DNA of 54,981 nucleotides from Natronomonas sp. Lineage in GTDB: Archaea; Halobacteriota; Halobacteria; Halobacteriales; Haloarculaceae. Both the position numbers and the translations under genes were made by a program. Of this stretch, positions 1 through 54,981 are shown one piece after another. The stretch is from contig NZ_JAQCNO010000028.1 in assembly GCF_028274965.1 (NCBI RefSeq), positions 1-54,981 of the forward strand, read 5' to 3'. The stretch's first letter is position 1. Each line of letters opens with the position of its first letter. The notes beneath the pieces were generated by a model, which saw nothing but the letters and a program-made list of their open reading frames with translations, did not search any database and had not been told where the DNA came from.

Positions 1-230
1 TGGCCGACGGTCGCGTACGGGCCGATCTCGACGCGTTCGTGGACGACCGCGTTGTCCTAGACGTTGGCCCCCTCGGCGAGTTCGATCGCCCCGTGGTCGC
101 CGCGGAGCGTCGCGTTCGGCCAGACGCTCGCCTCGGGGCCGACCGTCACGTCGCCGATGACGACCGCGGTCGGGTCGACGTACGCGCTGTCGTGGATCTC
201 CGGGATCGTGCCGTCGAAGCTGCGTATCAC
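1..230 (-). pseudogene. Gamma-carbonic anhydrase / hexapeptide acyltransferase-like gene, 5' part, broken by TAG
   Basis: Reading from a GTG at 230-228 gives a left-handed beta-helix (hexapeptide-repeat) start typical of gamma-carbonic anhydrase/PaaY-like proteins: an N-terminal GTIPEIHDSAYVDPTAVVIG, then GDVTVG, ATLRGDHGAIELAEGANV. Codon 58 (57-59) is TAG. The frame continues beyond it with DNAVVHERVEIGPYATVG up to the window edge, so homology clearly crosses the stop. In this family the position is usually Gln or a similar residue (…V-Q-D-N…), so a single CAG to TAG change explains it. A minus-strand TATA-like box at about 253-261 places the transcript start near the GTG, suggesting a leaderless mRNA. 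Probable family activity is a trimeric zinc enzyme or acyltransferase. It is either a recent pseudogene or a base-call error; the 3' half is outside the window. Confidence 0.7.
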
Positions 231-320
231 GCCGGAGGGTTTCTCGCCGCCGGAATTAGATCACCGCGGGTCGGGAGATCCACCGACGGTGACCGGACGG
301 TTCCGAGCGGCTACAGACAG

Positions 321-330
321 ATTTAAATAC
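321..330 (+). promoter_or_regulatory. TATA box of the leuA transcript
   Basis: The AT-rich stretch atttaaatac is isolated in GC-rich DNA and lies about 30 nt upstream of the ATG at 356. That spacing fits a start of transcription at or a few bases before that ATG, giving a (nearly) leaderless mRNA that begins with the short leader ORF rather than with leuA itself. Confidence 0.7.
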
Positions 331-355
331 GCGGCACGTCCCCACTTTACTTGCA

Positions 356-421
356 ATGACACAGCACGAGGGTGCGTCGGCTTCGCCGGCGGATCGAGTT
401 CTTCCAGGGCACACTAGATAG
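356..421 (+). CDS. Putative 21-residue leader ORF overlapping the leuA start
   Basis: ATG at 356-358 is the first start codon downstream of the TATA box and opens a 21-codon frame (MTQHEGASAS… ending RVLPGHTR) closed by TAG at 419-421. The GTG start of leuA (372) lies inside it in another frame, so the two overlap by 50 nt. A stem-loop with 7-bp arms (375-381 with 385-391, loop TTC, one T-G pair) begins just 3' of the leuA GTG. Translation of the leader would open this hairpin. Whether the peptide is made, and whether it regulates leuA, is inference. Confidence 0.4.
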   Translation: MTQHEGASASPADRVLPGHTR

Positions 422-1571
422 TACCTCAGAGATAAGTGAGGCCCGAATTTTCGACACAACGCTGCGCGACGGCGAACAGTCCCCCAGAACCTCGTTCTCC
501 TACGAGGACAAACGCGAGATCGCGTCGCTGCTCGACGACATGGGCACCCATGTCATCGAGGCCGGCTTCCCGGTGAACTCCGAGGCGGAGTTCGAGGCCG
601 TCCGGGACATCGCCGAAGCGACCGCCACCACGGTCTGTGGGCTCGCCCGCGTCGTGGACAAAGACATCGACGCCGCGTTGGATTCCGGCGTCGAGATGGT
701 GCACGTGTTCGCGTCCACCAGCGACGTGCAACTGCAGGATTCGATGCACGCCACGCGCCAGGAGGCCCTCGAGCGCTCCGTCGAGGCCGTCGAGCGCGTC
801 ACGGACGCCGGCGCGAGTTGTATGTTCTCGCCGATGGACGCCACGCGCACGGACGAACAGTTCCTGATCGACGTCATCGAGGCCGTCTCCGAGGCGGGGA
901 CGGACTGGATCAACATCCCCGACACGGTCGGCGTCGCGACGCCGCGGCGGTTCTACGAGATGATCAACACCGTCTGTGCGCACACCGACGCGGACGTCGA
1001 CGTGCACACGCACGACGACTTCGGGTTGGCGGCCGCGAACGCCCTGTCGGGGTACGAGGCGGGCGCGGCCCAATCGCAGGTCTCGGTCAACGGGATCGGC
1101 GAGCGGGCCGGCAACGCGGCCTACGAGGAGGTCGTCATGGCGCTGGAGTCGCTGTACGACGTGGACACGGGCGTCGATACGACCCGGATCACGGAGTTGG
1201 CCCGGATCGTTGAGGCCAAAAGCGACATCGCGGTGCCGGCGAACAAGCCGATCGTCGGCGATAACGCGTTCTCACACGAGTCCGGTATCCACGCCGCCGG
1301 CGTCATCGAGAACTCCGACACGTTCGAGCCCGGCGTGATGACGCCCGAGATGGTCGGTGCGACCCGGCAGTTGGTGTTGGGCAAACACACCGGGACCCAC
1401 TCGGTACAGGAGCGACTCGAGGAGGCGGGCTTCGAGCCGACGGAGGCCGAGGTCCGGGAGGTAACCCGCATGGTCAAAGACCGCGGGGCGCAAAAGGAGG
1501 AGATCACCTTCGAGTTGCTCAAGGAGTTCGCCCGCGAGGTGGGCGTCCAACGCGAGGAGGTTCGGATCTGA
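372..1571 (+). CDS. leuA: 2-isopropylmalate synthase (or citramalate synthase-type homologue)
   Basis: Condenses 2-oxoisovalerate (or, in citramalate synthase relatives, pyruvate) with acetyl-CoA, the first committed step of leucine synthesis. The 399-aa protein shows the DRE-TIM metallolyase signature TTLRDGEQSP (residues 29-38), the metal-binding HTHDD (H212, H214) and the conserved NGIGERAGN segment, then the two linker subdomains (GIHAAGV, LGKHTGTHSV). It stops there. The roughly 110-residue C-terminal regulatory (LeuA dimer) domain that mediates leucine feedback in longer enzymes is absent, so control may rest on gene expression. GTG 372 is the only start in frame after an upstream TGA and before the conserved FDTTLRD block. 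First gene of the leu-ilv cluster, 319 nt before ilvB. Confidence 0.9.
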   Translation: MRRLRRRIEFFQGTLDSTSEISEARIFDTTLRDGEQSPRTSFSYEDKREIASLLDDMGTHVIEAGFPVNSEAEFEAVRDIAEATATTVCGLARVVDKDIDAALDSGVEMVHVFASTSDVQLQDSMHATRQEALERSVEAVERVTDAGASCMFSPMDATRTDEQFLIDVIEAVSEAGTDWINIPDTVGVATPRRFYEMINTVCAHTDADVDVHTHDDFGLAAANALSGYEAGAAQSQVSVNGIGERAGNAAYEEVVMALESLYDVDTGVDTTRITELARIVEAKSDIAVPANKPIVGDNAFSHESGIHAAGVIENSDTFEPGVMTPEMVGATRQLVLGKHTGTHSVQERLEEAGFEPTEAEVREVTRMVKDRGAQKEEITFELLKEFAREVGVQREEVRI

Positions 1572-1667
1572 GAATGCCCGTTTCGGGCGTTCATCCCCGG
1601 AGTGAGCCGCCGGTGCACCGTCCTCAGGCGGGCGTCGGCGCGCGAGCGACGGCGCGGAACGGGAACG

Positions 1668-1675
1668 TTTATTTT
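1668..1675 (+). promoter_or_regulatory. TATA box of the ilvB transcript
   Basis: gtttatttt-type AT block in GC-rich DNA, centred about 26 nt upstream of the ATG at 1698. This is the spacing expected if transcription begins at that ATG, so the transcript would start directly with the leader ORF. ilvB itself starts 190 nt further on. Confidence 0.65.
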
Positions 1676-1679
1676 GCCC

Positions 1680-1696
1680 GACGGTACAGTACCGTC
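1680..1696. promoter_or_regulatory. Perfect 17-bp palindrome between TATA box and transcript start of the ilv operon
   Basis: GACGGTAC-A-GTACCGTC has two perfect 8-bp arms around one central base. It fills the gap between the TATA box and the leader ATG at 1698. A dimeric repressor bound here would block RNA polymerase recruitment or escape. The dyad and its placement are seen in the sequence; the operator role and any regulator (for example an Lrp-type protein) are inferred. Confidence 0.55.
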
Positions 1697-1697
1697 T

Positions 1698-1772
1698 ATG
1701 ACGACGGACGCGAGGGCCGAAACGGCGCGCGCGGACACCGTCGGCGTTGCGCTCGGTATCGTAGGGGCGTAG
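1698..1772 (+). CDS. Putative leaderless leader peptide of the ilv operon, rich in branched-chain codons
   Basis: A 24-codon ORF (MTTDARAETARADT followed by VGVALGIVGA and TAG) starts exactly where TATA spacing predicts the mRNA 5' end. Its last ten codons include three Val, one Leu and one Ile, the end products of the downstream pathway. These codons form the 5' arm of a strong hairpin (1754-1783) that extends past the stop codon. The arrangement resembles bacterial ilv/leu attenuators, though no U-tract follows the hairpin. No protein homology is claimed; this is a regulatory-ORF inference. Confidence 0.5.
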   Translation: MTTDARAETARADTVGVALGIVGA

Positions 1773-1783
1773 CCCCGATACCG
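1754..1783 (+). promoter_or_regulatory. Hairpin overlapping the end of the ilv leader ORF
   Basis: The 5' arm CGGTATC (1754-1760) plus GGGGC (1764-1768) pairs with GCCCC (1772-1776) plus GATACCG (1777-1783). This gives twelve base pairs, a 3-nt bulge GTA and a 3-nt loop. The leader stop codon begins in the loop. A ribosome that finishes the leader covers the 5' arm, and one stalled at the upstream Val codons does not. No T-run follows, so a simple intrinsic terminator is unlikely. Confidence 0.55.
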
Positions 1784-1843
1784 ACACCACACTCCTTCGA
1801 GGCGCGGATCGTACCGGACGCAGAGCAGCCCACAGGCAGAACA

Positions 1844-1894
1844 ATGCACACAGGAAACGTCGACCGACGGCATCGAACGGGAGGAACAGCATGA
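1844..1894 (+). CDS. Putative 16-residue ORF translationally coupled to ilvB
   Basis: ATG at 1844 opens MHTGNVDRRHRTGGTA, whose TGA overlaps the ilvB ATG as ATGA. The same coupling is used between most genes of this operon. The GGGAGGA purine block just before the overlap (1880-1886) could serve reinitiation. Existence as a translated ORF is inferred from the overlap only. Confidence 0.3.
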   Translation: MHTGNVDRRHRTGGTA

Positions 1895-3639
1895 GCGGAG
1901 AGCAGACGCAGGCGTCGAGCGAGACCGACATCGAGACCGAAACGGCGCCGAGAGAGGTCGAAACCGGGGCCGACGCGGTGGTTCGGTCCCTGGAGAACGC
2001 CGGCGTCGAGCACGTCTTCGGCGTCCAGGGCGGCGCGATCATGCCGGTGTACGACGCCCTGTACCACTCGGAGATCAGACACGTCACGATGGCCCACGAG
2101 CAGGGCGCGGCCCACGCCGCCGACGCCTACGGCATCGTCAGCGGCGATCCGGGCGTCTGCATGGCGACGTCGGGGCCCGGGGCGACGAACCTCGTTACGG
2201 GCATCGCCGACGCGAACATGGACTCGGACCCGGTCGTTGCGCTGACCGGACAGGTCCCGACGGAGTTCGTCGGCAACGACGCGTTCCAGGAAACCGACAC
2301 CATCGGCGTGACGGGCCCGGTGACGAAGGCGAACGTGTTCGCCGACGACTCCGATACGGTCGGCACCGACGTCGGGACGGCGTTCGCGCTGGCCGATCGC
2401 GGCCGGCAGGGGCCGACCCTCGTCGATCTCCCGAAGGACGTGACGAACGGCGACACCGAAACGACCCCCGGCGTGCCGGAGCTTCCGGACACGTACGATC
2501 CCCCGGAGACAGCCGACGCGGAGGCGGTGTCGGCGGCGGCCGAGGAACTCGTCCGGGCCGACCGGCCGGCCATCCTCGCCGGCGGCGGCGTGATCAAGGC
2601 GGAGGCGAGCGAGGCGCTTCGCTCGTTCGCCAAGGAGCACGAGATCCCGGTCATCACGACGATGCCGGGGACGGGCGCGTTCCCGGAGGACCACGAGCTC
2701 TCCCTGGAGATCGCCGGCATGCACGGCACCGGCTACGCGAACATGGCGATCACGGTGACCGACTGCCTGCTTGCGGTCGGCACGCGCTTCGACGACCGGC
2801 TGACGGGCGGCGTCGAGACGTTCGCGCCGGACGCACAGATCATCCATGTCGACATCGATCCCGCCGAGATCTCGAAGAACATCGAGGCCGATCACCCGCT
2901 CGTCGGCGACGCGAAGGCGGTCCTCGGGCAGCTCGCCGACGCGATGCCCGGGTCGCCCTCAACGGACGCGTGGCTCAAGCAGTGTGAGACCTGGAAAGAG
3001 GAGTACCCGATGGAGTACGCCGCCCCGGAGGACGAGCCGGTCAAGCCGCAGTACCTCGTCGAGCGGTTCGACGAGGCGACCGACGACGACACGATCGTCA
3101 CGACCGGCGTCGGCCAACACCAGATGTGGGCCTGGCAGTACTGGACCTGGAAGGTCCCCCGGACGTGGGTGACCTCGCACGGGCTGGGCGCGATGGGCTA
3201 CGGGCTCCCGTCGGCGATCGGCGCGAAGTTCGCCGCCCCGGAGCGCGACGTCGTCTGTTTCGACGGCGACGGCTCCTTTCTGATGACGTGTCAGGGGCTG
3301 TCGGTCGCCGTTCGGGAGAACCTCGACATCACCGTCGTCGTCCTCAACAACGACGCGATCGGGATGGTGAGACAGTGGCAGGACGCCTTCTTCGGCGAGC
3401 GACACATGGCCTCGGAGTACCCGTGGGTCCCCGAGTTCGACACGCTCGCGGAGGCGTTCGGCGCCCGCGGGTTCCGGATCGACACCTACGACGAGGTTGA
3501 CGAGGTCATCGAGGAAGCGATGGGCTACGACGGTCCGAGCGTCGTCGACGCGCACATCGACCCCGACGAGAACGTCTACCCGATGGTGCCGAGCGGCGGC
3601 GACAACGGGCTGTTCGCGCTGACGGAGGGCCAGCTATGA
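1891..3639 (+). CDS. ilvB: Acetolactate synthase, large (catalytic) subunit
   Basis: ThDP-dependent enzyme that condenses two pyruvates to 2-acetolactate, or pyruvate with 2-oxobutyrate, for Val/Leu and Ile synthesis. The 582-aa chain has an acidic N-terminal extension of about 30 residues, the N-terminal pyrimidine-binding domain with the activating glutamate E70 (AHEQGAAHAADAYG), a central FAD/DHS-like domain (FDDRLTGG), and the C-terminal pyrophosphate/Mg site GDGSF (from about residue 458) ending in NND. A GGGAGGA ribosome-binding block precedes the ATG. Its stop overlaps ilvN by ATGA. Expression is probably controlled by the palindrome and leader described upstream. Confidence 0.96.
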   Translation: MSGEQTQASSETDIETETAPREVETGADAVVRSLENAGVEHVFGVQGGAIMPVYDALYHSEIRHVTMAHEQGAAHAADAYGIVSGDPGVCMATSGPGATNLVTGIADANMDSDPVVALTGQVPTEFVGNDAFQETDTIGVTGPVTKANVFADDSDTVGTDVGTAFALADRGRQGPTLVDLPKDVTNGDTETTPGVPELPDTYDPPETADAEAVSAAAEELVRADRPAILAGGGVIKAEASEALRSFAKEHEIPVITTMPGTGAFPEDHELSLEIAGMHGTGYANMAITVTDCLLAVGTRFDDRLTGGVETFAPDAQIIHVDIDPAEISKNIEADHPLVGDAKAVLGQLADAMPGSPSTDAWLKQCETWKEEYPMEYAAPEDEPVKPQYLVERFDEATDDDTIVTTGVGQHQMWAWQYWTWKVPRTWVTSHGLGAMGYGLPSAIGAKFAAPERDVVCFDGDGSFLMTCQGLSVAVRENLDITVVVLNNDAIGMVRQWQDAFFGERHMASEYPWVPEFDTLAEAFGARGFRIDTYDEVDEVIEEAMGYDGPSVVDAHIDPDENVYPMVPSGGDNGLFALTEGQL

Positions 3640-4268
3640 GCCGGCGCGAGGAGGTCCAACGACAGGGGCTGAAGGGCCCGAGCCCGGAAGAGCGACGCCG
3701 ACCGATCGGCCGCCGCAACTCGCAGGGCATCCGGATCGACCCGGCGGTCGCGGCGGAGCCGGAGCCGCGGCGGACGACCATCTCGGCGTACGTCAAAAAC
3801 GAGCCCGGCGTGCTCGCGGGGGTCTCGGGGCTGTTTCACCGGCGCCAGTTCAACATCGAGTCGCTGACCGTCGGGCCGACGCAAAACGAGGGGTACTCGC
3901 GGATCACCCTCGTCGTCGAGGAGCCGGACCCCGGCATCGACCAGATCAAAAAGCAGCTGAACAAGCTCGTTCCGGTCGTTCACGTCAGGGAGCTCGACTC
4001 GGACCCGGTCGCCTGCGAACTCGTAATCCTGAAGATAGACGGCGACGAACCGGACAAGGTGCAGGCGATCACCGAGATGTACGACGGTCGGACCCTCGAT
4101 GCGGGCCCGGAGACGATCACGGTACAGATCACCGGCACCGAGGGCAAGATCGACGACGCGATCGACGCCTACGAGCAGTTCAACATCCGCGAGATCGCCC
4201 GGACCGGCCAGGCGGCGCTGGCGCGCGGCGCGGAGGAGACGGCGCGGGTCGACGAGAAACACACATAG
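3636..4268 (+). CDS. ilvN: Acetolactate synthase, small (regulatory) subunit
   Basis: Regulatory partner of IlvB that binds valine through ACT domains. It is 210 aa, longer than the usual bacterial form of about 160 aa, because of a basic N-terminal extension of about 45 residues (RREEVQRQGLKGPSPEERRR). The ACT domain follows (TTISAYVKNEPGVLAGVSGL, then FNIESLTVG with the typical conserved G and NIESL), and a second C-terminal ALS_ss_C-like half begins near DSDPVACELVILKI. It overlaps ilvB by ATGA and lies 6 nt before ilvC. Confidence 0.95.
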   Translation: MSRREEVQRQGLKGPSPEERRRPIGRRNSQGIRIDPAVAAEPEPRRTTISAYVKNEPGVLAGVSGLFHRRQFNIESLTVGPTQNEGYSRITLVVEEPDPGIDQIKKQLNKLVPVVHVRELDSDPVACELVILKIDGDEPDKVQAITEMYDGRTLDAGPETITVQITGTEGKIDDAIDAYEQFNIREIARTGQAALARGAEETARVDEKHT

Positions 4269-4274
4269 CGAACA

Positions 4275-5273
<999 letters not shown>

Positions 5274-5275
5274 CG

Positions 5276-5548
5276 ATGACCGAACGGCCGGACACGCTCG
5301 GCGACCTGAGCCACACCAACCCCTACACGGGGGCCGTCTTCGGCGACACGCAGACGTACGGCCGCGGGCGGACGGTCGCGGCCGACGGCGGCCGGGAGGC
5401 CCACGAGGAACCCGGCGGCGGGGCCGAAACGGACGGGGAGGCCCAATGGGAGTCCGAGACAGAGACAGAAACGCTCGCCGACGTCGAGCACGCCGGCGGG
5501 GACGGCAACGCCTCACAGCGGACGTTCGATCGCGGTGGCGGCCGATGA
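5276..5548 (+). CDS. Small conserved protein of unknown function between ilvC and leuC
   Basis: A 90-aa ORF that starts 2 nt after the ilvC stop and ends in an ATGA overlap with leuC, so it is firmly in the operon. The N-terminal third is patterned like a real protein (DTLGDLSHTNPYTGAVFGDT, TYGRGRTVAADGGRE). The rest is low-complexity and acidic (ETDGEAQ…ESETETETLADVEHAG) and probably disordered. No enzyme motif or Cys pair is visible. From memory, related haloarchaeal operons carry a similar small ORF at this position, which would point to a role tied to isopropylmalate isomerase, but this is unproven. An in-frame GTG at 5270 is an alternative start. Confidence 0.7.
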   Translation: MTERPDTLGDLSHTNPYTGAVFGDTQTYGRGRTVAADGGREAHEEPGGGAETDGEAQWESETETETLADVEHAGGDGNASQRTFDRGGGR

Positions 5549-7011
5549 GCGACGGAACGCTGTACGACAAGGTCTGGGAGAAACACAAGGTGACGGAGCT
5601 GCCGAACGGGCAGGATCAGCTGTTCGTCGGGCTGCATCTCGTCCACGAGGTCACGAGCCCGCAGGCGTTCGGGATGCTCGAGGAGCGCGATCTCGACGTC
5701 GCCTTCCCCGATCGGACCTTCGCGACGACCGACCACGTCGTCCCGACGGAGGCCGACAAGCGACAGCGGCCGTTTCCGGACCGGGAGGCCGAGGAGATGC
5801 TCTCGGCGCTCGAACGCAACACCGCCGACAGCGGGATCACCTTCTTCGGGTTCGACTCGGGCAAACAGGGGATCACGCACGTCGTCGCGCCCGAACTCGG
5901 GCTCTCACAGCCTGGGATGACGGTCGCCTGCGGCGACAGCCACACCGCGACCCACGGCGCGTTCGGATCGATCGGGATCGGCATCGGGACCTCGCAGATC
6001 CGCGACGTCCTGGCGACCGGGTGTATCGCGGCTGACAAACAGAAGGTCCGGCGGATAAACGTCGAGGGAACCCTCGGCGAGGGCGTCTACGCGAAGGACG
6101 TCATCCTCAAGATCATCCAGGACCTCGGCGTCGACGGCGGCGTCGGGCACGTTTATGAGTACGGTGGCTCCGCGATCGACGCTCTCGACATGGAGGGCCG
6201 CCTCGCGGTCTGTAACATGTCGATCGAGGGCGGCGCCCGCGCGGGGTACATCAACCCCGATGAGACGACCTACGAGTACCTCCGCGGGCGGGAGTACGTC
6301 CCGGAGGGCGAGGCTTTCGAGGAGCGGAAGGCGTACTGGGAGTCGATCGCCTCGGACGCCGGCGCGGAGTACGACGACGTCGTCACCATCGACGCCGACG
6401 GGATCGACCCCCTCGTCACCTGGGGCATAAACCCCGGACAGGTCATCGAGATCGGCGACGCGGTCCCCTCGCCGGCGGACTTCGACGCCCGGACCGACAG
6501 GGAGGCCGCCGAGCGGGCACTCAAGCACATGGACATCGAACCCGGACAGTCCATGCTCGGGTACGACGTCGACGTGGCCTTCCTCGGCACCTGCACGAAC
6601 GGTCGCGTGTCCGACTTCGAGGCGGCGGCCCGCGTCCTCGAGGGCAACACGATCGACGGCGACGTGCGCGCGCTCGCCGTCCCCGGGTCCGAGACCGTCC
6701 GCGCCGAGTGCGAGCGCCGCGGGATCGACGAGACGTTCATCAACGCCGGCTTCCAGTGGCGGCGCGCCGGCTGTTCGATGTGTCTCGCGATGAACGACGA
6801 CGCGTTGGAGGGCGACGAGGTGTGCGCCTCCTCGTCGAACCGGAACTTCGTCGGCCGGCAGGGCTCGAAGGACGGCAGGACCGTCCTCATGAACCCCGCG
6901 ATGGTCGCCGCCGCGGCGATCGAGGGGGCCGTGACGGACGCCCGCGAGTATCTCGACGACGACCCGACCGGCTCCGCCGGCGGCGTCGGCGACGGGGAGG
7001 TCGCGGACTGA
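5545..7011 (+). CDS. leuC: 3-isopropylmalate dehydratase, large subunit
   Basis: Aconitase-family [4Fe-4S] enzyme that, with LeuD, isomerises 2-isopropylmalate to 3-isopropylmalate. 488 aa from the ATG at 5545. The open frame extends upstream but that part overlaps the preceding small gene. Conserved features are VACGDSHTATHGAFG, the first cluster cysteine in GTCTNGR (C350) and the pair in AGCSMC (C410, C413), followed by SSSNRNFVGRQG. The C-terminal tail DDPTGSAGGVGDGEVAD is an acidic haloarchaeal extension. The stop codon overlaps the leuD start by one base (TGATG). Confidence 0.96.
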   Translation: MSDGTLYDKVWEKHKVTELPNGQDQLFVGLHLVHEVTSPQAFGMLEERDLDVAFPDRTFATTDHVVPTEADKRQRPFPDREAEEMLSALERNTADSGITFFGFDSGKQGITHVVAPELGLSQPGMTVACGDSHTATHGAFGSIGIGIGTSQIRDVLATGCIAADKQKVRRINVEGTLGEGVYAKDVILKIIQDLGVDGGVGHVYEYGGSAIDALDMEGRLAVCNMSIEGGARAGYINPDETTYEYLRGREYVPEGEAFEERKAYWESIASDAGAEYDDVVTIDADGIDPLVTWGINPGQVIEIGDAVPSPADFDARTDREAAERALKHMDIEPGQSMLGYDVDVAFLGTCTNGRVSDFEAAARVLEGNTIDGDVRALAVPGSETVRAECERRGIDETFINAGFQWRRAGCSMCLAMNDDALEGDEVCASSSNRNFVGRQGSKDGRTVLMNPAMVAAAAIEGAVTDAREYLDDDPTGSAGGVGDGEVAD

Positions 7012-7613
7012 TGGCCGACGAACAGCACATCACCGAGGTCTCCGGCACCGGCGTTCCGATCCCGGGCGACGACATCGACACCGACCAGATCCTCCCGGCG
7101 CGGTTCATGAAGGAGGTCACCTTCGACAACATGGCCGACTACCTCTTTTATGACGCGCGGCGGGACGACGACGGCGAGCGCAACGAGCACCCGCTGAACC
7201 GCTTCGAGGGCGCGTCGATCGCGGTCGTCAACTCCAACTTCGGCTGTGGCTCCTCGCGGGAGCACGCGCCCCAGGCGATGATGCGGTGGGGCGTCGACGG
7301 CGTCGTCGGCGAGTCCTACGCCGAGATCTTCCGGGACAACTGCAAGTCGATCGGCATCCCGGCGGTGACGACGGACCACGAGACGGTGACGGAACTGCAG
7401 GCGTGGATCGAGGACAACCCCGACGGCGACGTCGAGATCGACGTCGAGGGCGAGACCGTCAGCTACGGCGGGCGGACGATCGACGTCGACATCACCGACG
7501 CGATGCAGGAGGCGCTCGTCGAGGGGATCTGGGACACGACGACGCTCATGTACTCGAACATGAGCAAAGTCGAGACGACCGCGGCGTCGCTGCCGTACGT
7601 CGAGAACGCCTGA
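7011..7613 (+). CDS. leuD: 3-isopropylmalate dehydratase, small subunit
   Basis: Swivel-domain partner of LeuC. 200 aa from ATG 7011. It contains the substrate-recognition region [13 protein letters not shown] and the conserved [14 protein letters not shown] loop, with the [15 protein letters not shown] block behind it. It starts within the TGATG overlap with leuC, so the two subunits are translationally coupled. It is followed by 82 nt without a gene before leuB. Confidence 0.96.
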
Positions 7614-7695
7614 GAGCGACGGCCGGATCGGGCGGCGCTGTGGCGTCGACGCGACACACCGACATGCTCTTTTCGGCTCCTCGCGGAGACGGGGT

Positions 7696-8676
7696 ATGAG
7701 CGAGGAGATCGCGGTCATTCCAGGCGACGGGATCGGACGGGAAGTCGTGCCGGCGGCGCTCGAGGTCCTCGAGGCGCTGGATCTCGGCTTCGAGTTCCGG
7801 GAGGGGGTCGCGGGCGATCGCGTCCTCGAATCGCGAGGGGAGGCGCTTCCGGAGGAGACCTACGACCTCGCCGCGGAGGCGGACGCGACGCTTTTCGGGG
7901 CCGCCGGCGAGACGGCGGCCGACGTGATCCTCCCGCTTCGGGAGGCGGTCGGCTCCTTTGCGAACGTCCGTCCCGCTCGGGCGTACCCCGGCGTCGACTC
8001 GGTGCGACCGGAGACGGATCTCGTCTTCGTCCGGGAGAACACCGAGGGCGTCTACGCCGGCATCGAAAGCGAAATCGCCGACGGCGTCACGACGCTGACC
8101 CGCGTCATCACTGACTCGGCCTCCCGGAAGATCGCGGAGTTCGGGTTCGAGTACGCCGAGGCGAACGGCTACGACGACGTGACGGTCGCACACAAGGCGA
8201 ACGTGATGCGGACGACCGACGGGCAGTTCCTCGACAGCGTCGCAACGGTCGCGGAGGCGGGCGGCTACGAGTACGACGAGGCGCTGATGGACGCGCTCGC
8301 GATGCATCTCGTGCTTCGCCCCGAATCGTACGGCGTCATCGTCTGTCCGAACCTCGCCGGCGACGTGCTGTCGGATCTGGCCGCCGGGCTCGTCGGCGGT
8401 CTCGGGCTGCTCCCGAGCGCCAACGTCGGCGAGGACAACGCCCTGTTCGAACCCGTCCACGGCTCGGCCCCGGACATCGCGGGCGAGGGGATCGCAAACC
8501 CCGCGGCGACCGTGCTTTCGGCGGCGATGTTGCTCGAGCATCTCGGGTACGACGCGGCCGCGGCGACGGTGCGAGATGCCGTCGAGACGGTCCTCGCGGA
8601 GGGGCCGCGGACGCCGGACCTCGGCGGCGACGCGTCGACGTCGGCGGTCACCGAGGCGATCGTTGAGCGGCTGTGA
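7696..8676 (+). CDS. leuB: 3-isopropylmalate dehydrogenase
   Basis: Oxidatively decarboxylates 3-isopropylmalate to 2-oxoisocaproate, the last enzyme of this cluster before transamination. 326 aa of the beta-decarboxylating dehydrogenase family: [14 protein letters not shown] at the N-terminus, [14 protein letters not shown], the catalytic [13 protein letters not shown] with Lys, the metal site DALAMHLV and [18 protein letters not shown], then [18 protein letters not shown]. The 82-nt gap before it contains a weak ctctttt block, so a separate promoter is possible. It ends directly against the convergent gene at 8677. Confidence 0.95.
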
Positions 8677-9129
8677 TCACTCCTCGGCGGCCGTCCGCCT
8701 GACGTCCTCCCAGCGCCCGTCGGCCTCGAGGCTGGCCTGGAGCTCGTCGGCGTACGCCGAGACGAGCCGCTCGGCCTCCGAGAGCTTCTTCTCGTCGACC
8801 TCAGGGCCCGAGTCGCTGCCGTTTCCGAACCCGAGGGCGTCGACGATCCCGTCGAGGAGACCGCCGCCGGAGTCCGGGTCCCCGCCGGGGGTGCCCATCG
8901 GGCCCATCTCCGAGACCTTCTCGATCTCGGGCATCATCGACCGGAGTTCGGACGTGTCGGCGACGAGCGCCGCCGCCTCCTCCTTGTCGGGGTTTTCGAT
9001 TTCGAACTCGATCGCCGTCATGATGAGCCCCCACTCCTGGCGGGAGAACTGCGAGTCGTCGATGCGGGGGGAGAACTCCTCGTCGACGGTCATCCGGTCG
9101 CCGACGATCATGTCCTGCCAGTCGGTCAT
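8677..9129 (-). CDS. DUF5799-like haloarchaeal conserved protein
   Basis: 150-aa soluble protein with a conserved N-terminal half (DWQDMIVGDRMTVDEEF, FSRQEWGLIMTAIEFEIENP), a Gly/Pro/Met-rich linker (MGPMGTPGGDPDSGGGL) and a charged C-terminal helix (EKKLSEAERLVSAYADELQ). This matches the haloarchaea-restricted family I recall as DUF5799; no function is known. A minus-strand TATA (tctataaga, about 9154-9162) lies about 28 nt upstream of the ATG, so the mRNA is probably leaderless. Its stop directly abuts leuB. Confidence 0.75.
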   Translation of the reverse strand: MTDWQDMIVGDRMTVDEEFSPRIDDSQFSRQEWGLIMTAIEFEIENPDKEEAAALVADTSELRSMMPEIEKVSEMGPMGTPGGDPDSGGGLLDGIVDALGFGNGSDSGPEVDEKKLSEAERLVSAYADELQASLEADGRWEDVRRTAAEE

Positions 9130-9259
9130 AGAGGTAGTAGGGCCCCGGTGTTCTTATAGACCGGCGACCGGTCGGCGTCACAGGGGGCCGGGCAGTCGGA
9201 AAAACAGAGCCAGAGAGATGAAAAGGCGGGCGAACGCAGACGGGATCGCCCACACCGTC

Positions 9260-9664
9260 TCAGAACGCGTCGGCGGTGACCTCGATGTCGGCGTGCAGCG
9301 ACTCCTTCATCGCGGCGTGGACGTGACAGATCTCCTCGCCGAGGTCGACGACGTCGGCGATCTCGTCGTCGCCGAGGTCGGCCTCGACGCGGAGGTGAAG
9401 CCGGATCGCCGAGAGGTCGTCGCTGTCGTCGAGGTCGGCTTCAGCCGTCGTTTCGATCCGGCCGAGATCGACGTCGAGCTGTCTGTCGGCCCCCGCCCGG
9501 CAGGCGAAGCCGAAACAGGAGGCGTAGTCCGCAACAAGCACCTCGTTCGGCGTCGGCCCGTCGGAGCCGGTCGCGTCGATGCTGAGCTCGAAGTCGCCGG
9601 CCCGACTGAGCGCGTGGTACTTCGCTTCGTTGACCGTCGTCGTCTCTATGTCCGGGTTGCTCAT
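9260..9664 (-). CDS. OsmC family protein
   Basis: 134-aa OsmC/Ohr-like protein, a thiol-dependent peroxide-handling family with dimeric alpha/beta fold. The family pattern includes GPTPNEVLVADYASCFGFACR, with the single catalytic-type Cys in ASCFG, and EEICHVHAAMKESL with a second Cys near the C-terminus. The frame is open far upstream, but the ATG at 9664 is chosen because a TATA (ctttatgta, + strand 9688-9696) sits about 28 nt before it and homology begins there. Whether it acts on organic hydroperoxides cannot be told from sequence. Confidence 0.88.
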   Translation of the reverse strand: MSNPDIETTTVNEAKYHALSRAGDFELSIDATGSDGPTPNEVLVADYASCFGFACRAGADRQLDVDLGRIETTAEADLDDSDDLSAIRLHLRVEADLGDDEIADVVDLGEEICHVHAAMKESLHADIEVTADAF

Positions 9665-9725
9665 ACGAGGGCGGTAGGCCCGCGGGCTACATAAAGAGAC
9701 AGGGCGGTCGGCCGCGGCCGTCGCC

Positions 9726-10451
9726 CTACTCGAGGGTGAACGTCTCGTCGCCCTCGAGGACGACGGGGTCGGCCGCGGCCCCGGAGGCCGACAGCTCGCG
9801 CTCGAAGGTGTCGGTGTCGATCTCGATCGGCGGGAAGGAGTCGTAGTGCATGGGGGCGGCGTAGTCGGCCCCGACCCAGTCGGCGGCGATGGCCGCCTGT
9901 GCCGGCCCCATCGTGAAGTGATCACCGGCCGGAAGCGCGGCGAAATCGGGCTCCAAGAAGGGCCCGATGACCTCCCGCATCTCGACCATGAGGCTGGTGT
10001 CGCCGGCGTGATAGAAGGCGGTGCTGTCGGCGTCGGGTTCCTGCGTCGGCTTCGTCTCGGAAACGACGAACCCGGCGGGCATCCCCGCGGAGGTCTCATA
10101 GCCCGTCTCGATGCCGTTCGAGTGGTCGGCGCGGACCATCGTCACCCAGGCGTCGCCGCACTCGACGGTGCCGCCGAGGTTCATCCCCATGCCGCCGACG
10201 GCGTCCTCGAAGCCGTAGTGCTCCTCGGCGTAGGCGACGAGTTCCGGCGTCGCGGCCAGCGTCGCGTCGCTGAACGCGCCGGCGTGGGCAACGTGGTCCT
10301 CGTGGCCGTGCGTCAGGAGGACGTAGTCCGGGTCCTCGACGTCCTCTGGCTCGAGGTCCGTCTTGGGGTTCGCGAAGAACGGGTCGATGAGCAGGGCTGT
10401 CTCGTCGACGGTGACGTACCACGTTGAGTGGCCGTGCCAGGTGAGTTCCAT
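9726..10451 (-). CDS. MBL-fold metal-dependent hydrolase (UPF0173/UlaG-like)
   Basis: 241-aa metallo-beta-lactamase-fold protein. It begins with the UPF0173-type start [11 protein letters not shown] and carries the dinuclear metal motif [12 protein letters not shown], a later HAGDTS and terminal PMHYDSFP. These belong to the UlaG/UPF0173 branch of generic hydrolases; the substrate is unknown. A minus-strand TATA (gaattaagag, about 10478-10487) lies about 30 nt upstream of the ATG. It is divergent from a transposon remnant. Confidence 0.88.
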
Positions 10452-10496
10452 GACGGGAGACGCTACGCCTGTCGGACTCTTAATTCTATTCAGGCG

Positions 10497-10751
10497 CTAA
10501 CTCCATTTCCTCAAGGAGCAACGCAGGGAGCGAAGTGACCGAGTAGCGCAGTAGCGAGGGGATACAGCGCCGTTATCATCTCCCAGACACTCCGTGGCGG
10601 CCGGGCCACAGGCCCACGTCAATCAACGCCTGTAGAGACTGCGCTCCCTGCGGATACACCTGTATCTGCAAAGCGCGTCGTGGAAGCAGGAAGCCCCATC
10701 TTCGGCGAGCGAACCTCGTCAGCGGTGAGCGAGTGGGGTGGGGTAGTTCAC
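10497..10751 (+). mobile_element. Decayed right end of an IS200/IS605 (IS1341-type) element: TnpB C-terminus and likely omega-RNA scaffold region
   Basis: Translation in the frame of 10632 gives PVETALPADTPVSAKRVVEAGSP, the characteristic C-terminal tail of haloarchaeal TnpB proteins. Just upstream, related residues (DTAPLSS…GPQAHVN) appear in another frame and end in TAG, so the remnant is frameshifted and truncated; no RuvC-type catalytic part remains. The element ends in the usual form: AAGCCCCAT … GAGTGGGGT followed by GGGGTAGTTCAC. In intact elements this 3' region encodes the guide (omega) RNA scaffold. No TnpA gene or left end is visible. Confidence 0.7.
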
Positions 10752-10806
10752 TGTTGCGTGTCGATCGTCGGCGTTAGGGCCGAGCGGACCGACGGTCGGG
10801 GTACGC

Positions 10807-11256
10807 ATGGAGATCGAACGGATCGACGGTAAGGGCGACGAGGACGGCGGCGGCGAGGGCGACGTCGCCGACGCGATGTCCGTCCGGCGGGCGGTGTTCG
10901 TCGACGAGCAGGGCGTCCCGGAGGACGTAGAGCGCGACGGCAAGGACGCCGAAGCGATCCACTTCGTCGCGTACGACGACGGGGATCCGATCGGGGCCGC
11001 ACGCCTCCGGGAGGCCGAAGCCGGTGCGGCCAAGATCGAGCGGGTCGCCGTCCGCCCGGCGCGGCGCGGCGAGGGGATCGGACGGCGGCTGATGTCGGCC
11101 GCGGAGGACGCCGCGGCGCGCGAGGGGTACCGGCGGGTCGTCCTCCACGCGCAGGCGTCGGTCGTGGCGTTCTACCTGCGAATGGGCTACGAGACCGTCG
11201 GGGAGCGCTTCGAGGAGGCCGGGATCGACCACCAGCGGATGGAAAAGCCGCTCTGA
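10807..11256 (+). CDS. GNAT family N-acetyltransferase (ElaA/YjcF-like)
   Basis: 149-aa acyltransferase. VRRAVFVDEQGVPEDVERDG matches the ElaA-like entry strand, IERVAVRPARRGEGIGRRLM is the acetyl-CoA pyrophosphate-binding motif A (R/QxxGxG/A), and VVLHAQASVVAFYLRMGYETVGERFEEAGIDH is motif B with the family's typical C-terminus. The acceptor is unknown. It begins 55 nt after the transposon right end. The glutamate/glycine-rich insertion KGDEDGGGEGD near residue 10 is a halophilic loop. Confidence 0.88.
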   Translation: MEIERIDGKGDEDGGGEGDVADAMSVRRAVFVDEQGVPEDVERDGKDAEAIHFVAYDDGDPIGAARLREAEAGAAKIERVAVRPARRGEGIGRRLMSAAEDAAAREGYRRVVLHAQASVVAFYLRMGYETVGERFEEAGIDHQRMEKPL

Positions 11257-11276
11257 GTCGGGCGCGACCGGGGGCG

Positions 11277-11301
11277 ACGATCCGAGAAGCCTTATGATCG
11301 T
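11277..11301. promoter_or_regulatory. TATA box flanked by an inverted repeat, FAH-family gene promoter
   Basis: A TATA-like cttatgat (11291-11298) lies about 27 nt before the ATG at 11321. Around it sits ACGATC (11277-11282) with its complement GATCGT (11296-11301), 13 nt apart. A regulator binding this dyad would cover the TATA box. The dyad is short and could be chance. Confidence 0.3.
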
Positions 11302-11320
11302 ACCCCGCGACGGTGGGACC

Positions 11321-12085
11321 ATGCGACAGGTTCGATTCACCGATCCCGACGGCGACGTTCGGTACGGCGAGTGGACCGACGGCGGGACGATCCGGGCGGA
11401 CCCAAAGCGGGAGGGCCGGGTCACCGACGAGGTGGCGACGTTCGATCCGTCCTCGGTCGACGTCCTCGCCCCCTGTGATCCCTCGAAGATCGTCTGTGTC
11501 GGGCTGAACTACGCGGATCACGCGGCCGAGCAGGGCGCGGACGTCCCCGACCGGCCGCTGTTGTTTCTCAAGACCCCGAACACGGTCGCGAGCCACGGGG
11601 CGACAGTCGAGTTGCCCCCCGGAAAGGAGCGGATCGAACACGAGGCCGAACTCGGCGTCGTGATCGCACGGCGGTGTCGGGACGTCCCGCGCTCGGAGGC
11701 AGAAGACGTCGTCGCGGGGTACACCTGCGTCAACGACGTCTCGAACCGCGACGACCAGCGCGTCGAGACGAACTGGGTCCGCGGGAAGTCCTTCGACGAC
11801 GCCGCGCCGATCGGTCCGGTGATCGCGTCCCCGGAGGACGTTCCGGCCGACGCCGCGGTCCGGTGTCGCGTCAACGGCGACCTGCGACAGGACTCGACGC
11901 GCGATAAATTCATCTTCTCGGTCCCGGAGCTGATCGCCGAGATCACCTCGTATATGACCTTAGAGCCGGGCGATGTCGTCTCGACAGGGACGCCGGCGGG
12001 GGTCGGACCGCTCTCGGACGGCGACACCGTCGAGATCGAGATCGAGGGCGTCGGGACGCTCAGAAACGACGTCCGGATCGGGTAA
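11321..12085 (+). CDS. Fumarylacetoacetate hydrolase family protein
   Basis: 254-aa member of the FAH superfamily (acylpyruvate hydrolases, 2-hydroxyhepta-2,4-diene-1,7-dioate isomerases, oxaloacetate decarboxylases). IVCVGLNYADHAAE carries the catalytic His, EHEAELGVVI the Mg-binding acidic triad, then YTCVNDVSNRDDQ, WVRGKSFDDAAPIGP and the C-terminal GDVVSTGTPAGVGPL. ATG 11321 is preferred over 11294 because the upstream ATG falls within the TATA region. The substrate cannot be assigned from context. Confidence 0.88.
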   Translation: MRQVRFTDPDGDVRYGEWTDGGTIRADPKREGRVTDEVATFDPSSVDVLAPCDPSKIVCVGLNYADHAAEQGADVPDRPLLFLKTPNTVASHGATVELPPGKERIEHEAELGVVIARRCRDVPRSEAEDVVAGYTCVNDVSNRDDQRVETNWVRGKSFDDAAPIGPVIASPEDVPADAAVRCRVNGDLRQDSTRDKFIFSVPELIAEITSYMTLEPGDVVSTGTPAGVGPLSDGDTVEIEIEGVGTLRNDVRIG

Positions 12086-12132
12086 CCCGCGACCCCCGTC
12101 GGTTCGGGGCCGCGGCGGCTGCGCGGTCGCGA

Positions 12133-12591
12133 TCAGAGGATCGTCGCCGGCGTCCCGAGCAGTCCGGCGACGACGAGCAGCCCGATCGAAAAGAGGACGC
12201 CGGCGTAGTAGAAGGGCCTCGCCTCCCGTGCCGGCTCGCGGATCTTGTCGTTCTCGACGCCCCGGGCGGCGCGTGCGCTCCCGATCTCGACGACGGCGGC
12301 GAGGCCGAACCAGAAGGCGAGCATCGTCAACACCAGATAGCCGCCGGTCGTGCCGGTCAGCGACGCCGGGTCGTACAGCGTCCCGGCGAGGTGCCCGCCG
12401 GTGAGAAACAACAGCAGCGCGCTGATCCGCGTCACCCACCGGAGCTTCGAGACGACGCGGCCGAACGCCGCCGGTCGGATGTCCCCGTCCATCGCGAGCG
12501 GCAGGACGGCCGAGGCGACGAACAGCACCGATCCGACCCAAAGCGCCGAAAGGCCCGTATGGACCGTGTAGATCGCGGTGTCTACGACCAT
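12133..12591 (-). CDS. CopD-like four-helix membrane protein
   Basis: 152-aa integral membrane protein with about four hydrophobic helices (near residues 6-33, 55-72, 84-103 and 127-150). The pattern HTGLSALWVGSVLF … GRVVSKLRWVTRISALLLFLTGGHLAGTLYDPASL resembles the CopD/DUF2269-type haem- or copper-associated membrane family, with His residues in helices 1 and 2. Function is not established. A TATA (attataag, + strand 12616-12624) is about 28 nt upstream of the ATG. Confidence 0.7.
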   Translation of the reverse strand: MVVDTAIYTVHTGLSALWVGSVLFVASAVLPLAMDGDIRPAAFGRVVSKLRWVTRISALLLFLTGGHLAGTLYDPASLTGTTGGYLVLTMLAFWFGLAAVVEIGSARAARGVENDKIREPAREARPFYYAGVLFSIGLLVVAGLLGTPATIL

Positions 12592-12621
12592 ACCGTACCG
12601 CCGCCCCGCCCGGACTTATAA

Positions 12622-13248
12622 TCACGCACCGTCGCCGTCGGCCCGACAGCGCTCGATCGCCCACCGGAGGTCCGCGGGCGTGTCGACGCTCTCGAAGCTG
12701 TCGAGAGAGCCGTGATCAAGGAGGACAGCCCGGTCAACGACGGCGCGATCGAGCGAGGAGAGGTGATCGATGGTCCGCGGATCGGAGCCCTCGAGCGCGC
12801 GATCGCAGGCCTCGATCGTCGGCGCCCGCTCGTAGACGGCGTGTAGCGGTTCGAACCACGCGCTCGGACGCGGGACGGCCGCCTCGCGTCCGGCGGCCCG
12901 CTCGAAGAGATACGAGACGATGCCCGGATCGAGAAGCGGGAGGTCCGCGGCGACGACGGCGGCGTACTCCGTCGTGGCGGCTTCGAGCCCGGTCGAGATC
13001 CCCTCGAGTGCGCCCCGGTCCGGCTCGGAGGCCACCGCGAACGTCGGGTCGAGCCCAGCGAGGGCCTCCTCGATCGCCGGGCGCTGGTCGGCCCGGCAGT
13101 TGACGACCAACCGATCGGTGGCCCCGAGCAGGCGGTCGGCGACGCGTCTGACGAGCGGGGTGCCGGCGACGTCGGCGACGGTCGTTTCGGTCCCGCCCGT
13201 CCGCACCGACCGGCCGCCGGCGACGATAACCCCGGTTCGATCGCGCAC
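12622..13248 (-). CDS. mobA: Molybdenum cofactor guanylyltransferase-like nucleotidyltransferase
   Basis: 208-aa Rossmann-like nucleotidyltransferase of the MobA family, which links GMP to molybdopterin. GVIVAGGRSVRTGG (residues 6-19) is the nucleotide-binding loop. DLPLLDP holds a metal-binding Asp, and EPLHAVYER and the C-terminal SFESVDTPADL are MobA hallmarks. The invariant Lys that normally follows the loop (…RFGxxDK…) is replaced by Thr at about residue 22 (RTGGTETTVAD), so activity may be altered. Divergent from hisC. Confidence 0.8.
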   Translation of the reverse strand: MRDRTGVIVAGGRSVRTGGTETTVADVAGTPLVRRVADRLLGATDRLVVNCRADQRPAIEEALAGLDPTFAVASEPDRGALEGISTGLEAATTEYAAVVAADLPLLDPGIVSYLFERAAGREAAVPRPSAWFEPLHAVYERAPTIEACDRALEGSDPRTIDHLSSLDRAVVDRAVLLDHGSLDSFESVDTPADLRWAIERCRADGDGA

Positions 13249-13343
13249 ACCGTGACGGTCCGTCGTCGCGGGCTTAATCCGTTCGGTCCGAGCGGCGTCG
13301 GCGGTTGAGCACGCTTAAGACGCGCGACGCGTTTAGTCCAGCC

Positions 13344-14411
13344 ATGCAACCGCGGGACCTATCGAACCACACCGCCTACGAGGCCGGCCGGGGGATCGAG
13401 GAGGTCGCCCGGGAGTTGGGTCTCGATCCCGAGAGCCTCGTCAAGCTCTCCTCGAACGAGAACCCCTTCGGCCCCGCTCCGAAGGCGGTCGAGGCGATCC
13501 GGCGGCACGCGCCGTCGGTACACAGCTACCCGAAGTCATCGGCGGCCGATCTCAGAGAGCGCCTCGCCGGGGAGTTCGCCGTCGACGCCGGGCAGGTCTG
13601 GCTCGCCAACGGCGGCGACGGTGCGCTCGATTACCTCGCCCGGGCGACACTGCGCCCCGGCGACGGCGTGCTCGTCCCGACGCCGGGGTTCGCGTACTAC
13701 GCGATGAGCGCGCGGTACCACCACGGCGTCGTCAACGAGTACCCTCTCCGGAAGTCCGAGGGGTTCGAACAGTCCCCCGAGGCGATCCTCGAGGCGTACG
13801 CCGGCGAGCGGATCGTCTACCTGACGACGCCGCACAACCCGACCGGAAGCGAGATCTCGCTCACCGGCATCAAGGCCGTCGCCGAGGGGACCGACGAGGA
13901 GACGCTCGTGCTCGTCGACGAGGCCTACGGGGAGTTCTCCGGGTCGCCGTCGGCGGTCGCGCTCACCGAGGAGCGCGACGACGTGGCCGTCCTTCGGACG
14001 TTCTCGAAGGCCTACGGGCTCGCGGGGCTGCGTCTCGGGTACGCCATCGTCCCCGGGGAGTGGGCCGACGCCTACGCCCGGATCAACACGCCGTTCGCCG
14101 CCTCCGAGATCGCCTGCCGGGCGGGGCTGGCCGCCCTCGACGACGAGGCCCACGTCGAGAAGACCGTCGAGACGGCGGCGTGGGCGCGGGAGTACGTCTA
14201 CGAGACCCTGGCGTGTCCGAGTTGGGAGAGCGCCGGGAACTTCGTTCTCTGTGAGGTCGGCGACGGCGGCGACGTCGCGGCGGCCGCCCAGCGCGAGGGC
14301 GTCATCGTCCGGGACACGACCTCGTTCGGTCTCCCCGGGTGTATCCGGATCACCTGCGGGACGAGAGAGGGAACGAAGCGGGCCGTGGAGGTGCTCAACG
14401 GCCTCGTATGA
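13344..14411 (+). CDS. hisC: Histidinol-phosphate aminotransferase
   Basis: PLP enzyme converting imidazole-acetol phosphate to histidinol phosphate. 355 aa. The fold-type I signatures are KLSSNENPFGP, the PLP-phosphate region LANGGDGALDYLARA, YLTTPHNPTGSEI, VLVDEAYGEFSG and the Schiff-base lysine K222 in RTFSKAYGLAGLRLGYAI; RITCGT at the end binds the substrate carboxylate. ATG 13344 lies about 27 nt after the TATA cgcttaag (about 13313-13320), giving a leaderless mRNA. Its stop overlaps the kinase gene by ATGA. Confidence 0.94.
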   Translation: MQPRDLSNHTAYEAGRGIEEVARELGLDPESLVKLSSNENPFGPAPKAVEAIRRHAPSVHSYPKSSAADLRERLAGEFAVDAGQVWLANGGDGALDYLARATLRPGDGVLVPTPGFAYYAMSARYHHGVVNEYPLRKSEGFEQSPEAILEAYAGERIVYLTTPHNPTGSEISLTGIKAVAEGTDEETLVLVDEAYGEFSGSPSAVALTEERDDVAVLRTFSKAYGLAGLRLGYAIVPGEWADAYARINTPFAASEIACRAGLAALDDEAHVEKTVETAAWAREYVYETLACPSWESAGNFVLCEVGDGGDVAAAAQREGVIVRDTTSFGLPGCIRITCGTREGTKRAVEVLNGLV

Positions 14412-14914
14412 GAGTCTGCGTGACCGGAACCCCGGGGACGGGCAAGACGACCGCCGTGGGGCGCGTCGGGACGGACCTCGAGGTGATCGCGCTGAACGAC
14501 CTCGTCCACGACGCGGGGTTGATCGCCGGGACCGACGAGGAGCGAAACAGCGCGATCGCGGACATCGACGCCGTCGCGGCCCGCCTCTCCGGTCGGGACG
14601 GCGTCCTCGTCGAGTCCCACCTGGCACACCACCTCGAGGCCGACCGGGTCGTCGTGTTGCGCTGTCACCCCGAGGCGTTAACACGGCGCTTGGGCGGTCG
14701 GGGCGCGCCCGAGCGTGAGGCGGCCGAAAACGCCGAGGCGGAGGCCCTCGACGTGATCCTCTCGGAGGCCGTCGAGCGCCACGGACTCGATCGCGTCTAC
14801 GAGATCGATACGACCGGACGGGACCCCGAGGCGGTCGCGGGCGACATCGAGGCGGTGCTCGACGGCGACCGGGACCCGACCGCCGGCGCCGTCGATTTCA
14901 CGGGGTACCTATGA
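14408..14914 (+). CDS. Archaeal adenylate kinase (Fap7/AK6-like)
   Basis: 168-aa P-loop kinase of the adenylate kinase 6/Fap7 group, small enzymes with NMP kinase activity linked in eukaryotes and archaea to 40S/30S maturation. Walker A is GTPGTGKT (residues 7-14). The NMP/lid region ESHLAHHLEADRVVVLRCHPEALTRRL is typical. The C-terminal part YEIDTTGRDPEAVAGDIEAVL matches AK6. It overlaps hisC by ATGA and ends one base before the next gene, so the three form an operon. Confidence 0.88.
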   Translation: MRVCVTGTPGTGKTTAVGRVGTDLEVIALNDLVHDAGLIAGTDEERNSAIADIDAVAARLSGRDGVLVESHLAHHLEADRVVVLRCHPEALTRRLGGRGAPEREAAENAEAEALDVILSEAVERHGLDRVYEIDTTGRDPEAVAGDIEAVLDGDRDPTAGAVDFTGYL

Positions 14915-14915
14915 C

Positions 14916-15557
14916 ATGACGCTCGATCGCTTCAGGCCCGTCGCAGAGCGGATCCTCGAGCCCTTCGTGGGGATCGCCGACCGGATCGGACTGACCCCGG
15001 ACGGCGTCAGCGTCATCGCGTTCGGGTTCGCCTCGCTCGCGGGGGTCGCCTACGCGCTCGCCGGCGTCGACGCGGTCGGGCCTGAGGTCGGACTCGGGGC
15101 GGGGCCGGCCCTGTATCTCGTCGGCGCGGTGTTCGTGCTCTGCAACGGGTGGATGGACCTCCTCGACGGCGCGCTCGCGCGCAGGCAGGGATCGGACTCC
15201 TCGGCCGGCGACCTGCTCGATCACGTCCTCGATCGCTACGCGGACATCGTCATCGTCGCGGGGCTCGCGGTCGGGACGGGCGCACACCTGATCGGTCTGG
15301 TGGCGGTGACGGGCGTGTTGATGACCTCCTATCTCGGAACCCAAGCGCAGGCGGTGGGGCTCGATCGGGTCTACGGCGGGGTTGTCGGCCGCGCCGACCG
15401 CCTCGCGATCATCGGTATCGTCACCGCCGTCGCGGCCGGCTACGGCGCGCCGGTCGGCGGGCGGCCGCTCGCCGTGTGGCTGTTGGTGTTTCTCGCCGTC
15501 GTCGGGCACCTGACCGCGCTCCAGCGGTTCTACTACTCGATGCGGGCGATCGACTGA
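14916..15557 (+). CDS. CDP-alcohol phosphatidyltransferase family protein (archaetidylinositol-phosphate synthase-like)
   Basis: 213-aa membrane enzyme that transfers a CDP-activated alcohol lipid to a small alcohol in phospholipid synthesis. The complete family signature D-x2-D-G-x2-A-R-x8-G-x3-D-x3-D is present as D81, D84-G85, A88-R89, G98, D102, D106. About six helices are predicted from the hydrophobic pattern. The acceptor (inositol phosphate, serine or glycerol phosphate) cannot be told. Third gene of the hisC operon, and this juxtaposition with the AK6-like kinase is recurrent in haloarchaea as I recall. Confidence 0.88.
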   Translation: MTLDRFRPVAERILEPFVGIADRIGLTPDGVSVIAFGFASLAGVAYALAGVDAVGPEVGLGAGPALYLVGAVFVLCNGWMDLLDGALARRQGSDSSAGDLLDHVLDRYADIVIVAGLAVGTGAHLIGLVAVTGVLMTSYLGTQAQAVGLDRVYGGVVGRADRLAIIGIVTAVAAGYGAPVGGRPLAVWLLVFLAVVGHLTALQRFYYSMRAID

Positions 15558-15610
15558 CCGCCGGGCGGGCCGGCGGAAAACCCTTTTGTCCCGCCCCGGT
15601 AACCTCACCT

Positions 15611-16135
15611 ATGGTCCAGTGTGAGATGTGCGGTACCGAGACCGGGTCGCCGAAGACGGTCAAGATCGAGGGGGCCGAACTCGACGTGTGCGACGACTGC
15701 GCCGACTTCGGCACGGAGGTGAAAACGGACGAGACGTCCTCGACCTCGACGAAGTACTCCACGTCGTCGGGCTCGTCCGACTCGGGGTCCTCGGGCCGGT
15801 CCTCGGGGAGTTCCTCGAGCGGTGGCGGCAGCCGTCGGGACATGTTCGACGAGATGGACGAGGTGGCCCAGGACTACGACGACCGGATCAGAAGCGCCCG
15901 CGAGTCCGAGGGGCTCACACAGGAGGAACTCGCGGATCAGCTCAACGAGAAGGCGAGTCTCATCCGGAAACTGGAGCGCGGCGACGTGCTTCCGAGCGAC
16001 ACGATCCAGCGCAAGCTCGAACGCTCGCTCGGCATCGAACTCTCGATGGGTGGCTCGGGCGGCGACGACGAGTGGTCCGGCGGCTCCTCGACCGGCGGCA
16101 CGACGCTCGGCGACGTCGTCAAGCGGAAGGACTGA
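15611..16135 (+). CDS. mbf1: Multiprotein bridging factor MBF1
   Basis: 174-aa archaeal MBF1. An N-terminal zinc ribbon (CEMCGTE … CDDCADF) is followed by a serine/glycine-rich flexible linker (about residues 40-77, SSGSSDSGSSGRSSGSSSS) and a cro/C1-type helix-turn-helix (IRSARESEGLTQEELADQLNEKASLIRKLERGDVLPS). The protein bridges transcription factors and TBP or associates with the ribosome in other archaea and eukaryotes. The start ATG is at 15611. The serine linker is longer than usual for the family, in my recollection. Confidence 0.92.
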   Translation: MVQCEMCGTETGSPKTVKIEGAELDVCDDCADFGTEVKTDETSSTSTKYSTSSGSSDSGSSGRSSGSSSSGGGSRRDMFDEMDEVAQDYDDRIRSARESEGLTQEELADQLNEKASLIRKLERGDVLPSDTIQRKLERSLGIELSMGGSGGDDEWSGGSSTGGTTLGDVVKRKD

Positions 16136-16215
16136 CCTCGAAACCGGCGGCCGCGGGGCGCTCGGCGCCCGAAACGACCCGAAACGCTTTGAAACGGCAC
16201 CCGATATCTGCGGGT

Positions 16216-17079
16216 ATGGCTACCGGGTCGTCGACCGACGGCGGAACGATCGGCCCCGATCGGTGGCCGTCGGTCCGCGAGGCCGGACGGGCGGCGCTCT
16301 CTGCGCTCGTCGCCGCGCCGGGCCGGAGCGCGGCGGTCCTGCTCGTCGCCGTTCCGTACGCCTGGCTCGGGTACTACGTCGTCGGGACGGTCACGGGCCG
16401 ACACGGCGACGTCATCGTCGGCGGCGACTGGCTCACGCTCGTGTTCACGTCGTATGCGTTCCTGTCCGCCCTGGCGCTCGCCCACCGTATCCTCCGGGTC
16501 GGCCTGGAGGGCCTGACCGTGGAGTCGCTGTTGGACGTCGTCGTCTTGGTCTGGCTGACGGCGTTTTACTTCGTGTGGATGCTGGCGAGAGAGCCCGTCT
16601 CGGAGGCGACGACGGTCGCGGAGCTGTACGAGCCCCTCCTCGCCGGGGACCCCGGCGCCGTGCTGTGGGCGGCGACGGCGGTCGCGATCGGGGCGCTTGC
16701 CGCCGGGATCGTCGCGTTCCCGCGGGCCGGGAGCCGCCCGTTCAAGACGCGGTTTCGGACCGCGCTCGTGACGCTTCCCGGCGTCGTCACGGCCGCGGTC
16801 CTCCTGTTTCGGCCGGGCGTCGACTCGCTTCTGTGGCCGGCCGTGATCGGCGTGTTCCTCGGAACGCTCGTCGCCGGGGCGACCCGGATTCACGTGATCG
16901 CGACCGCGGTCGCAAAGGGGGCGTTCGCCGCGCTGTCGCTCTGCGTTTGGGCGATCGGCGCCCTCGGGTGGCTCGTGGTGTACCGGCGGCGGCCGCCGAC
17001 CGGCGCCGTCGTTCTCGGACACGACCCCCAAAGCCACGCGGACCGAAACCCCGAGGATCGCCGGGGGGGCGGACAGTGA
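16216..17079 (+). CDS. Haloarchaeal multi-pass membrane protein, function unknown
   Basis: 287 aa with a polar N-terminus and about six hydrophobic segments (near residues 34-56, 76-92, 106-122, 152-176, 188-205, 211-256). It ends in a cytoplasmic arginine/proline-rich tail (YRRRPPTGAV … NPEDRRGGG). No recognised domain. Its stop overlaps the next gene by GTGA, and both lie immediately upstream of the archaellum operon, so an association with motility is possible but unsupported by motifs. Confidence 0.65.
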   Translation: MATGSSTDGGTIGPDRWPSVREAGRAALSALVAAPGRSAAVLLVAVPYAWLGYYVVGTVTGRHGDVIVGGDWLTLVFTSYAFLSALALAHRILRVGLEGLTVESLLDVVVLVWLTAFYFVWMLAREPVSEATTVAELYEPLLAGDPGAVLWAATAVAIGALAAGIVAFPRAGSRPFKTRFRTALVTLPGVVTAAVLLFRPGVDSLLWPAVIGVFLGTLVAGATRIHVIATAVAKGAFAALSLCVWAIGALGWLVVYRRRPPTGAVVLGHDPQSHADRNPEDRRGGGQ

Positions 17080-17303
17080 CGGCGTTCGACCTCCGCGGCG
17101 AGCGACACCGCCTCAAACAGCTCACCGACGACGGCAACACCAAGCTCTTTACGAACAGGGACGGCGTCGAGTGCCCGGCCTGCCGGACGGCGTTCGAGCG
17201 GTTGTTCGTGACCGAGCGCGCGGCGACGTCGTTTCCGGAGAACGACGGCTCGCGGTTCTGTCTCCTCAACGAGTCCGACGCCGTGTACGTGTTCAGACAC
17301 TGA
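17076..17303 (+). CDS. Small CxxC 'flagella cluster' protein (DUF7385-like)
   Basis: 75-aa protein from GTG 17076, overlapping the preceding stop (GTGA). It reads TAFDLRGERHRLKQLTDDG, then TNRDGVECPACRTAFERLFVTE with one CPAC zinc-type pair, and ends FCLLNESDAVYVFRH with a third Cys. It resembles the small proteins annotated as flagella cluster proteins next to haloarchaeal arl/fla genes. The role is unknown; a zinc-bound accessory or regulatory protein is plausible. Last gene before the long arl upstream region. Confidence 0.7.
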   Translation: MTAFDLRGERHRLKQLTDDGNTKLFTNRDGVECPACRTAFERLFVTERAATSFPENDGSRFCLLNESDAVYVFRH

Positions 17304-17627
17304 GAGACGCGGCGGCAGGCGTCGGCTCGGCCGGGGGGATCGGGGCGGACCGGGGCGGTTCGGGGCGGTCCGAGAGCCGGTATAAACGCCGGGGATCGCG
17401 CCCGGATCGGCCGACCGAACGATCGGGAGAAAACCCGGATACTGCGGCCGTACTCGGCGGCGACTCTACCGGCGACACGAACGGTGAAATGCCCCAAACT
17501 TAATTAGCCGATCTCGGCGTACCGTGGAGTAACCCGACCACGGGCGGCGTCGGCGTTTCGCCGTCGGTCGCAAACGCTGTCGTCGGCCCGCCGGAGGCGA
17601 GCGGGGCCGCGACACGAGGCATATACA
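17304..17627 (+). promoter_or_regulatory. Archaellum operon control region
   Basis: 324 nt without a gene. An isolated TATA (acttaatta, 17499-17507) predicts a start near 17530, leaving a roughly 100-nt 5' UTR, long for a haloarchaeon. The inverted repeat CCGTGG (17522-17527) / CCACGG (17538-17543) straddles that predicted start. Further down the UTR a small stem GGCG-TTT-CGCC lies within gtcggcgtttcgccgtc. A purine block GGAGGCGAGCGG is about 30 nt before the ATG. The upstream half (17304-17490) is G/C-rich with no feature I recognise. Confidence 0.5.
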
Positions 17628-19367
17628 ATGATCGACAATATACTCGGCGGAGACGATGACGAGGAACCGGACGAAAGCTCCACGGGTGGGGACATGGACG
17701 GCGGCCTCTTCGAGGGGGAGGAGGGAGGCGCTGGCGGCGATCTGGGCGGCGAGGACGATCTGATGGACGGTGGCGACGATCTGATGGACGGCGAGGACGA
17801 CCTGATGGACGGCGACGACGGTATGACGTTCGACGACATGGAGGACGGCGGCAGCGCCACCTCCGCGGAGATGGACAACAGGATCGACGAACTCGAAAAC
17901 GAGGTCGCGTCGCTGTCCTCGACGGTCAACACGGTCAAAAGCGAGAATGAGCAGATAAACGAAACGGTCGAGGAGGTCGAGGAGAACGTCAGAAAGCTTC
18001 TCGAAGTCTACGAGATGGTGACCCGCGGCGTGAACCCCTTCGTGGACGAAAACGAGATGGGGAACGCCTTCGGCGGTGGCGGTGGTGGCGGCGCTGGCGG
18101 CGGCGGCGCGGGCGACGGTGGTTCGATGAGCCTGTTCGGTGACGACGACGCGGAGTCCGAGGAGTCGGACGTCGACGACTCGATCGCCGACGCCGACGCC
18201 GACGAGTTCTTCGACGACGACTTCGACGCCGACGACGACCTCAATGGGGGGGGCGACGACTTCGCGGACTTCGACGACGAAATCGACGAGATCGACGACG
18301 ACGGCGGCGAGGACGGCGATGGATTCGACGACTTCGACGACGGCGGTTTCGAGGACGGCGAGGACGGCTTCGCCGAGAACGGCGAGGACAGCTTCGGGGA
18401 CGGCGATGAGTTCGACGACGAGATCGACGACGGCGGCGACGAGGGCGGCGGCGGGAAGTCCTTCGAGGAACTCAAAGCGGAGTACGAGTCCGGCGATGCC
18501 GACTGGGACGACGGCTCCGACGGGGACGGAGACGAAAGCGAGGCGTCGGCCGAGGACGGTGTGGCCGGGGTCGGAACCGACGGGGCGGACGGACCGATCG
18601 ACGACGCGGCGGGCGTCGAGGCGGACCCGCTCGGCGACGAGTCGGGAGCGGGGATCGGTGGCGGCGGGGACGACACGATGAGCGGTGAGGACGACACGAT
18701 GGACGGCGAGGGCTTCGACGGCGGTCTCGAGGAGGCGGCCAGCGCCGACGCGACGGAGCCGGCGGTCGCGGAGGCCGAAGCGAGCGGCGAGTCCGTGGGT
18801 GCCGTCGCGGGCGGCAAGCCGTACCTCGAACGGCTGCCCTCCGGGTACGCCGCCGACGTCGTCGTCATGGACTGGCTCGAGTTCCTCGTCGAGGAGGCGG
18901 GCATCGACGGGGCGGCGCGGACAATCGCGTACTACGAGGCCATCGAGTGGGTCGACGAGCCGGCCGCCGAGACGCTCCAGACGTTCCTGAACGGCTTCGG
19001 CGGCGACGTCGAGGCCGACCCCGAGCCCCGGTCGTCGCTGACCGTCAACCACCACAACACCAGCCTCCGGTTCATCAGTCGGATCGCGAACCCGGACATG
19101 GAGATGGTGTCGTTCGGCGAGGCGGGCGGCCGCAGGGAGCGACCCTCCGCCGACCGGGGCGGCCGTCGAAACGCTCACACCGGTCCAGCCGGGGCGACCC
19201 CCGAGAGCGCCCGGAGCGGTCCGGAGGCGAGATACCGCGGCATCGAGTCCGACGGCGGGCGCGAACCGCCGGCCGCCGGTGGCGGGGACGGCGATCGGGG
19301 GACCGAACCGGACGAGCACCGCCCGCGTGCGGGGAGCTTCGAGTGGAACGACGGAGGGATCGAGTAA
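17628..19367 (+). CDS. arlCE: Archaellum cytoplasmic accessory protein, fused ArlC/ArlD/ArlE type
   Basis: 579-aa very acidic protein of the archaellum cytosolic ring that links the motor to CheF/CheY signalling. A short N-terminal segment (MIDNILGG) precedes a 21-nt tandem repeat (DDLMDGx three times, residues 43-63), then a coiled-coil FlaC-like region (NRIDELENEVASLSSTVNTVKSE … RKLLEVYEMVTRGVNPFVDENE). A Gly run and about 250 residues of Asp/Glu/Gly linker follow, and then the FlaD/E domain (GKPYLERLPSGYAADVVVMDWLEFLVEEAG … FISRIANPDMEMVSFG). The last 90 residues are again low-complexity and basic/glycine-rich. It is followed 3 nt later by arlH. Confidence 0.88.
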   Translation: MIDNILGGDDDEEPDESSTGGDMDGGLFEGEEGGAGGDLGGEDDLMDGGDDLMDGEDDLMDGDDGMTFDDMEDGGSATSAEMDNRIDELENEVASLSSTVNTVKSENEQINETVEEVEENVRKLLEVYEMVTRGVNPFVDENEMGNAFGGGGGGGAGGGGAGDGGSMSLFGDDDAESEESDVDDSIADADADEFFDDDFDADDDLNGGGDDFADFDDEIDEIDDDGGEDGDGFDDFDDGGFEDGEDGFAENGEDSFGDGDEFDDEIDDGGDEGGGGKSFEELKAEYESGDADWDDGSDGDGDESEASAEDGVAGVGTDGADGPIDDAAGVEADPLGDESGAGIGGGGDDTMSGEDDTMDGEGFDGGLEEAASADATEPAVAEAEASGESVGAVAGGKPYLERLPSGYAADVVVMDWLEFLVEEAGIDGAARTIAYYEAIEWVDEPAAETLQTFLNGFGGDVEADPEPRSSLTVNHHNTSLRFISRIANPDMEMVSFGEAGGRRERPSADRGGRRNAHTGPAGATPESARSGPEARYRGIESDGGREPPAAGGGDGDRGTEPDEHRPRAGSFEWNDGGIE

Positions 19368-19370
19368 CGC

Positions 19371-20129
19371 ATGCAGCGCAAACGCAACATCCGCTCGCTC
19401 GGCCTCGACGACCACGACCGACTGAACAAGGAGCTCGGCGGCGGGATCCCGCGGGGGAGTATCGTCCTCATGGAGGGCGACTACGGCGCCGGCAAGAGCG
19501 CGATCAGCCAGCGGATGGCCTACGGGTTCTGCCGGGAGGGAACAACGGTGAGTCTCCTGTCGACGGAACTGACCGTCAGCGGGTTCTTAGACCAGATGAA
19601 CTCGCTGTCGTACGACGTCGTCGATCACCTGCTCGACGAGGAGCTTTTGTTTCTCCACGCCGACCTCGACACCGGCGGCGTCCTGTCGGGGGACAGCGAG
19701 GAGGACAGCCGCATGGACCTCCTGACCCGGCTGATGGACGCCGAAACGATGTGGACGGCCGACGCGATCATCATCGACACGTTCGACGCCATCCTCCGGA
19801 ACGACCCGACATTCGAGTCGCTGATCAGGAAAAACGAGGAGCGCCAGGCGGCCCTCGAGATCATCTCGTTTTTCAGAGACATGATCTCGGAGGGGAAGAT
19901 CATCATACTGACCGTCGACCCCTCCACCGTCGACGGCGACGCGATCGGCCCCTTCCGCGCGATCGCCGACGTGTTCATCGAGTTGGAGATGGTCGAGGTC
20001 GGCAACGACGTCCGCCGGCAGGTGAACGTCAAGCGGTTCGCGGGGATGGGCGAACAGGTCGGAGACACGATCGGGTTCTCCGTCCGGTCGGGGACCGGGA
20101 TCGTGATCGAGAGCCGTAGCGTCGCCTGA
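19371..20129 (+). CDS. arlH: Archaellum ATPase-like protein ArlH
   Basis: 252-aa RecA/KaiC-like protein that binds nucleotide and acts with ArlI and ArlJ at the base of the archaellum motor. Walker A is GDYGAGKS (residues 36-43), and the Walker B-like strand is [40 protein letters not shown] is the typical start. Both arlF and arlG, which usually precede arlH in haloarchaeal clusters, are missing here; arlCE is the direct neighbour. arlI starts 2 nt downstream. Confidence 0.93.
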
Positions 20130-20131
20130 TC

Positions 20132-21805
20132 ATGACTGAATTGGGAACCGCAAAGCCGTCCGACGAGCTCCGACAGGCCGCGGCCAAGCGGCCCCACCTC
20201 CAGGAGCACCTCAAGAAGTTCAAACAGATCACCGGGGAGTTCCCGCTTTTCATCGACAGCGCCGACGACGAGTACGAGACCGACTACCCGAACGTGCTCT
20301 ACCCGGTCGGCGGCCCGATCTACTGTCACATCTACGGGGACGTCGGGCGGGACATGAAGTACTACGCGATCGAGCCGACGCTCTCGGAGAGCGAGGCCGA
20401 GATGTACGACCACATCAAAGACGAGCTGCTCCGCCGCAGCGTCAGCAAAAAGGCCCCGGAGAGCGAGGCCGAGTACGGCGATCGGATCGAGGAGCTGCTC
20501 TCGGAGTCGACGAAGATCAAAGGCGACGAGCCGGAGGACCTCTTCGAGCGGATCCGCTTCAAACTCGACCCGAACACCGAGGAGATCGCCCAGGGCACCT
20601 TCGAGGACATCCGCTACCGGCTGAACCGCGACATCGTCGGGCTCGGCCCGCTGGAGCCGGTGATGCGCGACCCGGCGAACGAGGACATCCACGTCATCGG
20701 GCCCGACGAGTGCTACGTCGACCACGAGGTCTACGGGATGTTGAAGACGACGGTGGACTTCGGGAGCGAGGACGAGTTCGACAACTGGCTGCGGAACATG
20801 GGCGAGCGGATCGGCGATCCGCTCAGCGACTCGGACCCGATCGTCGACTCGACGCTCCCCGACGGTTCCCGTCTGAACGTCATCTACAGCGACGACGTGA
20901 GCCTGAAGGGGCCGAGCCTGACGATCCGACAGGGGACAGAGGTCCCGCTGTCGATCAACCAGATCACGAAGTGGGGGACGCTGTCGCCCGAACTCGCGGC
21001 GTACCTGTGGCTCTGTTTGGAGAACGAGCGGACGGTGTTCGTCGTCGGCGAAACGGCGTCGGGAAAGACGACGACGCTCAACAGCATCATGTCGTTCATC
21101 CCCCGGGATTCGAAGATCTACACGGCCGAGGACACCGCCGAGGTGCTCCCGCCGCACGACACCTGGCAGCAGCTGCTCACCCGGGAGGGCGGCGGCGAGG
21201 ACACCGAGGACGTCGACATGTTCAACCTCGTCGAGGCGGCGCTGCGCTCGCGGCCCGAGTACATCGTCGTCGGCGAGGTCCGCGGTGAAGAGGGGCGGAT
21301 GGCGTTTCAGGCCGCACAGACCGGCCACCCGGTCATGCTGACGTTTCACGCCTCGGACATCGTCTCGATGATCCAGCGGTTCACGGGCGAACCGATCAAC
21401 GTCCCAGAGACGTTCATGGACAACGCGGACGTGGCGCTGTTCCAGAACCGCGTCAAGCAGGGCGACGACGTGTTGCGTCGGGTGACGAGCGTCCAGGAGA
21501 TCGAGGGGTACTCGAAGGAGATGGAAGGCGTCGTCACCCGGCAGGTGTTCTACTGGGACCCCGTCGAGGACGAGATCGTCTTTCAGGGCATGAACAACTC
21601 CTACGTGCTCGAAGAGCAGATCGCGGAGCTGCTCGGGTACCCGGACACGCGGAAGATCTACGACGACCTCCAGTACCGCGCGGACCTCATCGAGCGGATG
21701 ATCCAAGAGGACATCCTCGGGTACCACGAGGTCAACGAGGCGATCGAGAACTTCCAGCGCGACGGGATCGAGGGGCTGCCGTTCACCATCACCAGGAGGG
21801 ACTGA
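20132..21805 (+). CDS. arlI: Archaellum motor ATPase ArlI
   Basis: 557-aa hexameric ATPase of the type II/IV secretion superfamily that powers both assembly and rotation of the archaellum. Walker A GETASGKTTT begins at residue 306. Asp-box and His-box elements follow (ECYVDHEV; YTAEDTAEVLPPHDTW), then the Walker B region EYIVVGEVRGEEGRMAFQAAQTGHPVMLTFHA. The acidic insertions are normal for halophilic homologues. It is sandwiched between arlH and arlJ with gaps of 2 and 3 nt. Confidence 0.96.
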   Translation: MTELGTAKPSDELRQAAAKRPHLQEHLKKFKQITGEFPLFIDSADDEYETDYPNVLYPVGGPIYCHIYGDVGRDMKYYAIEPTLSESEAEMYDHIKDELLRRSVSKKAPESEAEYGDRIEELLSESTKIKGDEPEDLFERIRFKLDPNTEEIAQGTFEDIRYRLNRDIVGLGPLEPVMRDPANEDIHVIGPDECYVDHEVYGMLKTTVDFGSEDEFDNWLRNMGERIGDPLSDSDPIVDSTLPDGSRLNVIYSDDVSLKGPSLTIRQGTEVPLSINQITKWGTLSPELAAYLWLCLENERTVFVVGETASGKTTTLNSIMSFIPRDSKIYTAEDTAEVLPPHDTWQQLLTREGGGEDTEDVDMFNLVEAALRSRPEYIVVGEVRGEEGRMAFQAAQTGHPVMLTFHASDIVSMIQRFTGEPINVPETFMDNADVALFQNRVKQGDDVLRRVTSVQEIEGYSKEMEGVVTRQVFYWDPVEDEIVFQGMNNSYVLEEQIAELLGYPDTRKIYDDLQYRADLIERMIQEDILGYHEVNEAIENFQRDGIEGLPFTITRRD

Positions 21806-21808
21806 CCG

Positions 21809-23536
21809 ATGGGGGTCACCGGACGGACCGCACAGGCGACGCAGGCGATCGGGTCGGTGCTCGAGGCATACGACCGGATGGAGATGGACGCCAGGACGTA
21901 CGTGCTGGCCGTCCTCGTTCCCACGACGGCGCTGTTTCTCGGGACGATCGTCCTCGCGCTCGTCTGGGAGACGCTGGACTTCGTTCGACTCCTCCTGCCG
22001 GTGTTGGGCGCGGTGTTTCTCGGGGTCGGGGTCGCATATCCGAAGGTGTCTCTCGATAGCCGCCGCATCGAGATGGAAAACCGGTTTCACCTGATGGTCA
22101 CGCACATGACGGTGCTGTCGACGACCAACATCGACCGCGTGGAGGTATTCAGAAAGCTCGCCCAAGAGGAGGAGTACGGCGAGTTGACCGTCGAGAACAG
22201 CCGGGTCGTGCAGTTGGTCGACACCTGGAACCAGAGCCTCGACGACGCGCTCCGGCGTCGGGCGAAGTCGGTCCCGAGTGAGTCACTGACGGACCTGTTC
22301 GATCGGCTCGCGTACACCCTCGGGGCCGGCCAGGAGATGTCGGATTTCCTCTTCGAGGAGCAGGGCGTCATCATCGAGAACTACCGGACGATCTACCAGC
22401 AGTCGCTCGACAACCTCGACGTGATGAAGGACCTGTACCTCTCGATGGTGCTCTCGATGACGTTCGCGTTGGTGTTCGCCATCGTCCTCCCGATCCTGAC
22501 GGGGACGAACCCGACGTTCACCGTCGGCGCGGTCATCGCGATGTTCGTCTTCGTCCAGATCGGGTTCTTCCTCGTCATCCGCGCCATCGTGCCGTACGAT
22601 CCGGTCTGGTACCTCGAGGAGGGCTACCGGACGCGCTCGAAACAGCTCATCTTGGGCAGCACGATCGCCGGCGTCGTGCTGTTCGCGCTCATCACCCTCT
22701 CGATGCTTGCGAGCGCGTTCGGCGTGCCGCCGTTCGGGCTTCTCGTACCGCTCGGATCGATCCCGACGCCGCTGTATCTCGCGATCCCGACAGTGCCGTT
22801 TCTGTTTCCCGCCGTCGTGTTCCGCCGACAGGAGCGGGCGATAGTCGAGCGCGACGAGGAGTTCCCGAGTTTCATCCGCGCGCTGGGGGCAAGCGAGAGC
22901 GCGAAGCAATCGACGACCTCGACGGTGCTTCGGACGCTCCGGAAGAAGGACTTCGGCTCGCTGACCGGGACGATCGACTCGCTGTACCGGCGGCTCAACA
23001 TGCGGCTCGACACCGAGAGCGCCTGGCGGTACTTCGCCGAGGACACGAAGTCCTACGTCATCCAGAAGTTCAGCGAGATGTACCTCATCGGCCGGGAGAT
23101 GGGCGGGGAGCCGAAGCTGCTCGGGGAGCTGATAAGCGAGAACATGAACCAACTCGCACAGCTCCGCGAGCAGCGCCGACAGGTGACGGTGACGCTCGTC
23201 GGCCTGCTGTACGGCATCAGCGCCGCGTCCACGTTCGCCTTTTTCACCGGCCTGGAGATCGCGATCATCATGTCCGGCTTCGAGATCGACATCAGCGGCG
23301 GCGTCGAGTTCGGAACGCTCATCCACACCGACATGTACAACGTGCCCTTGCTCCGCTATCTCCTGCTGTTGGTGCTTTTGTTCAACGCGGTGATCTCGTC
23401 GCTGACGATCCGGACCGCCGACGGCGGCCACTACGGGAACGCGCTGTTGCACTTCGTGGTTCTGATCTGGGTCGGCTGTCTGACCGCCGTTGCGACCGAG
23501 ACGTTGATTAACACGCTACTGGATGTGGACCTATGA
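21809..23536 (+). CDS. arlJ: Archaellum membrane platform protein ArlJ
   Basis: 575-aa polytopic membrane protein, the platform on which ArlI works (TadC/GspF relative). Two T2SF-type cytoplasmic halves (about residues 100-200 and 360-460, the first with MTVLSTTNIDRVEVFRKLA, the second with FPSFIRALGASESAKQSTTS) are each followed by hydrophobic clusters, with further helices at the N- and C-termini. Its stop overlaps the following cheF by ATGA, physically coupling motor and chemotaxis adaptor. Confidence 0.95.
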   Translation: MGVTGRTAQATQAIGSVLEAYDRMEMDARTYVLAVLVPTTALFLGTIVLALVWETLDFVRLLLPVLGAVFLGVGVAYPKVSLDSRRIEMENRFHLMVTHMTVLSTTNIDRVEVFRKLAQEEEYGELTVENSRVVQLVDTWNQSLDDALRRRAKSVPSESLTDLFDRLAYTLGAGQEMSDFLFEEQGVIIENYRTIYQQSLDNLDVMKDLYLSMVLSMTFALVFAIVLPILTGTNPTFTVGAVIAMFVFVQIGFFLVIRAIVPYDPVWYLEEGYRTRSKQLILGSTIAGVVLFALITLSMLASAFGVPPFGLLVPLGSIPTPLYLAIPTVPFLFPAVVFRRQERAIVERDEEFPSFIRALGASESAKQSTTSTVLRTLRKKDFGSLTGTIDSLYRRLNMRLDTESAWRYFAEDTKSYVIQKFSEMYLIGREMGGEPKLLGELISENMNQLAQLREQRRQVTVTLVGLLYGISAASTFAFFTGLEIAIIMSGFEIDISGGVEFGTLIHTDMYNVPLLRYLLLLVLLFNAVISSLTIRTADGGHYGNALLHFVVLIWVGCLTAVATETLINTLLDVDL

Positions 23537-24411
23537 GCGACGAACAGGCCGTCGCGGACTTCGTCGGCCGGTTCGCACGGAACCCCGATACGGGCGGCAA
23601 CGGCGAGCCGGCGGAGGGCCGGATCGTGATGAGCCAGCGGCGCCTCGTCGTCGCCGGCGACGACGAGCGGCTCACGATTTCGCTTTCGGACGTCGTCGAC
23701 GTCGTCGTCGGGAGCGTTCCGCCGCACCTCCGTGATCTGTTCGACAGCACGGTAACGATCGGGTACCGATCGGGCGACACCGTCGAGACGGTCCTCGTAG
23801 AGGCCGACGAGGGGACCGTCTCGAAGTTCCGGACCGTCCTGTTCCGGTGTCTGCTCGGCGGGACGAAAGCACGGATCAAACACCCCGCACGCGTCGGCGG
23901 CCGGGTGACGGACGAGCCGGTCAGGAAGGCGAAGCTCACGATCGAACCCGAGCGGGTGCTGTTCCGCACCGGGGCCGGGACCGACCGCATCGACATCACG
24001 AGCGTCATCGAGTTCCAGCGGGTCGAGCAGTCGATCGGCGAGTCGACCGGGCCGACGCTTCTCGTCAAGCACGCCGACGAGGGGCAGGTGTCGACGTCGC
24101 TCGTCGCGCCGCTGTCGGCGCGGCGGCTGAACCTCCTCGGGCGGTTCCTCCGGATCGAGTACAGCGAACTGCTCGAGGAGGTCGGAGAGATCGGCCTCAC
24201 GGAGTCACAGAAGCGGCTCCTGGTGACAATCTACGCCACGGGCGGCGACATCGACTTCGGCAGCGTCCTCAGCGGCGACGCCGCCCGGGCCACGAACGTG
24301 CTCAACGCGCTCCGGGAGAAGGGCCTGATCAGAGAGGACGAGGACGCGATATCGCTCACCTCGAGCGGGCAGATAATCGTCAGCCAGCGGCTCGAGGACG
24401 TCAACATCTGA
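23533..24411 (+). CDS. cheF2: CheF-type archaellum-chemotaxis adaptor
   Basis: 292-aa CheF (DUF439) protein, the archaea-specific adaptor through which phosphorylated CheY reaches ArlCDE. The conserved CheF core is here: GRIVMSQRRLVVAGDDERLTISLSDVVDVV, ARIKHPARVGGRV, then a C-terminal winged-helix-like part (SQKRLLVTIYATGGDIDFGSVL … ALREKGLIREDEDAISLTSSG). It overlaps arlJ by ATGA. A second CheF is encoded at 25684-26547 on the opposite strand, and the two are clearly diverged paralogues. Confidence 0.9.
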   Translation: MSDEQAVADFVGRFARNPDTGGNGEPAEGRIVMSQRRLVVAGDDERLTISLSDVVDVVVGSVPPHLRDLFDSTVTIGYRSGDTVETVLVEADEGTVSKFRTVLFRCLLGGTKARIKHPARVGGRVTDEPVRKAKLTIEPERVLFRTGAGTDRIDITSVIEFQRVEQSIGESTGPTLLVKHADEGQVSTSLVAPLSARRLNLLGRFLRIEYSELLEEVGEIGLTESQKRLLVTIYATGGDIDFGSVLSGDAARATNVLNALREKGLIREDEDAISLTSSGQIIVSQRLEDVNI

Positions 24412-24505
24412 CCGGCGCCCTCACAGCCGCAGGCGTTGCCGGCCGCTCCGGTCCGTCGGGTCCGCTCCGTGCGCCCGATCCGAGTGGTCCGAGCGACGCC
24501 CGGTA

Positions 24506-24530
24506 ACACCGGTGTCAGCGCGTATTCAAG
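24506..24530 (+). promoter_or_regulatory. Promoter of the VOC dioxygenase with a 10-bp palindrome
   Basis: TATA-like gcgtattcaag (24520-24530) lies about 27 nt before the ATG at 24555. Directly upstream, over the BRE position, is the perfect palindrome ACACCGGTGT (24506-24515). It may be an operator, but a 10-bp dyad in GC-rich DNA is weak evidence. Confidence 0.35.
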
Positions 24531-24554
24531 TCCCTCTGGCCCGTAGGGACGGTA

Positions 24555-25550
24555 ATGTCAACGCCACCACCGACGCCCGGCATCCACCACGTCACGTGCA
24601 TCACGAACGACCCGCAGGGGAACCTCGATTTCTGGATCGAGACCCTCGGGCTCCGGCTCGTCAAGCGGTCGGTCAACCAGGACGATCCCGGGACGTATCA
24701 CTTCTTTTTCGCCGACGCGGAGGGGACGCCCGGGACGAGCATGACCTTCTTCCCGTGGGAGGACCTCTCGCGCGGGAAGGTCGGCTCCGGACAGGTCAGC
24801 CGGACGGCCTTCCGGGTGCCGGAGGGCAGCCTCGGGTACTGGGAGGAACGCTTCGAGGAACACGGCGTCGAGTACGGCGACCGCCTCGAGCGCTTCGGGG
24901 AGACCGTCCTCCCCTTCGAGGACCCCGGGGGGCTCCCGGTGGAGCTGGTCGAAGTCGAGGTGGACGAGGAGGACCCGACGGTCCCGTGGACGGCGTTCGT
25001 CCCCGAGTCGGCCGCGATCCGGGGGTTCCACTCGGTGACGCTCTGGCTCGGCGATCCCGACCCGACGCAGGATCTCCTCCGGACGATGGGCTTCGAGGAG
25101 GTCGGCACCGAGCGGGCGGAGGGCGACACCCCCGGCGACGAGCGGACCCGGTTTGCGGCCGCCGGCCCGGTCGGCGCCTACGTCGACGTGTTGCCGACGA
25201 TCGAGGGCGGCCGGCAGGGCTCGGGGACGGTTCATCACGTCGCCTTCCAGACGCCGACCGACGAGGATCAGGCGGCGATGCGGGAGGCCGTCCGGTCGGC
25301 CGGGCTCCGCCCGACGGAGCAGATCGACCGCCACTGGTTCCGCTCCGTGTACTTCCGGGAGTTCGGCGGCGTGCTCTTCGAGTTGGCGACGAACGGCCCG
25401 GGCTACGACAGCGACGAGCCGCTCGAGGACCTCGGCGGACGGCTCGTCCTCCCGGGGGAGTTCGAGGCCCGCCGCGAGGAGATCGAGCGATCGCTGCCCG
25501 ACGTCGCGGTGCCGAGCCCCGAACAGTCGGCGGCCGGCGCGGACGACTGA
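24555..25550 (+). CDS. Ring-cleaving dioxygenase of the VOC superfamily (MhqO/LinE-like)
   Basis: 331-aa protein with two tandem VOC modules. The first starts TPGIHHVTCITNDPQGNLDFWIETLGLRLVKRSVNQDDPGTYHFFFADAEGTPGT. The second starts AIRGFHSVTLWLGDPDPTQDLLRTMGF and contains GTVHHVAFQTPTDEDQ and FELATNGPGY. The His/His/Glu positions for Fe(II) are visible (H in HHV…, HHVAF, FELA). Family members open hydroquinones and similar aromatics and respond to quinone stress. It separates the arl and che operons but has no obvious link to motility. Confidence 0.87.
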   Translation: MSTPPPTPGIHHVTCITNDPQGNLDFWIETLGLRLVKRSVNQDDPGTYHFFFADAEGTPGTSMTFFPWEDLSRGKVGSGQVSRTAFRVPEGSLGYWEERFEEHGVEYGDRLERFGETVLPFEDPGGLPVELVEVEVDEEDPTVPWTAFVPESAAIRGFHSVTLWLGDPDPTQDLLRTMGFEEVGTERAEGDTPGDERTRFAAAGPVGAYVDVLPTIEGGRQGSGTVHHVAFQTPTDEDQAAMREAVRSAGLRPTEQIDRHWFRSVYFREFGGVLFELATNGPGYDSDEPLEDLGGRLVLPGEFEARREEIERSLPDVAVPSPEQSAAGADD

Positions 25551-25683
25551 GAGGCCGGTCGTCGGCCGCCGGGCCTCGGCCCTCGACCATCGGCCACCGC
25601 CCCCGACCGTCGAGCTGACGGGGACCCGCTGCGCCGGACGGCGCGGCTGCGTTCCGTGGTATCCGTCCGCGAGCGGACGAGCG

Positions 25684-26547
25684 CTACTGGTTGTTCATCG
25701 ATTCGCTCGCGATGTTTCGCCCGCGGGGTTTCAGCGCGACCTCGCGGCGGATGCGGACCTCCTGGAGGACGTCCAACTCGACGAGTCGCTCGTATATCTC
25801 CTCGACGTCGTCGGGGTCCATATCGAGGAACTCCGGCACCTCGAACGAGGACACCCCCGAATAAAGCGCCATCAGCACCTCGGTCTCGTCCTTGTTGAGG
25901 TCGATCGAGGAGGCGTTCTGCTCGGCGCCCCGCCGCAGCACGGAGCCGAGCACGGAACAGTGCTTGTCGCTGCCCGAGAGGTGCGTCTCGACGCTCGTGC
26001 CGTCCTCGGTGTGTTCGGTCTCGAGGACGCGGCGCTCCTTCGAGTTGACCGTCCGTTCGGTCCCCTCGATGGTGCCGACGTCGTCGATTTCGATCTGGAC
26101 GAAGGATCCGTCCTCGACGGCGAGGTTGACCGCGTCTTCGTCGATCTTGACCCTGGCCTTCCGCCACTCGACGTCCTGGACGACGCCGCCCTCGATCGCC
26201 GGGTGCTTGATCAACACGATCTCGCCGTCGAGGATCGTCTTGTGCAGCGTCCGCTCGAAGCTCTCGGATTCGCCCGTCGAGACGAGATACACGTCGGTAC
26301 CGATCCGGACGCTCACGTAGTCCGAGACCTGCGCGATCGCCCGGTTGACGTCGTAACGGCCCTCTATCCGGTCGATCTTCGAGAGCTGCAGCGTCCGTTT
26401 CCCGCTCGCCCCCGCGAGGACGAGCCGGCGGTTCGACAGCAGGATCCGGCCGTCGGTCCAGTCGATGTCGCTGAGCTTCTCGCCGTCGCGGACGACCCGG
26501 GTGAACCGCCCGGTCGTATCGAGGAGCTTGCGCTCGGATCTGCTCAC
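25684..26547 (-). CDS. cheF1: CheF-type archaellum-chemotaxis adaptor
   Basis: 287-aa CheF (DUF439) protein, last gene of the cheB-cheA-cheR-HEAT-cheF operon; its ATG overlaps the HEAT gene stop. The conserved region GRILLSNRRLVLAGASGKRTLQLSKIDRIEGRYDVN … EIVLIKHPAIEGGVVQDVEWRKARVKI parallels that in the cheF2 gene at 23533. The C-terminus is a winged-helix-like segment (LNKDETEVLMALYSGVSSFEVPEFLDMDPDDVEEIYERLVELDVL) and a basic tail. In Halobacterium, CheF proteins bind CheY, CheC/CheD and ArlCE. Confidence 0.92.
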   Translation of the reverse strand: MSRSERKLLDTTGRFTRVVRDGEKLSDIDWTDGRILLSNRRLVLAGASGKRTLQLSKIDRIEGRYDVNRAIAQVSDYVSVRIGTDVYLVSTGESESFERTLHKTILDGEIVLIKHPAIEGGVVQDVEWRKARVKIDEDAVNLAVEDGSFVQIEIDDVGTIEGTERTVNSKERRVLETEHTEDGTSVETHLSGSDKHCSVLGSVLRRGAEQNASSIDLNKDETEVLMALYSGVSSFEVPEFLDMDPDDVEEIYERLVELDVLQEVRIRREVALKPRGRNIASESMNNQ

Positions 26548-27884
26548 GGCACCTCACCCCCGATCCCGCCGAGCTTCGAGAGCGCGGAGAAGGCCTGCTC
26601 GCGGAGGGTGTCGCTTTCGGTCCGGTCGACGAACTCGCCGAGCTCCTCGCGGGTCTCGTCGCCGCCGACCTTTCCAAGGATGAAAAGCGCCTTCGCGCGG
26701 GCCGTCTCGGGCGCCTCGCCGCGTTCGTTTCGGACCAACGCCAGGAGTTCGGTCTCGAGGTCCGGATCGTCGAGTCTGGTGAGACTCGTCGCGGCGAACT
26801 GGGCCGTCATCGCGTCCTCGGCGTCGAGCGCGTCGATGAGCGCGTCGCGTGCGGTGTCGCGGTGGTCGGTTCCGACGACGCGACCGAGCAGCCACGCGGC
26901 GTTCCGTCGCTGCGGCGTCCCGGAGCTCTTCGTGAGAATCTCCGAGAGCGGCGGGACCACCTCGTCGGCCATCGCCGATTCGAGCCTGTCGGCGGTCGCC
27001 TCCCGGACGTCGTGGCTCCGCTGTGCGGGGGCGTTCGAGAGGATCTCGACCATCGAGAACATCGCGGTCCGGCGGATCGCCTCGTACTCGTCCTCGAGGT
27101 ACTCGACGAGCGTCTCGACCGGTTTGACGCTTCCGAACTCGCCGAGGGAGTCGGCGATGACGCGACGGACCGAGGCCTCCGGGTCGTCGTCGGCATCCAA
27201 AAGCACCGAAAGCGCGGCCTCGGTGCCGATCTCGCCGAGGGCCGCCGCGGCCGCCCGCCGCGTCTCGGCGTTCGCGTCCTCGCGGAGGCGCGCTTCGAGC
27301 GGCTCGACGGCGCGGGGGTCGCCGATCCGGCCGCATGCGCGGGCACACCGCGAGCGCACGCGAGGGTCGGGGTCGCCGAGGCGCTCGACGAGCGACGCGG
27401 TGACGCCGGGGTCGCCGACCCGCCCCAGCCCGGTCGCGGCCGCCATCCGGAGCTCCGGCTTCTCGTCGTCGAGGACCTCCTCGAACGTCTGTGCGGCGAC
27501 CCAGTCGGCGGCGGTGTCGAGGTCGTTCTCGGAGAGCTCGTTGACGACCCGCTCGAGCGCGTCCCGGCTGTGTTGATCGAGCGCGTCGACGGCGGCGGCT
27601 CTGACGGCCTCGCTGTCGTCTCCGGCGACGACCGAGACGAGGACGTCGACGACCGATTCGCCCCCGCGTTCGTCCCCGGAGCCGTCCTCGGGGTCGACGC
27701 GCATCCCGAGTTCGTTCTCCGTCGCCGAGTCCAACAGGAGTTCGGACTCGTCGACGTCGTCGGACTCGAAGAGCCCGCCGATGATCTCGGCCGCCCGGCG
27801 GCGTATCGAGGGGTTGTCGCTCCGGCGGAGCGTCTCGACGAGTTCGTCGACGTCGCGCTGTCGCTCTAGTTCGTACAGCGACAT
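26544..27884 (-). CDS. HEAT-repeat protein of the chemotaxis operon
   Basis: 446-aa protein built of PBS-lyase/HEAT-type helical repeats from about residue 65 onward: ELRMAAATGLGRVGDPGVTASLVERLGDPDPRVRSRCARACGRIGDPRAVEPLEARL…, then further units to the C-terminal LREQAFSALSKLGG. It serves as a protein-interaction scaffold. Halobacterium has an equivalent HEAT protein next to its cheF genes that interacts with chemotaxis proteins, so a role in archaellum switching is likely. It lies one base after cheR and overlaps cheF1 by ATGA. Confidence 0.88.
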   Translation of the reverse strand: MSLYELERQRDVDELVETLRRSDNPSIRRRAAEIIGGLFESDDVDESELLLDSATENELGMRVDPEDGSGDERGGESVVDVLVSVVAGDDSEAVRAAAVDALDQHSRDALERVVNELSENDLDTAADWVAAQTFEEVLDDEKPELRMAAATGLGRVGDPGVTASLVERLGDPDPRVRSRCARACGRIGDPRAVEPLEARLREDANAETRRAAAAALGEIGTEAALSVLLDADDDPEASVRRVIADSLGEFGSVKPVETLVEYLEDEYEAIRRTAMFSMVEILSNAPAQRSHDVREATADRLESAMADEVVPPLSEILTKSSGTPQRRNAAWLLGRVVGTDHRDTARDALIDALDAEDAMTAQFAATSLTRLDDPDLETELLALVRNERGEAPETARAKALFILGKVGGDETREELGEFVDRTESDTLREQAFSALSKLGGIGGEVP

Positions 27885-27885
27885 C

Positions 27886-28704
27886 TCACGCTCTCCGGTA
27901 GATGTGTTTGCTCCTGTCGTACGGTTCGTACGCCTCTCTGAACGGGCGCGGCAGCGTCTCGGATTTGCCGATCGTCAACACGCCGCCGTCCCGCAGCGCG
28001 TCGGTGAGCGTCTCGAAGATGGGCTCTTTGTACGACCGATCGATGTAGATGAGCAGGTTCCGACACAGAACCAGATCGTAGCCGCGTTTCGCCCGGCCGC
28101 TTATCAGGTCGTGCTGTTCGAACGACACCATCCGCTTGACCGCCGGGACGACGCTGAAGGACGTCCCGTCCTCGGAGATCTCGACGTGGTCGTCGGGCGC
28201 CGACAGCGGCTCCAGTTGCGCCCGGATGTCCGTGGTGCGGGTCGACTCGTACACGCCGTCTCGGGCCTCCGAGAGCGTCTCCCCGTCGATGTCGGTCGCC
28301 GTGATCTCGACGGACGCGTCGTCTATCTCGGGGTCATCGCGGGCGAGCATCGCGATCGAGTACGGCTCGCGGCCGTCCGCACAGGCCGCACTCCAGCACG
28401 CAACGGTCCCGCGGCCGTCCGTCATCCCCCGGAGGACCTCCCGGATCCCCTCCCAGACGCTCGGGTTCCGGAAGAAACTCGTCACGTTGATGCTCAGGGC
28501 GTCCAAGAGCGCCTCGCGTTCGTCCGCCCGCTCGGAGAGGACGTCGAGGTACGCCGAGTACCCCTCGCAGTCGGTCCGGCGCATCCGGGCGGAGATGCGC
28601 CGATCGAGGTACGACTCGTTGTACGAGTCCGGCTCGAAGGCCATCCGGTCGGCGATGTACTCTATGACCGGCTCGATTCCGGCGTCGGGGTCGCTTCGGC
28701 TCAT
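27886..28704 (-). CDS. cheR: Chemoreceptor methyltransferase CheR
   Basis: 272-aa SAM-dependent glutamate methyltransferase that methylates chemoreceptors for adaptation. N-terminal helical domain (YNESYLDRRISARMRRTDCEGYSAYL), then LSINVTSFFRNPSVWEGIREV, the SAM pocket CWSAACADGREPYSIAMLA (usually STGEEPYS; here ADGREPYS) and LVLCRNLLIYID. ATG 28704 overlaps the cheA stop; the longer upstream frame is not used because it lies in cheA. Confidence 0.93.
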   Translation of the reverse strand: MSRSDPDAGIEPVIEYIADRMAFEPDSYNESYLDRRISARMRRTDCEGYSAYLDVLSERADEREALLDALSINVTSFFRNPSVWEGIREVLRGMTDGRGTVACWSAACADGREPYSIAMLARDDPEIDDASVEITATDIDGETLSEARDGVYESTRTTDIRAQLEPLSAPDDHVEISEDGTSFSVVPAVKRMVSFEQHDLISGRAKRGYDLVLCRNLLIYIDRSYKEPIFETLTDALRDGGVLTIGKSETLPRPFREAYEPYDRSKHIYRRA

Positions 28705-31040
28705 CGCTCTAGACTCACCACGTCGAGGATCGGGACGATGTTGCCGTCGCCGAGTATCGCGGTCCCGCTGAGCCCCGGGATCCCGCTCAAGGACCCCTCG
28801 AGCGGCTTGACGACGACCTCCTCTTGGTCGCTGAAGGAATCGCACTGCAGCGCGACCGGCCGGACCGACTCGCGGATCCGGATCAGCATGCCGTCGTCGC
28901 CGCCGGCCGCATCGACCGCGGCGCTCGGGTCCGAGGGTTCCGGCGCTTCGAGGTCGCCACCGTCGGCCGCGACCGCCGACCCGGCGGCCTCGGGGCCGCC
29001 GTGGTCGAGTTCGAGGGCCTCGTCCAGCCGGATGACCGGGTACACCTCGTCGTCGTGGCGGACGACCGTTTCGCCGCTGACCGTCTCGGTGTCGGTCGCG
29101 TGGGTCAACTCGTCGATGTTCTTGATCGGGACGCCGTACTCCTGGTCGCCGACGTTGACGAACAGGACGTTGACGATGGCGACCGAGACCGGCAACCGGA
29201 GTTCGACGGTCGTTCCCTTGCCGGGCGTGCTGTCGACGTTGACCGTCCCGTCGAGCTGTTCGACGGTGCTGTGGACGACGTCCATCCCGACGCCGCGGCC
29301 GCTCACGTCGGTCACCTCCTCGGCGGTCGAAAAGCCGGGGTGAAAGACCAGATCGTACGCCTCGCTGTCGGGCATCGCCTCGGCCTCCGACTCGGAGACG
29401 ATCCCCTCCTCGATCGCCTTCGAGCGCATCGCGTCGGCGTCGATCCCGCCGCCGTCGTCCTCGACGGTGATCGTGACGTGATCGCGCTGTCTGGACGCGC
29501 GGAGTTCGATCGACCCCTCGCGCGGCTTGCCGGCGGCCTCGCGTTCGTCCGGCGACTCGACGCCGTGGTCGACGGCGTTCCGGAGGATGTGGATGAGCGG
29601 GTCCTCGATCTCCGTCAGGATCGAGCGATCGAGTTCGATGTCCTGTCCGTGCATCTCGAAGGAGACCTCCTTGCGTTGGCTCCGGGCGACGTCGCGGACG
29701 ACGCGGGGGAGGTTGCTGACCACCCGTCGCAGCGGGATCAGCCGCATGTCCATGACGGTGTTTTGGAGCCGCGAGGTCACCTTATCGAAGTCGTTGAGGC
29801 TCGTCTCGGCCGTCTCGAAGTCGCCGTCCTCGATCGCTCTGCGGATCGTGATCCGGCCGGTGACGAGCTGTTCGACGAGCCCGTGGAGGTCGTCGAGTCT
29901 GTCGACGTCGACGCGGACCGAGGAGATGTCGCTGCCGCCCGAACCGCCGGACGACGAGCCGGACTCGGAGGAATCGGAGGAGTCGGAGGAGTCGGAGGAA
30001 TCGGGCGTCGAGTCCGAGCCGTCCTCGTCGGCGTCGGCGTCAGCGTCAGCCTCGACCTCTGCATCGGAGCCCGTCTCGACGGTCCCGTCGGTCCCCTCCT
30101 CGTCGCTCTCACCGGCGTCGCCCTCGGCGCCCGGAGCCGCCCCAGAGGCGCCCTCGGAGTCGGACTCGGGTTTGGATTCAGGGTCAGACTCGGGGGCGGA
30201 TTCTGCCGGGTCGGCCCCGAGTTCGGCCGTCTCGAAGGCCTCGACGGCACCGATCGATCCGAGCGTGTCGGCCAGTTCCCCCGCGTCGCCGTCGGGGACG
30301 AACACATCGAAGGAGCCGTCGTACTCGCCCTCCTCGATCGCGTCCCTGGCGGGGGCCGTCTCTATGGCGTCGACGGCGTCTGCGATCGGTTCGAGCACCA
30401 ACATCCCGTCGACGCCCAACATCCCGTCGGGATCGACGTCGACCCGCGCGTGAGCGACGCGGTCGGCGTCCTCAAACACCGGCGTCCCGTCGGCGTGTGC
30501 GAACGCCGCGTCGGCGCCGTCGCCATCGGGTCCGGGGTCGGGGTCGGGGTCGGGGGCAGACCCGGACTCGGACTCGGACTCCGGTTCGGATTCAGCGTCG
30601 ACGGCGGGATCGGCGTCAGGCCCGCCCGCGGAGTCCGCGGCGGCGTCGGCCACGGCCTCGGGGCCGTCCTCGATCGCCGCGCGGAGCCGCGCCGTCGTCG
30701 ATTCCGTCTCGACGGTCGATTCGCCGTTGGCCTCGATCTCGTCGACGATCCTCTCGATCCGATCGACGCCGTCGAAGGCCGCGTCCATGATCCCCGGCGT
30801 CACGTCGATCTCGCCGTCGCGGATCTCGTCTAAGAGGTCCTCGAGCACGTGGGCGAGTTCGCTGGCGTCGGAAAAGCCCATCGCGCCGAAGTTCCCCTTC
30901 AGCGTGTGGGCGGTGCGGAACACGGATTCGATCGCCTCGTCGTCGTTCGGATCGTCCTCGAGCGCGAGGAGCGCGTTGTTGAGATCGGTGATGCTCTCGC
31001 GAGATTCGGAGACGAACGCGTGGATGTGGTCTTCGTTCAT
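28701..31040 (-). CDS. cheA: Chemotaxis histidine kinase CheA
   Basis: 779-aa kinase. HPt domain with the phospho-acceptor H45 in FRTAHTLKGNFGAMG. Acidic linker (about 106-190), a P2-like CheY-docking module (about 191-275), and a second linker (276-370) ending in a Ser/Asp repeat (SSDSSDSSDSS). Dimerisation helices (371-440), then the catalytic domain with HILRNAVDHG, DDGGGID and GRGVGMD. C-terminal CheW-like domain (from about 625) interrupted by a roughly 45-residue Ala/Gly/Asp-rich insertion (GPEAAGSAV…). Overlaps cheB by ATGA. CheY is not encoded nearby. Confidence 0.95.
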   Translation of the reverse strand: MNEDHIHAFVSESRESITDLNNALLALEDDPNDDEAIESVFRTAHTLKGNFGAMGFSDASELAHVLEDLLDEIRDGEIDVTPGIMDAAFDGVDRIERIVDEIEANGESTVETESTTARLRAAIEDGPEAVADAAADSAGGPDADPAVDAESEPESESESGSAPDPDPDPGPDGDGADAAFAHADGTPVFEDADRVAHARVDVDPDGMLGVDGMLVLEPIADAVDAIETAPARDAIEEGEYDGSFDVFVPDGDAGELADTLGSIGAVEAFETAELGADPAESAPESDPESKPESDSEGASGAAPGAEGDAGESDEEGTDGTVETGSDAEVEADADADADEDGSDSTPDSSDSSDSSDSSESGSSSGGSGGSDISSVRVDVDRLDDLHGLVEQLVTGRITIRRAIEDGDFETAETSLNDFDKVTSRLQNTVMDMRLIPLRRVVSNLPRVVRDVARSQRKEVSFEMHGQDIELDRSILTEIEDPLIHILRNAVDHGVESPDEREAAGKPREGSIELRASRQRDHVTITVEDDGGGIDADAMRSKAIEEGIVSESEAEAMPDSEAYDLVFHPGFSTAEEVTDVSGRGVGMDVVHSTVEQLDGTVNVDSTPGKGTTVELRLPVSVAIVNVLFVNVGDQEYGVPIKNIDELTHATDTETVSGETVVRHDDEVYPVIRLDEALELDHGGPEAAGSAVAADGGDLEAPEPSDPSAAVDAAGGDDGMLIRIRESVRPVALQCDSFSDQEEVVVKPLEGSLSGIPGLSGTAILGDGNIVPILDVVSLER

Positions 31041-32167
31041 GAGTGGTCCTCCGTCGTGATCGCGTCCAGAACGCCCGCAGCGAGTTCCTCGCGGGGCCGA
31101 ACGTCGTCGACGACGCCGGTCTCGATCGCCTGCTGTGGCATCCCGAACACCGCGGATGTCTCTTCGTCCTGTGCGAGCACCGTTCCGCCGGCCGCGCTGA
31201 CGTCGCGGACGCCGGCCGCCCCGTCGGCCCCCATCCCGGTCAGGATCGCGGCCGTCAGCGGGCCGTCGATCTGTGCCGCCGCCGTCCGGAGTGTCACGTC
31301 GATCGCCGGCCGGACGTTGTTGACCGGATCGCCCTCCGAAAGCGAGACCCGGACGCGCCCGCCGCCGTACCCCGAGACCTCCAAGTGCGACCCGCCCTTG
31401 GCGACGAGCGCCTCGCCGCCGCCGATCCGGTCGCCGTCGGAGGCCTCCCGGACGTCGTACTCGCTGGCCGCGTCCAGCCGTTCGGCAAAACGCCCCGTGA
31501 ACCCGTCGGGCATGTGCTGGACGACGAGGATCCGGAGGTCGGCCCCGAGTGGGAGTTCCGCGAGCACGCCCTCGACGACGGTCGGGCCGCCGGTCGAGGA
31601 GCCGATGACGAGCGTCGGGTCGGCGGCGTAGGCCGATCGCGGCTCCGTCGAGGTCGACGTCGAGGGCGTCGCCGTCGCGTGCTGTGCGGTCGCGCGATCC
31701 GGCGCCGCCTCGGCGGCCGCCTCGGCGGCTGAGACGTCGGCGTCGGCCACCGACCGAACCGTCTCGATCAGCGCGTCCTGCTGTTGTTTGATGCCGACCG
31801 AGACCTCGCCGCTCGGCTTCTCGAAGAAATCGACCGCGCCCTTCTCCATGGCCTCAAAGGTCAGTTCCGCGCCGTCGCCGGCGTGGGCCGAAAGCACCAG
31901 TATCGGCGTCGGGGTCGACGCCATGATCTCCTCGACGGCCTCGATGCCGTCGGTGCCCGGCATCTTGAGATCCATCGTGACGACGTCGGGGTCGTGTCGC
32001 TCGACGGCCTCGATCCCGTCGGCCCCGTCGGAGGCGGACTCGACGACGGCGATCGATTCGGCCTCGAGCATGTCGGCGATGACGGTCCGCATGAACTGCG
32101 AGTCGTCGACGACGACGGCGCGGAGCTCCGTCGTCGAGCGCCCGTCAGCGGCCACCGTTCGTGTCAT
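31037..32167 (-). CDS. cheB: Chemotaxis methylesterase/response regulator CheB
   Basis: 376-aa two-domain protein. Receiver domain with VVDDSQFMR and phospho-acceptor D66 in TMDLKMPGTDG. A linker rich in Ala/Thr/Ser follows, then the methylesterase domain with catalytic Ser in GSSTGGP, His in VVQHMPDGFTGRFAERL and Asp in LTGMGADGAAG. It demethylates chemoreceptors and is first in its operon, with no cheW before it. It is divergent from rtcB; a possible minus TATA (gtattcaac, about 32252-32261) would give a 5' UTR of about 60 nt. Confidence 0.94.
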   Translation of the reverse strand: MTRTVAADGRSTTELRAVVVDDSQFMRTVIADMLEAESIAVVESASDGADGIEAVERHDPDVVTMDLKMPGTDGIEAVEEIMASTPTPILVLSAHAGDGAELTFEAMEKGAVDFFEKPSGEVSVGIKQQQDALIETVRSVADADVSAAEAAAEAAPDRATAQHATATPSTSTSTEPRSAYAADPTLVIGSSTGGPTVVEGVLAELPLGADLRILVVQHMPDGFTGRFAERLDAASEYDVREASDGDRIGGGEALVAKGGSHLEVSGYGGGRVRVSLSEGDPVNNVRPAIDVTLRTAAAQIDGPLTAAILTGMGADGAAGVRDVSAAGGTVLAQDEETSAVFGMPQQAIETGVVDDVRPREELAAGVLDAITTEDHS

Positions 32168-32393
32168 GGCGTTCGGATCGTTCGTCCGGGGATCGTTCGC
32201 GTCGCTCCGGCTGTCCGGACGGCCCCGAACGGCGGCCGAATCCGGAGACTGCGGTTGAATACCGACTCGGTCATACCGTGAAATGTTGCGGTACCCATAT
32301 CAAGACTCGTCCGGACTCATCGCTCGTCACGGAGTGTGAGCCGTCGGACGGCAGTGGGTAAGTTATTGAACCGTCGCCGTCGTACAGTTTCGT
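32168..32393. promoter_or_regulatory. Divergent intergenic region between cheB and rtcB
   Basis: 226 nt. On the plus strand gttattgaa (about 32359-32367) lies about 30 nt before the rtcB ATG, implying a leaderless rtcB mRNA. On the minus strand gtattcaac (about 32252-32261) may serve cheB. Two copies of ggatcgttcg at 32184-32206 form a short direct repeat near the cheB start. Nothing else is recognised. Confidence 0.45.
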
Positions 32394-33851
32394 ATGAGAA
32401 CGTTCGAGACGGGCGAGATCACGTTGCGCGAGGTCCGCGAACACGTCTGGGAGATCCCGGCCGAGGGAGGGATGGAGGTGCCGGCACGGGTGTTCGCCAG
32501 CGAGGCCCTCCTCGAGGAGATCGCCGACGACAGGACCCTCCGGCAGCTGAAGAACGCGACCCACCTCCCCGGCATCCGGAAGTACGCGATCTGTATGCCG
32601 GACGGCCACCAGGGGTACGGGTTTCCCGTCGGCGGCGTCGCCGGGATCGACGCCGAAACGGGCTGTATCTCGCCGGGGGCGATCGGCTACGACATCAACT
32701 GCGGCGTCCGGATGCTGCGGACCGACCTCGAGTACGACGACGTGCGCGGCCGCGAGGAGGAACTCGTCGAGGCGCTCTTCGAGGCGATCCCTTCGGGGCT
32801 CGGCGGCGGCGGCGTGATCGACGGCGACCACGGGGCGCTCGAGGCGGCCCTCGAACGCGGCGTCGAGTGGTGTCTGGAGGCCGGATACGCCGTCGAGTCC
32901 GACCTCGAGCACTGCGAGGACAACGGGGTTCGGCGGGACGCCGACCCCGACGCCGTCCCCCAGCGGGCGAAGGACCGCGGCCAAAACCAGATGGGGTCGC
33001 TCGGGTCGGGGAACCACTTCCTCGAGGTCCAGCGGGTCGCCGAGGTGTTCGACGGGGCCACGGCCGACGCCTACGGGCTCGGGGACGAGCAGGTGGTCGT
33101 GTTGATCCACTGCGGCTCGCGGGGGCTCGGACACCAGCTCTGTACGGAGTACCTCCGGCGGATCGAGGACGCCCACGGGGAGCTGCTCGATCGGCTGCCG
33201 GACAAAGAACTGGCGGCGGCCCCGGCGGGGTCGGAGCTCGCCGAGGCGTACTACGGCGCGATGTGTGCGGCGATCAACTTCGCGTGGGTCAACCGACAGC
33301 TCATCACCCACCGGACGAGAGCCGTCTTCGCCGAGACGTTCGACGAGCCCTGGGAGGCTCTCGGGATGGAGCTGCTCTACGACGTGGCGCACAACGTCGC
33401 CAAAAAGGAGACCCACGACGTCGACGGCGAGGACCGGGAGCTGTACGTCCACCGGAAGGGCGCGACGAGGGCGTTCCCGGCCGGCCGCCCGGAGGTGCCG
33501 GCGGCGTACCGCGACGTCGGACAGCCGGTCATCATCCCCGGGAGCATGGGCGCCGGATCCTACGTCCTCCGGGGCGGCGCGCGGTCGCTCGACGTCTCGT
33601 TTGGCTCGACGGCCCACGGGGCCGGGCGGCTGATGAGCCGAACGCGGGCGAAAGACGAGTTCCGGGGCGGCGACGTGCGCGACGAGCTCCGCGATCGCGA
33701 GGTGTACCTGAAGGCCCAAAACGGCGCGACGATCGCCGAGGAGGCGCCGGGCGTGTACAAGGACGTCGACGAGGTCGTTCGCGTCTCGGAGGCCCTCGGG
33801 ATCGGCGACCCGGTCGTTCGCGTCGAACCGGTCTGTAACATCAAGGGCTGA
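32394..33851 (+). CDS. rtcB: RNA ligase RtcB (3'-phosphate tRNA-splicing ligase)
   Basis: 485-aa GTP- and Mn-dependent ligase that joins 3'-phosphate (or cyclic phosphate) to 5'-OH RNA in tRNA splicing and RNA repair. The metal/GTP site residues are in KYAICMPDGHQGYGFPVGGV and GYDINCGVRML (C103), GSLGSGNHFLEVQ with its GNH, IHCGSRGLGHQ, PAGSELAEAYYGAM, YDVAHNVAKKE, VIIPGSMGAGSYVL with the conserved GS, and FGSTAHGAGR with the guanylylated-site His. Uninterrupted, with no intein at the common insertion points. Confidence 0.96.
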   Translation: MRTFETGEITLREVREHVWEIPAEGGMEVPARVFASEALLEEIADDRTLRQLKNATHLPGIRKYAICMPDGHQGYGFPVGGVAGIDAETGCISPGAIGYDINCGVRMLRTDLEYDDVRGREEELVEALFEAIPSGLGGGGVIDGDHGALEAALERGVEWCLEAGYAVESDLEHCEDNGVRRDADPDAVPQRAKDRGQNQMGSLGSGNHFLEVQRVAEVFDGATADAYGLGDEQVVVLIHCGSRGLGHQLCTEYLRRIEDAHGELLDRLPDKELAAAPAGSELAEAYYGAMCAAINFAWVNRQLITHRTRAVFAETFDEPWEALGMELLYDVAHNVAKKETHDVDGEDRELYVHRKGATRAFPAGRPEVPAAYRDVGQPVIIPGSMGAGSYVLRGGARSLDVSFGSTAHGAGRLMSRTRAKDEFRGGDVRDELRDREVYLKAQNGATIAEEAPGVYKDVDEVVRVSEALGIGDPVVRVEPVCNIKG

Positions 33852-33868
33852 ACGCGCCGACGGGACGC

Positions 33869-34405
33869 TCAGACCACGGCCGTGAGCCCGCCGAAGAGCC
33901 CCACGGTGATCGCGAGACGGCCCAGACTCCCGAGAAACGTCGCAACGGCGAACTTCGCGTAGTCGGTTTCGAGGATGGCAAACGCGTAAATCGAGATCGT
34001 GTCCGGAAAGAAGGGAACGGAAAGCGCGACCGCGAGGCCGCCGTAGCCGTACCGCCGGGCCAGTTGGACCGACCGCGTTTCGGACCACGCGACGACGTCG
34101 AACCGCGAGCGCCGGAGCCACCGGACGACCGGGCCGGCGCGCTTTGCCTCCTGTCCGATGTGGAATGCAAAGAGGCTCCCGACGGCCTTTCCGGTCGCGC
34201 TCACGAGCATGATGCCGAGGAGGTTCGCGGCCGGCGACGGGCTGATGTCGATGGGTGCGAGCAGTACGACCTCGCTCGGTCCCGGGAGCACAAAGGCGAT
34301 CAGAAACGAGTACGCGAAGACGACCGCCATTCCACCCCAGCCGGTCGCGGATTCGACCACGGCCTCGAGCCCACCGCCGAACAGCGAGAGCAGCGTCCCG
34401 ATCAT
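33869..34405 (-). CDS. DedA/SNARE-associated (VTT) family membrane protein
   Basis: 178-aa polytopic protein with the VTT/DedA pattern: re-entrant segment LIAFVLPGPSEVVLLAP, LLGIMLVSATGKAVGSLFAFHIGQEAKR and the C-terminal GGLAVALSVPFFPDTISIYAFAI. DedA proteins function in membrane lipid homeostasis and undecaprenyl/polyprenyl-phosphate flipping in bacteria; the haloarchaeal role is unproven. ATG 34405 is chosen over a longer frame because a minus-strand TATA (agtttaatca, about 34441-34450) fits this start. It converges on rtcB. Confidence 0.8.
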   Translation of the reverse strand: MIGTLLSLFGGGLEAVVESATGWGGMAVVFAYSFLIAFVLPGPSEVVLLAPIDISPSPAANLLGIMLVSATGKAVGSLFAFHIGQEAKRAGPVVRWLRRSRFDVVAWSETRSVQLARRYGYGGLAVALSVPFFPDTISIYAFAILETDYAKFAVATFLGSLGRLAITVGLFGGLTAVV

Positions 34406-34521
34406 GCGTTCCGGTCGGTACCGCCCGGTACGAGCCCGGGTGATTAAACTGTACAGGTCTCGGAGAGGGCGGCGGTCCCGTCGGTGCCGAGCTTTATGCC
34501 TCGTCGCGTGCTGGTACGCCC

Positions 34522-36243
34522 ATGGCAGACGCAAGCCCCTCCAGCGACGACGGGTCGGCCGCCGGGTCCGGCGTTCGCCCGCTCGCGATCCACGCCGCGA
34601 CGCGGCTGTTCGGCCTCGGGATCGTCCTCGTCGCCGCGTACCTCACCCGACCGCTCTGGCACAGTTTCGCGTACGGCGTTCTCTACTCGCCCGGCCTGAC
34701 GGTGTTCGGGGGCGGGTCGGTCCTCGCGGCGCTCGTGTTGTGGCTCCTGCCGCCGCTGGAGGACGGGAGCCCGAACCGATCGGTCTGGCGGGTGCTCAGA
34801 GAGGCCGACAGCCCCGTCGAGGTGCTTCTGAACCTCCAGGGGTCGCCCGGGCGGAAACTGCGGCTGTTCGTCGGCGCGGTCGTCGCTGCGGCCGTCCTGT
34901 CCGCCGTCGTCGGCGTGCCGGCCGGGCTCTTAGAACAGCGGACGCTGGCCGAGGAGACGATGGCCGAGGCGAGCGAGGTCGAGGAGTTCCCGCAGGCCAA
35001 CCCGGAGAACCCCCGCGTCGTGCCCAGACGGGTGGCCGACGTCACGACGCGCGGGTCGGTCTCCTACCGCCAACACAGGCTCGGAACGAGCGACATCGCC
35101 CGCATGGAGGACGGGTCGCTCGCGTGGTCGTACGCGATCGAACCGGACGGGTTCCGGAACACGGTCGTCGAGAACCAACGCGGCGTGCTCGTCACCGACA
35201 TGACCCGGATGGACGACAGACAGATCGACGTCTACGAGGAGGACTTCACATACGGCGAGGGGATGCTGTTGACTCGGTCGGCGGACTGGAACCTCAAAAA
35301 GACCGACTACCTCGCGAAGTACGACGACGACGCCGTCGAGTTCAGCCACGAGGGCCGGCCGTACATGTACTACCCGAAGACGGGCCACGAGTGGCACCTG
35401 ACGCCGTTCCCGCACACGACGCCGACCTGGGACGGCGGCGCGCTGTTGTACCCCGACGGGCGGATCGACCACCTCACGCCGGAGGAGGCCCGATCGGAGC
35501 CGATACTCGAGGGCCAGCGGCTCTACCCCCTGACGCTGACGCGCGAGGAGATGGGTTCGCTCGGCTACCGCAACGGGATCATCAATCAACTGCCCGTCGT
35601 CGGCGCACACGAAGGGGAAATCGAGGTCGCGAGACTCCCCTCGGGGGCCGACAACGACCAGCCGTTCGTCATCGATCTGGCCGGTCAGCGGATGTCGTAC
35701 GTGACCGCGATGGAGCCCTACGGCCAGGACACGCGGGGGCTCGACGAGGTGTGGTTCGCCGACGCCGAAACGGGCGAGTACACCTTCTTCGGGACCGGCG
35801 ACGAGACGCTGACCGGGCCCGAGCGGGCCATGGGCATCGCGCGGTCGGCGGACTCGCGGACGAACTGGGGACAGAACTTCGTCGTCACGGAGCCGGTTCC
35901 GGTGACGATCGACGGCAGCCTGTGGTGGCACATCAAGGTGTCGCCGACCGACTTCACCGACGTGACCCGGAACGTCTTCGTCAACGCCGACACGGGGCGG
36001 ACCGTCGAGATACGGGACGACGCCGCGGTCCGGTCGTTCGTCGCCGGCGAGGTCGCCGAGGACGACCTCGAGCCGATCGACGACGGCGGGGACGGGGCCG
36101 ACGCGATCTACTACGTCATCGTGACCGACGAGAACGGCGACGTGATCGAACGGGTCCCCGTCGAGCCGGGACAGGAGACCGCCATCGTCGAACCCGGCGA
36201 CGAGCGCGCCGCGGACAACGGGACGGCGACCGCCGGCGGATAG
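34522..36243 (+). CDS. Haloarchaeal membrane-anchored protein of unknown function
   Basis: 573 aa. After a polar N-terminus come three hydrophobic segments (near residues 27-42, 50-76 and 115-138), then about 420 residues of a tryptophan/tyrosine-rich soluble part, probably outside the membrane (SYAIEPDGFRN, MYYPKTGHEWHLTPFPHTTPTWDGG, SLWWHIKVSPTDFTDVTRNVFVNADTG). It ends with an acidic tail. No known domain can be named. The repeated beta-strand pattern suggests a propeller or similar surface domain. TATA gctttatgcc (34488-34497) is about 29 nt upstream. Confidence 0.7.
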   Translation: MADASPSSDDGSAAGSGVRPLAIHAATRLFGLGIVLVAAYLTRPLWHSFAYGVLYSPGLTVFGGGSVLAALVLWLLPPLEDGSPNRSVWRVLREADSPVEVLLNLQGSPGRKLRLFVGAVVAAAVLSAVVGVPAGLLEQRTLAEETMAEASEVEEFPQANPENPRVVPRRVADVTTRGSVSYRQHRLGTSDIARMEDGSLAWSYAIEPDGFRNTVVENQRGVLVTDMTRMDDRQIDVYEEDFTYGEGMLLTRSADWNLKKTDYLAKYDDDAVEFSHEGRPYMYYPKTGHEWHLTPFPHTTPTWDGGALLYPDGRIDHLTPEEARSEPILEGQRLYPLTLTREEMGSLGYRNGIINQLPVVGAHEGEIEVARLPSGADNDQPFVIDLAGQRMSYVTAMEPYGQDTRGLDEVWFADAETGEYTFFGTGDETLTGPERAMGIARSADSRTNWGQNFVVTEPVPVTIDGSLWWHIKVSPTDFTDVTRNVFVNADTGRTVEIRDDAAVRSFVAGEVAEDDLEPIDDGGDGADAIYYVIVTDENGDVIERVPVEPGQETAIVEPGDERAADNGTATAGG

Positions 36244-36270
36244 TCGCCGTTCCTGCTGTCAGCGTCAGCG

Positions 36271-39045
36271 TCACCCGTCGGCGTCGATCGGCCCGAGGTC
36301 GGGGTCGCCGTCGATCTCGGCCATCACGCGGTCGTGGAACTCCCGCAGGACGGCGGACTCGTCCTCGGCGAGGACGACATCGCTGGCCATGAGCGTCGCA
36401 AGCCCGAAGGCCATCGGCGTCGGCGAGTCGACCCGGTGGGTGAGGATGTCGACGTCGCCGGAGCCCACGCCCGCCACGAACGTCTCGACGGCGCCCACGG
36501 CGAGTTTGTCCTCCAGTATCTCGCGGTAGGTCTCCTCTATCACGGCGAAGTCGGGCTTGTCCTCGGCGAACCCGAGCAGCATCTCGCTCGAGACCTGCTG
36601 TTGGCTCGCCGACTTCTCGTGTCCCTTGTACCGCTTGAGGATCATCAGCGAGCGCGTCGCGTTGATCCGGAAGTACCGCTTGAGGAGGTCGGTCTCCGAC
36701 AGCGCCGCCCGGAGGTCGCCCCGGACGTCGCTCGGGTGGACGCCCCGGAGGATCGACTCGACGTCGACCTTCCGGTTCAGCGGCATCGAGAGCGTGAAGC
36801 CGCGGTCGGCGACGGCGATCTTCACGTTGGCGTTCGCCTGGCGGGCGAAGCGGTACGCCAACAGCCGCGAGAGCCCCTCGTTGAACCGCCGGCCGTAGTT
36901 CGAGTGGACGTAGTAGTTGCGGCGGTACTGCTCGCGGTCGAGTTCGATCTCGATCGCGAGCCGGCGGTCCGTCGAGACGCTCTCGATGCCGGCGTATCGC
37001 CGCTGCGTGTCGAACATGCGGGCGAGCCCCCGGGCGCTGTTGTCGTCGATCGGGAACTCCCGGAGCCACCGGCGGACGGCCGGCGGGCCCTCGGACTCGA
37101 GGCGGTCGGCGAGCCGGCGCTGAAACCGGAGGATCTCCCGCCCGAGGTCGTAGCTCAACGGGAGCCGCTCGGAGAACCACGACGGCACCGTCGGGCGGGC
37201 GCTCGTCGGGTCGACGTACACCTTCGATCCGCGGCGGTACCGGTACTCATAGCGCCCCCCGCCGAGGACGAACACGTCGCCCGACTCGAGCGTGTCGAGG
37301 TACTCCTCGTCGAGTTGGCCGATCCACTCCTCGCCGGAGCGGGTCAACACGTCGCAGCTAAAGGAGTCGGGGATCGTCCCGATGTTCGTCATGTAGATGA
37401 CCCGCGCGAGGCGGCCGCGCTTGCCGACGAGCGGCGTCCCGGGATCGAACGCCTCGTAGTGGTGCTCGCCGCCGGGGGCGTCGTTCTCGTCGCGCCAGAC
37501 CTTCGCGTAGACGTTTCTGTCCTCCATCCCCTCGTAGTCGGCGGTCAGGTACCGAAACAGCGACTCGTAGGCCGCGTCGGCGTAGTCCCGGTAGGGGTAG
37601 GCGCTCTCGAGGATCGCCCGGATCTCGGCCTCGGGTCGGGGGCCGTTGATCGCCATGCCGTAGACCTGTTGGGCCGCCACGTCCTGTGCGTTCTCTGGGA
37701 CGAACACGCGGTCGACGAACCCCTCCTCGGCCTTCTTCAGCATGACGGCACACTCGATGAGCTCGTCGCGATCGAGCGCGACGACCCGACCCTTGACCGT
37801 CCGGCCGAGGCGGTGGCCGGCCCGCCCGACGCGCTGGAGCAACGCGGCGACGCTTTTCGGCGATCCCACCTGGACCACGAGGTCGATGTACGGCATGTCG
37901 ATGCCCAACTCCAGGGATGTCGAGGTCGTCACGACGTCGAGATCGCCGTTCTTCAGCCCCCGCTCGACGTCCCGGCGGCGCTCCTTCGAGAGCGAGCCGT
38001 GGTGACACCCGGAGTTCGACTCGTCGTAGCCGCCGCGCTCCCGGAGGTTGTGCAGGACACGCTCGGCCCCAGAGCGGGTGTTCGTGAAGACGAGCGTGTT
38101 CGTGTGCTCTGCGATGAGTCCCTCGAGTTCGTCGTAGAACCGGTCGGTGATCTCGCCCCTGGGCGTCGAGATCAGATCGTCGGTGGGACACCAAAGCTCC
38201 ATGTCGAACTCCCGGACGAACCGCGCGTCGACGATCTCGAACTCCCGGGGGCGCCACCCGTCGTCGGTCGACGTCCCCCCGACGAGGAACTCGCCGATCG
38301 TCTCGAGTGGCTCGACCGTCGCCGAGCAGCCGATCCGGGTCGGCGAGCCCTCACAGAGCCGTTCGAGCCGTTCGAGCGACACCGAGAGGTGCGTCCCGCG
38401 TTTGTTCGCCGCCAGCGAGTGGATCTCGTCGACGATGACGTACTCGACGGTCTCGAGTTTCTTTTTGAACTTCGGGCTGTTGAGCAGGATGGCGAGCGTC
38501 TCGGGGGTCGTGTTGAGGACGTGCGGCGTCTCTTCGAGCATCGCCCGCCGCTCCGCGTCGTCCGTGTCGCCGTGTCTGATCGCGTGGCGCACGTCGGTCG
38601 ACTCGCCGCGGTCGGCCAGGTTCGCCGCGATGGCCTCGAGCGGCTCCGTGAGGTTCCGGTGGATGTCGTTCGCCAGCGACTTCAGCGGCGACACGTACAG
38701 GCAGTAGACGCTGTTTTCGAGCCCGTCGTCGACGGCGCGCTCGAAGAGGTCGTCGAGGATCGCACAGAAGGAGGCGAGCGTCTTTCCGCTGCCCGTCGGC
38801 GCACAGACGAGCGTGTTCGTCCCGTCGTCGATGCGGGGGATCGCCCCCTTCTGGGGCGGCGTGAACAGCCCGCCGTTCTCCGGGACGTGCTCCCCGAACT
38901 GCTCGATCCACCACGTCCGGACGGCGGCCCCGAGCCGGTCGAACGCCGCCGCGTCGTCGATCGGGACGCTCTCGGCGTCGTACTCGAAGTCGCGCTCCGA
39001 CAGTCGGTCGCGTACGGCCTGCTCGGCCACCGATCCCTCGCTCAT
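36271..39045 (-). CDS. lhr: Lhr-like ATP-dependent DNA/RNA helicase
   Basis: 924-aa superfamily 2 helicase of the archaeal Lhr-Core type. From ATG 39045: FTPPQKGAIPRIDDGTNTLVCAPTGSGKTLASFCAIL (Q-motif and Walker A, about residues 61-98), YVIVDEIHSLAANKRGTHLS (motif II DEIH), IGCSATVEPL, LVFTNTRSGAERVLHNLRERGGYDESNSGCHHGSLS, TSTSLELGIDMPYIDLVVQVGSP and QRVGRAGHRLG (motif VI). The winged-helix and Lhr-specific beta-barrel parts follow. Roles in DNA repair and RNA processing are known for the family. The open frame reaches 39132 but the extension is low-complexity. Confidence 0.93.
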   Translation of the reverse strand: MSEGSVAEQAVRDRLSERDFEYDAESVPIDDAAAFDRLGAAVRTWWIEQFGEHVPENGGLFTPPQKGAIPRIDDGTNTLVCAPTGSGKTLASFCAILDDLFERAVDDGLENSVYCLYVSPLKSLANDIHRNLTEPLEAIAANLADRGESTDVRHAIRHGDTDDAERRAMLEETPHVLNTTPETLAILLNSPKFKKKLETVEYVIVDEIHSLAANKRGTHLSVSLERLERLCEGSPTRIGCSATVEPLETIGEFLVGGTSTDDGWRPREFEIVDARFVREFDMELWCPTDDLISTPRGEITDRFYDELEGLIAEHTNTLVFTNTRSGAERVLHNLRERGGYDESNSGCHHGSLSKERRRDVERGLKNGDLDVVTTSTSLELGIDMPYIDLVVQVGSPKSVAALLQRVGRAGHRLGRTVKGRVVALDRDELIECAVMLKKAEEGFVDRVFVPENAQDVAAQQVYGMAINGPRPEAEIRAILESAYPYRDYADAAYESLFRYLTADYEGMEDRNVYAKVWRDENDAPGGEHHYEAFDPGTPLVGKRGRLARVIYMTNIGTIPDSFSCDVLTRSGEEWIGQLDEEYLDTLESGDVFVLGGGRYEYRYRRGSKVYVDPTSARPTVPSWFSERLPLSYDLGREILRFQRRLADRLESEGPPAVRRWLREFPIDDNSARGLARMFDTQRRYAGIESVSTDRRLAIEIELDREQYRRNYYVHSNYGRRFNEGLSRLLAYRFARQANANVKIAVADRGFTLSMPLNRKVDVESILRGVHPSDVRGDLRAALSETDLLKRYFRINATRSLMILKRYKGHEKSASQQQVSSEMLLGFAEDKPDFAVIEETYREILEDKLAVGAVETFVAGVGSGDVDILTHRVDSPTPMAFGLATLMASDVVLAEDESAVLREFHDRVMAEIDGDPDLGPIDADG

Positions 39046-39130
39046 CCACCGGGGGTACTCGCGCCACCGGCAAGTGGGTTTGGCTCGGAGCGACCACAGC
39101 GCATTTGTCCGGCGACCCCAAGAACGGGGC

Positions 39131-39898
39131 ATGCGCGTGACATTCCTCGGGACCGGCTCGGCGATGCCGACCGGCGAACGGTTCCAGACGGGGCTCCTGT
39201 TGGAGGACCCCGACGGGGAGGCCGCGCCGCTGTTGGTGGACTGCGGCAGCGGCGTCCTCCACGGGCTGGCCTCGAGTACCGTCGGCTACGAGGGGATCGA
39301 GACGGTCCTGTTGACCCACCACCACCTCGATCACGTCTCGGATCTCATGGCGCTTCTGAAGGCGCGCTGGCTGGCCGGCGAGACCGACATCGAGATCGTC
39401 GGCCCCGAGGGCACCGAGGCGCTCGTCGACGGGCTGTTCGCGGCCCACGAGTACATGGACGGTCGGCTCGATCTCTCGGTGCGGGAGATCGGCCCCGGCG
39501 AACACGCCGTCGGAGGCTACGGGATCGACGCGGTCGAGACGGTCCACTCGATGTACTGTCTGGCGTACCGCTTCGAGACCGACGACGCGGTGTTTACGTT
39601 TTCGGCCGACACCGAAGCGATCGCGTCCGTCGCCGACCTCGCGGAGGGCTCTGCGGTCCTCGCACACGACTGTTCGTTTCCCGACGGGATCGACGTCGAC
39701 AACCACCCGACCCCGAGCCAGTTGGGGGCGGTGCTGTCGGGGTGCGACGTCGGGCGGGTGTACCTGACGCATCTGTACCCTCACACGGACGGCCGCCACG
39801 AGGAGATGACGGACTCGGTCGAGAAGCGCTTCGACGGCGACGTTCGGGTCGCCCGCGACGGGCTGACCGTCGATCTCCGGCGGCGCGACGAGGGGTGA
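39131..39898 (+). CDS. RNase Z-like MBL-fold metallo-hydrolase
   Basis: 255-aa protein of the MBL phosphodiesterase branch. FLGTGSAMPTGERFQTGLLLE and VDCGSGVLHGL start the fold; the metal motif is LLTHHHLDHVSDL. Next are HSMYCLAYRFE, FSADTEA and HDCSFPDG, and the terminal YLTHLYPHTDGRHEEM carries the last His ligand. The basic exosite arm of true tRNA 3'-processing RNase Z is not visible, so it may act on another phosphodiester. Divergent from lhr with 85 nt between starts. Confidence 0.85.
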   Translation: MRVTFLGTGSAMPTGERFQTGLLLEDPDGEAAPLLVDCGSGVLHGLASSTVGYEGIETVLLTHHHLDHVSDLMALLKARWLAGETDIEIVGPEGTEALVDGLFAAHEYMDGRLDLSVREIGPGEHAVGGYGIDAVETVHSMYCLAYRFETDDAVFTFSADTEAIASVADLAEGSAVLAHDCSFPDGIDVDNHPTPSQLGAVLSGCDVGRVYLTHLYPHTDGRHEEMTDSVEKRFDGDVRVARDGLTVDLRRRDEG

Positions 39899-39916
39899 CG
39901 ACCGGGGCTGGTCGGC

Positions 39917-40984
39917 TCAGTTCAGCCGGTACCGGAGCAGCGCCGCGATGCCGCCCAGGTTCGCCAGTTGTTGGCCGGGATCGAACTCGTGTGAGAACAC
40001 CGTCACCTCCCCGCCCTGTCGCTCGACGCTCGCGACGACGTCGTTTACGTCTGCGTCCCACTCGCCCTCGCCGGCCCGTTCGACGCGGAGCCGCTCGTCG
40101 AGGATCAACAGCCGCTCGACGGCCCCGTACTCGGCCGCTTCGGCGACCGCCTCGATCCCGTAGGCGACCTCCGCGCCGTCGGCGATCCGCGCCATCAACT
40201 CGTCGATGTACTCGGCTTCCTTCGCGATGCGGGTCTCCGTTTGGATCCGATCGACCGCGCCGCGTTTGAGCACCTCGTGTACCCCGCGGTCGCCGACGCT
40301 TGCGGTGTCGACGACCTGTATCTTCCCGGCGGCGTCGGGGGCCGTCTCCTCGATGTGATCGAGGGCGTCCCGCTTCGTGAACCCCGGGCCGGCGAGGACG
40401 ATCGCCTCGACGTCGAGGCGCTCGACGACCGAGGCGAGCTCGTCGAACAGCTCCGATCGCCCCCGGGCGTACTCGCCTTTGCCGGTCGTCCCGGTGAGCG
40501 TCGCGCGTTCCTCGACGCCGTACTGCGCGACGGTGTGGACGTGCGCCTGGCCCTCCTCGACGGTCACGACGGCGACGTCGGGCTGTTCGGCCGCCTCGAC
40601 GGCCGCCTCAAGCCGTTCGAGCTGGTCGACCTGCCAGACCTTCTCGATCGTCAGTTCCTCGCGGCCCTCGACGTTGAGCGTGTGATGGAACCCGAGTTGG
40701 TCCTCGCGCGAGCAGTCGGTGATCTCGCCGCCGACGCGCAGTCGGTTTGCGAACTTGGCGAACTCGACGTCGGTGACCTCGAGTTCGACCCACATCGGCT
40801 CCCGCTGACCGCCCGTGTCCCGGGTCTTGTCGTCGTCGCGCCGGATCCGGCGGGTGGTGTCGCCGGAGACCGAATCGCCCGGCTCGACGACGTACGTCAG
40901 GTGCCACAGGTCGTCGAGGCTCTCGGGGACGACGGTGATCCGCTCGCGGCGGCCCTCGACGCTCTCGCGGTCGGCGATGCGCAT
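39917..40984 (-). CDS. pelA: mRNA surveillance / ribosome rescue protein Pelota
   Basis: 355-aa archaeal Pelota (Dom34), which enters stalled ribosomes with aEF1-alpha and, with ABCE1, splits them. Three eRF1-like domains: N-terminal Sm-like domain ([33 protein letters not shown]), a central domain without the GGQ peptide-release loop ([47 protein letters not shown]), and the C-terminal domain ([27 protein letters not shown]). This lack of GGQ distinguishes it from aRF1. RqcH, a partner pathway, lies 1.2 kb away. Confidence 0.95.
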
Positions 40985-41044
40985 ACCGGCCGTCCGTCGG
41001 GCAGCGGTAAGTGCGCTCGGGTTCGGGCCGGCGCCGCGCGGTGT

Positions 41045-42094
41045 CTACCGGTCGGGGGACCCGCCGGGACCGTCCTCCGAGTTCGGGTTCGCGCCGTCGC
41101 CGTCGCCGTCACCGTTGCCGACGCGTCCGACCGCCGAGGGCCGATCCCGCTTCGGAAGCGCCTCGTCCGCACCGCCGTTCGCTCCGTGGCGATCGGTCCC
41201 GTTCGTCGTCGCGTCGCGGTCGGGGACGGGGTACGGCTCGCGCTCCGAGGTCGGGTCGTCCGCGCCGACGCCCCACCGCTCGGTGTCGACGCGGACGACG
41301 GCGGGCGTGAGGTCGGCCTCCGGGGGAGCATCCGGATCGCCGGCGGTGCGTTCGTCGGCCTCGACCGCCGAGAGCCCGAGCGCCGCGCCGACGCCGCGGC
41401 CGTAGCAGTACCGGACGCCCGCGGCGACGATGAACTGGAGGAAAAAGCCGACGAGGAGCACCCGAAGCAGGTACGCGACGGGCAACAAAAGCGCCTGCAG
41501 GAGCATCGACACCCCCCACGCGATCGCGTAGTCCTCGGTCAGCGCCCCGTCGACGACCGTCCGGAGCGCAACGGCGTCGCGGAGCCGCCCGGAGTGGGCG
41601 TACCTGGCGACGGCGACCGGCAGGACGTACAGCGCGCCGAGAAGCGTCATGAGCGCCACGACGGCGAGGAGGCCGACGACCGGAACGGCCACGCTGAGAA
41701 CGCCGTCGGGGACGGCTCCGAGCGGGGCGATCGCGGAGAGGTCGGTCCCGGTGGCCCGGAGCGCAACGAGCGGCGCCAGAAAGCCGACCGGCGCGAGGAG
41801 GTAGGCGGCGGCGATCCCGATTGCGGCGACGCCGTCGGAGAGCAGCCCGCGGAGGTCCTCGAAGCGCGGCGGCGTCGGCCGTTCGGTGCCGATCGTCGTC
41901 CGGACGACGCGGACGTAGTACCCGCGGACGACAAGCCACGGGACGACGCCGAGGACGCCGAGATACGCGTAGGGAGCGTCGAGGCCGAAGGCGGCGACAC
42001 AGGCGAAGACGGCGACGAGGGCGAGCCCGCCGACGAGCACGGATCGACCGCCCGTCGGCGGTCGGGTCGCGTACCCGAGCGCTTCCCGGAACAT
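41045..42094 (-). CDS. DUF4013 domain membrane protein
   Basis: 349 aa from ATG 42094, which is fixed by a TATA (gaatataaac, about 42116-42126) that puts the mRNA start next to it. MFREALGYATRPPTG matches the DUF4013 start. Hydrophobic segments follow to about residue 245, then LLVGFFLQFIVAAGVRYCYGRGVGAALGLS. The last 100 residues are polar and disordered (NGDGDGDGANPNSEDGPGG). DUF4013 proteins are membrane proteins of unknown role. An upstream in-frame ATG (42166) is less likely. Confidence 0.78.
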   Translation of the reverse strand: MFREALGYATRPPTGGRSVLVGGLALVAVFACVAAFGLDAPYAYLGVLGVVPWLVVRGYYVRVVRTTIGTERPTPPRFEDLRGLLSDGVAAIGIAAAYLLAPVGFLAPLVALRATGTDLSAIAPLGAVPDGVLSVAVPVVGLLAVVALMTLLGALYVLPVAVARYAHSGRLRDAVALRTVVDGALTEDYAIAWGVSMLLQALLLPVAYLLRVLLVGFFLQFIVAAGVRYCYGRGVGAALGLSAVEADERTAGDPDAPPEADLTPAVVRVDTERWGVGADDPTSEREPYPVPDRDATTNGTDRHGANGGADEALPKRDRPSAVGRVGNGDGDGDGANPNSEDGPGGSPDR

Positions 42095-42202
42095 ACTACC
42101 GCAGAGGACGGGCGGGCGTTTATATTCCGTGGACCCGGTCGGTTCGGCGGTCGGTAGGCTGCGCATACGGGCGGGGGCGCTCGACCTACAGTCGGCGCCC
42201 GG

Positions 42203-44308
42203 TCAGTCCTCGATGGCCCGGCTTCCGCCCGGGGGACAGAACTCCTGTATCCGGTCGGGGCTCGCGACCTTCCTGACGAAGCTCGTGTCGGCGAAGCGCT
42301 CGCGGAACGTCCGGTACAGCCGCTTTGCGATGTCGTTTTGTGCGTACCGGCCGGGCTCGAGTCGGACGCTCGTCGCGGCGACCGGCTCGATCGCGGCGGG
42401 CGGCCCGCCGACGACCCGGGTGTCGGGTTCGCACTTGATTCCGACGGCGACCCCCGCCGAGACGCCGCGGTAGTAGCTCCGGTCGCCGCGGATCACGAAG
42501 CTCCCCTTCTCGATGTACTCGCCGCTCTCGGGGGTCTTCGACACCTGGTCCGGGTCGACCTCGTAGACGTCGCCGGCGAGTTTGCCGTCCTTCCAAAGCG
42601 AGGAGTACGACAGCGCGAACCGCGCGGCCTCGCGTTTGCTCCGGTCGGGGACGTCCACGTCGCGGGCCGGTTCGTCCGGCGCGGTCGTCTTGAGCACCGT
42701 CACCGGCGCGCCGTGGGCCTGGGCGTGAAAGAACCGATCGGAGGGGTCCATGTACTTGCTGACGAGTTCCTCGTTTTGATCGGCGTTGCGGCCGCCCAAC
42801 ACCAAGAACCCGTCGCTCGTCCGGAACCACCGGAACCGCTCGTAGTACTTCTCGTCGTACCGGACCGGGACCGACGCCATCGAGAGGTAGTCGCGCTCGG
42901 CGCCCTCGGTCGTCTCCTCGGTGTCGTCCTCGGCGTCGTCGGCCTCGAACTCCTCGCGGCGCCGCTTGACGTCCGCGAGGTCCTCGCGGGTGTCCTCGAT
43001 GGCCGCCTGTGCGCCCTCCTTTTTGTCCCTGACGCGCTTTGCCTCGGTGTAGAGGCGGTCGGCGTTCTTCTCGACGCCCACGGTCGGGTCGATCTCGGTC
43101 TCGCCGTCCCCGAGGTCGATCGTGACCGTTCCGGAGGCCTCGTCGACGCCGACGACGGCCTCGGCGGCCTCGATCCCGCGCTCGGCGCCGGCCGCGAAGG
43201 TCGCCTCGATCTCGCTCCAGGGGACGTCCTCGCGTCGGGCCTCCCGGACCGTCGCGCAGATCTCGTCGACGAGGTCGTAGTGGCCGTAGAGCGACTCCGC
43301 CTTCCGCCGTTCGCGCTCGGCCTGGGATTCGTACTTCTCGATCGCGCCCTGCTGCTGTTCGATGATCCGCTCGTGTTTTTCGATCTCGCTCTCGAAGTCC
43401 GGCCGGTCGCGTCCGGCGTCGGGGGCCGCCTGTGCGTCCCGATCGAGGCGGTAGAAGTACTCGTCGATCGCGCCGTTGAAGCTGTCGAAGCCGGTCGCGT
43501 CGTAGCCGGCCGCCTCGTGTTCCTCGAGCGGCAGCGGCGTCGCGTCGACCACGGAGCCGTCGTCCTCGTAGAGCCGGGGGTCGGTCCGCCCCTCGAGGAT
43601 CGGGGTCCTGAGCCGTTCGAGCGCGTCGAAAAGCGCCTCGTACTGGCGGTCGGTGGCGGACTCGATGGCCGTCGTCTTCTCGACGCCGGCCCGGGCGCAG
43701 AGCTCCTCGGCGTACAGCCCCCCGAAGTTGAGCTGCGTCGCGAGCGTCCGGACGAGATCGGAGTCGGACTCGTCCATCCTGGCGGCGAAGGCGTCGTACC
43801 CGCAGTCGAGGGGGCTGAACCGCTCGTCGGGGTAGCCGTACTGCGAGCCGGGGGCGACGGTCCGGGAGCTCAGCCGGACGGTCTCGAGACAGCCGATGAC
43901 CTCGCGGTCCTCGTTCAGCGCCGCGACGTTGCCGTCGCCGAACAGCTCCGCGACGAGAAGCGTCGTCGCGTCCTCGCGTTCGAACCGGAAGGTGAGGATG
44001 CGGTCGAACCCGTACTGTTCGACGCCCTCGAGGTTCGCGCCGGCGATCCGGTTTCTGAGCATCATCGCGAAGTTCGGCGGTCGGCCGGGGGCGTCGGGGA
44101 CGTGTTCGGGGACGGCGACGTGTGCGCGCTTGGGGTCGCCGACCTCGATCACGAGCTCGATGCGGCCCCGGTCGTAGTCGCGCATCTTCAGCCGGACGAA
44201 ATCGTCGTCGTAGAGGTAGGCTTTGTCGACGACGGCGCCGGTGTAGCCGCGCAACTCGCCGACCAACGCGGCGAGGTCGACGCTCGTCATCGCCCGCTTT
44301 CGGTCCAT
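42203..44308 (-). CDS. rqcH: NFACT family ribosome-associated quality control factor RqcH
   Basis: 701-aa archaeal NFACT protein (Tae2/NEMF/RqcH), which binds 50S subunits with obstructed peptidyl-tRNA. NFACT-N: DLAALVGELRGYTGAVVDKAYLYDDDFVRLKM … PGRPPNFAMMLRNRIAG; the HhH region and long coiled-coil arm (EIEKHERIIEQQQGAIEKYESQAERERRKAESLY); NFACT-R: YYERFRWFRTSDGFLVLGGRNADQNEELVSKYM, FFHAQAHGAPVTVLKT, and AGVAVGIKCEPDTRVVGGPPAAI. Start ATG 44308 gives the conserved DRKRAMTSVDLAALV; the longer frame is rejected. It is in the same neighbourhood as Pelota. Confidence 0.94.
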   Translation of the reverse strand: MDRKRAMTSVDLAALVGELRGYTGAVVDKAYLYDDDFVRLKMRDYDRGRIELVIEVGDPKRAHVAVPEHVPDAPGRPPNFAMMLRNRIAGANLEGVEQYGFDRILTFRFEREDATTLLVAELFGDGNVAALNEDREVIGCLETVRLSSRTVAPGSQYGYPDERFSPLDCGYDAFAARMDESDSDLVRTLATQLNFGGLYAEELCARAGVEKTTAIESATDRQYEALFDALERLRTPILEGRTDPRLYEDDGSVVDATPLPLEEHEAAGYDATGFDSFNGAIDEYFYRLDRDAQAAPDAGRDRPDFESEIEKHERIIEQQQGAIEKYESQAERERRKAESLYGHYDLVDEICATVREARREDVPWSEIEATFAAGAERGIEAAEAVVGVDEASGTVTIDLGDGETEIDPTVGVEKNADRLYTEAKRVRDKKEGAQAAIEDTREDLADVKRRREEFEADDAEDDTEETTEGAERDYLSMASVPVRYDEKYYERFRWFRTSDGFLVLGGRNADQNEELVSKYMDPSDRFFHAQAHGAPVTVLKTTAPDEPARDVDVPDRSKREAARFALSYSSLWKDGKLAGDVYEVDPDQVSKTPESGEYIEKGSFVIRGDRSYYRGVSAGVAVGIKCEPDTRVVGGPPAAIEPVAATSVRLEPGRYAQNDIAKRLYRTFRERFADTSFVRKVASPDRIQEFCPPGGSRAIED

Positions 44309-44400
44309 ACGTGATGTCGACCCGGACCGAAGAAAGGCCTGACGGGTCGTCGGGAGCGCCGGGCGGGTCGTTCGGCTCGGTCGGGCGCCGACCGGGGCGA

Positions 44401-45312
44401 TCAGCCCACGTACCCGAGCGACCGGAGCCGCGCCTCGATGTCGGGGTCGACGCCGTCGCGGTCGGTCTCGGGCTCGTAGGTCCGCCCGTCGGTCGCCGTC
44501 GTGCGCGCCCAGGGCACGGAGCGGACCGAGGGGTGCAGACAGCCGACGGGGTGATCGTAGATCCCCCACTCGCCGAGGGCGTCGCCGTGGTCGGCCGTGA
44601 TCGCGACCCGGTCGGCGTCGACGTTCGACAGGAGGAGTTCAACGTCGTCGAGCGCCAACCGGAGGTTGTCGCGGTAGGCCTCCCAGAACCGCTCGGCGTC
44701 GATGCGGTCCTTCCGGAGCGCGTCGACGACGGTGTCGGAGACGGCCGGGCCGAACGGGTCGGCGTCGAACCCCGCGTCCAGGCCGATAAAGGGGTGATGC
44801 GGCTGGACGTAGTGGACGATCAGGCGGTCGGGGTCGGTCTCGCGGGCGGTCCGGATGGCGCGATCGGTGACCGGTCGCGGCGGCACCGTGTCGGCCGTTT
44901 CGTCCCACCCGTAGCGCCACACCTCATCGAGGTCCCGGAAGCGATCGGCGGCGAGCATCCGCTCGGAGAAAACGTTCGCCGTGACGTAGGCGGTGTTCGC
45001 CGTCTCGCGCGCGTACTCATCGGTGAACGTTTTGCCCATCCACTCCTTGGACATGCTCCCGACGGAGGTCATCCGGTCGACGCCGTCGAGGAACGCGTAC
45101 TCGTCGGCGACGGATCGGAGGAGATCGACGCGGCAGGCGTCCAAAACGACGAGGAGGTCCCACTCGCGCTCGTAGACGTTCGTCCCGAGCGAGAGCGGCC
45201 ACGCGAGCCACCACAGACCGGTGTAGAGGTCGTACGCGACGTCGCTGGCGCCCTCGATCCCCCGCTGTCTGACCTTCTTCGCGGAGGTGCGAAGCCAGTC
45301 GTCGAGTCCCAT
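44401..45312 (-). CDS. Sulfatase-like / alkaline phosphatase superfamily hydrolase
   Basis: 303-aa protein. WDLLVVLDACRVDLLRSV carries the metal-binding Asp and an active-site-like DACR, reminiscent of but shorter than the sulfatase CxPxR modification motif. RLIVHYVQPHHPFIGLD and VAITADHGDALGEWGIYDHP provide the second metal site. Haloarchaeal relatives often lie in cell-surface glycan gene clusters, and the next gene is a glycosyltransferase. A phospho- or sulfo-transferase on envelope polymers is plausible. TATA cgataaacc (about 45341-45349) is about 30 nt upstream of ATG 45312. Confidence 0.78.
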   Translation of the reverse strand: MGLDDWLRTSAKKVRQRGIEGASDVAYDLYTGLWWLAWPLSLGTNVYEREWDLLVVLDACRVDLLRSVADEYAFLDGVDRMTSVGSMSKEWMGKTFTDEYARETANTAYVTANVFSERMLAADRFRDLDEVWRYGWDETADTVPPRPVTDRAIRTARETDPDRLIVHYVQPHHPFIGLDAGFDADPFGPAVSDTVVDALRKDRIDAERFWEAYRDNLRLALDDVELLLSNVDADRVAITADHGDALGEWGIYDHPVGCLHPSVRSVPWARTTATDGRTYEPETDRDGVDPDIEARLRSLGYVG

Positions 45313-45401
45313 CGTCCCCCCGGACGCGCCACCGACGTAACGGTTTATCGGTATCGTCCACAAGAGAAAAGTTGATTTGGGAGCGCGGGAGCGTTCTTGG
45401 T

Positions 45402-46688
45402 ATGGAACTGCCGGATCGGAGCCGTATCGCCGAACGGGTCGCCACCGCAGCCGGGATCGTCGGGCTGCTGTTCGTGGGATACGTGACCGGGATGGACATC
45501 TGGACGCTGACGGTCACCCCGATCGTTGCGCCGATCGCGTTCTTCGAGGGCCAGGTGTATCTCGGGCTGTTCAGCCTCGTCATCGGCGTCTCCGGACTCC
45601 TGTTGGTCGGCGACATCTGGCGGCCGACCGACCGGACGGCCGCGCCGACGGCCGGCCCGCCGGTCCGGGCGATCGTGCCGGCGTACGACGAGGCGGACGT
45701 CGTCGCGGCGAGCGTCGAGAGCCTCCTCGCCAACGAGTACTCCCCCCTTGGGGTGACGGTCGTCGTCGAGCCGGACGACGAGCCGACCCGCAAACGCGCG
45801 ATGGAGCTGGCCGGCCGGTACGCCTCCGTCGAGTGTTTGATCAACGAGCGGCCCGGGTCGAAGGCGAACGCGATCAACTGCGCCGTCGAGCGCTGCGAGG
45901 AGGAGTACTTCGTCGTCTTCGACGCCGACGAGCGGGCCTCCGAGACGTTCGTCGCCGGAGCGATGGCGGAGTTGACCGGAGAGACAGACGTGTTTCAGGG
46001 GCGGCGGGTCCCGCGGCCCTCGGGGGCGATCGACACGCTCGCGTACTGCGAGCGCATCGTCGTCCAGACCGGCTACCTGCTCGGCGAACTCGCCGGGTTC
46101 ACCCACTGTCAGAGCTCCGCGACGGGGTTCACGCGCGACGCCTTCGAGACGGTCGGGGGCTACGCGGACGTGCTGACGGAGGACATCTACTTTTCGCACC
46201 AGTGCTACGAGGCCGGGCTGACGGTGACGCGGAACCGCCACTGCACGAGCACGATGGAGGCGCCGCACAGCCTGCGGGACCTCTGGGGACAGCGCAAGCG
46301 GTGGCGGATCGGCCACGTGCAGGTGTCGCACCTCCGCATCCGCGAGGCGCTCAGCGGCGATCCGACGCCGCAGGACCTCGTCGCGGTCGGGCGGGCCGTC
46401 GGCGCGATGGTGGCCGGCGGCGTGTTGGTCGTGTTGAGCGCGCACGTCCTCCTGTTGTCCGTTCTGGGCGTCATGACCGCCGCGGTTCCGCTCGCCGCGA
46501 TCTTCGGGCTGATACTCGGGGTCTGGAGCAAGGACGCCTACGACGGCCGGGTTGGGCTGCTCGCCTGGACCGTTGCGCTCGCGCCGTTAGTCTATCTGGG
46601 CCACGGGCTGTTGACCGCGAAGGCGCTCTTCGAGTACGCGCTCACCTGGGACGGGGAGTGGTACCAGGTGACGAAGAGTGGCGCCTGA
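45402..46688 (+). CDS. Membrane-bound family 2 glycosyltransferase
   Basis: 428-aa GT2 enzyme. Two N-terminal membrane segments (about 15-35 and 43-65), then the catalytic domain: AIVPAYDEADVVAASVESLLAN, EYFVVFDADERASETFV (DxD metal/nucleotide site), ATGFTRDAFETVGGYADVLTEDIYFS (ED acid-base) and QRKRWRIGH (QxxRW). Two or three C-terminal helices follow. The architecture is that of processive polysaccharide or polyprenyl-sugar synthases. The following flippase-like gene starts 3 nt later, suggesting a surface-glycan pathway. Confidence 0.9.
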   Translation: MELPDRSRIAERVATAAGIVGLLFVGYVTGMDIWTLTVTPIVAPIAFFEGQVYLGLFSLVIGVSGLLLVGDIWRPTDRTAAPTAGPPVRAIVPAYDEADVVAASVESLLANEYSPLGVTVVVEPDDEPTRKRAMELAGRYASVECLINERPGSKANAINCAVERCEEEYFVVFDADERASETFVAGAMAELTGETDVFQGRRVPRPSGAIDTLAYCERIVVQTGYLLGELAGFTHCQSSATGFTRDAFETVGGYADVLTEDIYFSHQCYEAGLTVTRNRHCTSTMEAPHSLRDLWGQRKRWRIGHVQVSHLRIREALSGDPTPQDLVAVGRAVGAMVAGGVLVVLSAHVLLLSVLGVMTAAVPLAAIFGLILGVWSKDAYDGRVGLLAWTVALAPLVYLGHGLLTAKALFEYALTWDGEWYQVTKSGA

Positions 46689-46691
46689 GCC

Positions 46692-47714
46692 GTGGTCGAG
46701 GCGTCCGGATCGTTCCGCCCGGGGCGAACGACCGCGCTGAAGACGGCGATCGGGTTCGCCGTCGCGATCGGGCTCATCTACGCGCTCGGCGCCGTCATCG
46801 GCTGGGAGCGGACGCTCCAGCGGCTCCGGGGCGCGCGGTTGGCGTGGGTCGGGGCCGCCTGTCTCTCGACGATCGCCTGCCTGGCCGCCTGGGGGAAGTC
46901 CTGGCAGGTCGTCTTGGAGGCGCTCGACGTCTCCGTCGAGTACCGACGGCTCTTCGTGACCACGCTGGCCGCGACGTTCGCGAACTACGTGACGCCGATG
47001 GGAAACGCCGGCGGGGAGCCGTTCGTCGCGTACGTGCTCGCCCGCGATACGGGTGCGACCTACGAGGAGAGCCTCGCGAGCGTCGTGACGAGCGACGTGA
47101 TCAGGCTGCTTCCGTTCTTCACCGCCGGCGGCGTCGGGACGGGGTACGTGCTGTTGCGGACCGAACTGCCCGGCGGCGTCGAGCGCTTCGCGTACCTCCT
47201 CATCGCCCTGGCCGTCGGGCTGCCGCTGCTCGTCGTGTTCGGGTGGTCCTTTCGGGGGCGGCTCCGCGAGTGGGTGCTTCGGGCGCTCGCCCCGGTTTCG
47301 CGCCGGAGCGACCGGGTCAGCCTCGAGTCCGCCCGCGAGCGGATCGACAGCCTGTATGAGTCGATGGAGATCATCGCCGGGTCCCGCCGGGCGCTGGCCG
47401 CCGCCATCGCGTACGCCTACGTCGGGTGGATCCTCTTTGCGCTCCCGCTGTATTTCGCCGGGCTCGCGCTCGGAACGCCGGTGGCGTTCGCGCTCGTGTG
47501 CTTTCTCGTCCCCGTCAGCGTCGTCGCCGGATCGACGCCGCTGCCCGGCGGGCTGGCGGCGATCGAGGGCACGCTGGTCGCCCTTTTGACCGCGCTGACC
47601 GCGATGACGACGGCGGATTCGCTGGCCGTTACGACGCTCTATCGGCTGGCGAGTTACTGGCTCGTGGTCGGCGTCGGCGGGCTCGCCGGGCTGTGGGTGC
47701 TCCGGCGGGTGTAA
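46692..47714 (+). CDS. LPG synthase transmembrane-region (UPF0104/YbhN) family protein
   Basis: 340-aa protein with about eight hydrophobic helices and the family signature in TLAATFANYVTPMGNAGGEPFVAYVLARDTG and SVVAGSTPLPGGLAAIEGTLVALLTAL. These proteins are related to the membrane half of MprF and act in lipid or glycan transfer; in haloarchaea they adjoin glycosyltransferases. Start is GTG 46692, 3 nt after the GT2 stop, so the two are cotranscribed. No soluble aminoacyl-transfer domain is present. Confidence 0.87.
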   Translation: MVEASGSFRPGRTTALKTAIGFAVAIGLIYALGAVIGWERTLQRLRGARLAWVGAACLSTIACLAAWGKSWQVVLEALDVSVEYRRLFVTTLAATFANYVTPMGNAGGEPFVAYVLARDTGATYEESLASVVTSDVIRLLPFFTAGGVGTGYVLLRTELPGGVERFAYLLIALAVGLPLLVVFGWSFRGRLREWVLRALAPVSRRSDRVSLESARERIDSLYESMEIIAGSRRALAAAIAYAYVGWILFALPLYFAGLALGTPVAFALVCFLVPVSVVAGSTPLPGGLAAIEGTLVALLTALTAMTTADSLAVTTLYRLASYWLVVGVGGLAGLWVLRRV

Positions 47715-47780
47715 AGGCGGGGTGTTTCAGGGACGGACGAGCGCCGAGGCGTTTATTTGATCGCCATTAGAGGGTAGCGT

Positions 47781-48884
47781 ATGGACGAGAAACGCTTCGT
47801 CGTCGCGTGTTTCGGGCTTCTCGTGGCGGTCATCGCGGGGTATCTCGCCTACCGGTTCGTCGCGGCGATCACCGTGTCGGTCTTTCTGTACTACTCGACG
47901 CGGCGGTTTTACAACGCGCTCGGCCGGTTTCGGCTGCCGAGGCGGGTCCGGGCGGTGCTCACCATATCGGTGTTGGCCGTTCCGCTCGTGGTCCTTCTCA
48001 GTTACACGCTCGTGTTGGTCGCCGTCGAGGCCCGGAGTTTCATACAGACGTACCCGGTGTTCGAGGCCACGCCGAACAGCGTCGCGTGGTTCGACGGCAT
48101 CGGCGAGCTCCCCGAGCTGTCGATCACCGGGCTCCTAGAGGCGTATCGCGGCGGCGACTTCGACGCGTTCATCGGGTTCGTACGGGAGCACGCCGCCTTC
48201 CTGACGAGCCTCGTCACCGGGTTTCTGTTGAACGTGCTCATCGTGGCGGTCGTGACGTACTACCTCCTCATCGACGGCGGGAAGTTCCGCTCGTGGCTGT
48301 TGCGGTTTGACGACGACGCCATCGCCAGGCAGTACTTCGAGGCCGCCGACGAGGAGTTGGAGGCGGTGCTCTTCGGGAACCTGCTGAACGTCATCGTCAT
48401 CTCGATCATCGCGATCGTCGCGTTCATCGGGTACAACACCGTTGCGCCGTCGGCCGCCGAGGTGCCCTACCCGGCGCTCGCAGGGGCGCTGACGGGGGTG
48501 GCGAGCCTGATCCCGGTCGTCGGCATGAAGATCGTGTACCTCCCGCTCGCGGCGGTCGCGGCCGTCCCGGTCGCGTTCGGCGGGGACCCGGCGCTTTTGA
48601 CTTACGTCGCCGGCTTTCTCCTTCTGTCGGTCGTCGTCGTCGACACGATCCCGGATCTCGTCTTGCGGCCCTACCTCAGTGGCAAGCGGACCCACGTCGG
48701 TCTCCTGATGCTCGCGTACATCTTCGGTCCGGTCGTGCTGGGGTTCTACGGGCTGTTTTTCGCTCCGATCGTCCTCGTGTTGGGGCTAACCTTCGCCGAT
48801 ACGGCGCTTCCGCGGCTGCTCGGTGCGGACGCGACGGACCCCGGGCCGCCGCCGAGTCAGTCCGAACTCGACGAGTTCCGCTGA
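47781..48884 (+). CDS. AI-2E family transporter (YdiK/PerM-like)
   Basis: 367-aa membrane protein of the AI-2E/PerM family, exporters or permeases of uncertain substrate (some are Na/H antiporters). Hydrophobic helices at the N-terminus flank an extracytoplasmic-type insertion (FIQTYPVFEATPNSVAWFDGIGELPELSI). The conserved C-terminal core has GALTGVASLIPVVGMKIVYLPLAAVA, VVVVDTIPDLVLRPYLSGKRTHVGLLMLAYIFGPVVLGFYGLFFAPIVLVL. TATA gtttatttga (47751-47760) puts the transcript start at the ATG. Confidence 0.9.
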   Translation: MDEKRFVVACFGLLVAVIAGYLAYRFVAAITVSVFLYYSTRRFYNALGRFRLPRRVRAVLTISVLAVPLVVLLSYTLVLVAVEARSFIQTYPVFEATPNSVAWFDGIGELPELSITGLLEAYRGGDFDAFIGFVREHAAFLTSLVTGFLLNVLIVAVVTYYLLIDGGKFRSWLLRFDDDAIARQYFEAADEELEAVLFGNLLNVIVISIIAIVAFIGYNTVAPSAAEVPYPALAGALTGVASLIPVVGMKIVYLPLAAVAAVPVAFGGDPALLTYVAGFLLLSVVVVDTIPDLVLRPYLSGKRTHVGLLMLAYIFGPVVLGFYGLFFAPIVLVLGLTFADTALPRLLGADATDPGPPPSQSELDEFR

Positions 48885-49017
48885 GCGAGGCCCGCCGGGG
48901 GCCGCGGGAGGGACGTTCCGGTTTCGTATCTCGGCATACGGTTTATCATGCGGGTCCGGGCCGCGACGGCCGGCGCTATCAGAAAGATACAATCCCCTGG
49001 GAACGCCAGTACCGCGC

Positions 49018-49182
49018 ATGGCGCTCTCGAAGACGGCCGACTGCCCCGAGTGCGACGGGTCGGAGTTCTACAAGGCGGCGAGCATGCGCGTCCAACTCGG
49101 GACGAAACAGAAGTGGCACTGCACCGACTGCGGGTACGGGTTCGTCACGATCAACGGGATCGACACCTCGATAGAGGGCTGA
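49018..49182 (+). CDS. Small zinc-ribbon protein (DUF7838-like)
   Basis: 54-aa protein with two CxxC pairs, CPECDGSEFYK and WHCTDCGYGFVTINGID, spaced as a zinc beta-ribbon. Haloarchaea encode many such single-domain ribbons, of unknown function. ATG 49018 is about 32 nt after the TATA-like agatacaatc (48983-48992), consistent with a leaderless transcript. Confidence 0.8.
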   Translation: MALSKTADCPECDGSEFYKAASMRVQLGTKQKWHCTDCGYGFVTINGIDTSIEG

Positions 49183-49422
49183 ACCGGGGGTAGGCCCGCG
49201 TTCGGTCTGCGGCCTCCGGTTGAGGCCGGCCGCCCTCCGGTCGGACACCGTAGGACGCTGTGTTGATCGCGTCCCACGGGGCCCCACGGAGGTTCGCTTC
49301 GGGTGGTGGCCTCACAGTGAGGGCGCGCCCGGAACCCACCGGAGGCGAGGCGGAACTCGGCGGAGCCACCGTCGGCCGAACCGCGCGTTCGCCGAACGTC
49401 GGGGAACGCTCCGGAGGGAGCT
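49183..49422. other. Unassigned GC-rich intergenic stretch
   Basis: 240 nt with no ORF I can support. It contains several short inverted repeats (for example GGGGCCCC at about 49278-49285 and CCGG-aaccca-CCGG at about 49329-49342). I do not recognise an RNA family in it. A small structured RNA or transposon debris cannot be excluded. Confidence 0.3.
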
Positions 49423-49689
49423 TCAACCGTCGCTGTGGGTTTCGAGCGCCTCGTCGAGTATCTTGTCTATCACGCCGACGACGGGCAGGTACTCTTCGAA
49501 GGCGGTCGCGATCGTCCCGTAGTAGCTCTCCGGGAGCCCGGACTGATCGACGTCGTACGTCTTGATGAAGTAGTCCCGCTTGTTGCCCTTGTTCGTTATG
49601 TCGCGGGCCTCGAACAGCGGTTGCAGTTCCCGCTGCCACCGATCGCTGTTGTACAGTCGGTGGAACTCATCGCGCAGCGGGACGTTCAT
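49423..49689 (-). CDS. Hypothetical protein, second of an overlapping pair
   Basis: 88 aa from the ATG at 49689, which overlaps the stop of the upstream ORF as ATGA. The sequence (RDEFHRLYNSDRWQRELQPLFEARDITNKGNKRDYFIKTYDVDQ … EEYLPVVGVIDKILDEALETH) is protein-like, with balanced hydrophobic residues, but I do not recognise it. Either a coupled partner of the upstream ORF or the 3' half of one gene split by a frameshift. Confidence 0.5.
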   Translation of the reverse strand: MNVPLRDEFHRLYNSDRWQRELQPLFEARDITNKGNKRDYFIKTYDVDQSGLPESYYGTIATAFEEYLPVVGVIDKILDEALETHSDG

Positions 49690-49952
49690 CGAGGAGCGCA
49701 ACCGGTGGTGAGCGTCCCGCGGCTGAACGACCCCGTCCGGCGGATCATGTGGTTGAAAAACAGCCGGAAGCCCGTATCGCCGTAGGTGTCCCCGATCGTC
49801 GACGTGGGCTCGAGGTTCTCGTCGTCCAGCCACCACCCGCGCCGACAGATCGTACCCGATTCCGCCGATCCCTCGTAGATCCACCGCTCGTCGGTCCAGC
49901 GCTCGTCGTCGACCTCGTCGCGGCACCTATAAACCGCATAGCGCAATATCAA
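49686..49952 (-). CDS. Hypothetical protein, probably 5'-truncated
   Basis: Up to 88 codons, ending at a TGA that overlaps the next ATG. WTDERWIYEGSAESGTICRRGWWLDDENLEPTSTIGDTYGDTGFRLFFNHMIRRTG is a convincing protein segment. No good start exists: only a TTG at the point where base composition shifts, and a TATA-like gtttatagg lies inside the frame. Possibly the N-terminus was cut off when the adjacent A/T-richer DNA was inserted. Function unknown. Confidence 0.45.
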   Translation of the reverse strand: MILRYAVYRCRDEVDDERWTDERWIYEGSAESGTICRRGWWLDDENLEPTSTIGDTYGDTGFRLFFNHMIRRTGSFSRGTLTTGCAPR

Positions 49953-50334
49953 ATCAGGTCGCCAGAAGATGAGACTGGTTGTCTCAATGCATACGGATCT
50001 GACACTGATTTCTTTACACAGGGTCTCTCGATCAGTCGGGCCCGTGAGTTAATTTGAGCGCGTCGTCGATCTCGCCCATTGTCGAGTCGTCGAGACTGCC
50101 AGCCACCGGATGGATTCGGTTCTCGACAGACACGACTCGAATTTGCTCAAGCCGCACGAAGTGGTCTTTCTCAAACAGTGAGTCCGACGCTTCCACAAGT
50201 AACGCCAATCACCTCGTCAAGAAGTGAGAACGATGATGCCCAACCGAGGACTTGTTCTATCCGACATACTACGGTCGGTAGCCGCCGAAGCTTACAATAT
50301 ACACTGAGCATTGAACGGAACGGATAAAACGATA
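49953..50334. other. Gene-poor A/T-richer segment at the island edge
   Basis: Apart from the toxin remnant at 50032-50208, no gene is supported in this stretch. Base composition falls abruptly from the very GC-rich DNA to its left. No tRNA gene or clear attachment repeat is visible at the junction near 49950. Confidence 0.45.
50032..50208 (-). pseudogene. Remnant of a MazF/PemK-type toxin C-terminus
   Basis: Minus-strand reading gives ALLVEASDSLFEKDHFVRLEQIRVVSVENRIHPVAGSLDDSTMGEIDDALKLTHGPD then TGA. This fits the last third of MazF/PemK toxins: a V/CxDQIRTV-like core and a terminal (L/M)xE(I/V)DxALKL helix. It has no start codon, and a TGA lies immediately upstream in frame. The preceding 120 nt contain protein-like pieces in other frames, but the N-terminal RNase half is not recoverable. 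A decayed toxin-antitoxin locus is the simplest reading. Confidence 0.5.
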
Positions 50335-51036
50335 TCAACACCTGGGAGTTTGCGTGATGAGAATAAACGGATCGCGCTCGCGATTGGAGTCGGCGACGTC
50401 TCCGGCGACCGCCTCGATGAGTCGGCGATGAACTTCTCTGGCTGCTCGTCCCTCGTCCGGGCTCAGGTAGTGGAGCCCGCCCAGCTCCGTCCAGAAATCA
50501 CCGTCAAGCCAAAAGAGTGTCTCATCGTTCGACTGGTGGACGATGTCGCCGTTACCGGTCAGTCCCTCGGTGTCGAGTTGACGACCCGAGAACTGAGCGC
50601 GTGCCAGCACCGCCACAAGCTGCCGGCGTGAAATGGATGCATGAACAGCAACATCGTCGATCAGACTCCCGAAGTAGGCTTCGACAGTATCAATCGTTTG
50701 GGAGAACTCATCAAGCGTAACGGAATCTAACGGTATTGTATCTCTTGGTACTTCTCGAGTTTCCCAAGATCGAGAGCCCCTAAGTAATACGTCAGATGCA
50801 AGGTTGAGTTCAATACTATCCGCCGTTCGACAGTACTGTGTTCTATCCCCGCTCTCGTCCGCAGTGATCTCTTCTAAATACACATTCTCAGAGAGTTCCT
50901 TCACACGTCTGTAACAGGTGGCAATCGGGATATCTAGCTCTTGACTCAGCCAGCTAACTGATCGCGGTTGCCTCGCCGCCCGCAGTATATCTACGCTGTA
51001 TTTCTGCCCGAGTACCTCAACTGCTTCCGTCGACAT
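50335..51036 (-). CDS. Winged-helix transcriptional regulator (ArsR-like)
   Basis: 233 aa from ATG 51036. An N-terminal winged helix-turn-helix (EVLGQKYSVDILRAARQPRSVSWLSQELDIPIATCYRRVKELSENVYLEEI) is followed by about 150 residues without a named domain, including WLDGDFWTELGGLHYL. The longer open frame to 51189 is rejected because a minus TATA (taaatatagg, 51074-51083) sits inside it about 40 nt before this ATG. It is divergent from the sensor kinase and may regulate it and itself through the palindrome between them. Codon use is less GC-biased than in the rest of the window. Confidence 0.75.
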   Translation of the reverse strand: MSTEAVEVLGQKYSVDILRAARQPRSVSWLSQELDIPIATCYRRVKELSENVYLEEITADESGDRTQYCRTADSIELNLASDVLLRGSRSWETREVPRDTIPLDSVTLDEFSQTIDTVEAYFGSLIDDVAVHASISRRQLVAVLARAQFSGRQLDTEGLTGNGDIVHQSNDETLFWLDGDFWTELGGLHYLSPDEGRAAREVHRRLIEAVAGDVADSNRERDPFILITQTPRC

Positions 51037-51085
51037 CTTGTTACCACAATTGATTCTCAGTGCTGAATAACTGTACCCTATATTT

Positions 51086-51111
51086 ATCGGCCTAATTCTA
51101 TTGGGGCCGAT
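51086..51111. promoter_or_regulatory. Inverted repeat between the regulator and sensor-kinase promoters
   Basis: ATCGGCC (51086-51092) and GGCCGAT (51105-51111), extended to 8 bp by T51085/A51112, are separated by 12 nt. The dyad lies beside the minus-strand TATA (51074-51083) and upstream of the plus-strand TATA-like aaacataata (51133-51142). It is well placed for a divergent autoregulatory operator. Confidence 0.5.
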
Positions 51112-51166
51112 ATGAAATGGTTCTCTAAGCGAAAACATAATACAGCGGAACAGCAACATCGGATGT

Positions 51167-54100
51167 ATGAGCGATGGAGACGCGTACACGGAACATACCC
51201 CCGCGGGACTTCTCGAATTGTCTTCGGAACTGAATCAAGCTGATTCTATCGAGAGCGTCTCTGTCGTTGCTGTCCGAATGTTGGATCTCAATTTTGATGC
51301 GCCTCTTTCGGCGATCTGGGAATACGATGAGGAGGGAAACGAACTCCACCCAATCGCCGAATCAACTGAGGCACAAGAGGTGATCGGCGATGCACCTATC
51401 CTTCCAGTTGACTCTCTCGCCGGGCGTGTGTACAGACAGAATCGTCCGGAAGCGTTCGACGATGTCCACGAGGCCGACGGCACGTATAATTCAGACACCC
51501 CGATTCGGAGCGAAATTCTCGTGCCAATTTCAGACTTCGGCGTCTTGAGTGTCGGAGCCACTGAAGTGGATGCGTTTACCGAGAAAGACTCAGAACTGGC
51601 GAAACTCGTCGTCTCGAATCTCGAACCTGTAATTTCACGAATCCGACACTTCGAGGAGTTACAGGCTGAACGTGATTGGACACACACGTTGTTTGAAGGC
51701 TCCAACGATGCCATTTTCATTAGTGATTCAGATGCGAATTTCGTCCGAGTGAATCAGGCTGCTTGCGAGTTAACTGGCTATGAGCGAGAGGAACTCCTTT
51801 CGATGCGTATTCCCGATCTTCACGAAGGGGTCGACTTACATGCCTATCGGGACTACCACGCCCAAATTTTAGCTGGCGAACCAGCAACCACTGACGCAAA
51901 ACTGCTTCGGAGCGACGACAGTAAGATTGATGTGGAGTTCTCGAACCGTCGGATCAAGCGCGATGGGACGGCCTACATGCATACCGTTGCGAGAGATGTG
52001 ACGGAACAGCGGGAACGCCGGCGTCGTCTGGAGTCATTTAATTCAGCTATCGAGAACGCGAGTGATGGGATTGCTATTTTGGAGAACGAGGAGTACACGT
52101 ACGTTGATCAAACGCATGCCGAAATGTACGGGTTCGAGGACAAAGATGAGTTACTGGGGCAGACTTGGCATGAGTTGTACACCGATCCCGTCGAGGTCGA
52201 GCGCATAGAGGATGAGGCGCTTTCAGCGCTCCGATCTGATGGAGAGTGGAGAGGCACTGTAACTGCATCTCCAGAAGGCAAGGGAGAATTTCCGACCGAA
52301 CTATCGCTGACACGCTTGGAAGACGACCGAATCGTCTGTGTCGTCCGTGACGTGTCCGAAAAATATCGGCGTCAGGCGGAACTTCGGGAGAACGAGCGGC
52401 GCTTCGAGTCGGTGTTCGAAGATCCTGAGATGCTGGTGGGCCTATTAGAAACTGATGGCGGAGTGATCGATATCAATGAAACGGCACTCGACTACGCTTC
52501 GAACGACAAATCCGATATCTTGGGGGAGCCGTTCTGGGAAGGAGACTGGTGGTCGCATTCCTCGGACCTACAGGAAGATCTAAAGGACTGGATCGAACGA
52601 GCGGCTGCTGGCGAGTATATCAGCTATCAAGCTGAACACCCGGATCAGGACGGTGACAGTCGGTTCATTATGGGTACAATCCGTCCCGTGGCAGGGGAAT
52701 CAGGGGTCGAATCGCTCGTTGTTTCCGGTCGTGACATAACTCCTCGTGAGCAGCGCCGTCGCGAACTAGAGACGTTCCAGCAGGCTGTCGAGGATGCGAG
52801 AGACGGCTTCGCTATCCTCGAGGATGGAGAATACACCTACATCGACGAGACACACGTGGATATGTATGAATTCGATGATACTGACCAACTCCTCGGGAAC
52901 TCCTGGCGGATGCTCTATGACGAAGATGAGGTAGAGCGTCTCGAGTCGGAAGTCTTCCCTGCGCTTGAGTCGGAGGGCCACTGGCGGGGGAAGGTAACCG
53001 GATCCCAACCGGACGGGAGCACATTCCCGGCTGATCTCTCTTTGAGCGTCATCGACGATGGTCCCCTCGTTTGTACTGTGCGCGATCGGACTGCACAACG
53101 AGAACGGGAGCGTGAACTCGAACTCAAGGAGCAAGCGATCGACTCGTCGAACGTTGGGGTCATGATCACCGACTCACAGCGAGAAGACAACCCGATCGAG
53201 TACATAAATGACGGGTTCACTGACATTACCGGCTACCAGGAGGACGACGCCTTGGGTCGTAATCCACGTTTCCTCCAGGGGCCCGGGACAGACCCAGACG
53301 AACTTTCGAAACTTCGAGAGGCGATTGCGGCCGGTGAACCGGTGACGGTAGAGCTGAAAAACTACCGAAAGGACGGGAGTGAATACTGGAATCGGTTGTC
53401 TGTTACGCCAGTCACTGATGCAGATGGGGCGCTTTCGAAGTTTATTGGCATACAGCAGGACGTAACAGGCCGGAGGCAACGGACTCGGAGCCTGGCAGAA
53501 CAGAACCGGAAACTCGAATTGGTTCTTTCTGGAACGGGCACTGGTATTGCAGAGTGGAGGCTTGAGACGGATCGGATGTCATTCGACGAAACGCTTGTCG
53601 AGTTATTTGGCCACGATCCGGACAACGAAGAGGAGTTCTTGCGGACTGTCGCGCCGGAAGATCGGGACCGTGTTCGTGATTTACTGGACCAACTCGGTGA
53701 CATCAGTAGCTTATCTGTGGAGTTCAGGGTCATTGATACGGACGGACAAACACGATGGGTACACACGGACGCTGTTCTGAGACACGATGACGAAGGTGAA
53801 CGGAAGCTGATCGCGATTGCCACGGACATAACGGAGCAAAAACGACGGATTCGGCAGATTCAACAGGAGCGGAAGCGATTTGAGATTCTCTCGGAAAGTC
53901 TCGAAGAATATGCCTTTGTACTACTCGATGACGATGGACGGATCGACGGCTGGAACGACGGAGCAGCCGACATCTTTGGATATGACGAAGGAACTGCAAT
54001 TGGTATGCCAGTAGCGGAGTTACACCCTGAACAGGAGCAAAAGCGTGGGATTGCTGATCGGCTATTAACACAGGCATCACTCGCGGGAGAAAGTGCCCAC

Positions 54101-54981
54101 GAAGGACAACGAATCCGTCGGGATGGATCGTCGTTTCCTGCAGAAGTCTCATACGTCCCGCTTCAAAGCGAAGATGGGGTGTTCCTGGGATACGGGATGG
54201 TCATCAGAGATCTTACTAACCAGCGTCAACAGCAGCGCAGAACAGAGCGGTTCGTTGAGGAATCAGTCGACGTCGTGTCTATCTTAGATCGCGATGGGTG
54301 TTTCACCTATCTTAGTGGCTCTGCCGAACGGGTTCTCGGATATGATCCAACTCAGCTGAATCAAGAGAGTGTTTTTGATATTGTCCATCCTGAGGATCGG
54401 GAACGTGTAATGAAAGCGTTTTTCGCCGCCGTGGAGGATTCCGATTCAAGCGTTCAGCTAAAGTTCCAAGCAAGGGATGCGGATGACGAGTGGATTACCG
54501 TAGAGGCACGTGGACGGGATCTCTTTGACGATGAAGCAATTGGTGGGTTTCTGTTATATATACGTGACATCAGTGATATCAGAGAACAAACAAAAAAGTT
54601 CGAATCCGTATTCAATCAAACGTTCCAATTGACGGGACTGATGACCCAGAGTGGTGAAGTCCTTGAGCTAAACGACCCCCTCACGGAGTTCGGCGGCATG
54701 CAAGTGGAGGAGAACAGAGGCACACCGCTCTGGGAGTGTCCTCTGTTCGCGCATTCGTCTGAAGTGCAAACTCAGATCAGACAGGCAGTTACTGAAGCAT
54801 CTTCGGGTTCATTCGTTCGGTTCAACGTGGAAGCAGAAGGCGTTGATGGACTCGCCGGCTTCGACTTCTCGGTCAAGCCGATCTCAAGCCAGCACGGGGA
54901 GCTTAGCTTCCTGGTATTTGAGGCACGAGATATCACGGCTCAGGAGCAGCGTCGGCAACACGTCCAGGTCTTACACCGGAT
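51167..54981 (+). CDS. Multi-PAS sensor histidine kinase, 3' end beyond window
   Basis: An open frame of 1271 codons with no stop runs off the right edge. Domains: GAF-like (about 10-165), then nine PAS-type units starting near residues 178, 297, 418, 543, 661, 788, 913, 1033 and 1150, each ending in an (R)D(V/I)T/S-type junction. PAS1 (SNDAIFISDSDANFVRVNQ), PAS2 and PAS4 (near-duplicate SDGIAILENEEYTYVD / RDGFAILEDGEYTYID). PAS5 is LOV-like with GRNPRFLQGPGTDP (photoactive Cys replaced by P700). The window ends at QHVQVLHR, just where the phospho-acceptor helix (RHNLRN-type) should follow. No membrane segment is seen, so it is a cytosolic sensor. TATA at 51133-51142 suggests a leaderless mRNA. 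Confidence 0.9.
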   Translation, partial: MSDGDAYTEHTPAGLLELSSELNQADSIESVSVVAVRMLDLNFDAPLSAIWEYDEEGNELHPIAESTEAQEVIGDAPILPVDSLAGRVYRQNRPEAFDDVHEADGTYNSDTPIRSEILVPISDFGVLSVGATEVDAFTEKDSELAKLVVSNLEPVISRIRHFEELQAERDWTHTLFEGSNDAIFISDSDANFVRVNQAACELTGYEREELLSMRIPDLHEGVDLHAYRDYHAQILAGEPATTDAKLLRSDDSKIDVEFSNRRIKRDGTAYMHTVARDVTEQRERRRRLESFNSAIENASDGIAILENEEYTYVDQTHAEMYGFEDKDELLGQTWHELYTDPVEVERIEDEALSALRSDGEWRGTVTASPEGKGEFPTELSLTRLEDDRIVCVVRDVSEKYRRQAELRENERRFESVFEDPEMLVGLLETDGGVIDINETALDYASNDKSDILGEPFWEGDWWSHSSDLQEDLKDWIERAAAGEYISYQAEHPDQDGDSRFIMGTIRPVAGESGVESLVVSGRDITPREQRRRELETFQQAVEDARDGFAILEDGEYTYIDETHVDMYEFDDTDQLLGNSWRMLYDEDEVERLESEVFPALESEGHWRGKVTGSQPDGSTFPADLSLSVIDDGPLVCTVRDRTAQRERERELELKEQAIDSSNVGVMITDSQREDNPIEYINDGFTDITGYQEDDALGRNPRFLQGPGTDPDELSKLREAIAAGEPVTVELKNYRKDGSEYWNRLSVTPVTDADGALSKFIGIQQDVTGRRQRTRSLAEQNRKLELVLSGTGTGIAEWRLETDRMSFDETLVELFGHDPDNEEEFLRTVAPEDRDRVRDLLDQLGDISSLSVEFRVIDTDGQTRWVHTDAVLRHDDEGERKLIAIATDITEQKRRIRQIQQERKRFEILSESLEEYAFVLLDDDGRIDGWNDGAADIFGYDEGTAIGMPVAELHPEQEQKRGIADRLLTQASLAGESAHEGQRIRRDGSSFPAEVSYVPLQSEDGVFLGYGMVIRDLTNQRQQQRRTERFVEESVDVVSILDRDGCFTYLSGSAERVLGYDPTQLNQESVFDIVHPEDRERVMKAFFAAVEDSDSSVQLKFQARDADDEWITVEARGRDLFDDEAIGGFLLYIRDISDIREQTKKFESVFNQTFQLTGLMTQSGEVLELNDPLTEFGGMQVEENRGTPLWECPLFAHSSEVQTQIRQAVTEASSGSFVRFNVEAEGVDGLAGFDFSVKPISSQHGELSFLVFEARDITAQEQRRQHVQVLHR

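Follow-up and report, generated by a model that had tools for sequence, protein, structure and literature searches.

A conserved leader with putative control codons precedes ilvB in haloarchaea and has likely counterparts before other genes

In haloarchaea, the gene ilvB, which encodes the large subunit of acetolactate synthase, is preceded by a short leader that is real, conserved across the haloarchaeal order and not the product of chance. Judged by comparison of sequences, this is very probably a regulatory leader of an attenuation-like kind, ribosome-mediated, codon-specific and carried on a leaderless transcript. With somewhat less assurance, we regard it as a probable member of a haloarchaeal regulon of leaderless, codon-reading leaders. 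These would read Ile-Val or Val (codon GTA) before ilvB and valS, Ile (ATT) before second copies of ilvB, Phe before pheS, Trp before a second type of trpS and perhaps Leu in leuA, by way of a +1 frameshift at a CUU codon. Such a regulon would represent the first ribosome-mediated attenuation in archaea, and it would operate without an intrinsic terminator.

Organization of the ilvB leader

The window, a stretch of 54,981 nucleotides from Natronomonas sp., carries the leader between leuA (372-1571), its upstream neighbour, and ilvB, the presumed target, with all elements of the leader on the forward strand. The product of ilvB (1891-3639, forward strand) was identified by the family model TIGR00118 (694 bits, for a cut-off of 538). 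The gene overlaps by ATGA with ilvN (3636-4268, forward strand), which encodes the small subunit (NF008864 and TIGR00119, both above cut-off) and is the next gene of the presumed ilvB operon. A TATA-like box, TTTATTTT (1668-1675), is located 30 nt 5' of ATG 1698, which opens the leader ORF uORF1 (1698-1772, 24 codons; MTTDARAETARADTVGVALGIVGA followed by a stop). The mRNA probably starts at or beside this ATG, which would make uORF1 leaderless.

The C-terminus of uORF1 reads Ile-Val-Gly-Ala-TAG, and the codons that we regard as control codons are the Ile codon ATC and the Val codon GTA at 1758-1763. Two hairpins are predicted in this region. Hairpin 1 (1702-1743) lies within uORF1 and has perfect arms, CGACGG (1702-1707) and CCGTCG (1738-1743), as found by script; RNAfold places them in a slightly different register. 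Hairpin 2 consists in the window of an inner stem of 5 bp (GGGGC 1764-1768 with GCCCC 1772-1776) and an outer stem of 7 bp (CGGTATC 1754-1760 with GATACCG 1777-1783), separated by the Val codon GTA (1761-1763), which forms a bulge. Its core, GGGGC-GTA-GCCCC, spans positions 1764-1776, and the uORF1 stop codon TAG (1770-1772) begins in the 3-nt loop. An untranslated spacer (1784-1843), in which the longest T run is 2, separates hairpin 2 from a second mini-ORF, uORF2 (1844-1894; MHTGNVDRRHRTGGTA followed by a stop), whose TGA (1892-1894) overlaps the ilvB start as ATGA. Re-reading the sequence bore out the coordinates that an earlier note on this DNA had given for the leader ORF, the hairpin and the second mini-ORF.

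Folding of the segment 1698-1800 gave a z score of -2.2, with 5 of 200 shuffled sequences folding equally well. For the longer segment 1698-1894, the fold stands out less from the shuffles (z = -1.6; 15 of 200 equally good). Because single-sequence folding only moderately beats shuffles, the case rests on comparison with other genomes.

Conservation of the leader in the haloarchaeal order

We compiled an even sample of the order comprising 69 genomes that are at least 90% complete, of which 67 had an ilvB match at the cut-off. Among the 69 ilvB places found, 68 were counted, and the second copy in genome G009 (L025) was read by eye instead. The leader was searched by a script that required an ATG sharing the frame of GTAGGGG and a stop no more than 24 nt away. 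It was detected in 64 of the 68 ilvB upstream regions, compared with 3 of 6800 Markov-shuffled controls and 4 of 68 when the reverse strand of the same regions was scanned. The earlier note had made its proposal depend on the leader being found upstream of ilvB in relatives, and the proposal withstands this comparison. Adding two by-eye readings raises the count to 66 of 68. Among the regions missed by the script, G117 keeps GTA with a different stem and G118, a second ilvB copy, has ATT in place of GTA; in G079 and G081 (families f9 and f11), no leader was visible in the 450 nt upstream of ilvB.

In the genus of the window, 17 of 20 ilvB loci show the complete leader with its hairpin. One of the remaining loci has a partial leader (L022), one is cut by a contig end (L017) and one shows no leader within 320 nt (L019). 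A scan of named genomes returned mostly bacteria and seven further haloarchaeal loci (L300-L306), which were read by eye: the leader was seen in six of them, with its stop beyond the stem in L300, and was not visible in the 330 nt inspected at L302. The second-copy ilvB at L024 is preceded by just 65 nt of upstream sequence.

The leaders vary in their details. The 64 detected by script end in TAG (48), TGA (9) or TAA (7), and the gap between GTA and the stop amounts to two codons in 34 leaders and three in 30. That the architecture is kept despite differing stop codons and loop lengths counts in favour of a regulatory leader. In the 61 leader peptides compared, there is hardly any conservation among the first 15-20 residues, while the terminal codons and the hairpin are retained. 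Apart from the promoter, the codons ATT/ATC GTA and the hairpin GTA-GGGG..stop..CCCC, little is conserved among the leaders.

Control codons and RNA structure

In order to assess the choice of codon, we selected strict cases in which the promoter box, the ORF, the stop and CCCC were required and the codon before GGGG was left free. This codon was GTA in 58 of 59 cases and ATT in the one other, a second ilvB copy. The codon preceding GTA in the 64 leaders is ATT (45), ATC (18) or CTC (1). Counted over four window genes, GTA accounts for 4 of 135 Val codons and ATT for 1 of 64 Ile codons; the codons retained in the leader are thus ones seldom used in these genes. The earlier note had pointed to Val, Leu and Ile codons leading into the hairpin and forming its 5' arm. 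An Ile-Val core, with Val above all, emerges from the comparison, and Leu does not show up as a control codon.

Hairpin 2 is predicted to enclose the stop codon in all 64 ilvB leaders, with a mean z score of -3.0. Its conserved element is GTA followed by GGGG(C/T), the stop and CCCC. The GTA codon takes part in the pairing in many relatives, where its partner is a TAC or TAT farther downstream. The 12-bp hairpin that the earlier note had described at 1754-1783 is present in the window, but its outer 7 bp are not the conserved part: among leaders folded individually, the outer 7-bp stem was seen in the window only. The note had also proposed looking for conserved leader codons and covarying stem pairs. 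The codons are indeed kept, but the core of hairpin 2 gives little covariation, as its pairs are near-invariant.

Hairpin 1 was judged by shuffle tests only, because misalignment made its covariation unusable in an automatic alignment of two families. In 70 of 74 leaders, the region running from the ATG up to GTA scores better in folding than the average of its shuffled versions (mean z -1.64), and the 3' arm of hairpin 1 mostly lies some 10-25 nt ahead of the GTA codon. Perfect stems of at least 6 were found in a fraction of 0.716 of the leaders and 0.425 of the shuffles, which is a modest excess. RNAalifold, applied to five groups, recovered hairpin 2 and parts of hairpin 1, and no consistent alternative pairing. 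A long-range pairing of the codons preceding GTA with uORF2, obtained with RNAalifold within the genus, was rejected, as some genomes fit it and others fail by eye. Scanning positions 1-9200 of the window and eight related loci with Rfam cmscan returned only unrelated matches below threshold. No covariance model, of the T-box or of another Rfam family, matched above threshold.

Taken together, the codons kept at the end of uORF1, the enclosure of the stop in 64 of 64 leaders, the near-fixed distance to the promoter and the recurrence of leaders with cognate codons before other genes argue strongly for sensing of Ile/Val by the ilvB leader. The earlier note had recognized here the layout of ribosome-stalling attenuation. 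Its sensing half is strongly supported by comparison, and the outputs that it had considered, through translation or factor-dependent termination, are candidates.

Promoter, spacer and second mini-ORF

Promoter statistics were calculated on 61 of the 64 leaders. In the 61 aligned ilvB leaders, A+T content peaks at positions -32 to -27 of the leader ATG, and A is found at -37/-36. This is about the place where the TATA box and BRE of an archaeal promoter would be expected for a leaderless transcript.

The earlier note had pointed out that no U-tract follows the hairpin, which is right in the window and applies equally to 64 relatives. Within the 60 nt that follow the hairpin, T runs reach a length of 5 at most, and a run of at least 6 occurs in 0 of 64. 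The missing U-tract makes an intrinsic terminator unlikely. Read by eye, the spacer (1784-1843 in the window) and its counterparts in relatives retain two elements in several families, a patch of pyrimidines similar to ACTTCTC and a motif resembling GTTCGCATCG.

A uORF2 of at least 9 codons, ending with NTGA (ATGA or GTGA) at the ilvB start, was found in 47 of 62 eligible upstream regions, for a control value of 0.114; its length ranges from 9 to 46 codons. The second mini-ORF reported at 1844-1894, with its ATGA overlap with ilvB, is thus confirmed in the window and has equivalents in relatives. Gene pairs with an ATGA overlap are described as strictly coupled in their translation in H. volcanii (Huber 2019, PMC6728339).

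Leaders before other genes

We scanned 293 genomes with short DNA patterns derived from the leader. The pattern GTAGGGGCN(2-14)TAGCCCC matched in 136 of the 293 genomes, and its reversed control in about 65. Spacing was of four bases and kept the frame in all but five of the matches listed. Many genomes contain two matches, the second of which precedes valS; two of these second-site valS genes scored above the NCBIfam cut-off and the rest were judged by their translated start. Thirty pattern loci were taken for identification of the downstream gene: 26 lie before ilvB according to tblastn, or 27 of 30 with L059 added, one lies before a valS-like start (L084) and two have another spacing (L058 and L076). 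The pattern GGGGCNNNNTAGCCCC gave 22 matches in 14 genomes, compared with 16 matches for its reversed control. Judged by location or by the translated start, twelve are at ilvB and seven at valS; two (L125 and L126) were judged to be chance matches, and the match in contig 1 of G249 was left untraced. As the reversed controls also match, short DNA patterns alone are not specific.

When valS was located by its family model in the even sample, a leader of either form was found in 57 of 69 cases. The GTA-GGGG form accounts for 23 of 69 and a short ORF with GTA-GTA for 34, and 12 have neither; G044 was counted as GTA-GGGG though its stop lies farther on, and G146 was counted as GTA-GTA. In the GTA-GGGG class, the hairpin encloses the stop in 20 of 22 leaders. 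The GTA-GTA ORFs are 7-13 codons long (33 measured), and the candidate hairpin of this class was rejected, none being consistent over 34 leaders (mean z +0.54). The hairpin is therefore not a universal part of these leaders. The valS gene of the window's genome (L221) has an 11-codon ORF, MSATRSVVRGA followed by a stop, which contains GTA-GTA; a TATA-like box lies about 30 nt upstream of this ORF.

Second copies of ilvB carry Ile codons (tandem ATT, as in IIGIIGIIGA) before the same type of hairpin. The leader endings read by eye are IIGIIGIIGAPQ (L023), SIIGASY (L025) and IIAIIAIIGVS (L206), each followed by a stop. From the codons present, the second copies thus represent a switch from Val to Ile.

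A map of transcription start sites in H. volcanii contains a uORF of 26 aa before pheS (Babski 2016, PMC4983044, Table 2) and one of 23 aa before a tryptophan--tRNA ligase gene (same source), both similar to the leaders described here. We therefore examined pheS and trpS. A mini-ORF with a run of Phe codons, typically GFGFF(F), precedes pheS in 14 of 19 genomes (L380-L398) and is absent in 5 of 19, including all three tested genomes of the window's genus. The trpS genes scored were the five whose match spans the greater part of the family, and 12 long genes of the archaeal type were only read by eye. All five second-type trpS genes (L399-L403) are preceded by a mini-ORF encoding WRW or WRWW. 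Its Trp codons lie within a hairpin, two stem pairs of which are changed on both sides. Counted from the nearest start, the leaders are 25-29 aa long for pheS and 19-27 aa for the second trpS.

Reading 220-230 nt upstream by eye revealed no leader before ileS (0 of 20), hisS (0 of 19, leaving out a second hisS piece of G000, L451) or the archaeal-type leuS (0 of 3). A common rule for all branched-chain synthetases is ruled out by the results for ileS and archaeal-type leuS. The archaeal leuS model at E 1e-150 matched in just 3 of 19 genomes, which suggests that the other genomes carry another type of LeuS. The leaders share one order of elements: a mini-ORF that appears leaderless and has cognate codons towards its end comes first, followed by an untranslated spacer and the gene; trpS is an exception, its cognate codons being within the mini-ORF.

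Alternative explanations

An arrest peptide of the TnaC type, in which the nascent Ile-Val-Gly-Ala and not the codon would stall the ribosome on a metabolite, is suggested by the C-terminal I-V-G-A/V kept across the order, and a stall could occur at the stop inside the hairpin. However, a peptide sensor would not need the synonymous choice that is kept (GTA, and ATT over ATC). Moreover, the peptide changes from one class to another: leaders of the second valS class end with V-V-R encoded with GTA-GTA, so that the codon is kept and the peptide is not, second ilvB copies use ATT-ATT, with both codon and peptide altered, and the pheS and second-trpS leaders bear their own cognate residues. We therefore consider an arrest peptide unlikely. 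We give still less credit to a pure RNA element (riboswitch, T-box-like element or protein-binding hairpin) in which the reading frame would be incidental. The 3' arm is conserved beyond the stop, showing that conservation is in part at the RNA level, but the frame from ATG to stop and the distance to the promoter are kept in 61-64 very different leaders that use three different stop codons. The stem is also short, and the Rfam matches of the window stretch and of eight relatives are sub-threshold and unrelated.

Small proteins are common in haloarchaea (PMC4983044), and uORF1 might be a functional microprotein placed next to ilvB by chance. This would hardly account for N-terminal 15-20 residues that are barely kept, unlike the last codons and the hairpin, or for the same ending occurring before valS behind a different N-terminus, and it appears highly improbable. 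The moderate score of the window fold relative to shuffles would, taken alone, agree with a chance association of an ORF and a hairpin in GC-rich DNA; the probability of this is negligible, as it is already refuted by the conservation (64 of 68 upstream regions, versus 3 of 6800 shuffled).

Proposed mechanism of the codon-reading leader

For the ribosome-mediated, codon-specific leader that we favour, we propose the following sequence of events. The ribosome would translate uORF1 straight from the 5' end of the mRNA. A shortage of Ile-tRNA, or in the first place of Val-tRNA, would make it pause at ATC-GTA. In this position it would occupy the 5' arm of hairpin 2 and be placed on, or close to, the 3' arm of hairpin 1. 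The pause would block formation of hairpin 2, and ilvBN would be expressed. When Val-tRNA is plentiful, the ribosome would translate a further two codons (in relatives, two or three) and leave at the stop. Hairpin 2 would then close, the spacer would be free of ribosomes and expression would drop. In this scheme we infer translation, stalling, the direction of control and the output step. A waiting ribosome would correspond to the ON state, since the genes concerned make valine or charge its tRNA; bacterial leaders provide the comparison.

Within this explanation, the most likely output, which we put forward tentatively, is factor-dependent premature transcription termination by FttA/aCPSF1. 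Termination in the ribosome-free spacer is favoured because it would suit every class of leader, even those that lack a hairpin. Lowered initiation at uORF2, to which ilvB would be coupled via ATGA, is considered because the NTGA overlap is conserved, and appears nearly as likely an output. The rest of the probability goes to mRNA decay.

Relation to known regulatory systems

The bacterial ilv, trp and pheST operons are controlled by ribosome-mediated transcription attenuation. The haloarchaeal leaders resemble these systems in having a short leader ORF, cognate codons, adjacent hairpins and targets in biosynthesis or tRNA charging by synthetases, and the run of Phe codons before pheS recalls attenuation of the pheST type. 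In contrast to the bacterial systems, they have a TATA promoter and a start that appears leaderless, and they lack both a U-tract terminator and a proven antiterminator; the stop lies in the hairpin loop, a second ORF overlaps the gene start, and the control region mostly consists of one rare GTA after ATT/ATC and not of a codon run. Attenuation of ilvBNC in Corynebacterium serves as a comparison case (PMC10272879, PMC11857589). The leaders would work on the same principle as ribosome-mediated attenuation in bacteria. Nevertheless, we do not file the leaders as members of this bacterial family, because the intrinsic terminator, which is defining there, is absent.

Leader peptides of the tnaC / mgtL type act together with Rho-dependent termination. 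Similarly, a stalled ribosome in the haloarchaeal leader would mask RNA near the stop, and an intrinsic terminator would not be needed. To our knowledge, archaea are devoid of Rho, and FttA/aCPSF1 is a candidate that would have to take its part. The bacterial scheme cannot simply be copied, as archaea combine this lack of Rho with leaderless mRNAs and a eukaryote-like RNA polymerase. T-box riboswitches regulate aminoacyl-tRNA synthetase and amino-acid genes, that is, the same class of targets, presumably in response to the same signal, uncharged tRNA. In contrast, the haloarchaeal leader apparently reads the tRNA through a translated codon and has no Rfam match above threshold. Stalled-ribosome sensors of this kind are known from bacteria, and we know of no report of one from archaea.

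The ATGA overlap of uORF2 and ilvB is also reminiscent of the gene pairs described for termination-reinitiation (PMC6728339), which makes coupling a candidate here; unlike in these pairs, ilvB has as its upstream partner a mini-ORF, 9-46 codons in length. The literature searched, whose coverage mostly excludes subscription journals, yielded no report of these leaders. The uORFs before pheS and tryptophan--tRNA ligase of H. volcanii are already in print (PMC4983044). The section of that paper on uORFs mentions neither cognate codons nor ilvB or valS, and the string 'attenuat' occurs 0 times in its main text. We found no published account of the leaders of ilvB and valS, of the match between codon and gene, or of the hairpin whose loop holds a stop. 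Whether archaeal translation controls premature termination, and via which factor, can now be tested, and Haloferax volcanii has genetics suited to such a test.

A candidate frameshift in leuA

At the start of leuA in the window (356-421), a leaderless-looking ATG ORF, MTQHEGASASPADRVLPGHTR followed by a stop, enters a conserved block of CGA/CGG, GTT CTT C[CG]A. The LeuA sequence (FFQGTLDST..RIFDTTLRDG) continues in the +1 frame relative to this upstream ORF. No paper on a leuA frameshift was found in the literature searched. We compared 26 leuA loci, namely the window, L260-L279, L300, L301, L303, L304 and L306. In 18 of them, the LeuA frame has no ATG, GTG or TTG before FF; a start in this frame is present in the window (GTG at 372) and, at varying places, in seven other loci. 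From its sequence, leuA looks like a gene with a +1 programmed frameshift. As CTT is a Leu codon, leucine sensing at leuA is possible.
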